A stretch of 64,000 bases of DNA from Halomarina pelagica. Its GTDB lineage: Archaea > Halobacteriota > Halobacteria > Halobacteriales > Haloarculaceae. The position numbers and the translations under genes are program-made. Location of the stretch: the NCBI RefSeq assembly GCF_024228315.1, contig NZ_CP100454.1, positions 1,054,001 through 1,118,000 on the forward strand. The letters are read 5' to 3'. Position 1 is the first letter of the stretch. Each line of letters begins with the position of its first letter. Positions 1-64,000 of the stretch are shown piece after piece. The notes beneath the pieces were generated by a model that had not been told where the DNA came from, did no database searches, and worked only from the letters and a program-made list of their open reading frames with translations.

Positions 1-2
1 TC

Positions 3-449
3 CCCGACCCCGTCGCCGTCGACGCCCGCCCGCTCACCGACGCCGTGAACGCCGTCCTCGCCGCCGCGAAGGAACCCGTGGCCGTCGTAGCGGCCGACCT
101 CGCGCTGGCGACGCCCGCCGCCCTCGAACGCCTGTTCGACGCCGACGGGGAGGTGGTCCTCGCCCCCGGTCGCGGCGGGGGGACCAACGCCCTCCTCGCC
201 CGGCACCCCGAGTTCCGCGTCGACTACCACGGCGCGTCCTACCGCGACCACCGCTCCGCCTGCGAGGCCGTCGGCGCACGGGCCGCGACGGTCGACTCCT
301 ACCGGCTCGGCACGGACGTGGACGAACCCGCGGACCTCGTGGAGGTGCTCCTGCACGGCGAGGGGGCCGCGAGCGAGTGGCTCCGCGACCGCGGGTTCAC
401 GCTCGCCGTGAACGGTGGGCGCGTCGGCGTGCGCCGCGAGGGCGAGTGA
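3..449 (+). CDS. cofC: 2-phospho-L-lactate guanylyltransferase CofC, C-terminal part (5' end outside window)
   Basis: The reading frame is open from base 3, so the gene begins upstream of the window and only about 148 C-terminal residues are seen. They include the nucleotidyltransferase segment [15 protein letters not shown] and a late [15 protein letters not shown] stretch, as in archaeal CofC. CofC activates 2-phospho-L-lactate (or a related acid) with GTP, the step that supplies the lactyl-phospho donor for coenzyme F420. It lies directly upstream of cofG in the same direction, with only about 34 bases between stop and start, which supports the F420 assignment. The family is identified from partial sequence, but the context is strong. 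Confidence 0.85.
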
Positions 450-452
450 CAG

Positions 453-460
453 GCTTTTTG
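453..460 (+). promoter_or_regulatory. T-run TATA-like element before cofG
   Basis: A run of five T's lies about 24-31 bases before the GTG chosen for cofG. This is the usual distance for a haloarchaeal promoter that makes a leaderless transcript, so cofG may have its own promoter as well as read-through from cofC. This is inferred from position only. Confidence 0.35.
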
Positions 461-483
461 CCGTCTGCGGCCGAGGTCCGGCC

Positions 484-1584
484 GTGATCCCCGACGCGGA
501 CGAGTACGGCATCGACCTCACCGTCGACGACGACGCAGTGGAGCGCCTGCGCTCCGCGACGTCCGACGACGTCGACCCCGCCCCCGAACTCTCGTTCGCG
601 CGGAACGTCTTCCTCCCGCTCACCACCGCCTGCCGGTACACCTGCACCTACTGCACCTACTACGATCCGCCGGGGCGTGCCTCGCTCATGAGCCCCGAGG
701 AGGTCCGGGAGGTCTGCCGGACGGGCGCGGACGCGGGCTGTACGGAGGCCCTCTTCACGTTCGGCGACGACCCCGACGACCGGTACGAAGAGATACACGA
801 CCAGCTGGCGGCGTGGGGTCACGAGTCGATCCACTCCTACCTCCGCGAGGCGTGCGAGATCGCCCTGGAGGAGGGGCTCCTCCCGCACTCGAACCCCGGC
901 GACCAGACGCGCGAGGAGATGGAACTCGTCGCGGACGTGAACGCGAGCATGGGCGTCATGCTCGAGACCACCGCCGAGGTGCGTGCCCACGCCGGCCCGC
1001 GGGGGAAGTCCCCCGGCCAGCGGCTCAACACCATCCGCGTCGCGGGCGAACTCGGGGTGCCGTTCACCACGGGTATCCTGGTCGGCATCGGCGAGACGTG
1101 GCGCGACCGCGCCGAGTCGCTGCTCGCGATCCGCGCGATGCACGAGCGCTACGGCCACGTACAGGAGATCATCGTCCAGCCCGTCGTCCGGAACGAGCGC
1201 TGGCGCGGCGACACGCCCGCCCTCGACGCGCTCCGCCGCGTCGTCGCGATGGCCCGCGTCGCGCTTCCCGAGGAGGTCAGCGTGCAGGTTCCGCCGAACC
1301 TCGCGCCCGTCCGCGACCTGCTCGACTGCGGGATCGACGACCTCGGCGGGGTGTCGCCGGTCACCGACGACTACGTCAACCCCGAGTACGCCTGGCCCGC
1401 CCTCCGGGAACTCGAGTCGATCGCCGAGGCGGGGGGCGTCCCCCTCCGGGAGCGCCTCCCCGTCTACGGGCGGTTCGTCCCGGAGTGGCTCTCGCCGCGG
1501 ATCGAGGCGGCGATCGCGGACGACGACGAGGCGGGCGCGCGGTACCGGGCGGTGCTCGACGGCCGGGCGGTGGCGGGCGACTAG
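484..1584 (+). CDS. cofG: FO synthase subunit 1, CofG (radical SAM, 366 aa)
   Basis: CofG is the radical SAM half of 7,8-didemethyl-8-hydroxy-5-deazariboflavin (FO) synthase. It cyclises the CofH product to the deazaflavin chromophore of F420. The radical SAM cysteines are C50, C54 and C57 in the motif CRYTCTYC (C-x3-C-x2-C). An open frame runs back to base 415, but that ATG lies inside cofC. The GTG at 484 gives a start that fits the family length and follows a T-run promoter-like element. Upstream is cofC on the same strand. Downstream, cofH converges with just one base between the two stop codons, so the partner subunits are encoded tail to tail. Confidence 0.93.
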   Translation: MIPDADEYGIDLTVDDDAVERLRSATSDDVDPAPELSFARNVFLPLTTACRYTCTYCTYYDPPGRASLMSPEEVREVCRTGADAGCTEALFTFGDDPDDRYEEIHDQLAAWGHESIHSYLREACEIALEEGLLPHSNPGDQTREEMELVADVNASMGVMLETTAEVRAHAGPRGKSPGQRLNTIRVAGELGVPFTTGILVGIGETWRDRAESLLAIRAMHERYGHVQEIIVQPVVRNERWRGDTPALDALRRVVAMARVALPEEVSVQVPPNLAPVRDLLDCGIDDLGGVSPVTDDYVNPEYAWPALRELESIAEAGGVPLRERLPVYGRFVPEWLSPRIEAAIADDDEAGARYRAVLDGRAVAGD

Positions 1585-1585
1585 G

Positions 1586-2944
1586 TCAGTCGTCCGCGGG
1601 CGCGGGCCGACCCGCCGTGAGCGGCGTCCCGTCGGCCTTCGGGCCGAGCATCGGGCCGAGCGGTCCCCCGTCGGGATCGACGACCCGCCGCTCGCGGTAG
1701 TCGGTCGAGCGCTCGACGGGAATCCGGCCGATGGCCGTGATCATCTCCACGTAGTCGCGCACGGAGCGGAACTCGCCGTACTCGCCGCCCGCGCGCTTCG
1801 TGATCTCCTCCGAGAGGATCGTCCCCATGAAGTCGTTCGCGCCGCAGGAGAGGAGTTTCAGCCCGAACGCGTCGCCGTACTTCACCCACGATGACTGGAC
1901 GTTCTCGACGTTGTCGAGGTAGAGCCGCGAGACCGCGATCATCAGTTCGTCCTCCTCGCGGGTCGCGCCGTCCGTCACCATCCCCTTCTCCGCGAGCGGC
2001 GTGTTCCGGTGGACGAACGAGAGCGGGACGAACTCGGTGATCGCGCCGGTGCGCTCCTGCAGGTCGCGAACCCGATCGAGGTGCACGACGCGGTGCATCT
2101 CGTTCTCGACGTGGCCGTACATGATCGTCGCGGTCACGTCCAGACCCACCGAGGCGGCGGCCTCCATCGCCGCCTCCCACTCCGCGGAGTCGATCTTCTG
2201 GGGGCAGATGACGTCGCGAACCTCGTCGACGAGGATCTCCGCGGCCGTCCCCGGAACGGACGCCAGGCCGACGTCCATCAGCTCGCGGTAGACCGACTCG
2301 TAGGACCAGTCGGTGCCCCGGCGCGCGTGGGCGGCCTCCTCCGGCGTCATCGAGTGGACGTGGACGCCGTCGACGTTCATCGCCTCGATCTGCTCGACGT
2401 AGGTCCCGGGATCGACCCGGTAGGCGCTCGCCGGCTTGTAGTTCGGGCCGCCGTTCGCCGCGAGGATCTCCAGGTGCTCGTCGTTCAGCGCGAGCGCCGG
2501 GTGGAGCCCCGAGACGGACGTCACCTCGTAGACGCCGCGGGCGACGGCGTCCCGCACGATGCGGCGGGACTCCCCGGGCGTCTTGGAGAAGCCCCTGGTC
2601 TCGTTACCCCGTTCGAACTCGCCCGCCGGGTCCTTGAAGTTGCAGAACAGACAGCCCGTGTTGCAGGCGGTGGTGACGTTGTTGTTGAGGTTGACGACGA
2701 ACGTCACCTCCTCGCCGACGACCTCGGCGCGGCGGCGGTCCGCGGCCTCGAGCACCCGCTCCTTCCGCGCGGGGTCGATCCCCTCGAACTCGGTGCCGGT
2801 CGTGAGCAGTTCGACCCCGTCGGCGACGGTCAGCCGCTCGCCCGAGCGCGCCTTCGCCAGCGCGTTCTCGAACGACTGGTCCGTCTCCGGCAGGTGCTCG
2901 AAGTCGAAGCGACCGCGCGGGACGTTCGTCGGGAGGCGGTTCAT
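1586..2944 (-). CDS. cofH: FO synthase subunit 2, CofH (radical SAM, 452 aa)
   Basis: CofH transfers the 4-hydroxybenzyl group of tyrosine to 5-amino-6-(D-ribitylamino)uracil, the first half of FO synthesis. The radical SAM motif CNTGCLFC is at residues 94-101, followed by the family segment NFKDPAGE. The frame extends 28 codons further upstream, but the ATG at 2944 (MNRLPTNVPRG) starts the conserved part. It converges on cofG. With cofC next to cofG, three F420 biosynthesis genes are contiguous. Identification is firm from the motif spacing, length and context. Confidence 0.93.
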   Translation of the reverse strand: MNRLPTNVPRGRFDFEHLPETDQSFENALAKARSGERLTVADGVELLTTGTEFEGIDPARKERVLEAADRRRAEVVGEEVTFVVNLNNNVTTACNTGCLFCNFKDPAGEFERGNETRGFSKTPGESRRIVRDAVARGVYEVTSVSGLHPALALNDEHLEILAANGGPNYKPASAYRVDPGTYVEQIEAMNVDGVHVHSMTPEEAAHARRGTDWSYESVYRELMDVGLASVPGTAAEILVDEVRDVICPQKIDSAEWEAAMEAAASVGLDVTATIMYGHVENEMHRVVHLDRVRDLQERTGAITEFVPLSFVHRNTPLAEKGMVTDGATREEDELMIAVSRLYLDNVENVQSSWVKYGDAFGLKLLSCGANDFMGTILSEEITKRAGGEYGEFRSVRDYVEMITAIGRIPVERSTDYRERRVVDPDGGPLGPMLGPKADGTPLTAGRPAPADD

Positions 2945-3042
2945 TGGCGGTAGGTGCGCGCCGATCGCTATAATGGCTGTGGGTGACGACCTCGTGGTAT
3001 CGACGGTGCTGGAACGAGGGAGTACCACATCCCGTGAGGAAC

Positions 3043-3050
3043 CATTATGT
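3043..3050 (+). promoter_or_regulatory. TATA-like element before FAD oxidase
   Basis: The sequence CATTATGT lies about 30 bases before the ATG at 3079, the spacing expected for a haloarchaeal TATA box driving a leaderless message. Confidence 0.4.
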
Positions 3051-3078
3051 TCTCGTGACGCCTCCCGGCCGGTCGACC

Positions 3079-4473
3079 ATGGCTGCCGAGAGCCTCCCCG
3101 ACGAGACGGCGGTGGCGGCGTTCAGAGACGGGTTCCGGGGGCTGGTGCTTCGCCCGGACGACCCGGGGTACGACGAGGCGCGGGCCGTCTGGAACGGGAT
3201 GATCGACCGGCGTCCGGCGCTCGTCGCGCAGTGCGCGGGCGTGGCCGACGTGATCGACGCGGTGACCTTCGCGCGCGAGCAGGACCTGCTCGTCGCGATC
3301 AAGGGCGCGGGGCACAACATCGCCGGCAACGCCGTCTGCGACGACGGCCTGGTGATCGACCTCTCGGGGATGCGGTCGGTCAGAGTGGACCCGGAGGCGC
3401 GGACGGCGCGCGTCGAACCGGGGACCACGCTCGGGATGCTCGACCGGGAGACCCAGGCGTTCGGCCTGGCGGTGCCGACGGGCATCAACTCCACCACGGG
3501 GGTCGCCGGGCTCACGCTGGGCGGCGGCTTCGGCTGGCTCTCGCGGAGGGACGGACTGACGGTCGACAACCTGCGCTCGGTCGACGTGGTGACGGCCGAC
3601 GGGGAACTGCGCCGTGCGAGCGAGCGCGAGAACCCCGACCTCTTCTGGGGCATCCGCGGCGGCGGGGGCAACTTCGGCGTCGTCACCTCATTCGAGTTCG
3701 ACCTCCATCCGGTCGGGCCGGCGGTGCTCGCGGGCCTGGTCGTCCATCCCCTCGCTGACGCCCCCGAACTCCTCCGGGCCTACCGCGAGTTCGTCGCGGA
3801 CTCGCCCAGGGAACTCACGGTCTGGTTCGTACTGCGACACGCGCCGCCCCTCCCGTTCCTTCCCGAGGAGGTCCACGGGAGCAAGATACTGGTCTTCGCG
3901 GCGTGCTACGCCGGCGACCCGGACGAGGGCGAACGACTCGTCCGGCCGCTCCGCGACCTCGGCGACCCCATCGCCGACGTCGTCGCCCCTCAGCCGTTCG
4001 TCGAGTGGCAGCGGGCGTTCGATCCGCTGCTCACGGAGGGCGCGCGCAACTACTGGAAGTCGCACAACTTCACCGACCTCACCGACGGGATGCTCGACGT
4101 CTTCGTCGAGTACGCGGAGACGATGCCCGCCGTCGAGTCGGAGGTGTTCGTCGGCCAACTGGGCGGTGCCGTGAACGACGTCCCCGCCGACGCGACGGCG
4201 TACCCCCACCGCGACGCGGCGTTCGCGACGAACGTCCACACGCGCTGGACCGATCCGGCGATGGACGACGAGTGCATCGCCTGGGCGCGCGACCTCCACG
4301 GCGCGCTGGCCCCCCACGCGACCGGCGGGGCGTACGTGAACTTCATCAGCGAGCGCACGGGCGAGGAGCACGTCGCCTACGGGGCGAACTACGACCGGCT
4401 GGTCGAGATCAAGAACGAGTACGACCCGGACAACCTGTTCCGGACGAACCAGAACGTCGAGCCGACGCTATAA
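3079..4473 (+). CDS. Berberine-bridge-type FAD-linked oxidase (464 aa)
   Basis: A flavoprotein with a PCMH-type FAD-binding domain (about residues 45-215), a substrate domain, and a C-terminal BBE segment near residues 435-460 (GANYDRLVEIKNEYDPDNLF). His79 in KGAGHN matches the histidine that carries the 8-alpha linkage to FAD. The position of the second, cysteinyl linkage found in bicovalent family members reads S/T here (GINSTTGVAG), so a single covalent link is expected. The start at 3079 is chosen because the upstream in-frame ATG at 2983 would overlap the promoter region. Substrate is unknown; relatives oxidise sugars, alcohols and secondary metabolites. It is transcribed divergently from cofH and has no evident operon partner. 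Confidence 0.85.
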   Translation: MAAESLPDETAVAAFRDGFRGLVLRPDDPGYDEARAVWNGMIDRRPALVAQCAGVADVIDAVTFAREQDLLVAIKGAGHNIAGNAVCDDGLVIDLSGMRSVRVDPEARTARVEPGTTLGMLDRETQAFGLAVPTGINSTTGVAGLTLGGGFGWLSRRDGLTVDNLRSVDVVTADGELRRASERENPDLFWGIRGGGGNFGVVTSFEFDLHPVGPAVLAGLVVHPLADAPELLRAYREFVADSPRELTVWFVLRHAPPLPFLPEEVHGSKILVFAACYAGDPDEGERLVRPLRDLGDPIADVVAPQPFVEWQRAFDPLLTEGARNYWKSHNFTDLTDGMLDVFVEYAETMPAVESEVFVGQLGGAVNDVPADATAYPHRDAAFATNVHTRWTDPAMDDECIAWARDLHGALAPHATGGAYVNFISERTGEEHVAYGANYDRLVEIKNEYDPDNLFRTNQNVEPTL

Positions 4474-4492
4474 ACTACTCCACTCTACTTGT

Positions 4493-4925
4493 TCATGGCT
4501 TCTTCTCGCGGGTTGAAGGTCCACTTGAATGGTTCGCGGAACGACGTTTCGCACTATCGCCGTTTGCCTCATTGTGGGGGCTTTCACGTATACTCACGTT
4601 CTGGCCGCCGGTAGCAGACTGGTACTTGTCCTTCATGTTCAATGTCCCTCGATCCAGGCGTACGTTCACAGCCGTGTCTCTACCTAACAACGTTTACGTC
4701 GAACGGAGATACTTCAGACCGATGTTCTTCGCTACGTTGTTGTCCAAGTGAACTTCGAAACTGTAATTTTGGCGACAGTAATGTTTCTATACTTGACGAT
4801 TCTCATGAAGCGTCGTTCCGCGCTTGGAACATCGTTGGGGTGTAGACAGAATTCACCTGTTCAACCGAGATATTGGCCACTTTGTATTTGACGTACTTGA
4901 ACAGAAAACCGATTGCCATACATGG
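4493..4925 (-). pseudogene. Decayed IS605/IS1341-type TnpB transposase fragment
   Basis: Read on the minus strand, this stretch contains pieces of a haloarchaeal TnpB C-terminus in several frames. In order they are LFKYVKYKVANISVEQVN (4881-4904 and on), QRCSKRGTTLHENRQ (about 4793-4837), DNNVAKNIGLKYL near 4710-4750, then VNVRLDRGTLNM and SIRESPHNEA down to the stop at 4493. Stop codons and frameshifts separate the pieces, and several cysteines of the zinc ribbon are gone, so it is not functional. No TnpA, complete ends or target duplication can be seen. The rest of 4474-5149 holds no recognisable gene and is visibly AT-richer than the flanks. It marks the edge of a foreign-looking island. 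Confidence 0.7.
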
Positions 4926-5149
4926 TCTGTGACGCTGTTAATGGCCCACAGAAACTCGGAGATACTTCCGTGGAGATGGTTAGCGTCGGTGCCAACCACG
5001 CCGAGTTTGACGGGGATTGTGCGATGTACCTCTATGATGGTTAATATCTCAATTATAGATATAGTGATAACGATTACATGGGGGTGTTGGCTGGCGGACG
5101 CTCGGCAGTTGATACGCCCCAGGTTGGCTTCTGTTCATGGCGAAAGCCG

Positions 5150-6502
5150 TCAGTCGTTGGCCGCGAGGTAAATCAATTCCATCTCTCGGAGGCGTGTGCG
5201 GCCGGTCGGATCGTCCTCGTTGAGAAGTTCGTCAACCACATTCGCAATCAGTTCCTCGGGGTCTTCGTCTCCGGTCCCGTAGACCAACTTACGCACCGAG
5301 TACGAGGTGTTGCTGATCTTCACGGTGTCGCCTACGTACTCGGCGACTCGATGATGGATCGCCTGGTTGCATTTCTCCTCGAACCTGCTTGCCTCCGAAC
5401 TGTAGTACTTGCTACCGTATGTGTCGTTGATCTCCTGCAAGTAGGAACGCTTACCGAGAATGAGTAGGATGCGCTCCAACGGACATATAGTTGTGCCGTC
5501 GACATCCTCGGCGATGACCCTCTCAAGTAATTCGTCAATGTTTCGTTCGTAGTGCGTAAGCCAGTATGTCCCGTGCATATAATTCCGGAGGCTAGCACGG
5601 ACGAGGAACTCGATCTTTTGCTCTCCCTCATTATCGAGGTCGATGCTATCCCGCTGAGCGAGGAACTCGTACAATCCGCGACGCTGGTACTCGAAACCAC
5701 CAGAGCCTTTAGACCCCTTCACGGCTGTCTTCAGCTCCTCGTCGATGGATTTCGGCGCATCCATCGTTACAAGTTCTCTGACCGGGACACCGTCGTCGGA
5801 CTGGGTGACGTTTAGGTCGAGATTAGCGAGTTGGTCGTCCGGGATACCGACAACCTGCGAGAGGCCTTGTGTCAGTTCCTGGATCTTCCCAGTAATCAGC
5901 TCTTCGCGGTAGCGCATCATGCCGGCGAAGTCGTCGCTGTCCATCCGAGTTGTTCGTGATCCGTCTCGGATGTACGCCTGCCCTTCGTAGATGAACGCCG
6001 ACCCGTCGTTCTTGCGGAGGGTCTTCTCTATGACGAGGGGAACCTGTTCGCCTTGTCGGATGACGATGACCCCACCACGGTCCCCATCTCTCTCCAATTC
6101 GAAGACCTCAAAGTTTGGAGAGGGAGACACCTTATCGGCAAACACGTCCCGGAGGTGTGCGTCGTCTACGTTGAGGATTTGGTCGCCGCCCATCGGCTCC
6201 CGATGCTGCATCCCGGTGAACTGACCGTCGTCATCGAAACCAACGAAGAGGTACCGGAATCGGGCCGGAGTGCGGACGTTCGCAAGTGCCGAGAAGTGCT
6301 TCATCAGCGTCGCCTGCCGTTTCTTGTCGTGGTAAGGTGGGTCAGCCGAGATGTAGAGATCTTGTTTGAAGTCTAGAATCATTCCTTCATCAGGGATTTC
6401 CTCTTCGATGAAGCTGATAACTGACTCATCTGACCGCCCCGAAGCCTCAAGTCTTGCATAGAGAACCTCGTGCCACGCCGATTCGCCTTCTTCCTCGGTC
6501 AT
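5150..6502 (-). CDS. AlbA_2/Schlafen-type DNA-binding domain protein (450 aa)
   Basis: Residues 33-190 match the AlbA_2 (Schlafen-like) fold. There is an acidic LDFKQDLY segment, a basic stretch DKKRQATLMKHFSALANV, the core FRYLFVGFDDDGQFTGM, and a later IVIRQGEQVP...YIRDGSRT block. About 260 further residues form an unassigned, mostly helical region. AlbA_2 domains occur in putative transcription regulators and in prokaryotic antiviral proteins. The codon use and GC are lower than those of the core genes nearby. It stands alone on the minus strand, with a TnpB relic downstream and a small zinc-finger ORF upstream. The domain call is good; function (regulator or defence effector) is not established. 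Confidence 0.65.
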   Translation of the reverse strand: MTEEEGESAWHEVLYARLEASGRSDESVISFIEEEIPDEGMILDFKQDLYISADPPYHDKKRQATLMKHFSALANVRTPARFRYLFVGFDDDGQFTGMQHREPMGGDQILNVDDAHLRDVFADKVSPSPNFEVFELERDGDRGGVIVIRQGEQVPLVIEKTLRKNDGSAFIYEGQAYIRDGSRTTRMDSDDFAGMMRYREELITGKIQELTQGLSQVVGIPDDQLANLDLNVTQSDDGVPVRELVTMDAPKSIDEELKTAVKGSKGSGGFEYQRRGLYEFLAQRDSIDLDNEGEQKIEFLVRASLRNYMHGTYWLTHYERNIDELLERVIAEDVDGTTICPLERILLILGKRSYLQEINDTYGSKYYSSEASRFEEKCNQAIHHRVAEYVGDTVKISNTSYSVRKLVYGTGDEDPEELIANVVDELLNEDDPTGRTRLREMELIYLAAND

Positions 6503-6837
6503 TAATGTCGAGATGCAGTTGAGACTACAAAAACCATCTTGTATGGAATGTTCGTGGAGGCAATCTATGTATTCGGGGGATCATGGACTGATGCCAAGTC
6601 CTCCCCCTAACCGTCTTGCCTGTAACATTGAGCGAGTCCGGAATTGGTGAAACGACGACCACAGGTATACGTCCGGGTTGAACTCTGACGTTGGCGAAAA
6701 AGCGAACCGGTATCCTACGATGAGTATGTCCGGATGGTGTATACCGAGAAACGAATCACGGAGTAAGAGATGGAGTGGAGATTTGGACTCGTCTACACCG
6801 ACAATTCAAACCGCGAAACTGAACAGATGATCCGCCG
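6503..6837. other. AT-richer spacer without a recognisable gene
   Basis: No convincing coding frame is seen on either strand apart from the 45-codon ORF that follows. Short ORFs here lack haloarchaeal protein character. The segment has the same lowered GC as the rest of the 4.5-8.9 kb island. Confidence 0.5.
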
Positions 6838-6975
6838 ATGGATGCCGATATGCTCGATCCCTATGTGGATGAGACCGGGATTCTCACGTGCTATCACTGT
6901 CGATACGAAATCGGTGGCGGTCACGCCAGCGACTGCCCCAAGCCATGTCGTGATCTGAATCCCCCGGATGAGTAG
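6838..6975 (+). CDS. Possible small zinc-finger protein (45 aa)
   Basis: A 45-codon frame opens with ATG and reads MDADMLDPYV, then a segment with two cysteine pairs: CYHC (residues 18-21) and CPKPC (33-37), with histidines at 20 and 29. Haloarchaea carry many unannotated zinc-finger micro-proteins of 40-60 residues with paired cysteines, and this ORF is of that size and acidic. The Cys spacing (C-x2-C, 11 residues, C-x3-C) is not one of the canonical forms. It sits alone between two minus-strand genes. Only the sequence character supports it; homologs would decide. Confidence 0.4.
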   Translation: MDADMLDPYVDETGILTCYHCRYEIGGGHASDCPKPCRDLNPPDE

Positions 6976-7134
6976 TCACGTTCGCAGTACCTACCATCGT
7001 CATTGTGGCGGAGGGCCCCATCTACGCCATTTGCCGGCGGGTGATGCGCTAGTGATGACGCTGACTACAGTCAGCGTAAAGGCGCTCGTTTTCCTCGTCC
7101 TCCCAACTTTTTGCTTGTTTCGTAAAACTGATGA
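6976..7134. other. Non-coding spacer
   Basis: No gene, hairpin or repeat was recognised in this short AT-richer stretch between the zinc-finger ORF and the convergent membrane-protein gene. Confidence 0.4.
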
Positions 7135-7761
7135 TTATTGGTCCCGCTTTTTCTGCTTCTCCAACTCATTGAGCTGTTGCCGCACCCGTAGTAGCTCCTC
7201 GTCGCTCAACCGTTCGACAGGGTTTCTCTTCCTACCTTCGTCCTGTTCAAGTGATTTCTCCACGAACTGCTTAACGAACTCACCGCGTTGGAGTGCGTAG
7301 CTGCTAATAAGGCCTACTAAGTCGAAGAGCGCAAACAACATATAGACGAAGAGCGCGATGAGGCATATCATCGCGAACGGGTGGTAAACCACCTGTAGCG
7401 TCAGCGTGAATAACAAGACGGCTATGGGGAGGACGAGGTTGTACTGGAAGATCGTGAGGACATTCTCGAACTCGCCAATGTCCTGCCAAGCGTAGAGGAA
7501 GAGCCGGTCGGTGAACGACGTAATGATCGTGAGCCCGGTGAGGACGATTGCGAATAGCGTCGCCGAGACCGTGGCGAATGACGAGAGGATACCGATGGCC
7601 TCTGACTCGGCAACACTGCCGTCCATCACGATGAAGACCGCAAAGAATGCGACTACACCGGCTAGCGTGTCCCAACTCAGGACAAGCCGCTGTGGCCCCA
7701 GTTTGATGAGGCGCTTGATGAGGCTTGGTTCGTACAGGTCGCCTTCTTGTTCATTCATCAT
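7135..7761 (-). CDS. Four-helix membrane protein, second gene of a two-gene module (208 aa)
   Basis: Hydrophobic segments at about residues 28-47, 57-81, 104-125 and 129-155 predict four membrane helices. A charged cytoplasmic-looking tail (about 156-208) ends in KQKKRDQ and has coiled-coil character. It starts one base after the stop codon of the upstream gene, so the two are almost certainly co-transcribed and translationally coupled. No family was recognised. A soluble protein followed by a small four-helix membrane protein is the layout of phage lambda RexA/RexB and of some other abortive-infection modules, but no sequence similarity is claimed. Its GC is lower than that of neighbouring core genes. 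Confidence 0.7.
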   Translation of the reverse strand: MMNEQEGDLYEPSLIKRLIKLGPQRLVLSWDTLAGVVAFFAVFIVMDGSVAESEAIGILSSFATVSATLFAIVLTGLTIITSFTDRLFLYAWQDIGEFENVLTIFQYNLVLPIAVLLFTLTLQVVYHPFAMICLIALFVYMLFALFDLVGLISSYALQRGEFVKQFVEKSLEQDEGRKRNPVERLSDEELLRVRQQLNELEKQKKRDQ

Positions 7762-7762
7762 A

Positions 7763-8644
7763 TCAATCTTCCAACTTGTCTAACGCATCGCGAACCTCGG
7801 CCAGCAAGGTCCGCCTGTTGAACTCATCATCGTCGGCCATATCGACTTCGGATTCTATTGGCTTCTCGTCCGTCGTTACCCGCTTCTCCTCTCCCAGCTC
7901 GTCCTCGCCCTCGATAGTCGCCGATCCGTATCCTTCCTCCGCAAGATTCAGGCCGCCGTCGAGGAGGGCGTCGCCCTCAAGGTTAATACCCTCGTCCTCG
8001 TCACCATCACTCTCGCCATCAAATAGGAGCCGGTCGATACCGCTGTCGGCGAGGAACTCATGCATCGGCCTCGAACTGTTTGTACTATCAGGGTTCGGGG
8101 GGGTGAGGCTGGAAAATCGGACACGGGTGATCTTTTTTAGTTTAGCGATCTCCTCGCGTACCTCCTCTTTGTCCACCAACGGCGAGGCGGAGATTTCCTC
8201 TTCCCTGTTGTAGTAGGAGTTGAATGCGGCCCGCAGTATGCGGAACGGTGCCTTCCTCCCAATATCTCGCCGGAATTGGAAGGCCATCACGGAGCTTCTG
8301 AGATCAATGACGAAGAACGAGACGACCGTGTCGTCACGCCTGACTTGTCGGAACCCCCTGATATCTTCGTCGGGCTCCCGACCGGTTTCCTCTGTCTGCT
8401 TGCCGAGACGTGCAGCGATGTAGTCCTCGCCCTCCTGCACATCGCCAAAGTACCATGTGCCCTTGTTGGTCTTCTCCGCCATGTCTGTACCCTGCAGGAG
8501 CGCATTGACGTTGGTCGAAAAGTCGATTACCTCGCGGAGAGCTGCCCTCCGGCGCTCAATGGCATCCCGCTGATCGACGTAATGCGAGAGTTTTCGCTCG
8601 AAGCTCAACCGAGCGAACCGGATTGTACTCATATAACGAGACAT
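7763..8644 (-). CDS. Unknown soluble protein, first gene of a two-gene module (293 aa)
   Basis: No transmembrane segment or signal peptide. The N-terminal part (about 1-140) is mixed and contains FARLSFERKLSHYVDQRDA and VSFFVIDLRSSVMAFQF. The middle reads ITRVRFSSLTPPNPDS. The C-terminal third is strongly acidic with the pattern LAEEGYGSATIEGEDELG followed by a tail rich in Asp/Glu. I recognise no catalytic motif. Stop and start of this gene and the downstream four-helix membrane protein are one base apart. The pair lies in the AT-richer island with a TnpB relic and an AlbA_2 protein, which is the kind of setting where defence modules are found. Function is unassigned. Confidence 0.65.
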   Translation of the reverse strand: MSRYMSTIRFARLSFERKLSHYVDQRDAIERRRAALREVIDFSTNVNALLQGTDMAEKTNKGTWYFGDVQEGEDYIAARLGKQTEETGREPDEDIRGFRQVRRDDTVVSFFVIDLRSSVMAFQFRRDIGRKAPFRILRAAFNSYYNREEEISASPLVDKEEVREEIAKLKKITRVRFSSLTPPNPDSTNSSRPMHEFLADSGIDRLLFDGESDGDEDEGINLEGDALLDGGLNLAEEGYGSATIEGEDELGEEKRVTTDEKPIESEVDMADDDEFNRRTLLAEVRDALDKLED

Positions 8645-9153
8645 GGTATAACTATCTATATGATATTTTTGCTTATTGATGGGGTTTTGAATAGGTACTA
8701 AATGCTCACTTCACATCGAGACTGGAGTCAATACCGGTCACTGTAAATACCGGTGTGGTCCGCCTTCCCCTTGACTGCAGACATGGCGACGTCTCGTAAG
8801 ATGCGATGTGTACCGTCTACCGACACAAAATAGGGCAAACGTCACCTTATTTACTGTGACTCTGTCCGTGGAGCGAAAGTTGGAGTGCAACCTCCCTGCC
8901 GCTCTTACATTCTCGTGAGTTTCGTCCCAAAGTCCGGACGCACTAGAACGTTGAACCGACGGTCTGACCCCCGAACGCCCCTCTGTCCGATTCCAGTCTC
9001 TCGGTCTCGCCGCCGGTCGTCGGTGTTCGATGCACGTTTTCGATGATACCGAACCGACCGGCGATAGAGATATACACGAAAATGCTCAAAATCTGCGGTC
9101 GGGGCGGGTCGGCATGGAAACCGCTTTGTACCGCCCGTCGGGACCCCCACCTG
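8645..9153. other. Intergenic region ending the AT-rich island; purC promoter near its end
   Basis: No gene is supported in these 509 bases. The first 250 bases are AT-rich and continue the island; GC rises towards purC. An AT-rich GAGATATACAC near 9066 is the best promoter-like element for purC, though it lies some 85 bases before the chosen start. Short ORFs on both strands look accidental. Confidence 0.45.
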
Positions 9154-10173
9154 ATGACGAGCGTCAAGGAGTTCCGGGTGGAGGAGGCGGCGACCCCGGA
9201 GCGGCTCGGCCGCGGCGCGTTCCGGTTCACCGACGACTACTCCGTGTTCGACTGGGGGAAGATGCCCGACGAGATCCCGGGCAAGGGCGCGGCGCTCTGC
9301 GCGATGGGCGCGGCCAACTTCGAACTGCTGGAGGAAGACGGGCTCCCCACGCACTACCGGGGCGTGGTGGTCGAGGGTGAGGTCGTCCCGCTCGAGGAGG
9401 CCGCGCGACCGCCCCGCGAGATGGCGATCGACCTCACGCAGGTCCCGGCCCTCCCTCACGAGGGCCGGGACTACGACTACGACGCCTTCCACGCCGCGGC
9501 GGGCGGGAACTACCTGATCCCGCTGGAGATCGTCTTCCGCAACACGGTCCCCGTCGGCTCTAGCCTCCGCTCGCGGGGCGACCCGGCGGACTTCGGCCTC
9601 GACCGCGAGGCGTGGCCCGACGAGCCGGTGGCCCTCCCCGAGCCGGTCGTGGAGTTCTCGACGAAGTACGAGGAGTCGGACCGCTACCTCTCCCGGGAGG
9701 AGGCCGACCGCATCGCCGGGCGGGCGAGCGTCGCCGACCTCGAATCGATCGCGCGGGAGGTGAACGCGCTCGTGACCGAGCGCGCCGCGGCGGCGGGGCT
9801 GACCCACGAGGACGGCAAGATCGAGTGTCTCTACTTCGACGGCGAGGTGCGCGTCGCCGACGTGGTCGGTACGTTCGACGAGAACCGCTTCTCCTACGAC
9901 GGCCAGCAGGTCTCGAAGGAGGTCGTCCGCCAGTATCACAAACGGGAGCAACCCGAGTGGGTCGAGGCGGTGGCCCGCGCGAAGGAGGAGGCGGAGGCCC
10001 GGGACGTCGCCGACTGGCGGACGCTCTGTGCGCGCGACCCCGAACCGCTCCCCGAGGGCGTCCTCCGTGCGGCGAGCGACCTCTACCGCGCCGGCGCGAA
10101 CGCCTACCTCGGGCGCGACCTGTTCGACGCGCCGCCGCTTTCCGAGGCGGTCGAGGCGGCGCGGGAGCTGTAG
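9154..10173 (+). CDS. purC: Phosphoribosylaminoimidazole-succinocarboxamide synthase PurC (339 aa)
   Basis: PurC joins CAIR and aspartate with ATP to make SAICAR in de novo purine synthesis. Family features are the early segment [15 protein letters not shown], the [18 protein letters not shown] block around residues 125-145, and [15 protein letters not shown]. The later [30 protein letters not shown] carries acidic active-site residues. The frame is open back to 9043, but the ATG at 9154 ([11 protein letters not shown]) begins the conserved part. Haloarchaeal PurC enzymes are longer than the bacterial ones, and this one fits. It converges on purU, with purS and purQ beyond. Confidence 0.93.
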
Positions 10174-10194
10174 CGGTTCTCACCCCGTCGCGAC

Positions 10195-11184
10195 TCAGTC
10201 GTCGTCCGATCCGGCCTCGACGCCGGCGGTCGCCCCCTCGCCCTCCCGGTCGCGCTTGTTCGCGTCCACCGGCGTCTCGGGGTTGGCCGCCTGCGCCTCC
10301 TCGGGGAGGCCGAGCTGGTAGTCCCCGTCGGCCTCCTCGCGGAGGTGGGTGCGACCGTGGTAGACGGCGAGCGCCCCGTCGAGGTGGAGCTTCACGGCCT
10401 CGACCAGCGCCTCGGCTTCGAGGGGCTGTCCGCGGGCTTCGAGTTCCTCGACGGTCGCGCCGTCGGGGACGTCGAAGGCGCGCTGGGCGACGACCGGTCC
10501 CTGGTCGAGGTCGGTCGTGACGTAGTGGGCGGTGACGCCCGCGATGCGGACGCCCTCCTCGCGGGCCTGCCGGTACGCCTCCGCGCCGGGGAAGGCGGGC
10601 AGGAGCGAGGGATGGACGTTGATGATGCGCCCCTCGTAGCGGAAGACGACGTTCGGTCCCAGGATGCGCATGTAGCGCGCGAGCACCACGAGGTCCACGT
10701 CGTGCTCGTCGAGCACGTCGATGAGCCACTCCTCGTCGGGCACGCCCGCCCCGTCGCCGACGTCGTAGAAGGGAATGTCCGCCGCCTCGGCGACCGGCGC
10801 GAGGTCGTCGTGGTTGCCGACGACGACGCTCAGTTCGGCGTCGATCTCTCCGGCGTCGCGGGCCGCGATCAGCGCCTCCAGACAGTGGGACTCCTTCGTG
10901 ACGAGCACGGCGATGCGGCGCGTCTCGCGGTCGCTCGGGAAACGCACGCGGATCTCCTGTCCCAGCTCCTCCCCGAGGTCGTGCAGCGCCTCGCGGAGCG
11001 TCTCGGGTTTGACGACCATGTCGCTCGTGTCGACGTGGAGGGTCATCCGGAAGACCCCGTCCTGGACCGCCTGGTCCAGGTCCTCGACGTTGACGCCGCG
11101 CTCGAACAGCAGCGTCGTCACCCGCGCGATGATGCCCTTCTTGTCGCTCCCGATGACCGTGACCTCCGTGAGGTCGCTCGTCAT
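10195..11184 (-). CDS. purU: Formyltetrahydrofolate deformylase / GAR-transformylase-like PurU (329 aa)
   Basis: An N-terminal ACT domain (about 1-85, beginning VTVIGSDKKGIIARV) is followed by a formyl-transferase domain. The catalytic triad typical of the family is visible as N189 and H191 in INVHPSLLPAF and D227 in TTDLDQGPVVAQ. The enzyme releases formate from 10-formyl-THF; in archaea it may feed purine one-carbon steps. A roughly 55-residue C-terminal extension, acidic and low in complexity, follows the domain. The start at 11184 is preferred because the upstream 46 codons have no conserved character. Its position between purC and purSQ points to purine synthesis. Whether it works as a hydrolase or as the GAR transformylase cannot be read from sequence. 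Confidence 0.85.
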   Translation of the reverse strand: MTSDLTEVTVIGSDKKGIIARVTTLLFERGVNVEDLDQAVQDGVFRMTLHVDTSDMVVKPETLREALHDLGEELGQEIRVRFPSDRETRRIAVLVTKESHCLEALIAARDAGEIDAELSVVVGNHDDLAPVAEAADIPFYDVGDGAGVPDEEWLIDVLDEHDVDLVVLARYMRILGPNVVFRYEGRIINVHPSLLPAFPGAEAYRQAREEGVRIAGVTAHYVTTDLDQGPVVAQRAFDVPDGATVEELEARGQPLEAEALVEAVKLHLDGALAVYHGRTHLREEADGDYQLGLPEEAQAANPETPVDANKRDREGEGATAGVEAGSDDD

Positions 11185-11357
11185 CGGGGTACCTCCGTCG
11201 CTCGGCCGGCGGACTCGCTCATGTTCCCCCGAACGCTCCCGGACGATGAAAAACGCGACGTTCCGCGCAAACTCGGCGGCGGGCACGGATGGACACGTTC
11301 GTGCACACCAGTGCGACAACACAAGCGTTTTGATGCACGACCGCGGTCATTCGACCG

Positions 11358-11609
11358 ATGACCGCCTACACGGCGACCGTCACGGTCAGGCTGAAGCGGG
11401 GCGTCCTCGACCCGGAGGCCGAGACGACGAAGCGCGCGCTCTCCCGCCTCGGGTTCGAACTGGAGGGGCTCCGGTCGACCGATCGCTACGAGGTCGACCT
11501 CGACGCCGAGAGCGCGGACGCGGCCGCCGCCCGCGCCGAGGAGATGGCCGAGCGCCTGCTCGCGAACCCGACCATCCACGACTACGAGGTCAGCGTCGAG
11601 GAGCGATGA
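11358..11609 (+). CDS. purS: FGAM synthase subunit PurS (83 aa)
   Basis: PurS is the small structural subunit that links PurQ and PurL in phosphoribosylformylglycinamidine synthase. The 83-residue size and the pattern TVTVRLKRGVLDPEAETTKR...LGFE...NPTIHDYEV are typical. Its stop codon overlaps the start of purQ (ATGA), so the two are translationally coupled. purL is not in this window. An element-poor spacer of about 170 bases separates it from the divergent purU. Confidence 0.93.
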   Translation: MTAYTATVTVRLKRGVLDPEAETTKRALSRLGFELEGLRSTDRYEVDLDAESADAAAARAEEMAERLLANPTIHDYEVSVEER

Positions 11610-12292
11610 CGACGGTCTCGATCCTCCAGTTCGGCGGGTCGAACTGCGACCGCGACGCCGAGCGCGCGCTCGAGTACCTCGGGATCGACGCCGAGCGCGT
11701 CTGGTACGAGGACGGCCTGCCCGAGGACGCCGACGGGATCCTCCTGCCCGGCGGTTTCTCCTACGGCGACTACCTCCGAGCCGGGGCGATGGCCGCCCGC
11801 GCGCCGGTGATGGAGGCGGTGCGCGCCCGCGTCGAGGCGGGCGTCCCCGTCCTCGGGGTCTGCAACGGCGCGCAGATCGGCTGCGAGGCGGGGTTGACCC
11901 CCGGCGCGTTCACCACCAACGCCAGCGCGCGCTTCCAGTGCGAGCGCGTCCGCCTCCGCGTCGAGAACGCCGACACGCCCTGGACCCGCGCCTACGACGA
12001 GGGCGAGGTGCTCTCGATCCCCATCGCCCACGGCGAGGGTCGCTTCGAGATCGACGAGGCGGCGTACGACCGTCTCGTCGAGGAGGACCGCGTCCTGTTT
12101 CGCTACTGCGACGCCGACGGCGAGGTCACCGACGCGGCGAACCCCAACGGCTCCAGGGGCAACGTCGCGGGCGTCCTCGGCGAGCGCGACACCGTCGCCG
12201 TGCTGATGCCCCACCCCGAGCGCGCCACGCTCCCCGACCTCGGCGGGACCGACGGCCAGGGGATCCTGCGCGGGTTCGAGAACGGCGCGTAG
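11606..12292 (+). CDS. purQ: FGAM synthase glutaminase subunit PurQ (228 aa)
   Basis: Class I glutamine amidotransferase that supplies ammonia to PurL in the fourth step of purine synthesis. The nucleophile is C86 in GVCNGAQ, and the His/Glu pair is in MPHPER near residue 200. It opens with the family-specific ILQFGGSNCDRD. The ATG at 11606 overlaps the purS stop by four bases; the longer open frame upstream is not coding. A C-run tract follows the gene immediately downstream. Confidence 0.95.
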   Translation: MTTVSILQFGGSNCDRDAERALEYLGIDAERVWYEDGLPEDADGILLPGGFSYGDYLRAGAMAARAPVMEAVRARVEAGVPVLGVCNGAQIGCEAGLTPGAFTTNASARFQCERVRLRVENADTPWTRAYDEGEVLSIPIAHGEGRFEIDEAAYDRLVEEDRVLFRYCDADGEVTDAANPNGSRGNVAGVLGERDTVAVLMPHPERATLPDLGGTDGQGILRGFENGA

Positions 12293-12312
12293 GTCCGTCG
12301 GGCCTCTCCGAT

Positions 12313-12370
12313 CCCACCCCGTACCCTCAATCCCTCACGCCCCGTATCCCCACCCTGCACGCCCCTCCCC
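12313..12370. repeat. C-run tract (G-runs on the minus strand), possible G-quadruplex
   Basis: About ten runs of three or four C's, separated by one to six bases, follow purQ. The minus strand therefore carries ten G-runs in less than 60 bases, which meets the usual pattern for quadruplex-forming DNA. The RNA made by read-through from purQ would carry the C-rich strand. A role as a transcription-end or pausing site is only a guess. Confidence 0.45.
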
Positions 12371-12407
12371 GTATCACGCTGCGCCGCCCGCACCCTCCGC
12401 GTCGCAG

Positions 12408-12554
12408 TCACCGCCGGAGCCGCGAGGGGTCCGCCGTCGCGGCGACGACGGCCAGCAGGACGCTGACGACGCTCGCGAGGCCGACCGCGATGGGCAAGAA
12501 CGACCCCGCGACGACTATTCTGGCGGTAACGCCGTCGACGTTCGTTCCATCCAT
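12408..12554 (-). CDS. Possible small one-helix membrane protein (48 aa)
   Basis: The frame begins MDGTNVDGVTARIVVAGSF and holds a single long hydrophobic stretch (about residues 12-41, rich in Val/Ala/Leu), ending in SRLRR. A related start, MTSRIITAGLFLLIGIGS, occurs at 12931-12878 in a decayed context. That repetition suggests a real gene family rather than chance. It is too short for confident identification. It lies downstream of the STAND/TumE locus in the same direction. Confidence 0.4.
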   Translation of the reverse strand: MDGTNVDGVTARIVVAGSFLPIAVGLASVVSVLLAVVAATADPSRLRR

Positions 12555-12599
12555 CAATAATTCTATCGTGGTGACGTAAATCGGGCCGCGTGGCGGACT

Positions 12600-12931
12600 A
12601 CGCGCCCGCTCGATCGCCGCAGTCGTCGGTCACCGTTCGCTCGAAGCGCTGACGGGCGGCCGGCCGCCGGCGAACTCGACCGGATCGACCGTCCGTCGGG
12701 CAGGTGTCTGCGGTAGTGCGGTGCGCCGGGGCGATCGGAGACGTCGTCTCTGATACCCGGACCGTCGTCGTCCGCGGCGTCGGCAGTCTCGGCGTCCTCG
12801 TCGCCGGATCGGTCACCCCCCCTCGCGGACGCACGGCGCGATCGCCTCGCGTTCGGCGACCGCCTCCGACGCGTCGCGGAGCCGATACCGATCAGTAAGA
12901 ACAATCCTGCGGTGATGATTCGCGAGGTCAC
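12600..12931 (-). pseudogene. Mosaic of decayed copies: small membrane ORF start, TPR-gene 3' end, TumE-like gene
   Basis: Reading down the minus strand there are three pieces. The first is a truncated start like that of the 48-residue membrane ORF (12931-12878). The second is a near-identical copy of the last about 70 bases of the large STAND/TPR gene (12814-12884, matching 13841-13909). The third is a diverged copy of the TumE-like gene (12618-12800, matching 13453-13638), with PGAPHYRRHLPDG against PGAPHHHKHQPDG. None is intact. The order shows an ancestral duplication of the locus followed by deletion of most of the TPR gene. Confidence 0.65.
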
Positions 12932-12997
12932 GTTATCAGTGTCTGTTCTATCCCTCGGACAACACTATCGTAGTGCGGTGAGCGGCTCGTGTCGGGA

Positions 12998-13453
12998 CTA
13001 TACACCCGCCCGATCGCGCGCTGGCTGCCGCTCGGGACGGTTCAGCGGCAGGTCGACCTCGATTCGGTCGTACCAGACGGTCGGGCGCTTCGACCGGCCC
13101 ACTTGCTCGAAGTCGAGCAGACCGAGCGCTTCGAGTTCTTCGAGGTTGCGATGGACCTGTCGGACGTCGCGGTCGACCAGCCGGGCCGTCTCGCGGATGC
13201 TGTCCGGTCGTTCGGCGACGAGCACCCGTAGCAATTCGAGCGTCTTCGGCCGAGTGACGCGGTGGACGTCTTCGGCGTCGCGATAGACGCACTCGAAGTG
13301 CGGGTCGGGTGTCTCGCCGCGGTCGACGGCCTCGAGTGCGTCGAGTAGCCCCTCCTCGTCACCCTCGCGGTAGCGGATGTACATCACGCGGTCACCGTCG
13401 GAGCGGTCGGTGTCGGTGGCATCTGTGTCGGAGTTAGTCCCATGGTTCGTCAT
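12998..13453 (-). CDS. HVO_A0114/TumA-family winged-helix antitoxin-like protein (151 aa)
   Basis: A DNA-binding protein with an acidic N-terminal tail and a winged helix at about residues 65-120: TRPKTLELLRVLVAERPDSIRETARLVDRDVRQVHRNLEELEALGLL. The closing segment VWYDRIEVDLPL is typical of the HVO_A0114 family that accompanies TumE toxins. It overlaps the end of the TumE-like gene by 20 bases, giving the toxin-first, antitoxin-second order common for this type. It most likely neutralises the partner and represses the operon. The pairing is strong evidence; the biochemical role is inferred from the family. Confidence 0.8.
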   Translation of the reverse strand: MTNHGTNSDTDATDTDRSDGDRVMYIRYREGDEEGLLDALEAVDRGETPDPHFECVYRDAEDVHRVTRPKTLELLRVLVAERPDSIRETARLVDRDVRQVHRNLEELEALGLLDFEQVGRSKRPTVWYDRIEVDLPLNRPERQPARDRAGV

Positions 13454-13778
13454 AGTCGTCGGTCACCTCTCGCTTGAAGCGCCGATAGAGCGGTCGGACG
13501 CCGGTGAACTCGACCGGATCGACCGTCCCATCGGGCTGGTGTTTGTGGTGGTGCGGTGCGCCGGGATGATCGGGAAAGTTATCGTACCGGATAACCGTGC
13601 CGTCGTCGTTTGCGACCTCGGCAGCCTCGGCGTCCCTGTAACCGTACTGCATCCCGTATTTCACCCCGTCAGGGTACCGCGTAGACGCAGGGACGGACCA
13701 CACGCGAACGTCGGCGAACGTCTCGCCGAAGTCTTCACGGCGCTTGATCAACAACGTCGCCGCGCCGTCCTCCGCCAT
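13434..13778 (-). CDS. TumE-family toxin-like protein (114 aa)
   Basis: The sequence shows the family layout: an early basic-acidic strand region, the VWSVPASTRYPDGVKYGMQYGYR core, DGTVIRYDNFPDHPG, a histidine-rich HHHKHQPDG, and a closing PLYRRFKREVTDDY. TumE proteins are putative toxins of a type II-like system with an HTH antitoxin, and the adjacent overlapping gene encodes exactly such a partner. A decayed second copy lies 0.8 kb away at 12618-12800. The large STAND/TPR gene ends about 60 bases upstream and runs in the same direction, so all three could be on one transcript. Confidence 0.75.
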   Translation of the reverse strand: MAEDGAATLLIKRREDFGETFADVRVWSVPASTRYPDGVKYGMQYGYRDAEAAEVANDDGTVIRYDNFPDHPGAPHHHKHQPDGTVDPVEFTGVRPLYRRFKREVTDDYDEPWD

Positions 13779-13839
13779 CGTCTGTCGCTATGGGCCATAC
13801 CGTGTTAACTGTTGTTGTCGATAACAACACCGGCGGCGT

Positions 13840-16800
13840 TCACCCCTCCTCGCGGACGCACGGCGCGATCGCCTCGCGTTCGGCGATCGCCTCCGACGCG
13901 TCGAGGCCGTTGCGCTCGGCCAGCGTGATCGCCTCCTCGCACTGGGCGAGCGCCTCTGGCGCGTCGCCGAGTTCGGCGAGTGCGTCGGCGAGGTGGAGGT
14001 GGGTATCGACGACGTCCGGAACCGCGCCGATGGCGGTGAACGCGGCGAGGGCCGCCTCGTGGCGCTCGCGGGCGACCTCGTGCTCGCCGCGGGCGGCAGC
14101 GAGCAGTCCCAGTTCGACGAGCGTCCGGGCCTCGCCGTACCGGTGGCCGCCGTCGCGACACCGCGCGAGGCTCGCCCGGAGGCGCTCGCGGGCGGTCTCG
14201 AACGCGCCGCGCTCGCGGGCGAGCCGACCCAGCAGGCGGAGGGCCTCCGCCTCGCCGCGGACCTCGCCGCTCTCGCGGTAGCGCGCGAGGCCGCGCTCGG
14301 CGTACTCGGTCGCGGCTTCGTCGTCCCCCCGGCGGTGGGCGACCCGGCCGAGGTTGACGAGGCTCTGGGCCTCGCCGATGCCGTCGCCGATGTCGCGGCG
14401 GTGTTCCAGACTCCGCCGGTAGCGCGACTCGGCGGACGAGAGGTCGCCGCGCCGCCGGTCCACGTCGCCGAGTTTGTTCAGGCAGTGGGCGATCCCCTGC
14501 GTGTCGCCGACGTCGCGGTAGGCGTCTAGCCCGCGCTCGTGGTACTCGACGCTCGCGTCGAACTCGCCGCGGAGCTGGGCGACGTGGCCCAGGTTGTGCA
14601 GGCAGTTGGCCTCCCCGAGTCGGTCGCCGATGTCGCGGTACGTGTCGAGCGCCTGCGTGAGGGAGCGTTCCGAGGCGTCGAGGTCGCCGCGCGTCCGCCA
14701 GAGGTTCCCCAGGTTGTTCAGCGTGTCCGCCTCCGTCCGTCGGTCGCCGGCGGCGCGGTAGTGATCGAGGCAGGACCGGTAGTGGTCGACGGCGGACGCG
14801 AGGTCGCCCAGCGAGTCGAGGATGGTGGCGAGGTTGAACTGCGCGTCCGCCTCCGCGCGGCGGTCGTCCATTGCGCGGTAGCGCTCCAGGCAGTCCCGGA
14901 GGTACGCCTCGGCCACGTCGAGGTCGCCGCGCGACCACGCGACGATGCCGAGGTTGTTTGTCACGTCGGCCTCGCCCTGCTCGTCGCCCGCCGCGCGGTA
15001 GGCGGCCAGGCTCCGCTCGTAGAACGACTCGGCGTCGTCGAACTCGCTGCGCCGGAGCGCGACGGTCCCGCGAAACTTCAGGCTGCGGGCGTGGAGGATC
15101 GCCGCCTCGGCGTCGTCCGCGCCGTCGGCGAGCGAGGCGAGGTACTCGAACTCGCGCTCGGCGGCGTCGAGGCGGCCGGCGCGCAGCGACATCTCCCCCC
15201 GCCACTGCGTGCAGCGCACCGCCAGTTCGGGCGAGCACGCCGCCGGGAGGTCGATGCGCGAGTAGGCGCTCGACCCGTACAGCGGCGCGAGTCCCGGCCG
15301 CGAGAGGCCGAGTGCGAACACCCGCTCGACGGTCGCGTCCGCCCACTCGCCCGGATCGGCGGAGATCCCCCTGATCGCGGGTGCCGCGCCGTGGAACTCC
15401 CACTCGATGCGCGCCCGGCGCGTCTCGTCGTCGGCGAGCGACAGCAGGGCGGTCACGACGCGACCGAACCGGCGTTCCGCGGCGTGCTCTCCCTCCTGCT
15501 CGGTCAGGTGGCGGAGGAACAGCGCCGACCACGATTCGTGGACCGAGCGGTACGGCGCGTCTCCCCCGTCGTCGACGCGCCCGAAGATGACCCGTCCGTC
15601 CAGCAGGTCGAGCGCGTCGGCGACGGCGTCGTGATCGTCGTCCGCCGCGAGCGCGTGGACGAGGTCGGGAGAGACGCCCACGTCCGCGGCGTTGAGGAGG
15701 TTGACGAGCGTGCCGACGTCGAGCGCGCGGTCGCCCGCATCGCGGAGGCGGTCGTACGTCCGGCCGACGTCCTCGGTGAGCGTCGTCGGCGTCGCGCTCC
15801 CGTAGGAGGCGAGCGGGTCGACCGACAGCGCGAGGCGGTGGAGCACGACGAGCAGGTCGGCGGGGTCCCCGTCGTCGCCCCCGTCGAGGCCGTCGAGCAG
15901 GTCGTCTACCGCGAGGTCGACGCGCCGCCCCGTCGTCGCCTCGAAGTGCCGGACGAACCGCTCGCACTCGGTGGCGGTGAGACCGGGGATGCGGACGCGC
16001 TCGACCGCCTCGCTCCGGTAGTCGGCGACGCGCGCGTCCGGCGGGAGGGCGGAGGGGTCCTCCCACTCCCGCTCGCGCGCGTCCACGAGGAGCGACACCG
16101 AGGGGTCGTCGCGGTACTCGGCCAGCGCGCCGAAGACGGCGACCGCCTCCTCGCGGAGGGCGTCCTCGACGACCACGAGCGCGTGGCCGTCGGTCCCGTC
16201 CAGGTACGTGCGGAGCGCGCCGACCGAGGCGAACGCCTCACCGGTGCCGCGCTTGCGGTAGAGGACCGGGCCGTGACCCGCCTCGAACCAGCGGTGCGCG
16301 ACCGTCTTGCAGACGGTGCTCTTGCCCGAGCCCGGCGGGCCGACGAGCGCGCGGTCGCCGCCCGCCCGCAGGTCGTCGAGCAGGTCGTCCGCGAGGGAGC
16401 GCCGCTCGCCGTCGCGGACGTACGTCCGGTTCACCGCGTACCCCGCCGCCACCTCCGCGAGGTCGAGGCCGGTGCGCCAGCTCGTCGTCGGCGGGGCGGG
16501 CGAGCGGGCGGCGAAGTACTCGTCGGTGAGTTCGACGAACCCCTCGCGTTCGAGGACGCGGCGGTCCTCGCGCTCGTCGCCGCGCGTCGCGTCGCCGGGG
16601 GAGGCGGCGAGGCGACGCGTACCGGGGGCGAGCGAGCTGGCGGCGTCCGTGACGTCGGTCGCCGCCCCGCGGACGCGCTCGACGTAGCCCGTCGCCCAGT
16701 CGAGGGCGGCGTCGGCGTCGGTGCGGTAGACGCCGCTTCGCGCGCCGCCGTCGTAGGTGACGCAGACGGCCGCGCGGGTCCAGTCCCGTCGCTCCGCGAC

Positions 16801-17424
16801 GAGGAGGGTACAGGGCGGCGTCCGCTCGCCGCGGGCGACGCTCGCGCCGCCGTCGGCCAGTTCGCGGAGCGTGTCGGGGAACCGGCGACACAGCGTCTCG
16901 TGGAGGTCGGGACCCACGACGAGGTCGAGCGCGATCGAGCCGTCCGCCACGCGCTCCTGGAACAGCCCCAGCAGGCGCGGGTCCGCCACGACCGGGACGA
17001 CGGCGGTCAGGCGACTCGCCGACGAGACGCACTCGCGGAGCATCGGCGGCAGTTCGTACGGCGTGAGGTCGTCGGTCGGCGCGCGCTCGACGCCGACGAG
17101 CACGTCGGGTCGAACGCCGCAGTCGTCGGGCAGCGACCGGAGCAGGTCGACCGAGTCGACGATCGCGCCGATCGTCTCGACGACGTCGCGGTACTCCTCG
17201 ACGGCGAGCCGCCCCGCGAGCGAGGCGGTGTACCCGCCGTCGGTCCGCTCGACCAGCCCCTCGAGTTCGAGTTCGCGCAGCGCCCGGTCCACCGTCGAAC
17301 GCGAACAGTCGAGCCCCTCGACGAGGGCTCGCTTCCGGCGCGGACCCCCACTGAGGCGCTCGAGGAACGCCCTTCGACGCCGAAGCAGTCGAACGAACTC
17401 GTCGTCCGCGTCGCGCTCGTCCAT
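13840..17424 (-). CDS. Winged-helix / STAND-type NTPase / TPR-repeat protein (1194 aa)
   Basis: Three parts are visible. Residues about 10-250 look like a complete haloarchaeal winged-helix regulator with its sensor domain: CSRSTVDRALRELELEGLVERTDGGY in the HTH, then VLVGVERAPTDDLTPYELP. A P-loop NTPase follows, with Walker A GPPGSGKST near residues 361-369 and a Walker B-like HALVVVEDAL near 420. From about residue 740 to the end there are roughly ten 40-residue TPR units, each with a NLG or LG core. This is a STAND-like architecture (sensor/adaptor, NTPase switch, TPR superstructure) like MalT or NLR-type antiviral proteins, but with the HTH at the N-terminus. It lies just upstream of a TumE/TumA-like pair in the same direction. 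It may be a ligand-switched transcription regulator or part of a defence module; the ligand is unknown. Confidence 0.8.
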   Translation of the reverse strand: MDERDADDEFVRLLRRRRAFLERLSGGPRRKRALVEGLDCSRSTVDRALRELELEGLVERTDGGYTASLAGRLAVEEYRDVVETIGAIVDSVDLLRSLPDDCGVRPDVLVGVERAPTDDLTPYELPPMLRECVSSASRLTAVVPVVADPRLLGLFQERVADGSIALDLVVGPDLHETLCRRFPDTLRELADGGASVARGERTPPCTLLVAERRDWTRAAVCVTYDGGARSGVYRTDADAALDWATGYVERVRGAATDVTDAASSLAPGTRRLAASPGDATRGDEREDRRVLEREGFVELTDEYFAARSPAPPTTSWRTGLDLAEVAAGYAVNRTYVRDGERRSLADDLLDDLRAGGDRALVGPPGSGKSTVCKTVAHRWFEAGHGPVLYRKRGTGEAFASVGALRTYLDGTDGHALVVVEDALREEAVAVFGALAEYRDDPSVSLLVDAREREWEDPSALPPDARVADYRSEAVERVRIPGLTATECERFVRHFEATTGRRVDLAVDDLLDGLDGGDDGDPADLLVVLHRLALSVDPLASYGSATPTTLTEDVGRTYDRLRDAGDRALDVGTLVNLLNAADVGVSPDLVHALAADDDHDAVADALDLLDGRVIFGRVDDGGDAPYRSVHESWSALFLRHLTEQEGEHAAERRFGRVVTALLSLADDETRRARIEWEFHGAAPAIRGISADPGEWADATVERVFALGLSRPGLAPLYGSSAYSRIDLPAACSPELAVRCTQWRGEMSLRAGRLDAAEREFEYLASLADGADDAEAAILHARSLKFRGTVALRRSEFDDAESFYERSLAAYRAAGDEQGEADVTNNLGIVAWSRGDLDVAEAYLRDCLERYRAMDDRRAEADAQFNLATILDSLGDLASAVDHYRSCLDHYRAAGDRRTEADTLNNLGNLWRTRGDLDASERSLTQALDTYRDIGDRLGEANCLHNLGHVAQLRGEFDASVEYHERGLDAYRDVGDTQGIAHCLNKLGDVDRRRGDLSSAESRYRRSLEHRRDIGDGIGEAQSLVNLGRVAHRRGDDEAATEYAERGLARYRESGEVRGEAEALRLLGRLARERGAFETARERLRASLARCRDGGHRYGEARTLVELGLLAAARGEHEVARERHEAALAAFTAIGAVPDVVDTHLHLADALAELGDAPEALAQCEEAITLAERNGLDASEAIAEREAIAPCVREEG
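13900..15090 (-). repeat. 120-base tandem periodicity (TPR-coding)
   Basis: About ten imperfect repeats with a 120-base period encode the 40-residue TPR units of the STAND protein. Blocks such as GAGGTCGCCGCG and GGTCGCCGATGTCGCGGTA recur at regular spacing. This is coding repetition, not a CRISPR array or satellite. Confidence 0.85.
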
Positions 17425-17502
17425 CCGTCTAGGCTGTTCCGAGGAACCGACTTAACTGTGCGTCCCTCTCACGAGTCGTGGTATCGAGTGGCGTGCGCAG
17501 CG

Positions 17503-18633
17503 TCACCGCACGAGCGGCGCGCCGTAGCTCCGCTCGCGGTCGAGGACGGCCTCCCAGGTCGTCCGGCACTCGCAGGACACCTGCTCGAAGACGGACGGGT
17601 CCTGCCGGAGGTCGAAGTCCTTGACGGCGGTCTGAACGCGGTCGTCGCACTCCCCGCAGTTGTGCGGGCCGCGGTCGCTCCCGTGGCCGACGGGGTCGGA
17701 GACGACGATCCCGTCCACGTCCGCGGTCTCCCGGAGGACCTCCGCGACCGACCAGAGCCACGGCGGGCGGTACCCGCCGGCGTGATACAGCTCCTCGACC
17801 ATGGTGTAGCGCTGGACGTTCGTCGGGTTCATGGAGACGGTGTGACAGCCGTCGACCGCGGCGCAGCGCCGGATCGAGCGCGTCATGTCCTCGATGGCCT
17901 CGCGTTCCGTGAGGAAGGGCGGTTTCATCAGGAGGTACGCCTTCACGCCCGCGCTCGCGGCCTCGGGATGATCCTCGGACGCGGACTCGAAACCGGCGTC
18001 GGACTCGCTCGCGGCCACCGCCTCGGCGCAGGCCGCCTCGAAGTCGGCGAAGTCGAAGTACTTGTTCACGCAGTCGTGGCGGACGCGGTCGGTGGCGGTC
18101 TCGAGGCCGATGGCGACGTCGGTGTCCAGGCCGCGTTCGGTGAAGTCGCGCAGCCTCTCGCGGTCGACGAAGTCGGGCAGGGACTCGAGGACGATCCGCT
18201 CGCGGTCGGCGAACGTCTCGGCGACGGCGGCTCGCGTCTCGGCGGGCACCTCGCGCTCGTCGAGGAACGACCCGGAGGTGTAGATCTTGACGAGTTCCGA
18301 CGGCTCGTCGGCGTTCTCCCGTTCGTGGTCCAGGCAGGCCTCGACCTGCGCCATCAGGTCCTCGTGGGCGACGGTGCCGCCCTCGACGGACTCCGCGACG
18401 TAGCCGCACATCGTACAGCCCCCGGCGCGCGCCCAGCGGCAGCCGCCCGTGTTGAGGATGATCGTGAGCGACCGGTAGACCCCGCTCGGCGTGTTGTCCT
18501 CGTCGAGCCAGACGCGGGTCGGCTCGCGCGGGTCGTACGTGCGCCGGTTGCGCGACCGGATCTCGCGCATCACCGCGTTGTGCGCGTCCATCCCGCGACC
18601 CCGCTCGTAGACCTCGGGGTTCGGTGTACTCAT
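17503..18633 (-). CDS. Archaeosine biosynthesis radical SAM protein RaSEA (376 aa)
   Basis: RaSEA works with ArcS to convert preQ0-lysine at position 15 of archaeal tRNA to archaeosine. The radical SAM cysteines are C65, C73 and C76 in GGCRWARAGGCTMCGY, the C-x7-C-x2-C form of this family. Further blocks are IYTSGSFLDEREVP, LESLPDF and GLETATDRVRHDCVNKYF. Several cysteines near the C-terminus (HNCGECDD, CECR) may bind another metal. The start at 18633 (MSTPNPEVYERG) is preferred to the GTG one codon upstream and overlaps the stop of the VanZ-like gene. ArcS and TgtA, acting before it in the pathway, are encoded 28-31 kb away in this window. Confidence 0.9.
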   Translation of the reverse strand: MSTPNPEVYERGRGMDAHNAVMREIRSRNRRTYDPREPTRVWLDEDNTPSGVYRSLTIILNTGGCRWARAGGCTMCGYVAESVEGGTVAHEDLMAQVEACLDHERENADEPSELVKIYTSGSFLDEREVPAETRAAVAETFADRERIVLESLPDFVDRERLRDFTERGLDTDVAIGLETATDRVRHDCVNKYFDFADFEAACAEAVAASESDAGFESASEDHPEAASAGVKAYLLMKPPFLTEREAIEDMTRSIRRCAAVDGCHTVSMNPTNVQRYTMVEELYHAGGYRPPWLWSVAEVLRETADVDGIVVSDPVGHGSDRGPHNCGECDDRVQTAVKDFDLRQDPSVFEQVSCECRTTWEAVLDRERSYGAPLVR

Positions 18634-19070
18634 CACCCCTCGCTATCCGACGCGCCCGTAAAACCTCCGCGGTCGGCGGGGAGCGGGGCGATCCGCGTCA
18701 GCGCGCTCCACGCGACCGCTCCGATCGCCGCCCCGACGGCGTTGGCGAGCGCGTCCGCGGTGTCGAACGCGCGCAGCGGGAGGAACGCCTGCACCACCTC
18801 GATCCCCGCGCCGTAGGCGACGGCGAGCGCGCCGGCGAGCGCGAGCGAGCGGGGGGTCCGCGCCACGAGCGCGTAGGCGACCAGGAGGGCCATCGCCGCG
18901 TAGGTGAGCGCGTGGAGCCACTTGTCGAACCCGACGAGACCGAGGGGACCGCCGGGCGGAAGCCCGCCCGCGGGCGGATCGACCGTGCTCGCGGCGAGGA
19001 CGTACCCCGCCCAGAGGACGACGAGCGCGTACCGGGCGCGCGCGGACGCGAGCGGAAGTCGGGGGGACAT
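18633..19070 (-). CDS. VanZ-like membrane protein (145 aa)
   Basis: Four hydrophobic segments with the VanZ-family pattern: FDKWLHALTYAAMALLVAY, then YGAGIEVVQAFLPLRAFDTADALANAVGAAIGA. Members are small integral membrane proteins of poorly known role; VanZ itself lowers teicoplanin sensitivity in bacteria, which is not relevant to an archaeon without peptidoglycan. Its stop overlaps the RaSEA start, so the two are co-transcribed, though no functional link is obvious. The start at 19070 excludes 24 upstream codons of no conserved character. Confidence 0.75.
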   Translation of the reverse strand: MSPRLPLASARARYALVVLWAGYVLAASTVDPPAGGLPPGGPLGLVGFDKWLHALTYAAMALLVAYALVARTPRSLALAGALAVAYGAGIEVVQAFLPLRAFDTADALANAVGAAIGAVAWSALTRIAPLPADRGGFTGASDSEG

Positions 19071-19480
19071 GGATGGAGGTACGCCCGTCGTCCGATAAGT
19101 AGGTCGGAACGCACCGTCGAGGGGCGGAACGCCGTTCGCCACGTCCCCGACGGCCAGTCACGGACGTTCGGTGTGGCGTCCACGTGTCGCGATTTCGGCG
19201 GCGGAGCGGTCCGCCGGCGAGTCGATTCCCCCGGTGACTCGGAACGCAATCGATGGGGGTTACTGTCCTTCGACCGTCCTCTCTCGTCCCCCGCCGACGC
19301 CGATCCGACCCGGCTCCGGCTACCTCGTTCCGCCTCGCCGACGTTCGAGCGTCCGAGAGCGCGCGCGCCGGAACATGTTCGAATGCGTGCGCGTTTCCGC
19401 GAGGGGTAACTGATTCTGGTTTCGCCGAGGTGTGAAGTTCTAACACCGTCGGGGGCCTACTGTAACTGTCAGATATTACC
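19071..19480. other. Intergenic region upstream of AOR, no gene recognised
   Basis: These 410 bases separate the divergent VanZ-like and AOR genes. No supported ORF, tRNA or repeat is seen. The AT-rich run GTGTGAAGTTCTAACAC near 19431-19447, an imperfect inverted repeat, lies 34-50 bases before the AOR start and could be a regulator site or promoter element. Confidence 0.35.
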
Positions 19481-21415
19481 ATGACTGAACTCGGCGGCTT
19501 CCAAGACCACGTAGCGCGCGTCGACCTCTCGTCGGGCGACGTGAACTACGAGAGCATAGACGAGGAGGACGCGAAGAACTTCATCGGGGCGCGCGGCCTC
19601 GGCGTGAAGTACGTCTTCGACCAGGGGCCGGACGTGGACCCGCTCGGGCCGGAGAACCTGCTCGCGTTCACGAACGGTCCCCTCACGGGGACGCAGGTGG
19701 TGATGAGCGGGCGCATCGCCGTCTGCACGAAATCACCGCTCACCGGCACCGTGACGGACTCCCACCACGGGGGTTGGTCCGGTGCGCGCCTGAAGTGGGC
19801 CGGCTTCGACGGCCTGCTGTTCGAGGGGCAGGCCGAAGAGCCCGTCTACGCCGTCGTCGAGGACGGCGAGGTCGAACTCCGCGACGCGTCTCATCTGTGG
19901 GGCAAGGGCGTCCACGAGACCCGCGATCAGATCGAGGAGGAGGTCGAGGGGTCCTACGGCAAGAACCTCTCGATCATGGCCATCGGTCCGGGCGGCGAGA
20001 ACCTGGTGCGATACGCCTGCATCGTAAACGAGGACGACCGCGCCTCGGGACGCGGCGGCACGGGCTGCGTGATGGGCTCGAAGAACCTGAAGGCGGTCGT
20101 GGTGAAGTCCACGACGAAGATGCCGAAGCCGGCGGACCCGGAGACCTTCCGTACGGGCCACCAGCAGGCCATGCAGGTCATCCAGGAGTCGGAGGTCACC
20201 GCGCCCAACGAGGGCGGCCTCTCGCTCTACGGCACCAACGTCCTCATGAACGTCACCGAGGAGATGGACGGCCTCCCGGTGAAGAACGCGAAGTACACCT
20301 CGACGCACAGCTACGAGGAGGCCGAGGGCGTCGAGATCGACGCCGAACACGTCTCCGGGGAGAACGTCCGCGAGAACATCCTCGTGGACGAGCCGACCTG
20401 TCACTCCTGTCCGGTCGCCTGCAAGAAGGAAGTCGAGGTCTCCACCAGCCACAAGGGCGAGGACATGAACGTCCGGATGGAGTCCTACGAGTACGAGTCG
20501 GCGTACGCGCTCGGCCCGAACTCCGGGCACGACGACCGCGACCGGATCGCGGTCATGATCGACCAGTGTAACGACCTCGGGATGGACACCATCGAGGCGG
20601 GGAACATCCTCGCCATGGCGATGGAGATGACCGAGGAGGGCAAGCTCGACGAACTCGGCGAGGGGATCGACTGGGGCGACGTCGAGGCGATGATCGACCT
20701 CATCGACGCTATCGGCCACCGCGACGGCGACCTCGCGGACCACCTCGCGGGCGGCGCGAACCACCTCTCCGAGGAGTTCGGCGCGCGGGAGAACTCCCTC
20801 GACGTGAAGGGCCAGACCATCCCGGCGTACGACCCGCGCTGCATGAAGGGCATGGGGATCGGGTACGCCACCTCGAACCGCGGGGCGTGTCACCTGCGCG
20901 GGTACACGCCGGCGGCGGAGATCCTCGGCATCCCCGAGAAGGTCGATCCCTACGAGTGGCGCGGCAAGGGCGAACTCTGCGCCACCTTCCAGGACATGCA
21001 CGCGATCAGCGACTCGTTCGACATCTGCAAGTTCAACGCCTTCGCGGAGGGCGTCGAGGAGTACGTCCTGCAGTACAACGGCATGACCGGCCTCGACGTG
21101 AGCGAGGAGGAACTCATGCAGGCCGGCGAGCGCGTCTACAACCTCGAACGGTACTACAACAACCTCAACGGCTTCGACGCCGACGACGACTCCCTGCCCG
21201 CGCGCTTCCTGGAGGGTGAAGGAGGCATCCCCGGTCAGGGCGCGAGCGAGGGGCAGTACTGCGAACTCGAGGAGATGAAAGAGGAGTACTACGACCACCG
21301 CGGCTGGGTCGACGGCGTGGTCAGCGAGGAGAAACTCGAGGAACTCGGCATCGACTTCGGCCCCGGAACCGGCGTCAGCCTGAACGACAGCAGCCCCGCC
21401 CCGGCGGACGACTGA
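19481..21415 (+). CDS. aor: Aldehyde:ferredoxin oxidoreductase family protein, complete (644 aa)
   Basis: A tungsten/molybdenum bis-pterin enzyme that oxidises aldehydes to acids with ferredoxin as acceptor. The N-terminal pterin-binding domain shows GARGLGVKYVFDQ, NGPLTGTQV and ASGRGGTGCVMGSKNLKAVVV. The cubane ligands are the CHSCPVAC motif (about residues 307-314) plus a distant cysteine in FDICKF (about 516). Length is close to the family norm of about 600-620. Substrate cannot be told from sequence. A diverged paralog without the C-x2-C-x3-C motif lies at 42985-44784. It appears to be a single-gene transcript; a VapBC pair converges on it. Confidence 0.9.
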   Translation: MTELGGFQDHVARVDLSSGDVNYESIDEEDAKNFIGARGLGVKYVFDQGPDVDPLGPENLLAFTNGPLTGTQVVMSGRIAVCTKSPLTGTVTDSHHGGWSGARLKWAGFDGLLFEGQAEEPVYAVVEDGEVELRDASHLWGKGVHETRDQIEEEVEGSYGKNLSIMAIGPGGENLVRYACIVNEDDRASGRGGTGCVMGSKNLKAVVVKSTTKMPKPADPETFRTGHQQAMQVIQESEVTAPNEGGLSLYGTNVLMNVTEEMDGLPVKNAKYTSTHSYEEAEGVEIDAEHVSGENVRENILVDEPTCHSCPVACKKEVEVSTSHKGEDMNVRMESYEYESAYALGPNSGHDDRDRIAVMIDQCNDLGMDTIEAGNILAMAMEMTEEGKLDELGEGIDWGDVEAMIDLIDAIGHRDGDLADHLAGGANHLSEEFGARENSLDVKGQTIPAYDPRCMKGMGIGYATSNRGACHLRGYTPAAEILGIPEKVDPYEWRGKGELCATFQDMHAISDSFDICKFNAFAEGVEEYVLQYNGMTGLDVSEEELMQAGERVYNLERYYNNLNGFDADDDSLPARFLEGEGGIPGQGASEGQYCELEEMKEEYYDHRGWVDGVVSEEKLEELGIDFGPGTGVSLNDSSPAPADD

Positions 21416-21554
21416 GTCGGTTCACAATTCGGTATTCTATTTCGAACTCGGTATACGGCACGTCGCCGTCGTCGGCGTCGATCACTGGCTGGTTCACTCT
21501 CCCGCCGAGGTTGCCTCTGGGGGAATGCTCTTTCAGACTAGCGACATCGGCGTT

Positions 21555-21962
21555 TCAGTCCCAGACCGTGGGAACGCCTGCGTCCCGGATGCCCCCGTCG
21601 GTCGTGATCACCGCGTCGGTCCCCTGCTCCCGGTGGCTCGCCACGACGAGAGCGTCGTGGATGCTGAACTCCTCGATCACTTCGACGTATTCGACGAGTT
21701 CTCCCTCGCCACCGGGAGCCAACGATACGGGACCGTTCGCCAGCAGCGCCCGTCGCGCCGCTTCGGGCGTGCCGATCAACTGGACGCCACGGACGTCCTT
21801 GTCCCTGGAGATCGAGTAGAGGGCCTCGGCAAGCGCCGTACTCGGAGCCTGGATGACGGTCTCACCGGCTTCAGCCTCGGCGAACACCCGATCGGCGGGC
21901 TGTGGGAGGCAGTCTACGAGGTACACCAGGAGCGCGACCGCGTCGGCGGTGTACGTAACCAC
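21555..21962 (-). CDS. vapC: PIN-domain ribonuclease toxin, VapC family (135 aa)
   Basis: PIN domain with the expected acidic residues: D in YTADAVALLVYL near the start, E in STALAEALYS, and two aspartates in IHDALVVASHREQGTDAVITTD. VapC toxins cut RNA, often initiator tRNA or rRNA, when the antitoxin is lost. The frame is open to 21998, but the GTG at 21962, one base after the antitoxin stop, gives the typical PIN start; the longer form would overlap the antitoxin. It forms an operon with the AbrB-type gene upstream. Confidence 0.8.
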   Translation of the reverse strand: MVTYTADAVALLVYLVDCLPQPADRVFAEAEAGETVIQAPSTALAEALYSISRDKDVRGVQLIGTPEAARRALLANGPVSLAPGGEGELVEYVEVIEEFSIHDALVVASHREQGTDAVITTDGGIRDAGVPTVWD

Positions 21963-21963
21963 G

Positions 21964-22224
21964 TCAGGCTTCCTCGTAGTTGCGGTCACGGCGCTCACGG
22001 AGGCGGTGGCTCAACTCCTCTGCGACCTCTTCGCGCTTCTCCCGGGACGTATCGTCCGGCACGAGCAGGCCGCGAGCGCCGGTGCGCGTGCGCTTCTTCA
22101 CGACGATCCCCTCGTCGGTGTCGATCCAGACGACCTCGTCGCCGGGGGTGAGGTCGTACTTCTCGCGAAGCTCCTTCGGGATGGTCGCCTGTCCCTTCTC
22201 GGTGACGCGCGTGCTCTTGCTCAT
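21964..22224 (-). CDS. vapB: AbrB/SpoVT-type antitoxin, VapB family (86 aa)
   Basis: A swapped-hairpin AbrB domain, STRVTEKGQATIPKELREKYDLTPGDEVVWI, followed by a tail that should bind the toxin. It is the antitoxin and autorepressor of the downstream PIN protein. The ATG at 22224 is the only start that places the AbrB domain at the N-terminus. Two copies of GGTAATAC lie directly upstream (see the operator entry). Confidence 0.85.
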   Translation of the reverse strand: MSKSTRVTEKGQATIPKELREKYDLTPGDEVVWIDTDEGIVVKKRTRTGARGLLVPDDTSREKREEVAEELSHRLRERRDRNYEEA

Positions 22225-22228
22225 ACGT

Positions 22229-22248
22229 GGTAATACGCCCGGTAATAC
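22229..22248 (-). promoter_or_regulatory. Repeated GGTAATAC upstream of vapBC
   Basis: GGTAATAC occurs at 22229-22236 and 22241-22248, 12 bases apart, 5-24 bases before the vapB start. Repeats of this kind commonly bind the VapBC complex for autoregulation. The spacing and position fit, but no binding evidence exists. Confidence 0.35.
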
Positions 22249-22391
22249 CAAAGCGTTGTGGAGGTTATCGACCTCGTCGCTGCTCTTCGCGCGTTCACTG
22301 TCCCGTTGAACCGTTGAGTAGCAGTGAACCGTCGAGTAGCGACCCGCCGCCGCGGGGAAAGCCCCTTGCCCGATCGACCGTCCGTCTCCGT

Positions 22392-23135
22392 ATGAACGTT
22401 CGGCTGCTCGAAGCTACGGAGAACCCCGAGGAGGTCATCTGTCGCGCCGCCAGGAACGACTACATGAGCGCGTTCAACGCCGACATGTCCTTCGAGGAGA
22501 CGATGGCGACGGTCGACGGCGACGACGTCGAGGCGAAGAAGCGGACGCTCATCGGGCACCTGCTCGACCACGGCCACTTCGGGCCGTTCGAGCACCCGTA
22601 CGCGACGTTCGCCGTCGAGGGCATCAGCCGGTCGTGTATGGCGCAACTGACCCGCCACCGCCACGTCAGCTTCGACGTCCAGTCGATGCGATACGTCACC
22701 CTCGACGACGTCGACCCCGCCGACGTCGAGGCGGGCGAACTCGCGGTCGTCCCACCGTCCGCGAGTGACCCCGACTGGATCGGCCGTAACCAGAGGGGCG
22801 GGGCGGTCGACGAGGAAACGGTCGCACGGCGCGCGGCGGTGTTCGGCCGGTCGATTCGACGATCGGTCGAGGCGTATCGGGAACTCCTCGACCTCGGGAT
22901 GCCCCCCGAGGACGCCCGGTTCGTCCTCCCGATCGGAACGGAGGTCAACGTCGTGATGACGATGAACGCGCGGATGCTGATGCACGTCGCGGACATGCGG
23001 GCGGCGGCCGACAGCCAGTGGGAGATCCGAGCGTTGACCGAGCGGGTGCTCGATCTCGCCGCCGAGTGGTGCCCCGTCACGTTCGACCACTACGACGAGC
23101 ACGTGATGGGGCGGAAGAACAGGCTGGCCCCGTAG
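22392..23135 (+). CDS. thyX: Flavin-dependent thymidylate synthase ThyX (247 aa)
   Basis: ThyX methylates dUMP to dTMP using methylene-THF, NADPH and FAD. The diagnostic RHR-x2-S-x4-S-x-R motif is at residues 88-100 (RHRHVSFDVQSMR). A C-terminal FVLPIGTEVNVVMTMNARMLMH segment holds flavin and substrate contacts. The start at 22392 is chosen because the 55 upstream codons overlap the vapBC regulatory region and lack conserved character. It stands alone between vapBC (divergent) and the nos operon promoter. Confidence 0.95.
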   Translation: MNVRLLEATENPEEVICRAARNDYMSAFNADMSFEETMATVDGDDVEAKKRTLIGHLLDHGHFGPFEHPYATFAVEGISRSCMAQLTRHRHVSFDVQSMRYVTLDDVDPADVEAGELAVVPPSASDPDWIGRNQRGGAVDEETVARRAAVFGRSIRRSVEAYRELLDLGMPPEDARFVLPIGTEVNVVMTMNARMLMHVADMRAAADSQWEIRALTERVLDLAAEWCPVTFDHYDEHVMGRKNRLAP

Positions 23136-23172
23136 CGGTTCCCGGTCGGTCCTCGGCTTTCGATCTCTCCTC

Positions 23173-23184
23173 GTATATATAGTA
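23173..23184 (+). promoter_or_regulatory. Strong TATA box of the nos operon
   Basis: The run TATATATAGTA stands out in very GC-rich DNA about 165 bases before the halocyanin start. It is the best TATA box in the window. It would give a 5' leader of about 140 bases, unlike the leaderless genes nearby, so post-transcriptional or upstream control of the operon is possible. Confidence 0.6.
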
Positions 23185-23348
23185 CTACCCTCTTCCCAGA
23201 ATCTTGGACGCTGCTCACCGGTTCAAGGTCCCCGACGGGGTACGACGGAGTGTACGAGACACTCGACGAAGCTCGGGACGGCCTGGCCGCGCGAGCGGTG
23301 AGCGCTCGTCGCCGACGAACGGACAGACGACTCACAGGAACACCACAC

Positions 23349-23870
23349 ATGGCACGAACTCACACGCGACGGAACTGGTTGAAGACGATCGGCGCTGCGG
23401 GCGTCGCCGCGGGCACCCTCGGACTCGCTGGCTGTACGTCCGATCAGGGATCGGGCGGCGACGGTGGCGGCGATGGCGGCGGCAACGGTGACGGCGGCGG
23501 TAACGGTACCGACGGCGGCAACGGCAACGGCGGCGGTGGCGGCGGGACGAAGACCGTCGAGATGACGGACGACCTGAAGTTCGACCCCGGAGAGATCGAA
23601 GTCCCGGCCGGCACGACGGTCACCTGGAAGAACACCGGATCGATCGGTCACACGGTCACCGCGTACGAGGAGAAGATCCCGGAGGGCGCGGCGTACTTCG
23701 CGAGCGGCGGCTTCGACTCCGAACAGGCCGCGAAGGACGGCTACCCGGACAAGGGTAACGTCACTCAGGGCGGCACCTACGAGCACACGTTCGAGACGAA
23801 GGGCACCTACGAGTACTACTGCATCCCCCACGAGATGAACGGGATGGTCGGCACTGTGAAGGTGGTCTGA
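23349..23870 (+). CDS. Halocyanin-like type 1 copper lipoprotein (173 aa)
   Basis: A Tat lipoprotein: twin arginine in TRRNWLKTIG, lipobox LAGC with C29 as lipid anchor. A very Gly/Asn-rich linker (about 33-63) follows, then a cupredoxin domain. Copper ligands are the His of GHTV and the C, H and M of YYCIPHEMNGMVG near residues 158-168. It is a membrane-tethered electron carrier and, lying first in the nos operon one base before nosZ, is the likely electron donor to N2O reductase. The ATG at 23349 puts the Tat motif at the N-terminus; the 33 upstream codons are not a signal. Confidence 0.88.
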   Translation: MARTHTRRNWLKTIGAAGVAAGTLGLAGCTSDQGSGGDGGGDGGGNGDGGGNGTDGGNGNGGGGGGTKTVEMTDDLKFDPGEIEVPAGTTVTWKNTGSIGHTVTAYEEKIPEGAAYFASGGFDSEQAAKDGYPDKGNVTQGGTYEHTFETKGTYEYYCIPHEMNGMVGTVKVV

Positions 23871-23871
23871 C

Positions 23872-25884
23872 ATGACTGCCGAATCCGGGACGCCGGCGAG
23901 CGACCCCGCCGACTCGGAGGGGTCGGCGGGATCGGAGTCGACGGACCCGCTCGGCGATCACGAGGCGCAGCTCGACGCGGTCCTCGCCGAGGTCGAGGAG
24001 CGCCCCGCCGACGGCGAGTCGGTCTCGCTCGCGCTCCCCCGTCTCGGGCTGAACCGTCGCGACTTCGTGAAAGCGGGGGTGGCGGCCGGTGCGATGGGTG
24101 CGCTGGCGGGGTGTTCCGGAGCCCTGAACGGCGGCGGGTCGACCGACACGTCCGGCGACGTTCCGGAGCACTTCGTCCCGCCGGGCGAACACGACGAGTA
24201 CTACGGCTTCTGGTCGGGCGGGCACGCCGGCGACATCCGCGTCTACGGGCTCCCGTCGATGCGCGAGCTGACGCGCATCCCGGTGTTCACCCGAGAGCCG
24301 GCCAAGGGCTACGGGTTCGACGACGAGACGAGCGCGCTGCTCGACGAGGCCGGCGGCTACACGTGGGGGGACTCCCACCACCCGAACCTCTCGGAGACCG
24401 ACGGGAAGTACGACGGGAAGTACCTGTTCGTCAACGACAAGGCCAACGGCCGCGTCGCGCGGGTGAACCTGAAGTACTTCGAGACGGACGCGATCACGAA
24501 CGTTCCGAACGTCCAGTCGGTCCACGGCTGTTGCATCCAGAGTCCGGACACGGGCTACGTCTTCGCGAACAGCGAGTTCCGCACGCCCATTCCGAACGAC
24601 GGTCGCGCGATCGACGACCCGTCGAAGTACGTCTCGGTGCTCAGCGCCCTCGATCCGGAGAGCATGGAGGTCCGCTGGCAGGTCCAGGTCGACGGCAACC
24701 TCGACATCATCGACACCGACAAGGACGGCCGCTGGGCGATCGCGTCGGCCTACAACGACGAGGAGGGCGTCGAGATCGAGGAGATGACGCGCGACGACCG
24801 CGACTACGTCAAGGCCTTCGACGTGCCGGCGATCCAGAAGGCCGTCGACGCCGGGAACGTAGAGGAGGTGAACGGGGTACCGATCGTCGACGGCCGTCGG
24901 AACAGTCCGCTGAACGAGGGTGACGATCCGCTCGTTCGGTACGTCCCGACGCCGAAGTCGCCCCACTGCGTCGAGGTGGAGCCGAACGGCAAGTACGCGA
25001 TGGTCGCCGGGAAGCTCTCGCCGACGGTGTCGATCATCGACATAGAGAAGCTCGCCTCGGAGCCGGATCCGGCGAAGACCATCGTCGGCCAGCCGAAGGT
25101 CGGCCTCGGGCCGTTGCACACGACCTTCGACGACCGCGGGCAGGCGTACACGTCGCTGTTCATCGACTCGCAGGTCGTCAAGTGGGACATCGAGACGGCG
25201 GTCAACTCGCCGAAGAACTCCGAGGACGCCATCCTCGGCAAGATCGACGTCCACTACAACCCGGGGCACATCCAGGCGGTGCAGGCGATGTCGACCGAGC
25301 CGACCGGCGACTGGCTGGTCGTGCTGAACAAGCTCTCGAAGGACCGGTTCCTCCCGGTCGGGCCGATCTACCCCGACAACGACCAGCTCGTCTACATCGG
25401 GAACGACGAGGACGACGAGACCGGCGGGATGGAACTCGTCGCGGACCACCCGGTCTATCCCGAACCGCACGACGCGATATTCGCGACGAAGGACAAGATC
25501 ACGCCGGCGAAGACGTGGGACAGGGCCGACTACGAGGGCGAGAAGGAGTACGTCACCGAGAAGAACTCCCGCGTCGAGCGCGTCGACGACACCACCGTCG
25601 AGGTGTACGCCTCGGTGAAGCGCAGCGAGTACGGCCTGCGCGACTTCACGGTCAAGCAGGGCGACGAGGTCACGGTCACGGTGACGAACATCGAGGGGAG
25701 CCAGGACATCGTCCACGGGTTCGCCATCCCGGAGTACGACGTGAACCTCGCGCTCGCGCCGCAAGATACCCGCCAGGTCACGTTCACGGCCGACAAGCCC
25801 GGCGTGTATTGGGTCTACTGCACGTACTTCTGCAGCGCGCTCCACCTGGAGATGCGCTCGCGGCTGCTCGTCGAGCCGAGGTAA
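23872..25884 (+). CDS. nosZ: Nitrous-oxide reductase NosZ (670 aa)
   Basis: Reduces N2O to N2 on the outer face of the membrane. The CuA site is the C-terminal CTYFCSALHLEM (C-x3-C-x3-H-x2-M). Histidines of the tetranuclear CuZ site appear in DSHHPN, VHGCC, SPHCVEV, PLHTTFD, VHYNPGH and PEPHDA across a seven-bladed propeller. The export signal is unusual: a 61-residue acidic region precedes the twin arginine (RR62-63 in NRRDFVKAG), and a lipobox-like ALAGC follows with C81. It is the second gene of the operon and is followed at once by a membrane protein and nosD-F-Y-L, which supply and insert copper and sulfur. Confidence 0.95.
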   Translation: MTAESGTPASDPADSEGSAGSESTDPLGDHEAQLDAVLAEVEERPADGESVSLALPRLGLNRRDFVKAGVAAGAMGALAGCSGALNGGGSTDTSGDVPEHFVPPGEHDEYYGFWSGGHAGDIRVYGLPSMRELTRIPVFTREPAKGYGFDDETSALLDEAGGYTWGDSHHPNLSETDGKYDGKYLFVNDKANGRVARVNLKYFETDAITNVPNVQSVHGCCIQSPDTGYVFANSEFRTPIPNDGRAIDDPSKYVSVLSALDPESMEVRWQVQVDGNLDIIDTDKDGRWAIASAYNDEEGVEIEEMTRDDRDYVKAFDVPAIQKAVDAGNVEEVNGVPIVDGRRNSPLNEGDDPLVRYVPTPKSPHCVEVEPNGKYAMVAGKLSPTVSIIDIEKLASEPDPAKTIVGQPKVGLGPLHTTFDDRGQAYTSLFIDSQVVKWDIETAVNSPKNSEDAILGKIDVHYNPGHIQAVQAMSTEPTGDWLVVLNKLSKDRFLPVGPIYPDNDQLVYIGNDEDDETGGMELVADHPVYPEPHDAIFATKDKITPAKTWDRADYEGEKEYVTEKNSRVERVDDTTVEVYASVKRSEYGLRDFTVKQGDEVTVTVTNIEGSQDIVHGFAIPEYDVNLALAPQDTRQVTFTADKPGVYWVYCTYFCSALHLEMRSRLLVEPR

Positions 25885-25888
25885 GCGC

Positions 25889-26647
25889 ATGCGCTACCGC
25901 CCGCCGAGCCTCGACGAGTTCGCCCAACTGCGCCGGGGGCTGCCGGTGCTGGCGGCGCTGCTGCTGCTGGCCGCGCCGCTCCTGCCGATGTGGGTGATCA
26001 ACGTCCACGCGGTCCAGTATCCGACCGAGGTGCTCCGGCTGGAGCTGTACGCCTATCCGCACATCTCTGGCGACTACGTCGAGATGGCGAGGCTCAACAA
26101 GTACATCGGGTTCTACTACCCCGATCCGGTGTACTGGCGGCCCAACTACGAGGTCCACCCCCGCGCCGTCGACGTCCCGGAGTGGTCGTTCGGGCCGCTC
26201 GGGTTCGTCGCGGTGGCCGGCGCGGGCGCGTTCGTCGCGCTCGCACCGACGGTTCGGAAGCTCGAGCGCGGACTCACGTGGCAGTTGGTCGGGTCGATCA
26301 CCGTGTTCACGGTGATGCTCGTGGACATCCAGTATCGGCTCTACCAGACCGGTCACGCCCTCGATCCGGACGCGCCCGTGATGGGGGTCGAGCCGTTCAA
26401 GCCGCCGCTCTGGGGTCGGTACGAGGTCGCCAACATCACCAGCTACTCGCGGCTCGGTGCCGGGGCGTACCTGACGATGCTCGCCATCGGGCTGCTCGTC
26501 GTGGCGTTCCACTACCGCGACAGCGACGCGACCGTCGCGTCGCTTCCGGGACGCGTCCGCAGTCGCGTCGCGGACATCGGAGCCCGCGTGACCGAACGAT
26601 CGGCCGACGAAGCGGAGCCGTCGGTCCCGCCGACGGAGCGGGGATGA
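25889..26647 (+). CDS. Nos-operon membrane protein of unknown role (252 aa)
   Basis: Predicted helices at about residues 17-37, 102-122, 131-149 and 196-213, with a long extracytoplasmic segment between the first two (LYAYPHISGDYVEMARLNKYIGF contains several His/Tyr/Met). It lies four bases after nosZ and eight before nosD, so it belongs to the operon. Genes of similar size and topology between nosZ and nosD are known from non-Proteobacterial nos clusters. It could help electron delivery or copper handling. No motif proves this. Confidence 0.75.
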   Translation: MRYRPPSLDEFAQLRRGLPVLAALLLLAAPLLPMWVINVHAVQYPTEVLRLELYAYPHISGDYVEMARLNKYIGFYYPDPVYWRPNYEVHPRAVDVPEWSFGPLGFVAVAGAGAFVALAPTVRKLERGLTWQLVGSITVFTVMLVDIQYRLYQTGHALDPDAPVMGVEPFKPPLWGRYEVANITSYSRLGAGAYLTMLAIGLLVVAFHYRDSDATVASLPGRVRSRVADIGARVTERSADEAEPSVPPTERG

Positions 26648-26654
26648 CGCGGCG

Positions 26655-28040
26655 ATGAACCGAACGACGGAGCGGTGGTTCGCGGTTGTCGCCGTCGCCG
26701 TGCTCGTCGCGTCCGGCGCGGCGGTCGCCGCGGGACCGACGCAGGCTCGATCGGGCGCGAACGTCGCGTTCGATCCTCCGGTTCCCGACGAGTACTCGTT
26801 CGACGAGCCCGCCGCCCCCGGGCGCGCCACCGTCGACGGTCGGTCGTTCGACTCGGTGCAGGAAGCCGTCGATTCGGCCGAGCCGGGCGATACGGTCCGG
26901 TTGCGGGGTCGGTTCGACGAGGACGTCGTCGTGAACGCGTCCAACCTCACGCTCGTCAGCGAACCGGGACAGCTCGCTCTCATCGACGGCACCGCCACCG
27001 GTGACGTGCTCACGCTCAACGGCGAGAACGTCACGGTTCGGCGCGTGTGGGTGCGTAACTCCGGATTCGACCCCGCCGGAAACGACGCGGGCATCTGGGT
27101 CAACGGTACGGGCGCGAGGATCGTCGACAGCCGCGTGACGGCGATCACGTTCGGGATCTGGATCGACGGCGTCGACGGCGTCGTGATCGAGAACAACACT
27201 ATCGTCGGTCGCGAATCGGTCCGACCGCTGTCGTACCGCGGGAACGGCATCCAGGTGTGGAAGACGGAGGACTCGCTGATCGCCGACAACCGCATCACCG
27301 ACGTTCGAGACGGCGTCTACTTCTCGTGGGCGTCGAACGTCACCGCCCGGAACAACGCGATGTGGGACCTGCGCTACGGCGTCCACTACATGTACTCCGA
27401 CGACTGTCGCCTCGCGAACAACACCGCGTTCGACAACGACGTCGGCTACGCACTGATGCTCTCGGAGAACATTCGGGTCGCGAACAACACCGCGGTCAAC
27501 AACACGGGGACGAGCGGCCACGGCATCCTCCTCAAGCGGATCGACCACTCCGTCGTCGAAGGCAACGAGGTCGTCGCCAACGGTAACGGACTGTACGTGT
27601 TCAACTCGGTGAACAACACGATCGCCGGGAACCTCGTCCTCGAAAACCGGGTTGGCATCTATCTCACCGCCGGCAGCGTCGACGAGCGCGTCTACGGGAA
27701 CAGCTTCATCAACAACGGAAGAGCGGTGCGGGCTCTCGTCGGCGAACTGGCGACGTGGAACGCGAGCGACCGCGGCAACTACTGGTCGGACGCCCGCCGA
27801 TCGGACGTGGATCACGACGGCGTCAACGAGATCCGCCACCGGCCGGCCGGCCTCGTCGACTATCTCGTCTATCAGCATCCACAGGCGACCGTCTTCGCGT
27901 CGAGTCCGGCGTTCGACGCCCTTCGGCGGGCGGAGAGCGCCTTCCCCGTCATCGACGCGCCGGGGGTCGTCGACTACCACCCGCTCGCCGACCCCCCACA
28001 CGACGACTGGAGGCGATACTATGCACGCAATCGACGTTAG
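26655..28040 (+). CDS. nosD: NosD, copper-site maturation protein (461 aa)
   Basis: An exported right-handed beta-helix (carbohydrate-binding/CASH type) protein needed to build the CuZ centre of NosZ. A Sec-type signal (1-26) ends at AVAAGPTQA. Many helix turns follow, with repeating N-N-T motifs (VIENNTIVG, LANNTAFDN, VANNTAVNN). The family segment SWASNVTARNNAMWDLRYGVHYMYS is clear near residues 230-250. Its last 20 bases overlap nosF. Length agrees with the family. Confidence 0.92.
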   Translation: MNRTTERWFAVVAVAVLVASGAAVAAGPTQARSGANVAFDPPVPDEYSFDEPAAPGRATVDGRSFDSVQEAVDSAEPGDTVRLRGRFDEDVVVNASNLTLVSEPGQLALIDGTATGDVLTLNGENVTVRRVWVRNSGFDPAGNDAGIWVNGTGARIVDSRVTAITFGIWIDGVDGVVIENNTIVGRESVRPLSYRGNGIQVWKTEDSLIADNRITDVRDGVYFSWASNVTARNNAMWDLRYGVHYMYSDDCRLANNTAFDNDVGYALMLSENIRVANNTAVNNTGTSGHGILLKRIDHSVVEGNEVVANGNGLYVFNSVNNTIAGNLVLENRVGIYLTAGSVDERVYGNSFINNGRAVRALVGELATWNASDRGNYWSDARRSDVDHDGVNEIRHRPAGLVDYLVYQHPQATVFASSPAFDALRRAESAFPVIDAPGVVDYHPLADPPHDDWRRYYARNRR

Positions 28041-28953
28041 CGAGGTAACGAAGACGTACGGCGAGGTGACGGCGCTCGACGGCCTGTCGCTCACCGTCGA
28101 TCGAGGGGCGACGTTCGGGCTCCTGGGCACTAACGGCGCGGGGAAGTCCACGCTGTTCAAACTGCTCGTCGGCCACACGACGCCGGACGCCGGATCGCTC
28201 GCCATCGGCGGCACCGACGTTACGACCGCGGGCGCGTCGATCAGACGCGACGTCGGCTACCTCCCCGAACACGCCGGGTTCCCGCCGACGCTCACCGGAC
28301 GCGAAGTGCTCGCGTTCACCGCCCGGATGCGCGACCTCGCGGCCGCGGACGACCGCATCGCGAGCGTCCTCTCGGTGGTCGGACTCGAGGACGCCGCCGA
28401 TCGACGCGTCGGGGGCTACTCCAACGGGATGACGCGGCGGCTCGGGCTCGCGACCGCGCTGCTCTCGCGGCCGAGGACCCTGCTCCTCGACGAACCGACG
28501 GCGGGACTCGATCCGCGCGGCGTGTCGGCGTTCCATCGCACCGTCCGGTACCTCGCCGACCGCGAGGACCTCACGGTCGTGCTCTCCTCGCACGTCCTGT
28601 CCGAGGTCGAGTCGCTCTGCGAGTCGGTCGCCGTCCTCCACGACGGCCGCCTGCTGACCGAGGGATCCGTCGCGGCGTTGAAACGGCGGGGGGACGCCGG
28701 GGTCGAGGTCCGCGTTCGCCTCCGGTCCCCCGACGACGTCGACGAGGCGCTCGCCGTGATCTCGGCGCACGACGTCGACGGCACGTCGACGACGGGGACC
28801 GCCCTGGAGATCGAGTGCGACCCGTCGACGGCGATCGACCTCGTCTCCGCGCTCGACGACGCGGTCGGGCTGGACGGGTACGAGGTTCGAGAGCCCGGTC
28901 TCGGGCGCGCGTTCGAACGTGCGCTCGCGACCGCCACGGGGGCGCGCGAATGA
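28021..28953 (+). CDS. nosF: NosF, ABC transporter ATPase for NosZ maturation (310 aa)
   Basis: ATP-binding subunit that powers NosDFY, thought to deliver sulfur or a precursor for CuZ assembly. Walker A GTNGAGKST is at residues 36-44, the signature YSNGMTRRL near 135 and Walker B TLLLDEP near 155. A C-terminal domain of about 90 residues follows the ATPase core. It starts inside the end of nosD (20-base overlap) and ends overlapping the nosY start (ATGA). Confidence 0.93.
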   Translation: MHAIDVSEVTKTYGEVTALDGLSLTVDRGATFGLLGTNGAGKSTLFKLLVGHTTPDAGSLAIGGTDVTTAGASIRRDVGYLPEHAGFPPTLTGREVLAFTARMRDLAAADDRIASVLSVVGLEDAADRRVGGYSNGMTRRLGLATALLSRPRTLLLDEPTAGLDPRGVSAFHRTVRYLADREDLTVVLSSHVLSEVESLCESVAVLHDGRLLTEGSVAALKRRGDAGVEVRVRLRSPDDVDEALAVISAHDVDGTSTTGTALEIECDPSTAIDLVSALDDAVGLDGYEVREPGLGRAFERALATATGARE

Positions 28954-29840
28954 CTCGCGAGGGATCCACCGAAGCCGACGGCGGCGTCGAGACGACGCAC
29001 GGATCGGCGCTGGACCGGGAGGGATCGACCGGCGCGGGTACCGCGGCGCGGATCGCCACCGTGGCCCGACTGGAGTATCGACTCTCGCTCCGCAACCGGT
29101 GGGCGTTCGCGCTCACGGCGCTGTTCGGTCTCCTCGCGGGATTGCTCGCGGGGTTCGGCGGGTCGGGTCCGGGCCCCGTTCGCGTCGACGCCGTGATCGT
29201 GAGCCTCGCCTCCCTGGCGACGTACCTCGTCCCGCTCGCCGCGCTCGTCTACGGGTTCGACGCCGTCGTCGGTGCCGAGGAGAGCGGTTGGCTCGACATC
29301 GTGTTCGCGTTCCCCGTCCCCCGGTCGTGGGTCGTCGCCGGTACCGCGCTCGGGCGCGCGGCGACGCTCGCGGGCGCGACGGCCGTCGGCTTCGGCGTCG
29401 GCGGGGTCGTCCTGTTCGTTCGGGCCGGCACCGTCACGTGGTCGCTGTACGCGACCGTGTTGCTCGGCACCGTCGCGCTGGGCCTCGCGTTCCTCGCGAT
29501 GAGCGTGCTCGTGTCGTCGGTCGCCGTCGAAAAGACCCACGCGCTGGGCGTCGCGCTCCTCGTCTGGGTCTGGTTCGTCTTCGGTCACGACCTCGTCGCG
29601 CTCGGCCTGGTGGCCTGGATCGAACTGCCCCCCGGCGTCCTCTCGGCGTTCGTCCTCGCGAACCCGGTCGACGTCTTCCGCGTGCTCGTCCTCTCGGGGA
29701 TCGACTCGACCGGCGGCGGTATGGCGGCCGTCGTCGCGAACACGGACCTCTCGACCCCGGTGCTCGCGCTCGCCGCGCTCGCCTGGATCGTCGCGCCCGT
29801 GGCGGTCGCGGCGCGCGCGGTTCGACGGCGGAGCCTCTGA
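28950..29840 (+). CDS. nosY: NosY, ABC permease for NosZ maturation (296 aa)
   Basis: Six hydrophobic segments between about residues 50 and 290 form the membrane half of the NosFY transporter. The family part LRNRWAFALTALFGLLAG and ESGWLDIVFAFPVPRSWVVAG is present. An extra acidic N-terminal region of about 35 residues precedes the first helix. The start overlaps the nosF stop by four bases. Confidence 0.92.
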   Translation: MTREGSTEADGGVETTHGSALDREGSTGAGTAARIATVARLEYRLSLRNRWAFALTALFGLLAGLLAGFGGSGPGPVRVDAVIVSLASLATYLVPLAALVYGFDAVVGAEESGWLDIVFAFPVPRSWVVAGTALGRAATLAGATAVGFGVGGVVLFVRAGTVTWSLYATVLLGTVALGLAFLAMSVLVSSVAVEKTHALGVALLVWVWFVFGHDLVALGLVAWIELPPGVLSAFVLANPVDVFRVLVLSGIDSTGGGMAAVVANTDLSTPVLALAALAWIVAPVAVAARAVRRRSL

Positions 29841-29842
29841 CG

Positions 29843-30466
29843 ATGCCCGAACACTCCCCGCCGACGATCGACGAACGCTCCGCGACCGCACCGGTCGGCC
29901 GTCGGGCCGTCCTCGGAGCGCTCGGTGCCGTCGGCGCGACGGCGATCGCCGGTTGTACCGGCGCGGGCGAGAGGCCGGCCGCGGACGTCCCCGAACCGGT
30001 CGATCTCTCGGGCGGTAAGACCGACGACGTGGGCGGCATGGTGATCGGCGAGCACTTCGGTCCGAACGGTCAGATCTTCTATCGGGATCACGCCCCGGCG
30101 GGACGCGACGGTCCCGCGTGGTTCATGTCGCTGACGGCGGGGCTGTTCCCGTACTACTTCGAGCGCGAGCGCCGCGGCTGGGAGGCGGTCGCAGTCTACG
30201 TCACCGATTACTCGGCGATCGACTACTCGCTCGTGAGCCGCGACGGGAGGACGTACCTCCCGAGTCTCACCGCGGCGGACACCTTCTCGCCCGCGCGCCG
30301 GGTGACGTACGTCGCGGGGAGCGCCGTGCTGGGCGGGATGGGGAAGGCGCTCGTTCCGTTCTCCGACCCGGCCGACGCCGACTCGTTCGCCGAGGAGCAC
30401 GGCGGACGGACGGTCGCGTTCGAAGACGTCACGCAGGCGTGGCTCACCGACTACGTGCGGGGGTGA
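29843..30466 (+). CDS. nosL: NosL-like lipoprotein lacking the CGM cysteine (207 aa)
   Basis: NosL is a membrane-anchored copper chaperone that supplies Cu(I) to apo-NosZ. Here a Tat lipoprotein signal is seen (RR20-21, C38 in IAGC). The conserved domain reads VGGMVIGEHFGPNGQIFY, so Gly64-Gly65-Met66 stands where most NosL proteins have C-G-M. The remaining domain (about 65-205) keeps ALVPFSDPADADSFAEEHGG, typical of NosL. The missing cysteine may mean a different copper ligand set. It begins two bases after nosY and is the last maturation gene of the operon. Confidence 0.85.
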   Translation: MPEHSPPTIDERSATAPVGRRAVLGALGAVGATAIAGCTGAGERPAADVPEPVDLSGGKTDDVGGMVIGEHFGPNGQIFYRDHAPAGRDGPAWFMSLTAGLFPYYFERERRGWEAVAVYVTDYSAIDYSLVSRDGRTYLPSLTAADTFSPARRVTYVAGSAVLGGMGKALVPFSDPADADSFAEEHGGRTVAFEDVTQAWLTDYVRG

Positions 30467-30553
30467 TCGCCGACGGATCCTGGGGCCGTCCCCCCGGTCC
30501 GTCTGTCCCGCTCACGCGGAGGGTTCTTGCGCGTCGCGTCCCTACCGGGCGAC

Positions 30554-31198
30554 ATGTCCGCGCCCGCCACCGATCGGCCCGCCAAGTCCCCCGAGGAGGT
30601 CCGCGACCTGTACGACGAGCAGGCCCCGCGCTTCGAGCGCTACGGCTGGATCGAGGAGCGCCTCGTCGGGCGCTACCGCGAGCGGCTGTTCTCCCGGGCG
30701 ACGGGGCGCACCCTCGACGTGGCCTGCGGGACGGGACCGAACTTCCGCTACTTCCCCGAGGGGGTCGCCCTCACGGCGGTGGACCTCAGCGAGGGGATGC
30801 TCGCGGCGGCCGATCGCCGGGCGGCCGAACTGGGTCTGGACGCGGACCTCCGGGTGGCCGACGCCGAGGCCCTCCCCTTCGAGGACGACAGCTTCGACGC
30901 CGTCGCCTCCGCGCTCTCGACGTGCACGTTCCCCGACCCCGTCGCGGTCCTCCGCGAGATGGACCGGGTCTGCGCGCCCGACGGCGAGATCCTCCTGTTC
31001 GAGCACGGGCGCAGCGACGTCGCCCCCGTCGCCCGCCTGCAGGACTGGCTCGCCCCGCGGCACTTCCGCCGGATGGCCTGCCGGTGGAACCAGGAGCCGA
31101 CCGACCTCGTCGCCGAGGCGGGCCTCTCCGTGGAGCGGGTCCGCCGGAACGTCCTCGGGGTCTTCACGAGCATGGTCGTCGCGCCGAGCGACGACTGA
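30554..31198 (+). CDS. Class I SAM-dependent methyltransferase (214 aa)
   Basis: Methyltransferase fold with SAM motif LDVACGTGPN near residues 56-65, acidic strand VALTAVDLSEGMLAAADR, and DSFDAVASALSTCTFPDP. The sequence resembles phospholipid N-methyltransferase and ubiquinone/menaquinone methyltransferase relatives. The frame runs upstream to 30527, but the ATG at 30554 (MSAPATDRP) is the better start. It follows nosL by 87 bases in the same direction and may be read through from the nos operon, or have its own promoter. Substrate is unknown. Confidence 0.8.
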   Translation: MSAPATDRPAKSPEEVRDLYDEQAPRFERYGWIEERLVGRYRERLFSRATGRTLDVACGTGPNFRYFPEGVALTAVDLSEGMLAAADRRAAELGLDADLRVADAEALPFEDDSFDAVASALSTCTFPDPVAVLREMDRVCAPDGEILLFEHGRSDVAPVARLQDWLAPRHFRRMACRWNQEPTDLVAEAGLSVERVRRNVLGVFTSMVVAPSDD

Positions 31199-31259
31199 AC
31201 CGGGCGTCGCGGTCGGCGCGACCGGTCGCACCGGGGGCGGCCCCTCCGCGTCTCCGCGG

Positions 31260-31616
31260 TCAGTCCTCCTTCCCGACGACGACCGCCTCGCGGATCTCGA
31301 GGGCCGTCTCGAACTCCTCGCGCCGGCCGAGTTCGCTCCCGACGCGGCGGAGGTGCTCGGTGTGCGCGCGCTCGACGGCGTTCGCCTCGCGGCGCTCGAG
31401 TCGCAGGCGTGCGCTCACCTCCTCCCAGTGGCCCGCCTCGACGAAGAAGACGCAGGACTCCTCGTTCTCGTGGGCGAGTTCGTAGCGGCGGCGGTACTCC
31501 CCCAGACGGGGACCGAGGTCGTCCTGGACGTGTTCGACGAGGTCCGGCAGCAACTGCGGGCCGACGCTCGCCTTCGCGGCGGCCAGCAGGAGCGCGTTGC
31601 CGTCGATGGGGTTCAC
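31260..31616 (-). CDS. Conserved haloarchaeal protein of unknown function (118 aa)
   Basis: A soluble, mostly helical protein beginning with a GTG codon (MNPIDGNALLLAAAKASVGPQLL). The C-terminal half is rich in charged heptad-like stretches (RLRLERREANAVERAHTEHL). It starts one base after the stop of the 84-residue gene upstream, so it is the third gene of the SAMP1 cluster. No family is recognised. Confidence 0.65.
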   Translation of the reverse strand: MNPIDGNALLLAAAKASVGPQLLPDLVEHVQDDLGPRLGEYRRRYELAHENEESCVFFVEAGHWEEVSARLRLERREANAVERAHTEHLRRVGSELGRREEFETALEIREAVVVGKED

Positions 31617-31617
31617 G

Positions 31618-31872
31618 CTACCCCCCGGCGCGCATCGCCTTGCGATCGAAGTCCTCGATCAACTCCTCCAGGACGGCCTCCTCGCCCTCGAAGGCGACGG
31701 TCACCTCGGTGAGGCGGATCGATCCGGCGACGTCCACCTTCTCGGCTGAGAGGTCGGCCCGCCAGCCCTCACCCTTGACGGTACCGTCGTCGACGCGCTC
31801 GCCGCCGAGGTTCTCGAGGTACTGGACGGCGAGGCGCGTCGAGATGCCGCGGTAGGACTTCTCTCGGCGCAT
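31618..31872 (-). CDS. MoaD-related C-terminal-domain-like protein (84 aa)
   Basis: Small acidic protein: KSYRGISTRLAVQYLENLGG, then VEVTVAFEGEEA-like strands (actual text LTEVTVAFEGEEAVLEELI). It resembles the domain found C-terminal to MoaD in some MoaD-related fusion proteins, which fits its position directly after the MoaD/SAMP1-like gene (stop and start adjacent). It probably acts with that protein. The family link is from memory and moderate. Confidence 0.6.
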   Translation of the reverse strand: MRREKSYRGISTRLAVQYLENLGGERVDDGTVKGEGWRADLSAEKVDVAGSIRLTEVTVAFEGEEAVLEELIEDFDRKAMRAGG

Positions 31873-32154
31873 TCATCCCCCCGCGACCGGCGGGAACACC
31901 GACATCGAGTCCCCGTCCTCGAGCGTCGTCTCCGTGCCGTCCATGTGCAGCACCTCGCGGCCGTTCTTGAGGACGCTCAACTGGGAACGGATGTCCCCCT
32001 CGTCGTCCAGCAGGAGCCCCTCGAGGCCGTCGAACTCCGATTCGAGCGCGGCGAGCACCTCCCCGACCGTCGCGCCCGCGTCGTACTCCCGCTCGATGGT
32101 CTTCGAGCCGACCGCCTCGCGGAAGTTCGCGAAGAACCGCAACTCCAGTTCCAT
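31873..32154 (-). CDS. Ubiquitin-like small archaeal modifier / MoaD-type protein (93 aa)
   Basis: A beta-grasp protein ending in the diglycine FPPVAGG, as in SAMP1 and MoaD. Such proteins are adenylated by the E1-like UbaA and then either conjugated to lysines or loaded with sulfur for molybdopterin and tRNA thiolation. Conserved parts are ELRFFANFREAVGSKTI and QLSVLKNGREVLHM. The frame extends upstream 49 codons, but the ATG at 32154 gives the correct N-terminus. Its presence is relevant to the pterin enzymes (FDH, AOR) encoded nearby. Assignment to SAMP1 or MoaD is not settled; haloarchaeal SAMP1 and MoaD overlap in sequence. Confidence 0.85.
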   Translation of the reverse strand: MELELRFFANFREAVGSKTIEREYDAGATVGEVLAALESEFDGLEGLLLDDEGDIRSQLSVLKNGREVLHMDGTETTLEDGDSMSVFPPVAGG

Positions 32155-32198
32155 GGTCCTATCAGTCGTCCGGGCGTGATAAAGCCACGCGGGTTGGG

Positions 32199-32384
32199 CT
32201 AGCCCATCGCGACGCTCAGCACCATCGCGGCGACGAACAGGGCGACGACGCCGGCGACGAGCGGTCCCCACGGGGTCTGCGTCTCCCGCCGTTCGGTCCA
32301 TCCGATCCAGGTGACGCCCGCGATGCCGGCGACGGCGACGAGCACGACCGCGACGCTGTACAGCAGGTCGAGCAACGACGACAT
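32199..32384 (-). CDS. Small two-helix membrane protein (61 aa)
   Basis: Begins MSSLLDLLYSVAVVLVAVAGIAG, then a charged loop (GWTERRETQTPWGP) and a second helix (LVAGVVALFVAAMVLSVAMG). A TATA-like ACTTAGTA lies about 25-30 bases upstream on the minus strand. It lies before the SAMP1-like gene in the same direction, with 44 bases between. Function unknown. Confidence 0.6.
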   Translation of the reverse strand: MSSLLDLLYSVAVVLVAVAGIAGVTWIGWTERRETQTPWGPLVAGVVALFVAAMVLSVAMG

Positions 32385-32447
32385 GTGGCGTGCTACTGAC
32401 CGAACCGTACTAAGTGTGTGCGTTGCTGTCACCCGGCCGACGTGACA

Positions 32448-32456
32448 AGGTATATC
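32448..32456 (+). promoter_or_regulatory. TATA box before the 132-residue protein
   Basis: The element AGGTATATC is centred about 33 bases before the ATG at 32485, standard spacing for a leaderless haloarchaeal transcript. Confidence 0.5.
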
Positions 32457-32484
32457 GCGGTCGGTCGCAAGGTGTGACACACGG

Positions 32485-32883
32485 ATGCGAATGGAACTCC
32501 GGGTGTGCAAGCACTGCTACGAGGGGGAGCACGGTAACCCGCAGAAGACGGCGGTGACGCGGGACATGGTCCGCTGTGCGGAGCGGGTCCGGGAGTACAA
32601 GGACCTCATCGACCTCGACGCGCTGTACGTCACGAAGGTCCGCGACGGCGACCCGGGCGGCGCGGAGGCGCTGCCGGTCATCGTCGCGAGCATCGAGAAC
32701 GATCAGATCTCGCTCTCGGACACGCAACTCGTGATGGAGGACGACGACGGGAACATGCTCGTCTACCCCGATCCGAAGGACGTCCTCGAGGTGCTCACGC
32801 GAAACGTCGATCAGATCAGCGCCCACACGCGACAGGACGTCACCGTCGAACTCTCGTCGGAGGGGGCGGAGCTGTTGACGTGA
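32485..32883 (+). CDS. Conserved protein of unknown function (132 aa)
   Basis: Soluble and acidic. The N-terminus MRMELRVCKHCYEGEHGNP carries a C-x2-C pair with a following histidine, suggesting a half zinc site. Later parts are VIVASIENDQISLSDTQLVM and LVYPDPKDVLEVLTRN. It has its own TATA box and no evident operon partner. No family recognised. Confidence 0.65.
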   Translation: MRMELRVCKHCYEGEHGNPQKTAVTRDMVRCAERVREYKDLIDLDALYVTKVRDGDPGGAEALPVIVASIENDQISLSDTQLVMEDDDGNMLVYPDPKDVLEVLTRNVDQISAHTRQDVTVELSSEGAELLT

Positions 32884-32927
32884 GCGAGGAGACGGAACGG
32901 GGAGAGGCCGCCTAACGGCGGTCCGTC

Positions 32928-33926
32928 TCAGTCGTCGTGCGGGCCGCCGTCGGTCGTCGTCGCGCGGCCGCGCTCGCGCACCTGTCGCTCGTAACGCGAG
33001 CGCAGCACGTTCCCGTACACCGACAGCACCAGCCCGAGGAACAGCACGAGGATGCCGACGTTGATGCCGACGGTGAGCAGGACGTTGGCAGGTCCGCCGC
33101 CGATCGTGAGCGTCTCCGGCACGGGATAGCCGGAGTCGTAGATGCTCCCGACGAGGACGCTCACGATGCCGACGACGACGGCCAGCCCGGCGACGTTGAC
33201 CGCCCAGTTCCAGGAGGGACGCACCGAGAGGAGTTCGATGCCGGTCCCGTCGCGGCCCTCGTCGTCGGGGTGGGGGACGTCGCGCTTCGGGACGAACGCC
33301 TTCAACTCGACCGGGTAGAACGCCGGGTGGAACCCGTGCTCGAAGATGTGGAACATCACGCCCATCAGCATGATGACGCCGAGCAGGCCGTGGAACGCGA
33401 CGAACGCCATCGCGGCCGTCTTCGTCTGGAAGAACCCCATCAGCGTCGGCTTGCTCCAGATGAGCAGCCCGGAGATCATCAGCAGCGTCAGTTCGACGCT
33501 GAAGATGAAGATCACGCCCTTGCCGACGTACGACAGGAGCGGCACCTCGTCGGCGGTGTAGCCCGCGAACTGCCGGGCGTGCGGGTGGCGCTCGTCCGCC
33601 CGCCCGAGGAGGAACTTCACGTCCTGGACGAACGCCTGCGTGTCGTTCTTCAGGTCCGGGAGGACCTCGCGGAAGTTACGTCGTCGTCCCGGCCCGACGA
33701 TCATGAACGTCATCCAGAAGACGGTGAGGACGATGAGCCCGAACCCGGCGAGTCGGTGGAGCGCGAGGACGCCGGTGTTGCCGCCCATCAGGGCGAGCAG
33801 CCACCAGAGTTCGTCGTTGAACATGACCGCGTACCCCGTGAAGAACAGGAGGAACACGTCGAGCGCCAGCAGCGAGTGGAACACCGTCGTCGTCCGGGTG
33901 AACTTTCCGTGGTCCAGGTTCGTCAT
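32928..33926 (-). CDS. Formate dehydrogenase cytochrome b subunit (gamma) (332 aa)
   Basis: Integral membrane diheme-type cytochrome b of the FdoI/FdnI family. It takes electrons from the iron-sulfur subunit and passes them to quinone. Helices are near residues 13-36, 50-75, 135-158 and 170-200, with a further pair after 240. Candidate heme histidines are in FHSLLAL, LHRLAGF, FHGLLG and MFHIFEHGFHP. The start overlaps the stop of the 144-residue membrane protein (33923-33926), so the subunits are coupled. It is the last gene of the FDH operon. Confidence 0.85.
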   Translation of the reverse strand: MTNLDHGKFTRTTTVFHSLLALDVFLLFFTGYAVMFNDELWWLLALMGGNTGVLALHRLAGFGLIVLTVFWMTFMIVGPGRRRNFREVLPDLKNDTQAFVQDVKFLLGRADERHPHARQFAGYTADEVPLLSYVGKGVIFIFSVELTLLMISGLLIWSKPTLMGFFQTKTAAMAFVAFHGLLGVIMLMGVMFHIFEHGFHPAFYPVELKAFVPKRDVPHPDDEGRDGTGIELLSVRPSWNWAVNVAGLAVVVGIVSVLVGSIYDSGYPVPETLTIGGGPANVLLTVGINVGILVLFLGLVLSVYGNVLRSRYERQVRERGRATTTDGGPHDD

Positions 33927-34357
33927 CGCGGGTCACCTCCGCTCCCGTTTCCGCCCGTGCCATCGCTTCCGGCCCCGATTCCGTCCGGGTGATCCCCGGT
34001 CCCGACGCCGCCGTCGGTCGCCACGGCTCCCGCGTCGCGGCTCCCCCGGGTCGAGCGCATCCGCGCCGCGAGCCGGTGGAAGATCCCCCAGTGGACGAAC
34101 ACCATGAACAGGACGAAGATCCCCATCAGGACGTCCACCGCGTGGGTGAGCTTGATGAGCGCGACGAGCCACGGGACGGTGTTGCCCTGCTCCCAGTTCG
34201 CGCCGACGCCGCCTCCCTCCACCGTCGGCCGGACGCGAAACAGTTGCTCGTAGAAGAGGTCGACGCTCCCGGTGACGTACCAGACGGCCGCGAGGGCGAC
34301 CGCGAGGCCGACGAACGCGCTGACGAGCAGCGCCAGGGTTTCGCGTCCGCGGCTCAT
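33923..34357 (-). CDS. Extra small membrane subunit of the FDH operon (144 aa)
   Basis: Two hydrophobic helices (about 9-30 and 65-90; the latter with HAVDVLMGIFVLFMVFVHWGIFH, including two histidines). An extracytoplasmic loop lies between them, and the C-terminal tail is Gly/Asp-rich and disordered. Stop codons and starts overlap on both sides (FeS subunit upstream, cytochrome b downstream), so it must belong to the complex. Typical Fdn/Fdo enzymes have only three subunits, so a fourth, small anchor is unusual. It may be a hinge, heme or quinone contact protein; not proven. Confidence 0.75.
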   Translation of the reverse strand: MSRGRETLALLVSAFVGLAVALAAVWYVTGSVDLFYEQLFRVRPTVEGGGVGANWEQGNTVPWLVALIKLTHAVDVLMGIFVLFMVFVHWGIFHRLAARMRSTRGSRDAGAVATDGGVGTGDHPDGIGAGSDGTGGNGSGGDPR

Positions 34358-35031
34358 CGGTCGAACACCTTCGCCTCTTGCTTCCCGAAGACGATCTCCA
34401 TCGCCTGCTGGTTGAACGCGGGGGCGGATCCCCGGCGGTCGAGTTCGCCGGCGATGTCGCTCGCGCTCCCGACGAGGATGGCGTCCGTCGCGCACTCCTC
34501 GGCGCAGGCCGGCCCCTTGCCGATCGACTGGCGCTCCTCGCACATCGTGCACTTGTCCATCGTGCCGCCGGTGCCGAAGATGCGGGCGGCCCCGTCGTCG
34601 GCCTCGGGGAACTGCGGCGCGCCGAACGGACACGCCGAGAGGCAGTACTGACAGCCGACGCAGAGGTCGTCGCTGACCTGCACGAAGCCGTCGCCGTTCT
34701 TCTGCAGGGCGTCGGTCGGACAGACCGACACGCAGGGGGCGTTGTCGCAGTGGTAACACTGCATCGGGATGCTGGTCTCGCCCGGGAACGACCGCTCGTT
34801 GAGCGCCTTCCCGCTCGAGGCGTTCATCCCCTGGGACTCCTGACCCTCGAACATCGTGGCGATGGAGATGCGCTGTTCCTGCGGGGGCAACTCCCACGTC
34901 CGCTTGCACGCGACCACGCAGCCGCCGCAGTCGATGCAGGCCTCCACGTCGGGGAAGATGCGCGCCCCCTCGCCCGTGCTCATCACGCCCTGGCTCATCC
35001 GGTCGCCCTCGATTGGATCGTTGGCAGACAT
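34354..35031 (-). CDS. Formate dehydrogenase iron-sulfur subunit (beta) (225 aa)
   Basis: A polyferredoxin of the FdnH/DmsB type with four cubane motifs: CIDCGGCVVACK near the N-terminus, CYHCDNAPCVSVCP in the middle, CVGCQYCLSACPFG, and CTMCEER...CAEECATDA. It transfers electrons from the catalytic subunit to the membrane. The ATG at 35031 lies only 13 bases from the stop of the catalytic gene. It overlaps the next gene by four bases. Confidence 0.9.
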   Translation of the reverse strand: MSANDPIEGDRMSQGVMSTGEGARIFPDVEACIDCGGCVVACKRTWELPPQEQRISIATMFEGQESQGMNASSGKALNERSFPGETSIPMQCYHCDNAPCVSVCPTDALQKNGDGFVQVSDDLCVGCQYCLSACPFGAPQFPEADDGAARIFGTGGTMDKCTMCEERQSIGKGPACAEECATDAILVGSASDIAGELDRRGSAPAFNQQAMEIVFGKQEAKVFDR

Positions 35032-35043
35032 GTTAGTGATAGA

Positions 35044-38000
35044 TCATTGTATCGTCTTGTGGTCGCGGACGTCGTACTCCTTCTGGATGCCGATGCGGTC
35101 GCGGTCCTGCGGGAGCGTGAGGTCGACGTCCATGTTCAGTTCCTTCAGCAGCGCCGGCGTGGCCTTCCGCACCTTGACGAGCGCGGCCTTCGTCTCCTGC
35201 ATCTGCGTCTCCGCGTCGTAGCCGCGGGAGGTGATGATGTTCACGCTGTCGCCGATGGCGTAGGGGACCGTCCCCTCGGGGTAGCGGTCCTCCAGGCTCT
35301 TGCCGTGGTAGACGCCGCCCCAGTGGAAGGGGAGGAACACCTCGTCCTGGCGCGGTCGGTGCGTGACCCGCGCCTTCACGAGGACCGACCCGCGGTCGGT
35401 GGTCGAGACGACGACGAACTCGCCGCCGTCGACGCCAAGTTCCTCCGCGCGCTTGGGGTGGATCTCGGCGTACATGTGCGGCTGGAGGTCGGCGAGGAAG
35501 ACGTTCGAGCGCGACTCGGAGCCGCCGCCCTGGTGTTCGACCTGCCGACCCGTCGTCATGACGAGGTCCATCCCCTGCTTCTGTGCGGCGGTCGTCGCCC
35601 GCTTCTGGATCGCGGCGTTGTTCTGGTTCAGCCGGTAGAAGTTCGTCTGCAACCCGTTCGCGGGCCACTTCTCGACGAGGTCCGGTCGCGGGCTCTCGAT
35701 CGGTTCGCGGTGGATCGGCACCGTGTCGAGGAAGTTCCACGCGACGCCGCGGGCGCGTCCCCTGCCGGTCGGCGGGTCCGGCTGTTTGAAGTCGTACTGT
35801 TCGTACTTCGAGGGGTCGATGTCCGACGCCGCGCCCTTCGGTCGGAGCTGTCCCGCGTCGCCGAGTTCCTTGAGCCGCTTCGCGGCGTCGTAGATCGACT
35901 TGTCCGGCCTGAGCGCGTACTCGTAGGGGATCGACAGCGCGTCCGGGTTCGTGATGTCCTGCGGCCAGGTCGTCGTCCAGCCGGGGTACTCGGGGACGCC
36001 GCGGACCGTCCCGCTGAAGTCGGTGTCCCAGTCCGGTTCGTAGGGCGCGCGGAGCATGTCCAGGGCCGCCTCGCCCCCCTGCTCGACGGTGTGCTTGAAC
36101 GGGTACGTCCGCTGGTCGGGGACGTTCCCCGACTGGACCATCTGCCGCCACTCGTCGGGCGTCGGGGCCTTCGTCCCCCAGCGCGCGCGGAAGTCCTGTC
36201 CGCCCTCGCGCGGGTCGAGGTCGTCGCGCCAGATGATCGGCGTCCCGGGGTGGCCCTCGCCCCAGCACGGCCACGGGAGACACCAGTAGTCGCCGCTGAC
36301 CGGCAGGCCGGGCTTCGCCGCCCGGGTCGTCTCGGTGCTGAACGCGTAGTCGTACTCGTAGTGCTGCTGGAGGCGCTCGGGCGACTGCTGGTAGCCGATA
36401 GTCCGCACCCCGAGGTTGATCTCGCGGAGGCAGTCCTCGTAGGTGGTCTTGCCGTTGAACAGCCCGGGACCGGACCCCCAGTCGAAGTGCTCGGGGAAGC
36501 CGAGTGTCGCGGCGAACTCCTGGATGATTTGCATGTCCGGCTTGGCGCTGTGCGACGGCGGCCTGACCGGGTTGCGCCACTGGACGGCGCGGTGGGAGTT
36601 GGTGAGCGTCCCGTGGTGCTCGTACTGGCTCGAACAGGGAAGCAGGACGACGCCGTCGTCCCGGTTCGCCATGACCGACGCGAGCGACGGGAACATGTCG
36701 ACGATGACCAGCAGGTCGAGGTTCTCCATCGCCTTCTTCTGCTTGTCCATCTCGCTGATGGAGTTGGCCGAGTGGCCGTGGAACACGGCGGCCTTCACCC
36801 GGTTGGGCTGGTACAGCGGCGTCTCGTTCAGCCGCTCCTCCCTGGGGAGCGCCCCCTCGAACCAGCGCGCGACGGTCAGCCCCTTCTGGAGCATCATCGA
36901 CCGACTGCTGAACTCCCGGCCGCCGTTCTCGAACGTCGCGGACGCCTCGCCGTCCTGGTCCCGCCACTTCCCCTTCGGCATCAGGTCGTAGCGGTCGAAC
37001 AGCTCGCCGAAGCTGGTGCTCCCGCTGGTCCACGGACTCTCGTTCCAGACGTCAGCCCAGTACATCCAGGAGCCGGGGGAGGTCACGGAGTAATATCCCG
37101 GCAGGATGTGGCTGTTGGGACCGAGGTCCGTCGCGCCCTGCACGTTCGAATGGCCGCGCATGACCTGCATCCCGCCGCCCGCGCGGGCGATCCCGCCGGT
37201 CGCCAGCCCGGTGAGCGCGTACGAGCGGATGTTCTGCGTCCCGTTGTTGTGCTGGGTGCCGCCCATCGCCCACTCGATCTGGACGTTCGGCTTGTTCTCG
37301 ATCATCAGGTCGCCGATCGTCCGGATGTCCGCCTCGTCGATCCAGGTGATGTCGGCGACCGTCTCAAGGTCGTACTTCTCGAGTTCGGCCTCGACGTCCG
37401 GCCAGCCGACGACCCGCTCGGTCAGCATCGTCCGATCGAGTTCGCCCCGGTCGCGCAGGTAGCGCAGCAGTCCCATCATCAGCGCGACGTCGGTCCCCGG
37501 CCGGATGCGGAAGAAGTGATCGGCGTGCGCCGAGGTCTTCGTGTAGCGGGCGTCGACGGAGACGACGGTCCCGCCGCGGCGCTGGCCCTCGAGGATGTGC
37601 TGCATCGCGATCGGGTGGGCCTCGGCGGGGTTCTGCCCGATGATGAGGTTCAGCCCGAAGTGCCGGTAGTCGTTTATCGGGTTGGTCATCGCCCCGTAGC
37701 CCCACGTGTTCGCCAGCCCGGAGACGGTCGTCGAGTGGCAGATGCGCGCCTGGTGGTCGACGTTCGTCGTCCCCCAGAACGCGGCGAGCTTGCGGAACGC
37801 GTAGGCCTCCTCGTTGCAGTGGTGGGCGCTCCCGAGCCACATCACGCTGTCCGGGCCGTACTCCTCGCGGATGCGCCCGAACTCGTCGCCGATCTGCTTC
37901 CACGCCTCGTCCCAGGAGATCTTCTTCCACTCCCCACCTTCGAGGCGCAACGGGTGCTTCAGGCGCTTCTCGGAGTGTTCGCTCCCGTAGATCGACGCGC

Positions 38001-38286
38001 CCTTGGAGCAGAGCGACCCGTTGTTGATCGGGTTCTCGAACCACGGCTCCTGTCCGACGAACGCGTTCCCCTTGCGCTCGGCCTTGAACCCGCAGCCGAC
38101 GGCGCAGAAGTTACAGATCGTCTTGACGAGTTCCGAGTCGTCGTCGCTCGCGTCCACGCCGTCCTCTCCGTCCTGTGCCAGCGCCCGTCCTGCCGCGCCC
38201 CCGCCCAGGGCGAGCGCCCCCGTCAGCGCGCTCGCCTTCAGGAACGACCGACGGTCGAGGTCGAGCGAAACCGGCTCCGCACTCAT
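35044..38286 (-). CDS. Formate dehydrogenase catalytic subunit, molybdopterin/Tat exported (1080 aa)
   Basis: Bis-MGD enzyme oxidising formate to CO2. A Tat signal (RR12-13, RRSFLKASAL) directs export. A cubane near the N-terminus uses C58, C61, C65 and C93. The Mo/W ligand is C183, followed by H184, in ARICHSTTVSGLA. The Cys-His pair marks formate dehydrogenases among the DMSO-reductase family; selenocysteine is not used. C-terminal MGD-binding blocks are FLPFHWGGVYHG and HPKRAEELG. It heads the FDH operon and is divergent from the HdrA/MvhD-like gene across a palindromic promoter region. The substrate assignment is good but not absolute. Confidence 0.9.
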   Translation of the reverse strand: MSAEPVSLDLDRRSFLKASALTGALALGGGAAGRALAQDGEDGVDASDDDSELVKTICNFCAVGCGFKAERKGNAFVGQEPWFENPINNGSLCSKGASIYGSEHSEKRLKHPLRLEGGEWKKISWDEAWKQIGDEFGRIREEYGPDSVMWLGSAHHCNEEAYAFRKLAAFWGTTNVDHQARICHSTTVSGLANTWGYGAMTNPINDYRHFGLNLIIGQNPAEAHPIAMQHILEGQRRGGTVVSVDARYTKTSAHADHFFRIRPGTDVALMMGLLRYLRDRGELDRTMLTERVVGWPDVEAELEKYDLETVADITWIDEADIRTIGDLMIENKPNVQIEWAMGGTQHNNGTQNIRSYALTGLATGGIARAGGGMQVMRGHSNVQGATDLGPNSHILPGYYSVTSPGSWMYWADVWNESPWTSGSTSFGELFDRYDLMPKGKWRDQDGEASATFENGGREFSSRSMMLQKGLTVARWFEGALPREERLNETPLYQPNRVKAAVFHGHSANSISEMDKQKKAMENLDLLVIVDMFPSLASVMANRDDGVVLLPCSSQYEHHGTLTNSHRAVQWRNPVRPPSHSAKPDMQIIQEFAATLGFPEHFDWGSGPGLFNGKTTYEDCLREINLGVRTIGYQQSPERLQQHYEYDYAFSTETTRAAKPGLPVSGDYWCLPWPCWGEGHPGTPIIWRDDLDPREGGQDFRARWGTKAPTPDEWRQMVQSGNVPDQRTYPFKHTVEQGGEAALDMLRAPYEPDWDTDFSGTVRGVPEYPGWTTTWPQDITNPDALSIPYEYALRPDKSIYDAAKRLKELGDAGQLRPKGAASDIDPSKYEQYDFKQPDPPTGRGRARGVAWNFLDTVPIHREPIESPRPDLVEKWPANGLQTNFYRLNQNNAAIQKRATTAAQKQGMDLVMTTGRQVEHQGGGSESRSNVFLADLQPHMYAEIHPKRAEELGVDGGEFVVVSTTDRGSVLVKARVTHRPRQDEVFLPFHWGGVYHGKSLEDRYPEGTVPYAIGDSVNIITSRGYDAETQMQETKAALVKVRKATPALLKELNMDVDLTLPQDRDRIGIQKEYDVRDHKTIQ

Positions 38287-38390
38287 ATGTCAACCCCCAC
38301 GTCCATGCTAGTGTCTATCATCGCTCCACTCGTCGCGTTTCCATAAGCGTTGTTCACGATAGACTACCAGTAGGAGCAAACTCACGACGT

Positions 38391-38411
38391 GATAATACTA
38401 TAACTATTATC
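38391..38411. promoter_or_regulatory. Palindromic AT-rich promoter/operator between FDH and HdrA-like gene
   Basis: GATAATA and TATTATC form a perfect 7+7 inverted repeat around CTATAAC in an otherwise GC-rich spacer. It lies 47 bases before the HdrA/MvhD-like start and about 105 bases before the FDH start. It can serve as TATA box on either strand and as a dimer-binding operator, which would allow shared control of the two divergent units. Confidence 0.5.
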
Positions 38412-38457
38412 GTCGGGTCGCAACTCCTTTGCCCGTCGAACTCGCTTCCAGGAACGG

Positions 38458-40575
38458 ATGAACGTCGGAGCCTTCGTCTGTTCCTGTGGGGGCACGTGCG
38501 ACATCGACCTCGAGGGGGTCCGCGAGGGGGTCCAGGGGGTCGACGTGGTCGCGAGTTCACGGCTGCTGTGTCAGGACGGCCGCTCGGCGATGCGGACGGT
38601 CATCGACGAGTACGACCTCGACCAGCTCGTCGTCACCACGCCGGAGTCGAGCTGTCAGGAGCGCGTCCGCGCGGTCGCCGAGGAGGCCGGCCTCCACCCG
38701 GCGGCGACCGCCTTCGTCGACCACCGGGAGGGTGCCGGGTGGGTGCACGACCGGGCCGCCGCGACGGAGAAGACCGCCCGGCTCCTCAACGCCCGCTGGG
38801 CCGGTCTCGCGGAGGAGGCGGCGACGCGCTCGGTCTCGCGCGAGGCGGGCGACCGGGTCGCCGTCGTCGGGGACGCCGAGACCGCCGCCGCGCTCGCGTC
38901 GGACGCCGACGTGACGCTCGTCGCCGACGGCGGGGAGTTCGCGGACGCCGACGTCGACCTCGACGACGTGACCGTCGAGCGCGGTCGGGTCGTCGCCGTC
39001 GATGGCGAGTTCGGCGCGTTCGAGGTGCGCCTGCGCGCCCGGGTGACCGAGGAGTGCGTCTCCTGCATGAAGTGCGTCCGCGAGGGTCCGGACGGGGCGG
39101 TGACCGCCCGCCCCGTCGACATCGCTCCCGACGCCCCGCGCGGCGAGTGGGCGACCCGCTGTCCGACCGACGCCATCGACCTCGACGGCGTCGAGCGGGC
39201 GCTCGAGTTCGACCAGGTCGTCTACCCCGGCGGGCCGGCGATGTCGGTCGCCGGCCGCCTCGGCTACTACGACGGTCCCGTGGACGCCGGGACGGTCGCC
39301 GCCGTCGAGTCGCTGCTCGGCGGCGTCGAGAAGCCGGACTACCTCGACCTCGAGATGGACGTCTGCGCCGCCGGCGCGTCGAGCCAGGAGGGGTGTACCG
39401 CCTGCACGGACGCCTGTCCCCACGACGCCGTCGGCCGCCCGACGCCCGACTCGGTCTCGTTCGATCCGGTGGCCTGCGAGGGCTGCGGCGCGTGCACGAG
39501 CGCCTGTCCGACCGGCGCGACGCGGCTCCGCGAGCCGTCGAACCGCCGGCTCGCCCGCGAGGTCGAGGCGCTGCTCGACCCCGGCGAGGACGGCGGCGGC
39601 TGGCTGTCGTCGCTCTCCCGCGGTCGCGGAGCGGGCATCGAGACGCCGGTGATCGCGTTCGTCTGCTCGGAACGGGCCGCGCGCACCCTCCGGGAGTACG
39701 GCCGCCGCGCCGCCCGCGAGGGCCTGCGCTACCCGCCGCTGCTCCCCGTGTCGGTCCCCTGCGCCGACGCCGTCGGGGAGGCCCACGTCCTCCACGCGCT
39801 GGCGGCCGGGGCGGACGGCGTCGCGCTCGTCGGCTGTGGCGAGTCGTGTCTCCACTCGGGTCCCGACCCGAAGGCGGCGCTCGTCGAGCGCCTCGATCGG
39901 GCGACGCGGGACCTGGGGCTGGGCGAGCGCGTCACCTTCCTCGCGCCCGACCCCGACGACTTCGCGGGGTTCGCTGACGCCGCGACCGCGTTCGTCGAGG
40001 GGCTGGACGCCTCGCCCGTCCCCGCGGGCGAGCACGAGGCGACAGGCGGTTCCGATCGAATCGCGGACCGACCCGCGTTCGACACGCACGACTGGGCGCT
40101 CGAGAGCGTCCGCGCGGTCCTCGATCACGTCGAGCCGGAGCGGACGGTGATCCGCGGGCTCGCGTCGTTCGGCCGCATGACGGTGAGCGACGACTGCACG
40201 TTCACGCCCACCTGCTCCAACCTCTGTCCGACCGACGCCATTCGGCGCACGGAGACGGACCTGGAGTTCGACCACGAGCGGTGCGTGAACTGCGGGCTCT
40301 GCGAGGAGGGCTGCATCGAGGACGCCATCTCGATGGAACCGGGGCTCGACCTCGACCTGCTCCCCGAGCGCCGCGACGGCGACCCGTGGGTGACGGTCGC
40401 GGAGGGCGAACTGCTCGAGTGCCGTCGCTGCGGCAAGCCGTTCGCGAGCGCCGCGAGCGCGGCGAAGATAGAGGAACGGGTCGGCGACCTCGTGACCGGC
40501 GTCGCGCCCGACGCCGAGGGGAGCATCTTCGAGTACTGCGGCGACTGCCGCGCCGCGCTCGTGTTCGACTGGTAA
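38458..40575 (+). CDS. HdrA/MvhD-like multi-cubane electron transfer protein (705 aa)
   Basis: The N-terminus (1-125) reads like heterodisulfide reductase subunit A: GAFVCSCGGTCDIDLEGV, LLCQDGRS, VVTTPESSCQERVRAVAEEAGL, WVHDRAAATEKTARLL. The following FAD-binding part is reduced and its GxGxxG is replaced by VVGDAETA. Then come ferredoxin motifs (CVSCMKC; CTACTDACP; CEGCGACTSACP), an MvhD/FlpD-like domain (IAFVCSERAARTL... VPCADAVGEAHVLHALAAGADGVALVGCGESC), another 2[4Fe-4S] unit (CSNLCP, CVNCGLCEEGC), and a C-terminal zinc-ribbon-like CRRCGK...YCGDC. No signal peptide, so cytoplasmic. It is co-directional with a TorD-like chaperone and divergent from FDH. Likely a soluble electron hub; partners unproven. 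Confidence 0.8.
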   Translation: MNVGAFVCSCGGTCDIDLEGVREGVQGVDVVASSRLLCQDGRSAMRTVIDEYDLDQLVVTTPESSCQERVRAVAEEAGLHPAATAFVDHREGAGWVHDRAAATEKTARLLNARWAGLAEEAATRSVSREAGDRVAVVGDAETAAALASDADVTLVADGGEFADADVDLDDVTVERGRVVAVDGEFGAFEVRLRARVTEECVSCMKCVREGPDGAVTARPVDIAPDAPRGEWATRCPTDAIDLDGVERALEFDQVVYPGGPAMSVAGRLGYYDGPVDAGTVAAVESLLGGVEKPDYLDLEMDVCAAGASSQEGCTACTDACPHDAVGRPTPDSVSFDPVACEGCGACTSACPTGATRLREPSNRRLAREVEALLDPGEDGGGWLSSLSRGRGAGIETPVIAFVCSERAARTLREYGRRAAREGLRYPPLLPVSVPCADAVGEAHVLHALAAGADGVALVGCGESCLHSGPDPKAALVERLDRATRDLGLGERVTFLAPDPDDFAGFADAATAFVEGLDASPVPAGEHEATGGSDRIADRPAFDTHDWALESVRAVLDHVEPERTVIRGLASFGRMTVSDDCTFTPTCSNLCPTDAIRRTETDLEFDHERCVNCGLCEEGCIEDAISMEPGLDLDLLPERRDGDPWVTVAEGELLECRRCGKPFASAASAAKIEERVGDLVTGVAPDAEGSIFEYCGDCRAALVFDW

Positions 40576-40577
40576 TC

Positions 40578-41207
40578 ATGAACGACGACGCAATCTACGA
40601 CGCGCGCATCGAACTGATCGACTTCCTCGTCGAGGTGTTCTGGGACGTCCCGACCGAGACGTTCCTGGAGACGCTGCTCGCGGGGGAGATCAGGACGCCA
40701 GAGGGCTCCGTGAACGAGGGACTCGACCGCGGGTTCGAGCACCTCCGGACGTTCGTCGCGGCGAACGAGGGAGCGGACCTCGACGCCGTCCGCGACCGCG
40801 TCCGCACGGAGTACACCAGGGTGTTCGTCGGGCCCCGCCCGCCGGTGCTCCCCCACGAGTCGTACTACCGCGAGGACTCGGACTTCCTCGGCACGGGGCT
40901 GGCGGCGGTGGAGTCGAGCTACGCCGCCGCCGAGTGGTCGCCGCCCGAGGACTACCCGGAGGAGAACGACTTCGTCGCGGTCGAACTCGCCTTCCTCAGG
41001 GCGCTCGTGGACCGTCAGCGCCGCGGCGACGGGGACGCCTTCGGCTACGAGCGCGTGTTCCTGGAGGAGCACCTCGACCGGTGGGTCGAGGCGTTCGCCG
41101 ACGACCTCCGGGAGGAGACCGAGTGCGACCTCTTTCTCGCCGCGGGGGAGATCCTGGAGGGGCTCGTCGAGTTCGAGCGCGAGATCGTCTCACAACAGGT
41201 CCGATAA
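40578..41207 (+). CDS. TorD/DmsD-type molybdoenzyme chaperone (209 aa)
   Basis: An all-helical protein with the TorD-family signature segment RTEYTRVFVGPRPPVLPHESYYRE (here about residues 75-97) and LAFLRALVDRQRRGD. These chaperones bind the Tat signal or apo form of molybdoenzymes and guard cofactor insertion. The start follows the HdrA-like stop by two bases, so both are on one transcript divergent from FDH. Its most likely client is the FDH catalytic subunit. Confidence 0.82.
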   Translation: MNDDAIYDARIELIDFLVEVFWDVPTETFLETLLAGEIRTPEGSVNEGLDRGFEHLRTFVAANEGADLDAVRDRVRTEYTRVFVGPRPPVLPHESYYREDSDFLGTGLAAVESSYAAAEWSPPEDYPEENDFVAVELAFLRALVDRQRRGDGDAFGYERVFLEEHLDRWVEAFADDLREETECDLFLAAGEILEGLVEFEREIVSQQVR

Positions 41208-41241
41208 CTCCGCTGCGGTTCGCCACTTCCGTCGTCCGTCC

Positions 41242-41424
41242 CTACTCGTTCCCGCCGGCCTCGCCCTCTGCGGCGTCGTCCTCGCCCGCGTCGTCACCCT
41301 CTCCCTCGGGATCGACGCAGCCGCAGTTCACCTCGTAGGGACCGACGCCGTGGTCCCAGATCGCGTGTCCGTCGTAGGTGTTGACCCCCAGGGTCGGCCG
41401 CCACCCGCTGTCCTCGTGTGTCAT
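41242..41424 (-). CDS. Small cysteine-containing acidic protein (60 aa)
   Basis: Begins MTHEDSGWRPTLGVNTYDGH, with a CGC pair at residues 34-36 and a C-terminal run of Asp/Glu/Gly. Soluble. It converges on the TorD-like gene with 34 bases between. Possibly a metal-site or redox micro-protein; no family recognised. Confidence 0.5.
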   Translation of the reverse strand: MTHEDSGWRPTLGVNTYDGHAIWDHGVGPYEVNCGCVDPEGEGDDAGEDDAAEGEAGGNE

Positions 41425-41480
41425 GGGGTGGCAGTCGACCGGCGCGCGCTTATAATTTATCCCGTCGGGGCGGTCGCGGC

Positions 41481-41795
41481 TCAGCCCTCGCCCTCGTCGA
41501 GGAAGACGGCCGCGAACAGGTCGACGTAGAGGCCGAGCAGTACCGACGGGTCGAGTCCCGCGTCGGCGGCGCGGTCCGCCAGGAACGCGTCGAGTTCGGG
41601 AGACGGCTCGTACGCGACGGTCCCATCCGCGGCGTCGAACTCGACCTCCGTCGCGCCGGAGACGAGGTACTCGATCTCGAGGAGCGCCTGCTCGACTTTC
41701 ACCTCGAACGCCTCGTCGGGGGGCAGGTGTCGCCGGTCGCCCCACTCCGCGGCGGCCGCGAGGAACCGCTCGCTCGCGTCGAAGGTGAGCGTCAC
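41481..41795 (-). CDS. Conserved acidic protein of unknown function (104 aa)
   Basis: Soluble, strongly acidic. The central part KVEQALLEIEYLVSGATEVEFD and C-terminal LLGLYVDLFAAVFLDEGEG are predicted helices. The codon use is typical of the host. It lies upstream of the 60-residue gene in the same direction (56-base gap). No family recognised. Confidence 0.6.
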   Translation of the reverse strand: MTLTFDASERFLAAAAEWGDRRHLPPDEAFEVKVEQALLEIEYLVSGATEVEFDAADGTVAYEPSPELDAFLADRAADAGLDPSVLLGLYVDLFAAVFLDEGEG

Positions 41796-41892
41796 CGCGC
41801 TCCTCCCGATCGGCGTCCCCGCATCGGTTCGATGGGTCCCCCGGTCGGTTCGGCGCGCTGGCTCGACGGCCGACGCGGACGAACGCGACCCA

Positions 41893-42162
41893 TCACCGCG
41901 GCGGGAACTCCTCGGGTCCCGGCCCCGCCTCGCTCGCCTCGCCGTACAGGGAGACGAACAGGAAGACGACGACGAGCAACACGACCAGTCCGACGACGCC
42001 CGAGACGACCGGCTGGCCCACGTACTCGCCGCCGAGTCCGGCGACGCGATCCATGCGGTTCCAGACGTTCAGCGCAGTCAGCCCGAGCCACGCGACGGCC
42101 AGGATGACGGCGAACGGGACGATCCGCAGTCCGTTGTCAGTGAGTGCCGTTCTGATGCTCAT
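41893..42162 (-). CDS. Small two-helix membrane protein (89 aa)
   Basis: Helices at about residues 13-33 (RIVPFAVILAVAWLGLTALNVW) and 52-73 (VSGVVGLVVLLVVVFLFVSLY), then a short charged tail ending EEFPPR. No enzymatic motif. It is downstream of the 261-residue gene with 40 bases between. Confidence 0.6.
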   Translation of the reverse strand: MSIRTALTDNGLRIVPFAVILAVAWLGLTALNVWNRMDRVAGLGGEYVGQPVVSGVVGLVVLLVVVFLFVSLYGEASEAGPGPEEFPPR

Positions 42163-42202
42163 TGCTATCGCTCGTCGGGGGGGACGGGTGCCGGCGTAAA
42201 AA

Positions 42203-42988
42203 TCATTCCGCCAGTTCCCACCCGGCCTTCTCGGCGGCCGTCGCGAGCGGGACGAACTCCCATCCGGCGGTCGCCGCGACGCCCTCCTCCGCGGGCAGGC
42301 CGACGAGGACCATCCGCTCGGCGTAGAACATCGAGGACGGATCGACGGCGGCGAGTCGCTCGGCCGCGTCGGTCCCCGTGCCGTTGAAGAAGTCCGCGTC
42401 GACGCCGTGGGTTCGCTGGAACGTGTTGATGACGTGCGCGGGGACGTCGCCGACGATGCCGACGTAGTCGCTCCACGTCTCCGCGTCGGCGACCGCCAGG
42501 CGCGGGTCGGCGAGCCGTCGGAGCGCCTCGTACGTGAACGCGAGCGTCATCCCGACGGGATCCTCGCTCCCGCCGTGGCCCGCCCACCCCGACCGCCCGT
42601 CGGCGACCGACCGCTCGTCATCGGCCGACCGCTCGTCGCCCGTCGCCCCCTCGCGCTCGGCGGCCCGTTCGGCCGTCGCGCCGCCCGCCCCCCCGCGCTC
42701 GACGGGGATGCCGACGGGCCGGTCGTCGTTCGATCGGGGGACGCGGGGGATCGGCCCGCCGCTCCCGGCTTCGGCTCCGGCGTCGGCGCGTTCGTCGACG
42801 CCGTTCTCGTCACCGCCGCGCTCCCGTCCCTCCCCGTCGTCCCCGGTCGCCTCCGCGGACGGCGCGGCGTCCGGTTCGTCCGCCGGGTCGCCCTCGCCGC
42901 GCCAGAACCAGTCGCCGCGGTTGCGCTCGCCGTCCGAATCGTCGCGGTCGTCCCCCGCGAGGTCGTCGAGGTCGATCCTGTCGGTCAT
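42203..42988 (-). CDS. Conserved haloarchaeal protein with long disordered N-terminus (261 aa)
   Basis: About 140 residues of low-complexity Asp/Gly/Glu/Arg-rich sequence precede a compact C-terminal domain (about 145-261): MTLAFTYEALRRLADPRLAV, TWSDYVGIVGDVPAHVINTFQRTHGVD, then SMFYAERMVLVGLP. The domain is familiar from haloarchaeal proteins of unknown function. The start overlaps the stop of the AOR paralog by four bases, so the two are translationally coupled. That coupling suggests a role with the AOR paralog. Confidence 0.65.
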   Translation of the reverse strand: MTDRIDLDDLAGDDRDDSDGERNRGDWFWRGEGDPADEPDAAPSAEATGDDGEGRERGGDENGVDERADAGAEAGSGGPIPRVPRSNDDRPVGIPVERGGAGGATAERAAEREGATGDERSADDERSVADGRSGWAGHGGSEDPVGMTLAFTYEALRRLADPRLAVADAETWSDYVGIVGDVPAHVINTFQRTHGVDADFFNGTGTDAAERLAAVDPSSMFYAERMVLVGLPAEEGVAATAGWEFVPLATAAEKAGWELAE

Positions 42989-44784
42989 GGCTCACCCCGC
43001 CGGTCGTCCCCGTCGTCCCCGTCGTCGCCGGCATCGTCGAGCGGCGTCGCGTCGTCCGCCGTCTCGAGGAGGTCGAGGCGGGCGAGCGTCGCCCGCGTCG
43101 GCAGGCCGTTCTCGCCCCAGCCGCGCGCCGCGTAGTAGGCGTCGAGGAGGCGCTCGAACGCAGCCGGGTCGATGGCCCGCGCCTCGTCGCCGTCGAGCGG
43201 TTCCCGGAGCGGTTCGGGCAGCCGGTCGTCCGTCCGGTCGAACCCCTCCCTGGCGTTGAACAGTCGCGTGAGGTTCCAGACGCGCTCCCCGAGGCGGGCG
43301 AGTTCCTCCCTCGTGTAGTCGAGGCCCACGGCGGCCAGCCACTCCGCGCCGAGGTCGTCGAACGTCTCGGCGACGAAGTCGTCGCCGACGAGGCACCAGC
43401 GGACCGAGCGGGCGTCCTGCGCGCTCACGACGGCCCGAACGCGCTCCGCGTCGGTCCACGTCCCCGCCGCGAACGCCTCCGCCTCGATCGGGCGGGCGCG
43501 TCGGTGGCAGGCCCCGCGGTCGCTCGTCGCGTAGGCGAGGGCCATCGCCGGGGCGACCCGGGGATCGTAGGCGGGCAGTTCCATCGACTTGACGGTGGGG
43601 ACGAACTCCTCGCCGCCGTAGGTCGCCGCGGCGGCGGCCACCCCGTCCGCGAGCGCGTCGCCGAGCGGCGTCGATCGGGTCGCGATCTCGCGGACGAGTC
43701 CCCGGGCCGCCTCCGGGTCGCCGAACGCGAGGTCGCGGTCGATCAGCCCCCGCTCGGCGGCGCGGATCGCCCACGCGACCGCGCTCCCGGCGCTGATCAC
43801 GTCCACCCCGAGGCGGTCGCACGTCGCCCCGAGCGCCGCCACCGCGTCGGCCTCGTCGATGCCGAGGCCCGCCCCGAGGCTCATCGTCGTCGCCCCGCGA
43901 GGGACGCTCTCGCCGTCGTCGGTCTCGACGCGGAACCCGCCCGGGACGGCCCGGTCGGGGTGCTCGCGGCCGACGGCGCGCTCGCGGATCGGCTCGACGC
44001 CGATCCCCTCCGCCCCCTCGAAGCGCCCGGACTGCCAGCCGCGGGTGGCGAGCGCCCCCACCTCGTTGGCGAAGTCGAGGCTCTCGACCGTCTCGCCCGC
44101 CGCCTGCCACCGCCCGACGTCGCTCTCCTCGTAGGCGCGCTCGTAGCGTTCGCGGAGGTCGGCGTGTCCCTCGGGCGGGTCGCCGCGCGCGACGATCGCC
44201 TTCAGGCGCTTCGCGCCCATCACCGCGCCCGCGCCGCCGCGGCCCGCGTGGTGGTCGCCGCCGTCGGTCGCGACGGTGGCGTACGCGACGCGCGATTCGC
44301 CCGCCGGGCCGACGCAGGCGACCGCGCCGTCGTACGCCGCGTCGGTCGCCTCGGCGTCCGCGCCCGCGAGATCCGCCGCCGGGCGGAGACGCGCGTCGCC
44401 GTCCTCGACGACGAGCGCCGTCCACTCGTCCGCCCGCCCGGTGACGAGGAGCGCGAGGCAGTCGGGCAGCGCCCCGGCGAGCGCGTCGGGGAACGCCCCG
44501 CCGCCGTAGGAGTCGAGGAAGGTGCCCGTGAGCGGCGACTTCGTGACGGCGGCGTAGCGCGACTCCCCGGGGAGGTACCCCGACAGCGGTCCGAGCGCGA
44601 ACGCGAGCAGGTTGTCCGGCCCGAGCGGGTCGGTCCCCGGCGCGAGTTCCTCGTACAGGTAGCGCGCGCCGAGGCCCTTCCCGCCCAGGAAGCGGCGTCG
44701 CCACTCCCCGGGGACGCGCTCGCGCTCGACGGTCCCGCGGGTGAGGTCGACGCGGAGGATCGAATCGCGGTGGCGACCGGTCAT
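42985..44784 (-). CDS. Aldehyde:ferredoxin oxidoreductase paralog lacking the cubane C-x2-C-x3-C motif (599 aa)
   Basis: The AOR fold is clear: [83 protein letters not shown] and a late YATSDRGACHRRARP. In the complete AOR at 19481 the cubane ligands CHSCPVAC precede the middle domain. Here the aligned part, about residues 275-292, reads EHPDRAVPGGFRVET without any cysteine. The distal cysteine (RWCLVGDDF) remains. It may bind pterin but have lost the iron-sulfur cluster, or use another acceptor. It starts an operon with the 261-residue protein. Confidence 0.85.
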   Translation of the reverse strand: MTGRHRDSILRVDLTRGTVERERVPGEWRRRFLGGKGLGARYLYEELAPGTDPLGPDNLLAFALGPLSGYLPGESRYAAVTKSPLTGTFLDSYGGGAFPDALAGALPDCLALLVTGRADEWTALVVEDGDARLRPAADLAGADAEATDAAYDGAVACVGPAGESRVAYATVATDGGDHHAGRGGAGAVMGAKRLKAIVARGDPPEGHADLRERYERAYEESDVGRWQAAGETVESLDFANEVGALATRGWQSGRFEGAEGIGVEPIRERAVGREHPDRAVPGGFRVETDDGESVPRGATTMSLGAGLGIDEADAVAALGATCDRLGVDVISAGSAVAWAIRAAERGLIDRDLAFGDPEAARGLVREIATRSTPLGDALADGVAAAAATYGGEEFVPTVKSMELPAYDPRVAPAMALAYATSDRGACHRRARPIEAEAFAAGTWTDAERVRAVVSAQDARSVRWCLVGDDFVAETFDDLGAEWLAAVGLDYTREELARLGERVWNLTRLFNAREGFDRTDDRLPEPLREPLDGDEARAIDPAAFERLLDAYYAARGWGENGLPTRATLARLDLLETADDATPLDDAGDDGDDGDDRRGEP

Positions 44785-44833
44785 TCGAGTCGGGATAGGA
44801 CCGTCGCGGGGAAAAGTGTGACCGCGGCCGGCA

Positions 44834-45229
44834 TCAGTCCTTGAACACGTCGCTCAACCGGATGCCGTCCTCGACGATGCGGTAGTTGCGCTCCTGGTCG
44901 AGTCGGGCCGCGAGTTCCTCGTGCTCGTAGAGCTGGGCTATCAGGTCGGCCTGGAGGTTGCGCCACGCGATGGCGTAGACGGGCGACTGCCCCCACGCCC
45001 GGAGTTCGGGGATGAACTCGTCGTACCGCCGCGCGCGCTCCTCCAGGTGCTCGACAACGTCCATCGCGAACCCCGCCGCCTCCGCGTCGTCGTCGGCCTC
45101 CCGGATCGCGCGGTTGACGCGGTCCTCGAGCCCCTCGACCGCCCGCCGCATGTCGGCGGCCGCGGTGCCGTCGTCGTCGGGGAGCACGTCGATGATCGGC
45201 TGTGGAACGCCGAGCGAGATCTCGTCCAT
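44834..45229 (-). CDS. Conserved helical protein of unknown function (131 aa)
   Basis: Begins MDEISLGVPQPIIDVLPDDD and is predicted to be mostly helical with AIAWRNLQADLIAQLYEHEEL near the C-terminus. Soluble, no motif. It lies upstream of the AOR paralog with a 49-base gap in the same direction. Confidence 0.6.
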   Translation of the reverse strand: MDEISLGVPQPIIDVLPDDDGTAAADMRRAVEGLEDRVNRAIREADDDAEAAGFAMDVVEHLEERARRYDEFIPELRAWGQSPVYAIAWRNLQADLIAQLYEHEELAARLDQERNYRIVEDGIRLSDVFKD

Positions 45230-45278
45230 GCCTGGACGTGCCGCGCGAACGGTAAAAAGGCTCTCCGGTCGGGGCGAC

Positions 45279-46043
45279 CTACCGTCCCGCCGCGACCGCC
45301 CACCCGAGCAGCCCCAGCACCACCACCGCGAGGACGGCGAGTAGCCCCGTCGCCGGGAGGACGCCGAGCACCAGCAGTCCGAAGGCGAGGAAGACGGCGG
45401 CCGCGGCCGCCTCGACGGCTCGGGTGGGGAGCCAGCGCTCGACGCGCTCGCCGACGAGCGCGTCGATCCCCGTCCGGAGGGCGAGGGCGGCGATCACGCC
45501 GACGAACACCGACAGCGGCGCGTCCGGGAACGTCGCCGCGAGGTCGATCGTCAGCAGTTGCGTCTTGTCGCCGAACTCCGCGACCAGGACGAAGGCGAAG
45601 CTGGCGAGGACGCCGCCGTAGGTCCCCAGCCGGCGGAGCAGGCCGTCGGGGAGGAGCCGTCCGGTCAGCCCCACGTCCAGCCCGCCGCCGGTCAGGGCGG
45701 GACCGCTCGCTTCCCCACCACTCGTCCGCCGGTACGCGCTCCGCGCGGTCCAGAGGCCGAAGGCGACGAACAGCCCGCCCGTCAGCGGCGCGATCAGGCC
45801 CCCCGGGAGGACCCGGACGAGCCACGCGCCGAGGGCGACCTCGAGCGCGCTCCAGAGCGCGAACGCGCCCATCGCGCCCAGGAAGACCTTCTTCGCGTCG
45901 TAGCGCGAGGCGAGCGTGACGACGACGAGCTGGCCCTTGTCCCCGACGGTCGCGAGCAGGTTGACGAGGAAGGCGGCGACGAGCGGGCCGTACCCGGCGT
46001 ACTGGGAGACGACGGCGTCGACGCCGGGCTGTGCCACCGTCAC
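45279..46043 (-). CDS. TMEM165/GDT1 (UPF0016) family cation transporter (254 aa)
   Basis: Six to seven helices arranged as two related halves. Each half should hold an E-x-G-D-K-T/S motif: the second is intact (AEFGDKTQLLTIDLAA, near residue 155), while the first reads ATVGDKGQLVVV, with Thr in place of Glu. The family exchanges Mn2+ or Ca2+. The altered first motif is worth noting but the repeat is otherwise clear. It stands alone. Confidence 0.82.
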   Translation of the reverse strand: MTVAQPGVDAVVSQYAGYGPLVAAFLVNLLATVGDKGQLVVVTLASRYDAKKVFLGAMGAFALWSALEVALGAWLVRVLPGGLIAPLTGGLFVAFGLWTARSAYRRTSGGEASGPALTGGGLDVGLTGRLLPDGLLRRLGTYGGVLASFAFVLVAEFGDKTQLLTIDLAATFPDAPLSVFVGVIAALALRTGIDALVGERVERWLPTRAVEAAAAAVFLAFGLLVLGVLPATGLLAVLAVVVLGLLGWAVAAGR

Positions 46044-46155
46044 GTCGCGCCACCGACCGTGGCGGTCGCTCGGTTCATCCCTGTCGGTCGTAGGATTAGA
46101 CGCGGGTAAAGTCTGTTCGTGGCGGCATCGAATTCCGCCACCGCCACCACCACCG

Positions 46156-47943
46156 TCAGCGGTCGCGCTCCTCGACGTGGCGCACCTCGACGGCGACGCC
46201 GCGGGTGCTCCGTTCCATCTCGTCGCCGCTCATGGCCGCCCGCCCGACGGCGAACGCCCGCGGGCCGGAGACGACCACCTCGTCGCCCACGCGGATCGAC
46301 CCGCTCGCGTCGAGCACGCCCGGCGCGAGGACGCTCCCCTGCGGGACGAACCCGTCGATCTCGACGCGCTTCGTGGGCGCGTCGCTCTCCGCCCAGCGCC
46401 GCCCGCCGGCCAGCGTGAGCGCCAGCGTGCCGTACTGCGGGACGAGCGTCGCCAGTTGCTCGCCCTCCCGGTTCACCCGGAGGGAGGGCCACCGCCCGCC
46501 GGTTCGTATGTGATCGAACAGCGCGTCGCCCGCGGCAGTCTCCGCGCCCGTCCCCGCCCCCGCGCCGTCCTCGCCGAACTGGTAGTCCGCGATCGCGCGC
46601 ACCGTGTTGTGCTCGCGGGTGCGCTTCTGGTAGGCCGACTCGCCGTCGAGCGCCGCTCTGAGGTTCGCCAGCGACTCGTCGGTCGTGGGGTGGTCCTCGA
46701 CGGTGAACTCGAACTCGACGCCCGCGCGCTCTGCGGCCCGCTCGACGATGTCGACGTAGCCGCCGGGCGGCACGTGGGCGACGCGGTAGGGGTAGTCGGT
46801 GCGTTCGAGGTAGCGCGCGAGCACCGACGCGACGAACTCGATCTCCGTCTCGGTCCAGCGCCCGGTCACCACGGAGTCGTAGTGCTGGGCGGGGTAGGTG
46901 AGTTCGAGTTCCTGCGGGACGACGCCGATGGGCGAGGTCATCGACACCTTGTGCGCGCGGTAGCCGATCGCCTCGTGGAACTGCCCGTGGCTCTGTGACT
47001 CGCCGTAGGGCTTCCTCGCCGAGCAGGGCACGAGCACGAGCGGCTTCTCGAAGCGGTTGCGGTAGCGCGTCGTCACGCGCTCGGCGAACCGCTGGATCTC
47101 GACGCGCCGGAGCGAGTCGTCGCTGGCGGCGAGCAGTTCCGCGCGCCGGACGACCGGCGTGCGCTCCTCGACGTAGCCGTACTGCCCGTCGAGGCGGCGG
47201 AACGTCGCGGTGAGCCACGCCCCGTGGCGGGCCTGCCCCTCGACGTAGTCCCGGAGGCGGCCGGCGCGGATCCGCTCGCGCACCGTCGCCAGCGCCGCCC
47301 GGAGCGCGTTCACGTTGTGCTCGGCGCAGTCCTCGCGGGTGAACGACTCGCGGGGCGTCCGACACGCGGGGCAGGCGCAGGGTAACTCCTCCAGGTCTTC
47401 GAGGAACGCCTCGCCGTCGGTCGTCTGGTAGAACCCCTCCAGCCCGCGGACGTAGGCGCGGTGCGAGTCGACGAGGTCCGCGCCCGCGTAGCAGAGCGTG
47501 GCGACGTTCGCCGGCGTGGCGACCCCCGAGAGCAGGAGCGCGGTGTCCGGCGGGATCGCCCCGCGCACGTCGACCATCGCCTCGACGAACGCCCGGGCGT
47601 GGCCGCGCAGTCCGGGGGCCTCCGAGAGGACGTAGGCGTCCGCGCCGCGGTCGCCCGCCGTCCCCCGGGAGATCACGGCGGCGCTCGGGAAGTCCACGTC
47701 CGGGTAGTCGACGGCGAAGGCCTCCTGCACCTCCGGGGCGGTCCCCGCGGGGAAGGCGCGGTGGGGGAGGACGGTGAGGACGGCCTCGTCGCCCTCGGGT
47801 CGCTCGCGGTCCTCGGGCCAGAGGCTCCCGGCGTCCTCGACGTAGCCGTCCGCGAGCGCGGGCGTCGGCACCGACTCGGCGAGGCGCAGTTCGCCCAGCC
47901 GAGCGGGGCCGTCGCGCTCGTGGACCTCGAAGTAGTCGGTCAT
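46156..47943 (-). CDS. arcS: Archaeosine synthase ArcS (595 aa)
   Basis: ArcS adds lysine to preQ0 at tRNA position 15; RaSEA then produces archaeosine. It resembles TgtA in its N-terminal part. The conserved PCSARKPYG is near residues 305-313, with LSGVATPANVATLCYAGADLVD and a C-x-C-x2-C zinc motif (PCACPACRT) before it. A PUA domain (about 520-595, KRVEIDGFVPQGSVLAPGV) binds tRNA. The ATG at 47943 is used; the GTG three codons upstream is less likely. The tgtA gene lies 68 bases upstream in the same direction, giving a tgtA-arcS operon. Confidence 0.93.
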   Translation of the reverse strand: MTDYFEVHERDGPARLGELRLAESVPTPALADGYVEDAGSLWPEDRERPEGDEAVLTVLPHRAFPAGTAPEVQEAFAVDYPDVDFPSAAVISRGTAGDRGADAYVLSEAPGLRGHARAFVEAMVDVRGAIPPDTALLLSGVATPANVATLCYAGADLVDSHRAYVRGLEGFYQTTDGEAFLEDLEELPCACPACRTPRESFTREDCAEHNVNALRAALATVRERIRAGRLRDYVEGQARHGAWLTATFRRLDGQYGYVEERTPVVRRAELLAASDDSLRRVEIQRFAERVTTRYRNRFEKPLVLVPCSARKPYGESQSHGQFHEAIGYRAHKVSMTSPIGVVPQELELTYPAQHYDSVVTGRWTETEIEFVASVLARYLERTDYPYRVAHVPPGGYVDIVERAAERAGVEFEFTVEDHPTTDESLANLRAALDGESAYQKRTREHNTVRAIADYQFGEDGAGAGTGAETAAGDALFDHIRTGGRWPSLRVNREGEQLATLVPQYGTLALTLAGGRRWAESDAPTKRVEIDGFVPQGSVLAPGVLDASGSIRVGDEVVVSGPRAFAVGRAAMSGDEMERSTRGVAVEVRHVEERDR

Positions 47944-48010
47944 TGCCGCCACTCCGGCGTCGGCGTTGAACTATGTTTTCTTGTTCGCCCGCGGCCCGCC
48001 GGCGCGCGGG

Positions 48011-49492
48011 CTACCGTTCGCTCTCCCGGGCGGCCAGCGATCGCACCGCCACCCCCTCGGGCAGCCGCGCCAGCGCGCTCTCGGGCCACTCCCAGTGGGC
48101 GACGGTGAACGACGCGCCGGGGTTCGCCTCGGCGAGCGCGCGCACTCCGTCGGCGGCCCGCTCGTAGGCCGCCCGCGTCGGGGTCTCCGGCACCTCGGCG
48201 GTGAACGGGTAGGTGTCCGAGAGGTGGCGCGGAAACGGGCCGAAGGGCGGGACGAGCCGCCAGGTGGCGTCGAAGCTGTCGTCGTCGCCCCCCTCCGTGA
48301 GCAGTACCTCCCCCTCGAGGTCGAGCCGCGCGAGGCGCTCGTGGTGGCGCAGGACCTCGGGACGGCGGGCCGACTCGGCGGAGACGTGGAAGAACGCGTC
48401 CTTCACGGCCGGATCGGTGCGTTCGAGCTGCTCTGCGTGCGCCAACAACTCGCGGTAGCCGTCGAGCATCGCCGGGTGGCCGCGGGCGCGTGCGTCGACC
48501 AGTTCGAGGAGGTTCCCCCGGCGGATCGCCCCCTTCACGCGGCGCAGCTCCTCGAACGTGACGTGGAGGTTGTGCCGGGCGAGCAGTCGCTCGCGCGCGT
48601 CGTCGTCGCACGAGGCGACCTCCTCGGGGGAGTGCGCCACGCAGACCGGACACGAGCAGGGGAAGTACTCGAGTTCGTCCAGGTGTTCGGTGCCGCGGAC
48701 GGTGAGATAGCGGTCGTCGCGGGCGTAGAGCGCGTAGGCGGCGGAGTCGAACAGGTCGCAGCCCATCGCCACGGCGAGCGCGAACATCATGGGGTGGCCC
48801 GCGCCGAAGAGGTGGACCGGCGCGTCGAGCCCGAGTCCGCGCTTGGCGGCGGCGACGACGCGCACCACGTCGTCGTAGCGGTAGCTGTTCAGGAGGGGGA
48901 CGACCGCCCCGACGGGGAACACGTCGAGGCCGGTCCCGTAGGCGTCCCGCGCGGCCGCCTCGCGGAGGTCGAGGTGCGTCGATCCCTGCACCGGCGCGGT
49001 GACGAGCATGTCGCCCACGTCGATCGTCCCCGCGAGTTCGAGGCGCTCCTGCGTGATCGCGAGTTCCGCCTCGGCGCGCTCGCGGGAGACGTCGGGCGGC
49101 GTCGGGATGTCGACCGGCGTGCCGACGTCGCTCCCGACGTCGCGCTGGAAGCGGAGGATCTCCTCGGTCGTGGTGTCGATCTCGCCGTACTCCGCGAGCT
49201 GGAACGAGCCGGAGTCGGTCATGATCGCCCCCGAGAAGTCATAGAGGTCGTGGAGGCCGCGGGAGAGCGCCTCCTCGCGGAGGTCGTCGCTCCCGGCGAG
49301 GATGTAGCCGTTCGTGATGAGGATCTCCGCGCCGAAGTCCGCCTCCAGTTCGGCCGGCTCGATCGTCCGGATGTGCGGGTTGATGACGGGGAGGAGCGCG
49401 GGCGTCTCGACGGTGACGCCGGCGCGCGGGACGCGCAGCTCGCCGATGCGTCCCCCGGCGTCGAAGGCCCGAAGCTCGAAGCAGTCGCGCAT
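48011..49492 (-). CDS. tgtA: Archaeosine tRNA-guanine transglycosylase TgtA (493 aa)
   Basis: Exchanges guanine 15 of archaeal tRNA for preQ0. The catalytic aspartate D93 is in MTDSGSFQ, the substrate pocket in [12 protein letters not shown], and the zinc motif [10 protein letters not shown] near residues 277-285. The order TGT catalytic domain then C-terminal accessory region agrees with archaeal TgtA. It begins the tgtA-arcS operon and is divergent from nothing; an HTH gene lies 25 bases upstream in the same direction. Confidence 0.95.
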
Positions 49493-49517
49493 TGGGCGAG
49501 GTTCCGCGAGCGCGTCA

Positions 49518-50306
49518 CTAAGGGTTGCGTTCCGCCGCCAGCGCCGGGCCGACCAGCGGCGTCGCCTCGGTCCGGTACCGCTCGTAGAGCGACTCGCCCC
49601 ACGCGTAGGCGTCGGGGTCGTCGGTGTCGACGAAGACGCGCAGCGCGCCGGTGTCCGGGTCGTACCCGCCGATCCCGACGCGGTCGTCGAACAGCGCCAG
49701 CCCGCAGGGCACCTCCTCGTGGACGCTGAGCGCGAGGTTCCCGCTCTCGACGGCCGCCGCGCCGCGCTCGGGGTTCGACTCCAGGATCTCCTCGACGACC
49801 GAACTCGGATAGACGACGTCCGTCTCCATCCCGTCGACGATTCGCTCGTAGATCCCCTCGACGTGCATCGGCGCGACGGTGGTCGTGTCGAACCCCCGCA
49901 GGCTATCCGTCCCCTCGACGAGCGTCATGAACCGTCGGACGGGGCGATAGGGCGCGCCCGCCCCGGCGGTCGTCACCGTCGCGTCCGCGAAGCGCTCGAC
50001 GTCGAGGTCGAGCGCGATGGGATCGACGAGGGCCAGCAGCGGCGACAGCCGTCGGATCGCCCGTCCCGCCCGGTCGAGCGACGCGACGCGCTCGGCGACG
50101 ATTCGCCCCGCTCCGGTGAGCCGGTACCGGCCGTCGCTCCGCTCGACGAGCCCCTCGTCGTCGAGCGCGCGCATCGCCCGGTGGACGGTCGGCTTCGACA
50201 CGTCGAGCGCCGCCTGCAGGTCCCGCCGGTCGTGCGGGCGCTCGCGCAGCGCCGCGAGGAACGGGCCGCGCCTGACGACGCCGACGAGCCAGTCCGTCTC
50301 CGCCAT
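49518..50306 (-). CDS. Winged-helix transcription regulator with C-terminal sensor domain (262 aa)
   Basis: N-terminal winged helix (about 15-60: [41 protein letters not shown]) and a C-terminal domain (about 100-262) with [25 protein letters not shown], of the type seen in haloarchaeal regulators related to the methanogen regulatory (DUF1724) family. The same two-part plan forms the N-terminus of the STAND protein at 13840. The ATG at 50306 is preferred to the GTG three codons upstream. GTTAAGTA 17-24 bases before is a likely TATA. Target unknown. Confidence 0.78.
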
Positions 50307-50451
50307 GACACTCACGTTACCGACGGCGTACTTAACGGTATCTCACGGATCGATACCGGTTCGACCGGCGATCACCGTCTCGGGGCGTGAAACCGGATTA
50401 CTCGGTGGGTATAATCCGATACCGACCGGTCAGCTACTCGGTGATACCCGT

Positions 50452-50883
50452 ATGGCAATGACCGAACCGACGGAGTCCATCGACGGCGCGGAACCGACCT
50501 CGACCACCGACAGCGGCCTCGACAGCACCGTCCTCGCGGCGCTCTCGTACGTCCTCGGGTTCGTCACGGGGCTCGTCGTCTACCTCGTGGAGCGCGACGA
50601 CGAGTACGTGCGCTTCCACGCGGCACAGAGCATGACCGTCTTCGGCCTGCTCTTTCTCGCGAGCGTCGCGCTGACGGTGATCCAGACGGTCGCCCTCGGC
50701 GTCCTGTTCGTCGACGTCTCGACGTTCGTCGTCGGGAGCATCGTCTCGCTCGTGCTGAGCCTGGTCGGCATCGCGCTGTGGCTCGGCGGGATCGCGCTGT
50801 GGCTCTACCTCATCGTCCGCGCCTACCAGGGGAAGACCCCGCGCATCCCCGTGGCGGCGGGGCTCGCGGACCGGCTCGTCTGA
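50452..50883 (+). CDS. DUF4870/Tic20-like small membrane protein (143 aa)
   Basis: Three to four helices with the family pattern YVLGFVTGLVVYLVERDDEYVRFHAAQSM, then WLYLIVRAYQGKTPRIPVAAG. The role is unknown. Two ATGs (50452, 50458) are close together; the first is used. A TATA-like GTATAATCC lies about 38-43 bases upstream. Confidence 0.75.
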   Translation: MAMTEPTESIDGAEPTSTTDSGLDSTVLAALSYVLGFVTGLVVYLVERDDEYVRFHAAQSMTVFGLLFLASVALTVIQTVALGVLFVDVSTFVVGSIVSLVLSLVGIALWLGGIALWLYLIVRAYQGKTPRIPVAAGLADRLV

Positions 50884-50977
50884 GCGGCGCTCCCCGCTCT
50901 CTCCGCTCCCGTTACTCGGCTCTCCACTCCGCTCCCCGCGTGACCCTTCCTCCCTCCGTCGTTCGCCGCTCTTCGCG
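50884..50977. terminator. Pyrimidine-rich tail between convergent genes
   Basis: Over 90 bases of C/T-rich sequence (CTCTCCGCTCCC, CTTCCTCCCTCC) separate two convergent genes. Pyrimidine-rich ends of this kind are usual transcription ends in haloarchaea. No stable hairpin is seen. Confidence 0.3.
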
Positions 50978-51541
50978 TTACTCCTCCGCCCCGAACAGTT
51001 CGTAGTAGAGCACCGCGAGCACGGCCCGCCCGTCCCGCACGTCGCCGTCGCGGACGGCCTCGCGGAGCGCCCCGTACGCCACCGTGGTCGGCCGGATCGA
51101 CTCGTCGAAGTCGAGGTCCTGCCCGGCGGCGGGCTCGCAGCCGCGGGCGACGAAGTAGTTGTGGACCGAGTCGGCGACGCCGTTGGCGGGCTCGACGGTC
51201 ACGAGCGGCGCGACGCGCTCCGCCTCGTACCCCGTCTCCTCGCGGAGTTCGCGCCGGGCGGCGGCCGCGAGGTCACCGTCCCCCGGTTCGACGGTCCCGA
51301 CGGGGAGCCCGCGGTTGACTCGCTTGACCGCCTGTCGCCACTCGTCGATGACGACCACGTCCCCCGCCCGGGTGAACGGGAGGACGACGACCGCCTCGGG
51401 TTCGCTCAGGTAGTCGAAGTCCGTCTCCGTGCCGTCGGGGAGCCGCACCTCCTCGTGTCGGACGTCGAAGCCCGGGCACGCGTAGGCGACGTGCCCGTCG
51501 AGCGTCTCCCAGGCCAGCTCCCGCGACTCGTCGTCGGTCAT
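50978..51541 (-). CDS. Nudix hydrolase, ADP-ribose-pyrophosphatase-like (187 aa)
   Basis: The Nudix box is VGTVEPGDGDLAAAARRELREETGYEA (G-x5-E-x7-REL-x-EE-x-G). Upstream FDYLSEPEAVVVLPFTRAGDVVVIDEWRQAVKRVNRGLPVG resembles ADP-sugar diphosphatases. Substrate is not certain. Starts at an ATG 60 bases from a CHY zinc-finger gene which runs in the same direction upstream of nothing else of note. Confidence 0.85.
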   Translation of the reverse strand: MTDDESRELAWETLDGHVAYACPGFDVRHEEVRLPDGTETDFDYLSEPEAVVVLPFTRAGDVVVIDEWRQAVKRVNRGLPVGTVEPGDGDLAAAARRELREETGYEAERVAPLVTVEPANGVADSVHNYFVARGCEPAAGQDLDFDESIRPTTVAYGALREAVRDGDVRDGRAVLAVLYYELFGAEE

Positions 51542-51597
51542 TGCCGGAGTTCGGGAGGGCGGTCACAAAAGCCCCTCGTCCGTCGATCCCTCGTCCG

Positions 51598-51951
51598 TCA
51601 ATCGACGGCGAAGTACCGATCCGCGTGCCGCGCGCAGCCGGGGTTGAACGCCGCCCCGCACGCCGGACAGACGTGGTCGCACGCGAGGTACGCCGCGACG
51701 GTCAGCGTCGTCCGGCACGCGCCGCACAGCACCGCGGGTTCGTCGAACCGCTCGGGGGGCCAGCGCGCCGCCTCGTGGTCGGCCAGCGCCTCGTGACAGG
51801 CGTGACAGGGGTAGTAGACGCCGCAGCAGGGGAACGCGACGGCGATCACGTCGCGCTCGCTCGCGTAGTGCGCGCAACGGGTCTCCCCGTCCGTCGAGAC
51901 GCCGCGGAGCGGGACGTCGAACCGCGGGTCGCGCGCCTCGGTGCCCTCCAT
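51598..51951 (-). CDS. CHY zinc-finger protein (117 aa)
   Basis: A cysteine/histidine-rich fold. TRCAHYASERDVIAVAFPCCGVYYPCHACHE is the CHY-type beginning, with further C-x2-C pairs in LCGACRT, HVCPACGAAFNPGC and a histidine cluster. Similar stand-alone archaeal proteins bind several zinc ions; in eukaryotes CHY fingers accompany RING E3 ligases. Role in archaea unknown. Start at ATG 51951. Confidence 0.85.
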   Translation of the reverse strand: MEGTEARDPRFDVPLRGVSTDGETRCAHYASERDVIAVAFPCCGVYYPCHACHEALADHEAARWPPERFDEPAVLCGACRTTLTVAAYLACDHVCPACGAAFNPGCARHADRYFAVD

Positions 51952-52052
51952 GCGCGCCGATAGTTCGGCATCGCGTAAAAGATCTCGTCCGATCGTGCTC
52001 TCGTCCGGTCGTCGCCCCGCCCGCCGACTGGCGACCGTCCTCCGTCGCGCCC

Positions 52053-53021
52053 TCAGGCCAGCCCGTAGAGTTCCCGGTAGGTCGGGTCGGGGACCCGGTC
52101 GGCGGAGCACCGCGGGGTCGGCGTTCCGGGGGTCGACGCGGGGGCGACCCAGTCGTACACCCGCTCGATCGCCTCGGGCGACGCCCGGACGCCCTCGTGG
52201 TCGGTCCGGAGCGCGAGGTTCTCCCGGGCACCGGCGAGCGCCGGGCTCTCCCGGCAGCCCCAGAACAGGTCGTCGTCGGTCCCGCGGATCGTGTAGTAGG
52301 CCACGTCGCCCGGCGTCTCGTCGGCGTTGAGCGCCGACAGCGGGTGGTCGGCGTGTCGCTCGTAGTCGTCGCGGAGGACGCGACAGACCGAGAGCGGTCC
52401 CGCGGTCGTTCCGAGCCGACAGCAGAGCGTCCCGAGGCGCAACCCGTGGTTGGCCCCCGCGAGCCCGACGAACGTCTCGACCCGCTCGTGACCGTCGTAG
52501 GACCGCAGCCACCAGCGCGCGCCGGTCACGCCCAGGCTGTGGGCGACGAGGGCGACCTCGTCCCGCCCCGTGTACGCAAGGACGCGCGAGACGAACGCCT
52601 GTAACTGCTCGACCATCGCCCGGTGTCCCGTCGTCGCCTCGGAGAAGGTGATCGCCCACAGTTCGTCCCCGCGGTAGCCGTTGTCGAGGAAGTACTCTGC
52701 GTGCGGGTTCCAGTCGCAGGCGTCCCGCCCGTTCCCGTGGACGAACACGACGGGCGGGCGCGACGCGCCGGGGGCCGTCCCGAAGTGCTCGTGACCGCCC
52801 CACCCGCCGTAGCGCCCGCCGGCGTCCCAGGGGAGTCGGTCGTCGTCCGTTCGGCCGTAGTCGCAGCCGACTCGACAGCCGTCGCCGCCGAGCGGCCCGA
52901 ACGACCGACCCGGCGTCTCCGGCGGAAACGAACCCCCTGCCGTCGCCGCTCCCCCTCCGGAGTGATCGAACGCCGATACCCGCGGCTGCCCGATGTCGCT
53001 GTCGTGTGCCTCGTGTGCCAT
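52053..53021 (-). CDS. Lipase/esterase-like alpha/beta hydrolase (322 aa)
   Basis: Oxyanion segment VVFVHGNGRD (residues 92-100) and nucleophile S162 in VAHSLGVTG, followed by VETFVGLAGANHGL, mark a class-2 lipase-like hydrolase. The ATG at 53021 (MAHEAHDSD) is chosen; an open frame of 75 codons upstream crosses an AT-rich spacer and is not coding. About 85 disordered residues precede the hydrolase domain. No signal peptide is visible, so it is probably cytoplasmic. Substrate unknown. Confidence 0.78.
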   Translation of the reverse strand: MAHEAHDSDIGQPRVSAFDHSGGGAATAGGSFPPETPGRSFGPLGGDGCRVGCDYGRTDDDRLPWDAGGRYGGWGGHEHFGTAPGASRPPVVFVHGNGRDACDWNPHAEYFLDNGYRGDELWAITFSEATTGHRAMVEQLQAFVSRVLAYTGRDEVALVAHSLGVTGARWWLRSYDGHERVETFVGLAGANHGLRLGTLCCRLGTTAGPLSVCRVLRDDYERHADHPLSALNADETPGDVAYYTIRGTDDDLFWGCRESPALAGARENLALRTDHEGVRASPEAIERVYDWVAPASTPGTPTPRCSADRVPDPTYRELYGLA

Positions 53022-53242
53022 ATCCGCGACTGACGCTTCCCGGCGACCGGTGTTATATGTTCTGTAACGCTCCCGAAAATTCGATGAACGTCCGTTTATT
53101 ACTTCGGTCAGTGGTAAATTAGTGATATAATCAACGACCGTCGCCGAGACGTGACTCCCTCGATGCGCGAGCGGGGGTCCGTCGTCGAACGGTTCTCCGC
53201 GGTCGGGGACTCGGGCGCGGAGTCTCTCGCTCCCCCTCGTAC

Positions 53243-54253
53243 TCACCCGTCGGTGATGAACGGGTTGAGCAACGGCATCCGGCTCACGACGGTCGAGACG
53301 CGGATCACGTACGACAGGAGCAGCGATATGGGGACGAACCCGACCGTCATCACCAGGCTGAATACGACCACGGCGTTCCGCTCGCCGATCGTCAGCCCGC
53401 CTCCCGACGTGTAGACGAGCATGCCGAGCGCGGTGACCACCAGCGAGGGGATCCCGACGTAGAGGAGGAGACGGGACAGCGTCGCGAGTTCCTGCTGCAT
53501 GTACAGCGTCTGAATGTACTGTCGGGCGATGTTGAAGTGACGCAGCAGTCTCTCCAGCGTCTCGAGCGTCTCGATCGACTCCCGCGGCAGCGCGTCGGCG
53601 TACCGGAGGCGGAGGCGTCGCGCACCGTGGATCTGCCTCGCCGAACGGTAGAACAGCATCTGGACGAGCACGTCGAAGTCGCCGAACTCGGCGCGGGAGA
53701 GGGCTTCGTCCAGAACCGCCGTCAACTCGACGATCGACGTCGCGTATCGCTCGACGTCCCGCCGCGTCCGTTCGGTCCCCGCCTCGCTCGCGCCGGAGCG
53801 AACCTCCGCGGCCCGGTCCGAGATCGCCCCGATGACTCCCCGCAGGAACTCGATCGGGTCGACAGACCCGACCTCGATTCCTATCGTCTCCTCGACACGC
53901 CGTCGGAACGCCTCGATCCCCTCGTTTCGCTCGCGCAGGGAGTGGGGCTTACCGAACTCGCGGGACAGGACGAGCTGGTTGATCGTGATGACGATACTGA
54001 TCAGCGTGAAGTTCCCGGCGATGACGACGCTCAACAGCAGGGTGACGGTGGACGCGTTCGTGAAATCGAGGACGCCGATCCAGCCGAGGGAAAGAAACGA
54101 GAGCAGCACGCCGACCAGGATCAGCCCCGCGACGGTCCACCGGTTCGCATCGAAGAGGAGCCAGCGTTCGAGTTGCGACTCCGCGGGGAGCCTGAACTGG
54201 TACTCGTCCTCGGGGAGGTCCTGCGGCGGCAACTCGGTCTGTTGCTCCTGCAT
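53243..54253 (-). CDS. Conserved membrane protein of unknown function (336 aa)
   Basis: Two helices near residues 40-65 and 70-95, a long helical cytoplasmic-looking region (about 100-255) rich in Arg/Glu, and two more helices near 265-290 and 298-322. No catalytic motif. Charge distribution suggests the central part is cytoplasmic. It lies alone between a hydrolase and a two-repeat protein in the same direction. Confidence 0.65.
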   Translation of the reverse strand: MQEQQTELPPQDLPEDEYQFRLPAESQLERWLLFDANRWTVAGLILVGVLLSFLSLGWIGVLDFTNASTVTLLLSVVIAGNFTLISIVITINQLVLSREFGKPHSLRERNEGIEAFRRRVEETIGIEVGSVDPIEFLRGVIGAISDRAAEVRSGASEAGTERTRRDVERYATSIVELTAVLDEALSRAEFGDFDVLVQMLFYRSARQIHGARRLRLRYADALPRESIETLETLERLLRHFNIARQYIQTLYMQQELATLSRLLLYVGIPSLVVTALGMLVYTSGGGLTIGERNAVVVFSLVMTVGFVPISLLLSYVIRVSTVVSRMPLLNPFITDG

Positions 54254-54381
54254 GCGGCCACCTCGACGGCACGCCGGTTTAACCGATGGGCTGGCGAACT
54301 ACCGGCGACGCCGGGACCGCGCCGCGATCGCGCCGCCCCGTCGGTATCGCGGGTACCGCGGGCGGTTCGGAGTTCGAGGTG

Positions 54382-55116
54382 TTACTCGCGTTCGCCCCGG
54401 ATCGAGACCCGCGAGAGGTCGGCGTCGAGGTCCTCGACGTGGTCGTTGAACGCCTCGACGAACGCCGGGAACTCGTCCGCGTGCCGCCGGAGATCGGGCA
54501 CCGACGGCGGGCCGTACTGCGAGAGCAGGTACGTCCCGCTCCCCCCGCCGACGCGCAGGTAGGACGCCCGGTCCTTCTCGCGCTTCAGTTCCCAGCGCGC
54601 CCCCGAGACCGTCGCGGAGAACGTGTCGTAGTCGGTGCCATCGTACCGGTGTAGCTCGGCGGCCATGGCGTTCGCGACCGCGCGGACGCGCTCGACGATC
54701 CGGTTCCGATCGGCCACGATCGAATCGGTCGACGCGACCTCGGGGGCGTCGGTCGAGACGCCGTCGAGCGCGCCCTCCAGCGACGCCACGTACCGGTTGA
54801 ACGCCTCGACGAACGCGCCGTAGTCCTCCATCGCCGCCGCGAGCGCGTCCGGATCGGGCGAGCGCCTGGTCGAGACGACGTACGTCTCCCGCCCCGACGC
54901 CTCGAACCGGAGGTACTCGACGTCGCCCGCCTCGTACTTCAGCGTCCACGTCCCGGCGCTCGTCTCGAACGACGCTCGGCCGTAGTCGCCGCCCTGCAAC
55001 AGCGCGAGTTCGCGCGCGATCCGCCCCGCGTGATCGGTCACCCGCGCGACGAGTTCGTCTCGCCGTCTCGCGATCTCCTCGGTCTCCGCGACCTCCGCGT
55101 CCGTTCCCTTCGTCAT
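54382..55116 (-). CDS. Two-repeat protein of unknown function (244 aa)
   Basis: The protein holds two related halves of about 100 residues. The first (about 20-125) has RDELVARVTDHAGRIARELALL, TWTLKYEAGDVEYLRFEASG and FVEAFNRYVASLEGALDGVS. The second (about 145-240) has RNRIVERVRAVANAMAAELHR, RWELKREKDRASYLRVGGG and FVEAFNDHVEDLDADLSRVS. This is an internal duplication with a fold of mixed strands and helices. Start MTKGTDAEV at 55116 is preferred; another ATG nine codons upstream is possible. No family recognised. Confidence 0.65.
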   Translation of the reverse strand: MTKGTDAEVAETEEIARRRDELVARVTDHAGRIARELALLQGGDYGRASFETSAGTWTLKYEAGDVEYLRFEASGRETYVVSTRRSPDPDALAAAMEDYGAFVEAFNRYVASLEGALDGVSTDAPEVASTDSIVADRNRIVERVRAVANAMAAELHRYDGTDYDTFSATVSGARWELKREKDRASYLRVGGGSGTYLLSQYGPPSVPDLRRHADEFPAFVEAFNDHVEDLDADLSRVSIRGERE

Positions 55117-55341
55117 CTCTCCCGGTAGGGTGACGAGCGGCATAACCCCTCTGACGCCGCCGTCGGTGGGACGGACGAGGCCGGCGCGGACGCCCCGACG
55201 GCCGTCCTCCCTCCGCGCCCCGCCACCGTCGTCGGCGCACCCTCCGCCGTTCGTGACCGTTGGGCAACAAATTATACAGTGGGGCACCGAATCTCCCTTC
55301 CCGTCCGGAGTTCCTCCCGAGGAAACGGACGGGGACCGATC

Positions 55342-55692
55342 ATGAGCACGACAGAAGCCGTCCTGGACCGACATCTCGAGGCGTTCGGCGCGCAGGACAT
55401 GGAGGCGATCCTGGCGGACTACGACGACGACGCCGTCGTCATCACGCACGCCGGGATCTACCGGGGCATCGACGAGATCGAGGAGATGTTCGACGGGCTG
55501 TTCGAGGAGTTCTCGGCCCCCGACGTCAGCTTCTCCCTCGACGAGCGGATCGTCGAGGACGAGTACGCGTTCATCGTCTGGCACGCAGAGACGCCCGAGA
55601 ACGACTACGAGTTCGCGACCGACACCTTCGTCGTCGACGACGGTGAGATCGAACTCCAGACGTTCACCGGGAAGATCACGCCCAGGGAGTGA
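55342..55692 (+). CDS. SnoaL/NTF2-like fold protein (116 aa)
   Basis: Begins MSTTEAVLDRHLEAFGAQDMEAI, then GIYRGIDEIEEMFDGLFEEF and DTFVVDDGEIELQTF, the cone-shaped NTF2-like pattern of SnoaL polyketide-cyclase-like and small ligand-binding proteins. Divergent from the two-repeat protein; the region between holds no clear TATA box. Function unknown. Confidence 0.8.
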   Translation: MSTTEAVLDRHLEAFGAQDMEAILADYDDDAVVITHAGIYRGIDEIEEMFDGLFEEFSAPDVSFSLDERIVEDEYAFIVWHAETPENDYEFATDTFVVDDGEIELQTFTGKITPRE

Positions 55693-55767
55693 GGATCGCG
55701 CCCGGGGTGCGGTTCCCCGGGTCGCACGCTCCGACGCTGGAGACGCTCGTCGTCTCGACCGATCCCC

Positions 55768-56448
55768 TCAGTCGAGCGCGTATCGCAACTGGAGGAGGTC
55801 GTCGTCCCGCCGCTCGACGCCGAGGAGGGAGAGCGACGCCGCGGGGGCGCTCTCCGACGGGTCAGGTCCGCGGACGAACGACCGGGGGGACGTCCCGCCG
55901 ACGAGGTACGGGTGGACGAGGACGCTCACCTCGTCGACGAGTCCGGCGCGCAGGAGCACGCCGTTCAGCGTCCCGCCGCTGTCGGTCAGGACCGTCTCCA
56001 CGTCGTACCGATCGGCCAGTTCGGCCAGCGCCTCGCGGAGGTCGACGTGGTCGTCGCCCGCTTCGACGTAGTCCACCCCCACGAGGCCGAGGTACTCCAC
56101 GTACTCGTCGGGCGTCGCCGACGAGATCAGGGCGACCATCTCCCCCCAGTACGGTTGTTCGTCGAGGAGTTCCCAGTTGCGGACCCGTCCCTCGCTGTCG
56201 GGAACCGCGAGCAGCGGCGCGTCCGCGTCCGGCGCGCCATTCCGCGGTTTCTGCGCCTCCCTCGCCACCGTCTCCCCGGGTTCCTCGTCCATCGAGTCCG
56301 ACTCCGCGAACAGCGTCTCGCTCCCGACGAGGTGGGCGTCGACGTCCCACGCCGACGCGACCTCGTAGAAGACGCCGATCTCCGGCGGGAAGCCGTCGAT
56401 TCGCCCGTCGACGCTCACGGCGTTGTGAATGATGACTCGTGGTAGCAT
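55768..56448 (-). CDS. RibD C-terminal-domain (pyrimidine/dihydrofolate reductase-like) protein (226 aa)
   Basis: The opening VIIHNAVSVDGRIDGF is the nucleotide-binding start of RibD-C/DHFR-type reductases; later DVETVLTDSGGTLNGVLLRAGLVDEVSVLVHPYLVGG confirms the family. In archaea such proteins reduce the riboflavin precursor diaminoribosylaminopyrimidinone phosphate, and FO synthesis uses the same branch, but a general dehydrogenase is also possible. Start at ATG 56448; an open frame further upstream is a shadow of the next gene. Confidence 0.8.
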   Translation of the reverse strand: MLPRVIIHNAVSVDGRIDGFPPEIGVFYEVASAWDVDAHLVGSETLFAESDSMDEEPGETVAREAQKPRNGAPDADAPLLAVPDSEGRVRNWELLDEQPYWGEMVALISSATPDEYVEYLGLVGVDYVEAGDDHVDLREALAELADRYDVETVLTDSGGTLNGVLLRAGLVDEVSVLVHPYLVGGTSPRSFVRGPDPSESAPAASLSLLGVERRDDDLLQLRYALD

Positions 56449-56501
56449 GTTGTTTCGTCCCCGGGATCCCTCATCACCGATCGCTGATAAACTCCCGGCA
56501 G

Positions 56502-57611
56502 TCAGTCGCCGGCGTTCGCCTCCCCGCCCATCCCGCCTGCCCCGCCGGCCGTCTCGTGGCGCACCGACTCGCGCTCCACGCCCTCGAATCCGAGCACGAA
56601 GTCGGGGCCGAACGCCGACGCCGGCGTCTGAAAGCCGGGGGAGACGTCGCCGTCGAGCGCGTGCCGGGCCGACTCGACGGCGGTCCGCGCGGTCAGGTCG
56701 TAGGTGTCGGGCGTCCGCAGGCGGGCGGCGACGCGCTCCCCCTCGTCGTCCTCGACCTCGCCCCACACCCGCGCCACGCTCCGCGAGCGCTCCGCCGCGG
56801 TCGGGCCGGACACCGTCGCGTCGACCAGGCGCTTCAGGGTGCACTGGACGGGTTTCATGCCGAGCATGGGGGCGAGCATCCCGGTCCACCGGATCCCGCC
56901 GACGGCGAACGGGGGAACCGTGGCGTACACCTCGACGTTCGGGATCCCGGTCGCGTAGTAGGCCGTCGAAACGTCGCCCCAGGGGACGGTGACGGCCGGC
57001 TTCGGTCCCTCCCCGAAGTCGATCCGTCGGGTCTTCCACGCGGCCGGGACGGTTCGGACCTCGCCGCCCTCGCGCACCGCGCCGGGTCTCGACAGTCCCT
57101 CGACGATCGACTTCAGGGTGCCCGGGGAGTACGTCTCGAGGCCGTCGATCGCCAGCGCGAGGCGGGTCGCCGACGGCAACTCGGCTTCGAGGAACGCCGC
57201 CAGACAGTCCGTCGGTACCACGTCGAACCCCACCGCGGGGAGCAGGGTCACGCCCGCCCGCTCGGCCTCCCTGTCCCGCTCGGCGACGGCCTCGAGCACG
57301 TCGATCTCGCCGGCGATGTCGAGGTAGTCCGTCCCGGTCTCCAGACACGCCTCGACCAGCGGCGTCGCGGTCGCGGAGAACGGGCCGGCGCAGTTCAACA
57401 CCGCGGCGGCGTCCCCGACCTGCGCCTCGACGACGTTCGGGTGTTCCAGGCTGAACACGCGATGGTCGAGTCCGAGCGTCGTCGCCTGCCGTTCGAGCGA
57501 CTCCGCGCGCCGCCCGGCGAGCACCGGTGACAACCCCCGGTCGACGGCGGCCTCCGCGATCAGCGATCCGGTGTACCCGTACGACCCGTAGATGAGCAAC
57601 TCCTCGTCCAT
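56502..57611 (-). CDS. Saccharopine dehydrogenase-like NAD(P)-binding protein (369 aa)
   Basis: Rossmann start LLIYGSYGYTGSLIAEAAVDRGL, then VAAVLNCAGPFSATATPLVEACL-type text (here AAAVLNCAGPFSATATPLV). Then YLDIAGEIDVLEAVAERDREAERAGV and PAVGFDVVPTDC, the pattern of saccharopine dehydrogenase-like oxidoreductases that include trans-acting enoyl reductases. Substrate unknown. The ATG at 57611 is used; the nine codons upstream are not conserved. Upstream starts the tRNA-Pro repeat array. Confidence 0.82.
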   Translation of the reverse strand: MDEELLIYGSYGYTGSLIAEAAVDRGLSPVLAGRRAESLERQATTLGLDHRVFSLEHPNVVEAQVGDAAAVLNCAGPFSATATPLVEACLETGTDYLDIAGEIDVLEAVAERDREAERAGVTLLPAVGFDVVPTDCLAAFLEAELPSATRLALAIDGLETYSPGTLKSIVEGLSRPGAVREGGEVRTVPAAWKTRRIDFGEGPKPAVTVPWGDVSTAYYATGIPNVEVYATVPPFAVGGIRWTGMLAPMLGMKPVQCTLKRLVDATVSGPTAAERSRSVARVWGEVEDDEGERVAARLRTPDTYDLTARTAVESARHALDGDVSPGFQTPASAFGPDFVLGFEGVERESVRHETAGGAGGMGGEANAGD

Positions 57612-57674
57612 GCGTTCGCGTTGTCCCGTGACGGACAAAACTCCCGGGGCTGCGGAGTTCGAGTGCGGGAGAAG

Positions 57675-57854
57675 TGGGCCGGCGCAGATTTTGAACTCGC
57701 CGAGACGTTCCGGGCGTGCGGCGCTTCGCGCCGTTCCGGGCTGCGACTCGTCTGCTCAAATCCGTTTGGCGTCTCTTCTCCCCGCATCACAGACGCCTCG
57801 CTGTCGCTCGGCGTTGCGAGATGCGGGAGAAGTGGGCCGGCACAGATTTTGAAC
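57675..57854 (-). repeat. Hairpin-forming unit bordered by tRNA-Pro 3' ends, copy 1
   Basis: Two copies of the last 22 bases of tRNA-Pro (57675-57696 and 57833-57854) border about 135 bases of non-coding DNA. The interior contains inverted repeats: CTTCTCC-CGCAT against ATGCGGGAGAAG, and CAAATC against a GATTTTG arm. A homologous unit lies at 59041-59216. This unit occupies most of the spacer before the small gene pair. Confidence 0.7.
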
Positions 57855-57906
57855 GACGAACGACGGGCCTCCCGAACGTATCTGTCGTCTGATGCGGACG
57901 GTGGGG

Positions 57907-58356
57907 CTACACCCAGAACGCCCGAATGCGCTCGTCCAGGGTCTCTAACACCTCGGACAGCACGTCGCGCCAGTCGCGCGGATGCTCCGCATCCCGTCCC
58001 GGCGTCTCCGCGTCCGGCGGCGGGTGGAAGTGTTCCCTCGCGTCGTGTTCGTTCGGGTGGCGGTCCCAGCGACACTCCCAGCTCGACCCGTCTCTGCACT
58101 GTTCCGAATAGTGCACGTTGAAATCGTCGGTGTCGTACCACCTGATCCGCAGGTACGCCCGCTCGACGCGCGATGGGAAATACCCCACGTCGTACTCGGC
58201 GACGACCGAGTCGGGCGCGTACTCCGGCCGCAGCGTAACGTCCGTGAATCGACGAGTTCCGGCGAGGCGCTGGCCGATTCGCTCCAGGACGTCGTAGTCT
58301 ATCGCCCCGACTGCCCCATCCGCGTCGTCGGAGTCGAACGGTTCACCGCTAGGCAT
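57907..58356 (-). CDS. Unknown protein, putative partner of an HTH antitoxin-like gene (149 aa)
   Basis: A soluble acidic protein with TDVTLRPEYAPDSVVAEYDVGYFPSRVERAYLRIRWY and a His-rich CRWDRHPNEHDAREHFHPPPDA. The overall plan (a strand-rich first half, a Cys/His-rich middle, a helical end) is reminiscent of TumE-type proteins, but it is not clearly one of them. Its start overlaps the stop of the HTH gene by eight bases. With that partner it occupies a 1.2-kb segment between two copies of a tRNA-Pro 3' end, so it looks like toxin-antitoxin-type cargo. The toxin role is inferred. Confidence 0.6.
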   Translation of the reverse strand: MPSGEPFDSDDADGAVGAIDYDVLERIGQRLAGTRRFTDVTLRPEYAPDSVVAEYDVGYFPSRVERAYLRIRWYDTDDFNVHYSEQCRDGSSWECRWDRHPNEHDAREHFHPPPDAETPGRDAEHPRDWRDVLSEVLETLDERIRAFWV

Positions 58357-58915
58357 CTACTCGCCCGACGTCGCCGCTCGCGAGGTCCCCGCTACGACGT
58401 GCCGCGTCCAGCAGGTCCGCGCGCCGCTCCATCGTCTGCCACTCGCTCAGCGCTTCCCACGCCTCCTCGAGCGGACGCTCGCGGCTCGCCGCCACGAGCG
58501 ATACCTCGTCAGGGTGATCGGCGTCGAATCGCGCTCGGTACTCCTCAAGTCCATCTACCGTACTCTTGAGCTTCTCGACGATCTCTGACTCCGAATATCG
58601 CGACCGGATTCGCTCGATCTGCCGCCATCGCAGGTACGACTCGTTTCGATCGTACCTGACGGGTCGCCCCGCGTGCTCCCGTACGATCCCCATCTCCGCG
58701 AACCACACGAGGTAATCGCGCGCGGTTTCGGTGTCGCACCCTGCCCGGTTCGCTATCTCGGATACCTTCGTCGGCTCGCGCAACTGCAGTATCACGTCGA
58801 GCATACGCTCCCGGGTGGAACCCCCCTTCAGAACCTCATCGGGTGCGTCCCACTCGTCGAAGTCGGGGGGTTCGTCGCCGGTATCGCGGACGTTCGGGGT
58901 GTCGGTCGGATCCAT
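58349..58915 (-). CDS. HTH (ArsR-type) regulator, probable antitoxin-like partner (188 aa)
   Basis: Winged helix at about residues 35-100: ERMLDVILQLREPTKVSEIANRAGCDTETARDYLVWFAEMGIVREHAGRPVRYDRNESYLRWRQIER, a pattern of haloarchaeal HTH proteins often next to a His-rich partner gene. A helical C-terminal domain follows. The ATG at 58915 gives the acidic start MDPTDTPNVRDTGDEP; the frame further upstream runs through repeat DNA and is rejected. It overlaps the partner gene and probably represses the pair. Confidence 0.7.
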   Translation of the reverse strand: MDPTDTPNVRDTGDEPPDFDEWDAPDEVLKGGSTRERMLDVILQLREPTKVSEIANRAGCDTETARDYLVWFAEMGIVREHAGRPVRYDRNESYLRWRQIERIRSRYSESEIVEKLKSTVDGLEEYRARFDADHPDEVSLVAASRERPLEEAWEALSEWQTMERRADLLDAARRSGDLASGDVGRVDA

Positions 58916-59040
58916 CGTCGGTCGCCTCTCTACGTGTGTATTCAGGGCTGTCGGTGATATGTCTATCGTACGCTGGAATAATTCAGTGGCGGTGGGCCTA
59001 GGGAGTTGGCGTGAATCGGGTCGGGAAAGCGACGGACGGC
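58916..59040. other. Spacer upstream of the small HTH gene
   Basis: No gene is seen. It holds the promoter of the HTH gene pair, with AT-rich TGTATTCAGG and TATGTCTATC elements about 25-55 bases before the start. Confidence 0.35.
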
Positions 59041-59216
59041 AGGGACCGGCGCAGATTTGCACTCGTCGAGACGATCCGGGTCGCTCACTTCGTTTGCTCC
59101 AGGATGCGACTCGTCTGCTCGAATCTGCTTTGCGTCTCTTCTCCACGCATCACGGATGCCTCGCTGGCGCTCGGCATTGCGAGATGCGGGAGAAGTGGGC
59201 CGGCGCAGATTTGAAC
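59041..59216 (-). repeat. Hairpin-forming unit bordered by tRNA-Pro 3' ends, copy 2
   Basis: Bordered by 22-base tRNA-Pro 3'-end copies at 59041-59062 (two or three mismatches) and 59196-59216 (exact). The interior is clearly homologous to copy 1 (shared CGACTCGTCTGCTC, GCGTCTCTTCTCC, GAGATGCGGGAGAAG). Together with copy 1 it flanks the gene pair as direct repeats. Confidence 0.7.
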
Positions 59217-59323
59217 CACGGTCGCTCACTCCGTTCGCTCCCTGATTCAAATCTGCTTGGTACACATTTCACACCCACTACGGACGACTCGCTATCGCTC
59301 GTCGTTGCGAAGTGGGGTGAAAA
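59217..59323 (-). repeat. Diverged third hairpin unit next to tRNA-Pro
   Basis: Between the exact 3'-end copy at 59196-59216 and the tRNA itself. TTCAAATCTGC pairs with GCAGATTTGAA of the tRNA T-arm, and CACCCAC pairs with GTGGGGTG, so a long hairpin is possible downstream of the tRNA 3' end. The interior is less similar to units 1 and 2. It may act as the tRNA terminator. Confidence 0.55.
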
Positions 59324-59396
59324 TGGGCCGGCGCAGATTTGAACTGCGGTTACGGCCACCCGAAGGCCGAAGGATACCAAGCTACCCCACCGGCCC
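59324..59396 (-). tRNA. tRNA-Pro (anticodon CGG)
   Basis: A 73-base cloverleaf: acceptor GGGCCGG pairs with CCGGCCC; anticodon stem CGGCC/GGCCG with loop TTCGGGT giving anticodon CGG (codon CCG); T-arm CGCAG-TTCAAAT-CTGCG. Discriminator base A, no encoded CCA and no intron. Its 3' end is repeated four more times downstream (57675, 57833, 59041, 59196). The site is probably an integration target. Confidence 0.92.
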
Positions 59397-59512
59397 GCAG
59401 GTGAACCGAGGGCCAGGGCAGTGTTAATCCTTCCGTCTTCGCACCGATACCGCGACGCTGTGGCACGCTACTTGACGACGGTCCCTCGACCGCGCCGGTC
59501 CGCCCCGCGGAC

Positions 59513-60109
59513 TCAGTACCGCCCGTACCCCTCGGTGTCGAGGTAGTTGTGCGCCACGGTGATGGCGTGGTCGGCGTGCAGGCGCTTCGGGCCGAGTCGC
59601 ACCCGCGCCGCCGCGGTCTCGGCGAGTAGGGCGGCCTCCCCCTCGGCGAAGTCGCGGTGGTCGGAGAGGACGAAGACGGGATCCTCGGGGGGGTCGACGT
59701 CCACGACGGGGTCGCCCTCCTCGTGGAGTTCGACGACGGTCCCCTCGCGCGCGGCGTCGTCGAGCGTCGCCTCGAACCCCTTCCGCGAGAGGTAGACCCC
59801 GGGGGAGGTCTCGGCCTCCACGTGCCCGATCGCCTCGTCCCGCCGTTCGAGGGCCTTCCTGACGAGCGCCGCCGTCGACCGCTCGTCGGGGTTCAGGCGG
59901 CGGAGTTCGCTCCCCTCGAAGCGCAGCGTGAACTCGTCGCGGAGGACGAGTCGACAGCGCGCGTCCTCGCGGATCGCGTGCGAGAGGAAGAACGTCGCGT
60001 TCACGCACCGACAGAGCACGTCGAGCCGTCCCGCCCCGCCCGCGAGGTCGTCGAGCGAGAAGTCGGGGCCGGTAGGCGCGTCGTGACCGACGACGATGAA
60101 CTGGCGCAT
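59513..60109 (-). CDS. trmY: tRNA pseudouridine-54 N1-methyltransferase TrmY (198 aa)
   Basis: SPOUT methyltransferase that makes N1-methylpseudouridine at position 54 of archaeal tRNA. Family start [13 protein letters not shown], then [36 protein letters not shown] and [20 protein letters not shown] at the C-terminus, the knot region. Divergent from the STT3-like gene. Length is right for the family. Confidence 0.95.
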
Positions 60110-60234
60110 ACGCCCCCGCGGTCGCCCGCCGGCATACGTCCGTCGCTCCGCGGCGTTCCGATCCGCGCCGGGAGGACCCGCGCCGGACTCCCTCGAAACA
60201 ATCGATACCGTACCAGTCCGAATACCGAACGGTA

Positions 60235-60243
60235 CGTTTATCC
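60235..60243 (+). promoter_or_regulatory. TATA box before the STT3/AglB-like gene
   Basis: CGTTTATCC lies about 25-32 bases before the ATG at 60267, standard for a leaderless haloarchaeal transcript. Confidence 0.5.
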
Positions 60244-60266
60244 TTCATTCGGGACAGCGTCGAGCA

Positions 60267-62621
60267 ATGACCGACGCCCGGGCCGCGGCCGACCTCCTGC
60301 GGGAGCGACCGGACCTCGAACCGGCGGTCCGCGCCGCGCTCGCCGTCGACGCCGACCGCGAGCGCGAGCCGTGGACGTTCGAGGACGTCGCCGTCGACTC
60401 GGGGGCGTTCGGCGAACTCGTCGCGCGCGGCGTCGTCGAGCGCCACGGTGGAGGGTATCGGATCGCCGCCCCCGACGCGGTCCGCGCGGCCCTCGACGGC
60501 GACGCGGTCGAGTCGACGGCCGCCCTCGGTGTATCGGCGTCGCCGGTCGCGTCCCACCCGTTCGCCGACGTGGACGCGACCGAGATCCTCGCCCTCGCGG
60601 GGACGCTCGCGTTCCTCGCGCTCTTCCGTCTCGTCTCGCTCCCGTCGGTGTTCCGCGAGCGGATCGTCCTCTCGGGGAACGACCCGTACTACTACCGCTA
60701 CTGGACCGAGCGGTTGCTCGCGCAGGCGGGCGGCGCGCTCGACCCCTCGGTCCTCTCTGCGCTCCCGCCCGCCGTCGCGAGGGGCGAGCCGCTGCTCGTC
60801 GCCGCGCTCTGGCTGGCGAGCGCGCTCGCCGGCGGCGCGTCGGGGGTCGTCCTCGCCGTCTACCCCGTCGTCGCGGCCGTCCTGACCGGGCTGTTCACGT
60901 ACCTGCTGGCCCGCCGCGCGAGCGACGACCGCCGCGTCGCGCTCGCGGCGGTCGCCCTGTTGGCGGTCGTCCCGGCCCACGCGCTCCGGACCGGACTCGG
61001 CTTCGCGGACCACCACGCGTTCGACTACGTGTGGCTCGCGCTCACCGCGTGGGCGCTCGTCGCGCTGCTCGATCGGGACTCCCGGGGATCCGCGGTCGAC
61101 CGGTCGACCGTCGTCGCCGCCGTCGCGCTCGGCGTCGGCGTCGCCGGGCAGACCCTCGCGTGGGACAACGGCCCCGCCCTGCTCGTCCCGCTCGGCCTCG
61201 CGGTCGCTCTCGCGGCCCCGGTCGCCGTCCGCGAGGGCCGCTCGCCCGTCGCGCTGGGCGCGCCCGTCGTCGCCGGACTCGCGCTCGCGGCCGCCCTCTC
61301 GCACTTCGCGCACGTCGGACTCGGCTGGCACACGGACACGGTCGCGTACGCGCCGTCGCTCCTCCTCGCGGGCGTCGTCGTCGCGCTCGCCGTCGGGGAG
61401 GCGTTCGCGCGCCTCGCGCCGTCGGTTTCGACCCTTCCCCTCCCGATCGCGCCGGCCGTCCTCGGGGTCGAGGTCGTCGGGGTCGCCGCCGGCGTCCTCG
61501 CCGTCCGGTCGCGCTTCCCCGAGTTCTGGTCGGACCTTGGACGCGGCCTCGACACGCTGTTCGCGGAGCGGGCCATCGCGGAGGTGCAGTCGCTGTTCGC
61601 CTCGGGGTCGGCCGGCTGGCTCCTGCTGTTCGGGTTCGCGCTCGTGCTCGCGCTCCCCTACCTCGCGTGGGGGCTGTGGCGCGGGTGGCGCGGGGCGCTC
61701 GGGTGGCTCGTCGTCGGGACGTACGGCGGGTACTTCCTCGCGCTCGCCGCCGTCCAGACGCGCTTTGCGGGCGAACTCTCCCCGTTCGTCGCCGTCTTCG
61801 CCGGACTCGGGTTCGTCCACCTCGCCGAGCGCGTCGACCTCGCGGCGCGACCGGTCCCCCTCCGCGACCCGCCGGAGCGGACCGACGACGGCCGGCCGTC
61901 GCTGCGCCTCCCCGATCGGCGGCGACTCGGCGCGCTCGCGCTCCTCTTCCTGCTCGTCGGCGGCCTCGGGATGATCCAGGTGCCCGTGAAGACCTCGCTC
62001 GTCACCGTCCCCGAGGGGCAGTACCGGACCGCGACGGCCATCGACGCCCACGCCGAGGAGCGAGGGCTGTCGTATCCCGAGAGCTACGTCCTCTCGGAGT
62101 GGGGGCGAAACCGCGTCTACAACTACTTCGTCGGCGGCGAGGCGGCCTCCTACGGCTACGCGCGGGCGAACTACGACGCCTTCGTCGAGTCGACGACCCC
62201 CGACCCGTGGTACGAGCGGTTCCGCGGGCGCGTGGGCTACGTCGTGGTCGGTGCCGACGACGCGCGCTTCTCGAACGCGATCGGCGCGCGCCTGCACGAC
62301 CGCTACGGGAGTCGGGGGGACGGCGTCGCCGGCCTCGCCCACTACCGGGCGATCTACGCCAGCCCCGACGGGGAGTACGTCGCGTTTGCCGTGGTGCCCG
62401 GCGCGACCGTCGTCGGCCCGGCGTCGGGCGAGTCGGTGGCGGTCGAGACGGGCGTCGAGATCGACGGCGCGTCCTTCGCCTACGAGCGGCGCGCTACGGT
62501 CGAGGACGGGACGGTCCGCGTGACGGTGGCCTACCCGGGGACCTACTCGGTCGGCGGCGAGACGGTGTACGTCTCGGAGGCGGCGATCGAGGAGGGGCGG
62601 ACCGTGCGCGTCGGCGGGTGA
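60267..62621 (+). CDS. STT3/AglB-like membrane protein with N-terminal helix-turn-helix-like region (784 aa)
   Basis: About 100 soluble residues start the protein (EDVAVDSGAFGELVARGVVERHGGGYRIA looks like the tail of a winged helix). Eleven or more helices follow (about 105-590), then a soluble C-terminal domain. STT3/AglB traits are GNDPYYYRYWTERLL (N138-D139, the DXD-like first loop) and LGFADHHAFDYVWLAL near 247. At the catalytic WWDYG position the aligned segment (about 605-620) reads VLSEWGRNRVYNYF, without W-W-D. It may be an inactive or substrate-shifted oligosaccharyltransferase relative. The start at 60267 follows a TATA box. Confidence 0.75.
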   Translation: MTDARAAADLLRERPDLEPAVRAALAVDADREREPWTFEDVAVDSGAFGELVARGVVERHGGGYRIAAPDAVRAALDGDAVESTAALGVSASPVASHPFADVDATEILALAGTLAFLALFRLVSLPSVFRERIVLSGNDPYYYRYWTERLLAQAGGALDPSVLSALPPAVARGEPLLVAALWLASALAGGASGVVLAVYPVVAAVLTGLFTYLLARRASDDRRVALAAVALLAVVPAHALRTGLGFADHHAFDYVWLALTAWALVALLDRDSRGSAVDRSTVVAAVALGVGVAGQTLAWDNGPALLVPLGLAVALAAPVAVREGRSPVALGAPVVAGLALAAALSHFAHVGLGWHTDTVAYAPSLLLAGVVVALAVGEAFARLAPSVSTLPLPIAPAVLGVEVVGVAAGVLAVRSRFPEFWSDLGRGLDTLFAERAIAEVQSLFASGSAGWLLLFGFALVLALPYLAWGLWRGWRGALGWLVVGTYGGYFLALAAVQTRFAGELSPFVAVFAGLGFVHLAERVDLAARPVPLRDPPERTDDGRPSLRLPDRRRLGALALLFLLVGGLGMIQVPVKTSLVTVPEGQYRTATAIDAHAEERGLSYPESYVLSEWGRNRVYNYFVGGEAASYGYARANYDAFVESTTPDPWYERFRGRVGYVVVGADDARFSNAIGARLHDRYGSRGDGVAGLAHYRAIYASPDGEYVAFAVVPGATVVGPASGESVAVETGVEIDGASFAYERRATVEDGTVRVTVAYPGTYSVGGETVYVSEAAIEEGRTVRVGG

Positions 62622-62676
62622 GCGCCGTCTCCCTGAACGTGACAAAAACTAACATTATCGATAGAGGTGGGGACGT

Positions 62677-63045
62677 ATGCCCGACTCACCGGAGCGAGGC
62701 GACGATCGAGAGGCGGACGCGGCGTCTGCGAGGGGGTGTCCGAAGTGCGGTCGCACCGAGGCGAGGGTGGAGGAGATCACGACGACGAGCCCCGGCCTCT
62801 CCGCCCTCGCCGACGTGGAGAGCCACGTCTTCACCGTGGTCACGTGCGGCAGGTGCGGGTACTGCGAGTTCTACCGGCGATCGGCCGACGTGGTCCGCCT
62901 GTTCTACGGGGAGGGGCATCCCGACCCGGACCGGGAGACGGCGAGCAGGCGGTCCGACGGTTCCGTACACTACTGTAGCATGTGCGGCACCGACGTGGAG
63001 GCGGACGTCGGGGCGTGTCCCGGGTGCGGGCGGACGTTCGTCTGA
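62677..63045 (+). CDS. Zinc-ribbon protein with four C-x2-C pairs (122 aa)
   Basis: Pairs at CPKCGR (near 21), CGRCGY (near 57), CSMCGT (near 100) and CPGCGR (near 114) can form two zinc ribbons. The first fragment ARGCPKCGRTEARVEEI and TVVTCGRCGYCEFYRR resemble nucleic-acid-binding ribbons of archaeal transcription or translation factors. It may act in RNA or DNA binding; no neighbour gives context. Confidence 0.7.
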   Translation: MPDSPERGDDREADAASARGCPKCGRTEARVEEITTTSPGLSALADVESHVFTVVTCGRCGYCEFYRRSADVVRLFYGEGHPDPDRETASRRSDGSVHYCSMCGTDVEADVGACPGCGRTFV

Positions 63046-63052
63046 CCGTCGT

Positions 63053-63487
63053 TCACGCCCGATACGGATTCGTCGGGGTCGTCAGTCGACGGACGCCGTC
63101 GACGCTGTCGAAGCCGGTGTCGAACGAGTAGACGTACGGGAGGTCGCAGTCGCGAGCGACCGCAACGAGGAGCGCGTCGACCAGCGAGAGTTGGGCCTGC
63201 TCGCGATAGACCGAAACCCCTCGCTGCCACACCTGGCTCGTCGTTCGATTGAGATGGACACCGGTGCTCTCCTCGAGCATCGACAGCGCTCGTACTGCGT
63301 CGTCGTGTGGTACCTGCCGCGTGAGCGCGTTCATCACCTCCGCGAGGACGAAATCGATCACGACGAGCGTCGGGAGGTCGCCGCGGTCGGCGGCACGCAC
63401 GACGGCGAGACCCTCCTCGTGGAACTGATCGCGACGGCGGAACGCCCCGTACACGACGTTCGTGTCGACGAGCGCGCGCTGTGTCAC
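63053..63487 (-). CDS. vapC: PIN-domain toxin, VapC family (144 aa)
   Basis: PIN domain beginning RALVDTNVVYGAFRRRDQFH; acidic positions D8 (VDTN), E in LAEVMNALT, D in LSLVDALLVAVA, and D in SFDTGFDSV. It begins next to the stop of its AbrB-type antitoxin gene (63488). Probably a ribonuclease. Confidence 0.85.
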   Translation of the reverse strand: MTQRALVDTNVVYGAFRRRDQFHEEGLAVVRAADRGDLPTLVVIDFVLAEVMNALTRQVPHDDAVRALSMLEESTGVHLNRTTSQVWQRGVSVYREQAQLSLVDALLVAVARDCDLPYVYSFDTGFDSVDGVRRLTTPTNPYRA

Positions 63488-63805
63488 CTACCGATTCCCC
63501 GCTTCGTCGGCGTTCGGTTCTTCGTCGCGCGGCGACGCGTCGAGTTCGCCGGCGGGTTCGACGCCCACCGCGTCGTGGTCGGTAGCGTCGTTACGTCCCT
63601 CGAATCCGTCGAAGTCCTCGAAGACGCCCGACCGTCTGCGGATGACCTCGACGCTCAGTTCGCCCCCCTTCCAGCGCCAGCGAAGGCTGTCCCCGTCCTC
63701 GATGTCAGCGCGCTCGCGAACGTGCGCGGGGATCGAGGCCTGGTTTCCCGAGACGGCCCCCTCCCCGAGGAGTTCGTCGTTCTCGGCCTCGGCGTCGCTA
63801 CTCAT
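63488..63805 (-). CDS. vapB: AbrB-type antitoxin, VapB family (105 aa)
   Basis: SGNQASIPAHVRERADIEDGDSLRWRWKGGELSVEVI is a SpoVT/AbrB-like DNA-binding fold after an acidic N-terminus; a disordered acidic tail should bind the toxin. Second VapBC pair in the window. An AGGAGGTG-like sequence lies 13 bases before its ATG and a TATA-like GTTTATC a little further up. Confidence 0.82.
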   Translation of the reverse strand: MSSDAEAENDELLGEGAVSGNQASIPAHVRERADIEDGDSLRWRWKGGELSVEVIRRRSGVFEDFDGFEGRNDATDHDAVGVEPAGELDASPRDEEPNADEAGNR

Positions 63806-63818
63806 GGCCGTACGTAGG

Positions 63819-63838
63819 CACCTCCTGACTGATAAACC
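63819..63838 (-). promoter_or_regulatory. TATA-like element and Shine-Dalgarno-like run before vapB
   Basis: On the minus strand GGTTTATC is followed by AGGAGGTG, then 13 bases to the start codon. A Shine-Dalgarno sequence is rare in this mostly leaderless genome and the spacing is long, so translation initiation here may differ. Confidence 0.35.
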
Positions 63839-63894
63839 ACACTACCGCCCACACTAATCGACCGTGCGTCCGCAGAACGGTGGTGGAGGCGACG

Positions 63895-64000
63895 CTACCA
63901 GGTCAGCCCCTCGTAGGTGATCCCGTCGCGGCGCTCGACGATGCGGCGGCCGTCGATCACGATCGGGTCGGCCATCGCGTCGAACTCCTCGTCGAGGGCG
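63895..64000 (-). CDS. UDP-glucose 6-dehydrogenase-like protein, C-terminal end (5' end outside window)
   Basis: Only about 34 C-terminal residues are seen: [21 protein letters not shown], followed by ITYEGLTW and the stop at 63895-63897. This is the ending typical of haloarchaeal UDP-glucose/UDP-sugar dehydrogenases (AglM-type), which make UDP-glucuronate for N-glycans. The gene continues past the window on the minus strand. Its nearness to an STT3-like gene fits a glycosylation theme. Confidence 0.65.

Follow-up and report, generated by a model that had tools for sequence, protein, structure and literature searches.

The array behind tRNA-Pro(CGG)

The window, a stretch of 64,000 nucleotides of Halomarina pelagica (contig NZ_CP100454.1, positions 1,054,001 to 1,118,000 of the forward strand), holds a tRNA-Pro(CGG) gene that is followed by four further copies of its own 3' end and by two overlapping genes. 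Read in the orientation of the tRNA, the gene is succeeded by unit A and then unit B, each followed by a tail, next by the two genes with a further tail, and finally by unit C, the last tail and the flank, where the tails are the copies of the tRNA 3' end and the units are the non-coding pieces between them. The coordinates are given in Table 1.

Table 1. Parts of the tRNA-Pro(CGG) array in window coordinates and, in the last line, the larger insert at tRNA-Leu(tag) in its own coordinates (G000, this genome)
Feature	Position	Strand	Basis or remarks
tRNA-Pro(CGG), anchor of the array	59324-59396	-	ARAGORN; tRNA search over the family
Source of the tails, final ~20 nt of tRNA-Pro(CGG)	59324-59343	-	
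Unit A, hairpin H1	59267-59323	-	begins right at the tRNA end; fold z -2.73
Unit A, hairpin H2	59205-59256	-	inverted T-arm GCAGATTTGAA, class I core TCAGGGAG...CGACCGTGG, T-arm TTCAAATCTGC
Tail copy 2	59196-59217	-	exact match to the tRNA 3' end
Unit B, hairpin H1	59138-59195	-	fold z -3.71 (whole unit B)
Unit B, hairpin H2	59051-59128	-	class III core, inverted T-arm GCAGATTCGA
Tail copy 3	59042-59063	-	degenerate, 3/19 mismatches
Winged-HTH DUF7342 protein, putative antitoxin or regulator	58349-58915	-	PF24033, E 6e-26; ATG at 58915
His-rich TumE-like protein, 149 aa, putative toxin	57907-58356	-	8-nt overlap with the HTH gene
Tail copy 4	57833-57854	-	degenerate, 3/19 mismatches
Unit C, hairpin H1	57775-57832	-	fold
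Unit C, hairpin H2	57685-57764	-	class III core; fold
Tail copy 5, last copy	57675-57696	-	2/19 mismatches
tRNA-Leu(tag) insert	L307:143-5100 (G000:C1 about 3309142-3314100)		holds a single unit, a large type IIG restriction-modification gene and a small ORF, in this order

The sequence-only reading had described the tRNA gene with its four downstream copies, and ARAGORN and repeat comparison agree with it. Its tail-to-tail intervals of 158, about 1208, 155 and 128 bases, counted from the outermost copy inwards, were recovered, as was its placing of an HTH gene and a His-rich partner in the long interval. It had also called the short intervals homologous and hairpin-forming, which holds: units B and C (59062-59196 and 57697-57832) are 81% identical, the third unit (A) about 60%, and the short intervals fold with z scores of -2.4 to -3.7. 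Two features had escaped that reading, namely an inverted T-arm copy in each unit and the recurrence of such units at most tRNA genes. Over the last 19 nt, the tails at 57675, 57833, 59042 and 59196 and the tRNA itself show 2, 3, 3, 0 and 0 mismatches, so that the only exact copy among the four extra tails is the one nearest the tRNA. In a chance control with the reversed tail, matches with at most 2 mismatches occurred near 0 of 227 tRNAs and those with at most 5 near 2%. No known RNA family in Rfam, rtT included, matched positions 56500-60500 at E values up to 1. Elsewhere in the window, ARAGORN called a tRNA-Gln at 14329-14423, a call that is probably false and is absent from the genome-wide Rfam tRNA search.

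A family of units at haloarchaeal tRNA genes

The existence of a tRNA-anchored family of units is well supported. In this genome, 39 units of 85-170 bp lie at 29 of the 45 tRNA genes; most units are complete and uniform in size. Genomes sampled alike, through their best-scoring tRNAs, showed an extra tail copy within 350 bp for 21/31, 14/31 and 10/29 tRNAs in three members of the order, and for 0/31 and 1/30 in two archaea outside it. A covariance model of hairpin H2 found matches in 38 of 40 genomes of the order, at least 5 to 24 per genome, and none in 157 other genomes of the phylum. At the 30 of these loci that were inspected, a tRNA was always close to the match, and recognised tail copies lay downstream of it in 27. 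One core type of H2 (class III) gave 47 matches among 84,980 bacterial and archaeal species, in haloarchaea only; 41 of them directly follow a tRNA of the same strand, these tRNAs representing 22 isoacceptors in many genera, and the distance from the tRNA is mostly 42-82 bp. A search of archaeal genomes for the unit at tRNA-Pro and other tRNAs had been proposed; units stand behind most isoacceptors. Units scattered away from tRNA genes, or arrays identical everywhere, had been named as grounds against integration; the class III matches and the 30 inspected loci show neither. The full sample of units was partly picked by similarity, and its frequencies are unbiased only for this genome, Halomarina halobia (G004) and the genome G026. 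In the last of these, one locus (L193) carries a tandem pair of tRNA-Asp genes, spaced about 100 bp, and behind the pair units with the tRNA-Asp tail.

Each unit consists of H1, an inverted copy of the local T-arm and more weakly of the acceptor strand, the H2 core, and the 3' end of the local tRNA copied in direct orientation. In every short interval of the array H1 begins directly at the tRNA 3' end, followed by the inverted T-arm, H2 and the direct copy, so that a locus reads X-H1-X'-core-X and onward, where X is the tRNA 3' end and X' its inverted copy. A few sequence classes cover the H2 cores: CAGGGAG...CGACCGTGG (class I), CCCTGGAAGTCGCAG...CGACCGTCTTCCTCCGG (class II), AGACGAGTCGCAG...GACCGTCTCGGCG (class III) and AGACCGAGGTTCTG...CAGGTTCTCGGGCG (class IV). 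The base pairs of H2 covary across 41 units, with double changes in 12 of 18 pairs and a score of 0.329 against 0.178±0.011 in shuffled alignments; the score was far lower in all slid versions. An origin of H1 by full inverted duplication of tail and flank was considered and rejected: flanks differ between units of one tRNA, and the H1 arms are therefore not simply copied flank. A T-rich stretch, which may end transcription, directly follows most tails.

The tRNA pieces are of local origin in both orientations. The direct copy in each unit is the 3' end of the adjacent tRNA. In the inverted copy, agreement with the adjacent tRNA reaches 2.49 of 4 for the T-stem bases beside the universal GATTYGAA, compared with 1.51±0.07 when tRNAs are shuffled; the complement of the acceptor strand gives a weaker signal (3.31 versus 3.01±0.06). 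The local inverted copy is clear at tRNA-Asn, which has an unusual T-arm. Because direct and inverted pieces both follow the adjacent tRNA, a single element with fixed ends is ruled out.

The structured strand is the tRNA-sense strand. A hairpin tip of the form GA-NN-GN(N)A-NN-GA is present in 128 of 183 distinct units; shuffling gives 1.25, and 1.7% of pieces drawn at random from the genome contain it. The GA-flanked tip lies on the tRNA-sense strand in 129 units, against 5 that have it on the opposite strand. Most tips are GNA triloops; among the tetraloops GNYA prevails and GNRA is depleted (6 of 34, p 0.0002 against one half). Tips of the type C(GNA)G are exceptionally stable in DNA, and RNA favours GNRA. 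Because GNA and GNYA tips are common and GNRA tips rare, we lean towards a folded DNA strand, a reading that draws on this general behaviour of GNA loops.

Turnover of the units and the genes among them

The number of units changes precisely from tail to tail, related cores stand behind unrelated tRNAs, and the freshest copies are nearest the tRNA. Among relatives, the orthologous tRNA-Pro carries 0 to 4 units. In Halomarina halobia the gene pair is absent and a single unit stands between flanks that match: the 600 bp upstream of the tRNA are 93% identical, and the orthologous flank resumes directly past the last tail (57675-57696). Because the flanks align on both sides, the difference of about 1.65 kb versus 0.17 kb lies exactly between tRNA ends. 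The earlier expectation that content would vary between relatives is thereby confirmed. Unit counts at other orthologous tRNAs also differ between the two Halomarina species, with 1 versus 0 at Arg(cct) and at Asn, 0 versus 2 at Glu(ctc), 2 versus 0 at Gly(gcc) and 0 versus 2 at Ser(tga); at Arg(cct) the old flank picks up again after the extra material. Loss as well as gain is likely, since some "empty" loci retain a decayed H1 or an inverted T-arm.

Among arrays with at least two copies, the first copy is closer to the tRNA sequence than the second in 31, the reverse holds in 1, and the two are equal in 24 (p 1.5e-8). A higher-order array lies behind the tRNA-Ser(tga) of locus L222 (genome G182), where tail spacings of 136/106/136/108 bp form an A-B-A-B pattern that suggests unequal exchange of two-unit blocks; at locus L052 an identical unit is repeated. 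Two tRNA-Val loci of Halomarina halobia (L159 and L162) carry the H2 core reversed from its usual orientation, with H1 and the T-arms unchanged in theirs. At Val(cac) the inversion is seen directly against the orthologous unit in this genome, and the surrounding H1 is clearly orthologous. Frequent core inversion was rejected, these two loci of one species being the only cases.

The two genes of the long interval form an operon with the toxin-like gene downstream. The Pfam match of the 149-aa protein to TumE is weak (E 0.033, 14.6 bits against a cut-off of 23.4), and 11 of its 13 homologues match TumE, the best at 8.5e-4. The pair is kept together as a unit: an ORF similar to the DUF7342 partner lies directly upstream in all 15 relatives inspected. 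The TumE-like protein has homologues in 186 of 243 genomes of the order, with up to 8 matches per genome, and belongs to a large, little-described haloarchaeal family. Its AlphaFold2 model is weak (pLDDT 64.5) and shows two helices and an antiparallel sheet; a PDB fold search with this model gave nothing significant, and neither gene of the pair matched NCBIfam. TumE-TumA is a validated translation-targeting toxin-antitoxin superfamily (PMC10584680). The pair resembles it in the order of a TumE-like gene downstream of an overlapping DNA-binding partner and in the predicted fold of helices and sheet, but differs in that the 149-aa protein falls below the Pfam cut-off and the DUF7342 partner is not a described TumA (PMC10584680). 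We read the two genes as a putative module of the toxin-antitoxin kind, separate from the units.

None of the 29 other loci of the gene pair holds tRNA units, so the pair is independent cargo; it was rejected as standard cargo of the units, and the "unnamed cassette type" that the sequence-only reading had offered for it falls away. At L137 (tRNA-Thr), where the pair is again linked to a tRNA, no tail copies surround it. The pair sits between the sister units B and C at two degenerate tails, the position expected if it was inserted at a tail of an existing array. In the insert at tRNA-Leu(tag), the restriction gene is bounded by the first tail copy on one side and on the other by a longer, partial copy of tRNA-Leu (about 50 nt); the insert has the appearance of a small piece of defence DNA inserted at a decoy tail. 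As a separate observation, a PIN-domain gene follows a small MazE/AbrB-like gene at 63053-63805 (- strand) of the window, a probable VapBC-type toxin-antitoxin pair.

Proposed origin and mobility of the units

Our preferred reading is that the array is one instance of a haloarchaea-specific non-coding family that is anchored at tRNA 3' ends and recombines at the T-arm, and we put its chances at about even. The T-arm would serve as the recombination site; it forms a short dyad about the 7-nt TTCRAAT, which is nearly universal. As this dyad is common to nearly all tRNAs, exchange between the T-loop sequences of different tRNA loci would spread the cores, and recombination between inverted T-arms could occasionally flip one. 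Tail-to-tail recombination beside the tRNA would add or remove units, which would then drift downstream and decay, the tRNA gene itself remaining intact throughout. A recombinase would probably act in trans on the folded single strand that the DNA-type hairpins present. None of the units has room for an integrase gene, no integrase or recombinase gene lies at the arrays, and the tyrosine recombinase genes of this genome are located elsewhere; nor was an excised or circular form observed. The HTH/TumE-like module would have been inserted at a downstream, decoy tail between units B and C. A recombinase alone is insufficient for the first origin of the local X'; template switching or selection for pairing is also needed. 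Taken furthest, the units might constitute a new class of mobile DNA: gene-less, using the T-arm as a universal recombination site, carrying the local tRNA end in both orientations, with cores moving among nearly all tRNA genes by strand-specific folded-DNA recombination and decoy sites collecting toxin-antitoxin and restriction genes. We regard this wider proposal as tentative and short of an even chance.

The main rival is a passive origin, in which template switching at hairpin-prone post-tRNA sequence yields X-loop-X'-loop-X and the 20-nt tails expand, contract and convert by homologous recombination, with neither a dedicated recombinase nor a function. It accommodates the locality of both copies and the arrays devoid of an enzyme gene, and the spacings at L222 and the repeated unit at L052 point to unequal exchange. 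Copy-number change and polarity could also be explained by ordinary homologous recombination acting on the 20-nt repeats, together with conversion templated by the tRNA. However, random template switching would not be expected to give a conserved core, and the same cores stand behind 22 isoacceptors in many genera; the fixed orientation (129 versus 5) and one special type of hairpin tip far above chance also speak against it. We consider a passive origin somewhat unlikely.

Compatible with the other explanations is the idea that the extra tails are decoy landing sites that divert tRNA-targeting integrases and at which defence and toxin-antitoxin cargo gathers. Both larger inserts of this genome, the TumE-like pair and the type IIG gene at tRNA-Leu(tag), are behind a unit and not at the tRNA, but these are two cases only, and integration normally restores the tRNA gene anyway, so that a benefit is not evident. 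We think such a role unlikely.

After the passive origin, the ranking of rivals continues with an RNA role and integrative remnants. If the units were functional structured RNAs or tRNA 3' trailers, acting in termination, processing or regulation, selection on RNA structure would account for the covarying pairs and for the structured strand being identical to the transcript. This reading is distinctly improbable: many orthologous tRNAs are unit-free in a sister species, GNRA loops are few, the T-rich stretch after most tails may end transcription, and the region in the window has no Rfam match.

The units could also be worn-down ends, attachment sites with arm regions, left by viruses or plasmids of the conventional tRNA-integrating kind that inserted repeatedly. 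The 3' ends of tRNA genes are classic targets of integration. Archaeal tyrosine recombinases serve tRNA-targeting integrative elements that duplicate part of the tRNA (PMC8371274), and a partial tRNA is reported to lie directly beside the full gene in Haloferax gibbonsii (PMC7921747). Such elements share with the units a tRNA 3' end that is directly repeated beside the gene, and the T-arm region as the likely crossover, whereas the units are about 100-160 bp long, gene-less and integrase-free, occur at most isoacceptors and each contain an inverted copy (PMC8371274, PMC7921747). Direct repeats of the tRNA 3' end flank the units on both sides, but neither an integrase gene nor a remnant of one lies between them. 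Clear distant tail copies were found at only 2 of 49 tRNA predictions (40 regions, up to 20 kb), the larger inserts with the gene pair or the restriction gene, and long integrative elements behind most tRNAs were rejected on this count. Phage, plasmid and viral collections held no match to the units and no unit-bearing free element, within a sensitivity limited by the short queries, and attachment regions of known viruses or plasmids were likewise rejected within that limit. With an inverted T-arm that follows the local tRNA and units that are mostly complete and uniform rather than decayed, this origin is very unlikely. Of the integration-site reading given earlier, one part that survives is that the 3' end of the tRNA is the seat of a unit with its own repetition; an integrative-element origin fits poorly, and "nested remains of small integrative elements" sit badly with integrase-free arrays, the lack of a trace in the phage, plasmid and viral collections, the rarity of distant tails and pieces that match the local tRNA.

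Among known systems, the nearest architectural precedent is, by analogy, probably the E. coli tyrT locus, where tandem, non-coding 178-bp repeats downstream of the gene (rtT RNA) each contain the last 19 nt of the tRNA. Both systems have tandem units behind a tRNA that contain its 3' end; the tyrT repeats are confined to one locus in one bacterium, and the array in the window has no rtT match. To our knowledge, the tyrT repeats have no inverted T-arm copy and no core shared behind other tRNAs. Integron arrays consist of folded attC hairpin sites whose structure is conserved over sequence and which are structured on one strand, with cassettes that normally carry genes. The units resemble attC sites in their hairpins, which likewise keep structure over sequence and are structured on one strand, and in the occasional toxin-antitoxin cargo, but they have no IntI, attC sites are not tRNA copies, and no integron-type integrase lies beside the array, the tyrosine recombinase genes of this genome being away from the arrays.

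MITEs, PATEs and SMRs of Haloquadratum are transposase-free repeats described as targeting mainly other mobile elements, and the mobilisation of SMRs is likewise unexplained (PMC3119063). The units share with them a short, non-coding, palindrome-rich and dispersed form in many copies per genome; they differ in their place at tRNA 3' ends, in carrying the local tRNA end both ways and in having no fixed terminal repeats (PMC3119063). In place of constant, target-independent termini, their outer sequence follows the adjacent tRNA, and in place of many kinds of site, 41 of the 47 class III matches lie directly downstream of tRNAs.

We found no description of the units in the open-access literature. 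As far as shown within that literature, the local direct-plus-inverted design and the order-wide spread are absent from the Haloferax gibbonsii, Haloquadratum and E. coli tyrT precedents, and the units apparently make up a family of non-coding elements that has not been described before.

When archaeal genomes contain partial tRNA copies, these are usually dismissed as virus scars. Those described here are parts of a structured family that is carried by up to two thirds of a genome's tRNA genes and spans one large archaeal order, and in haloarchaea tail repeats alone are no evidence of an integrated element. If recombination at the T-arm is true, the spread of short, gene-less DNA at tRNA genes would become testable, as would the standing of tRNA 3' ends as integration hot spots and the gathering of defence and toxin-antitoxin genes there.
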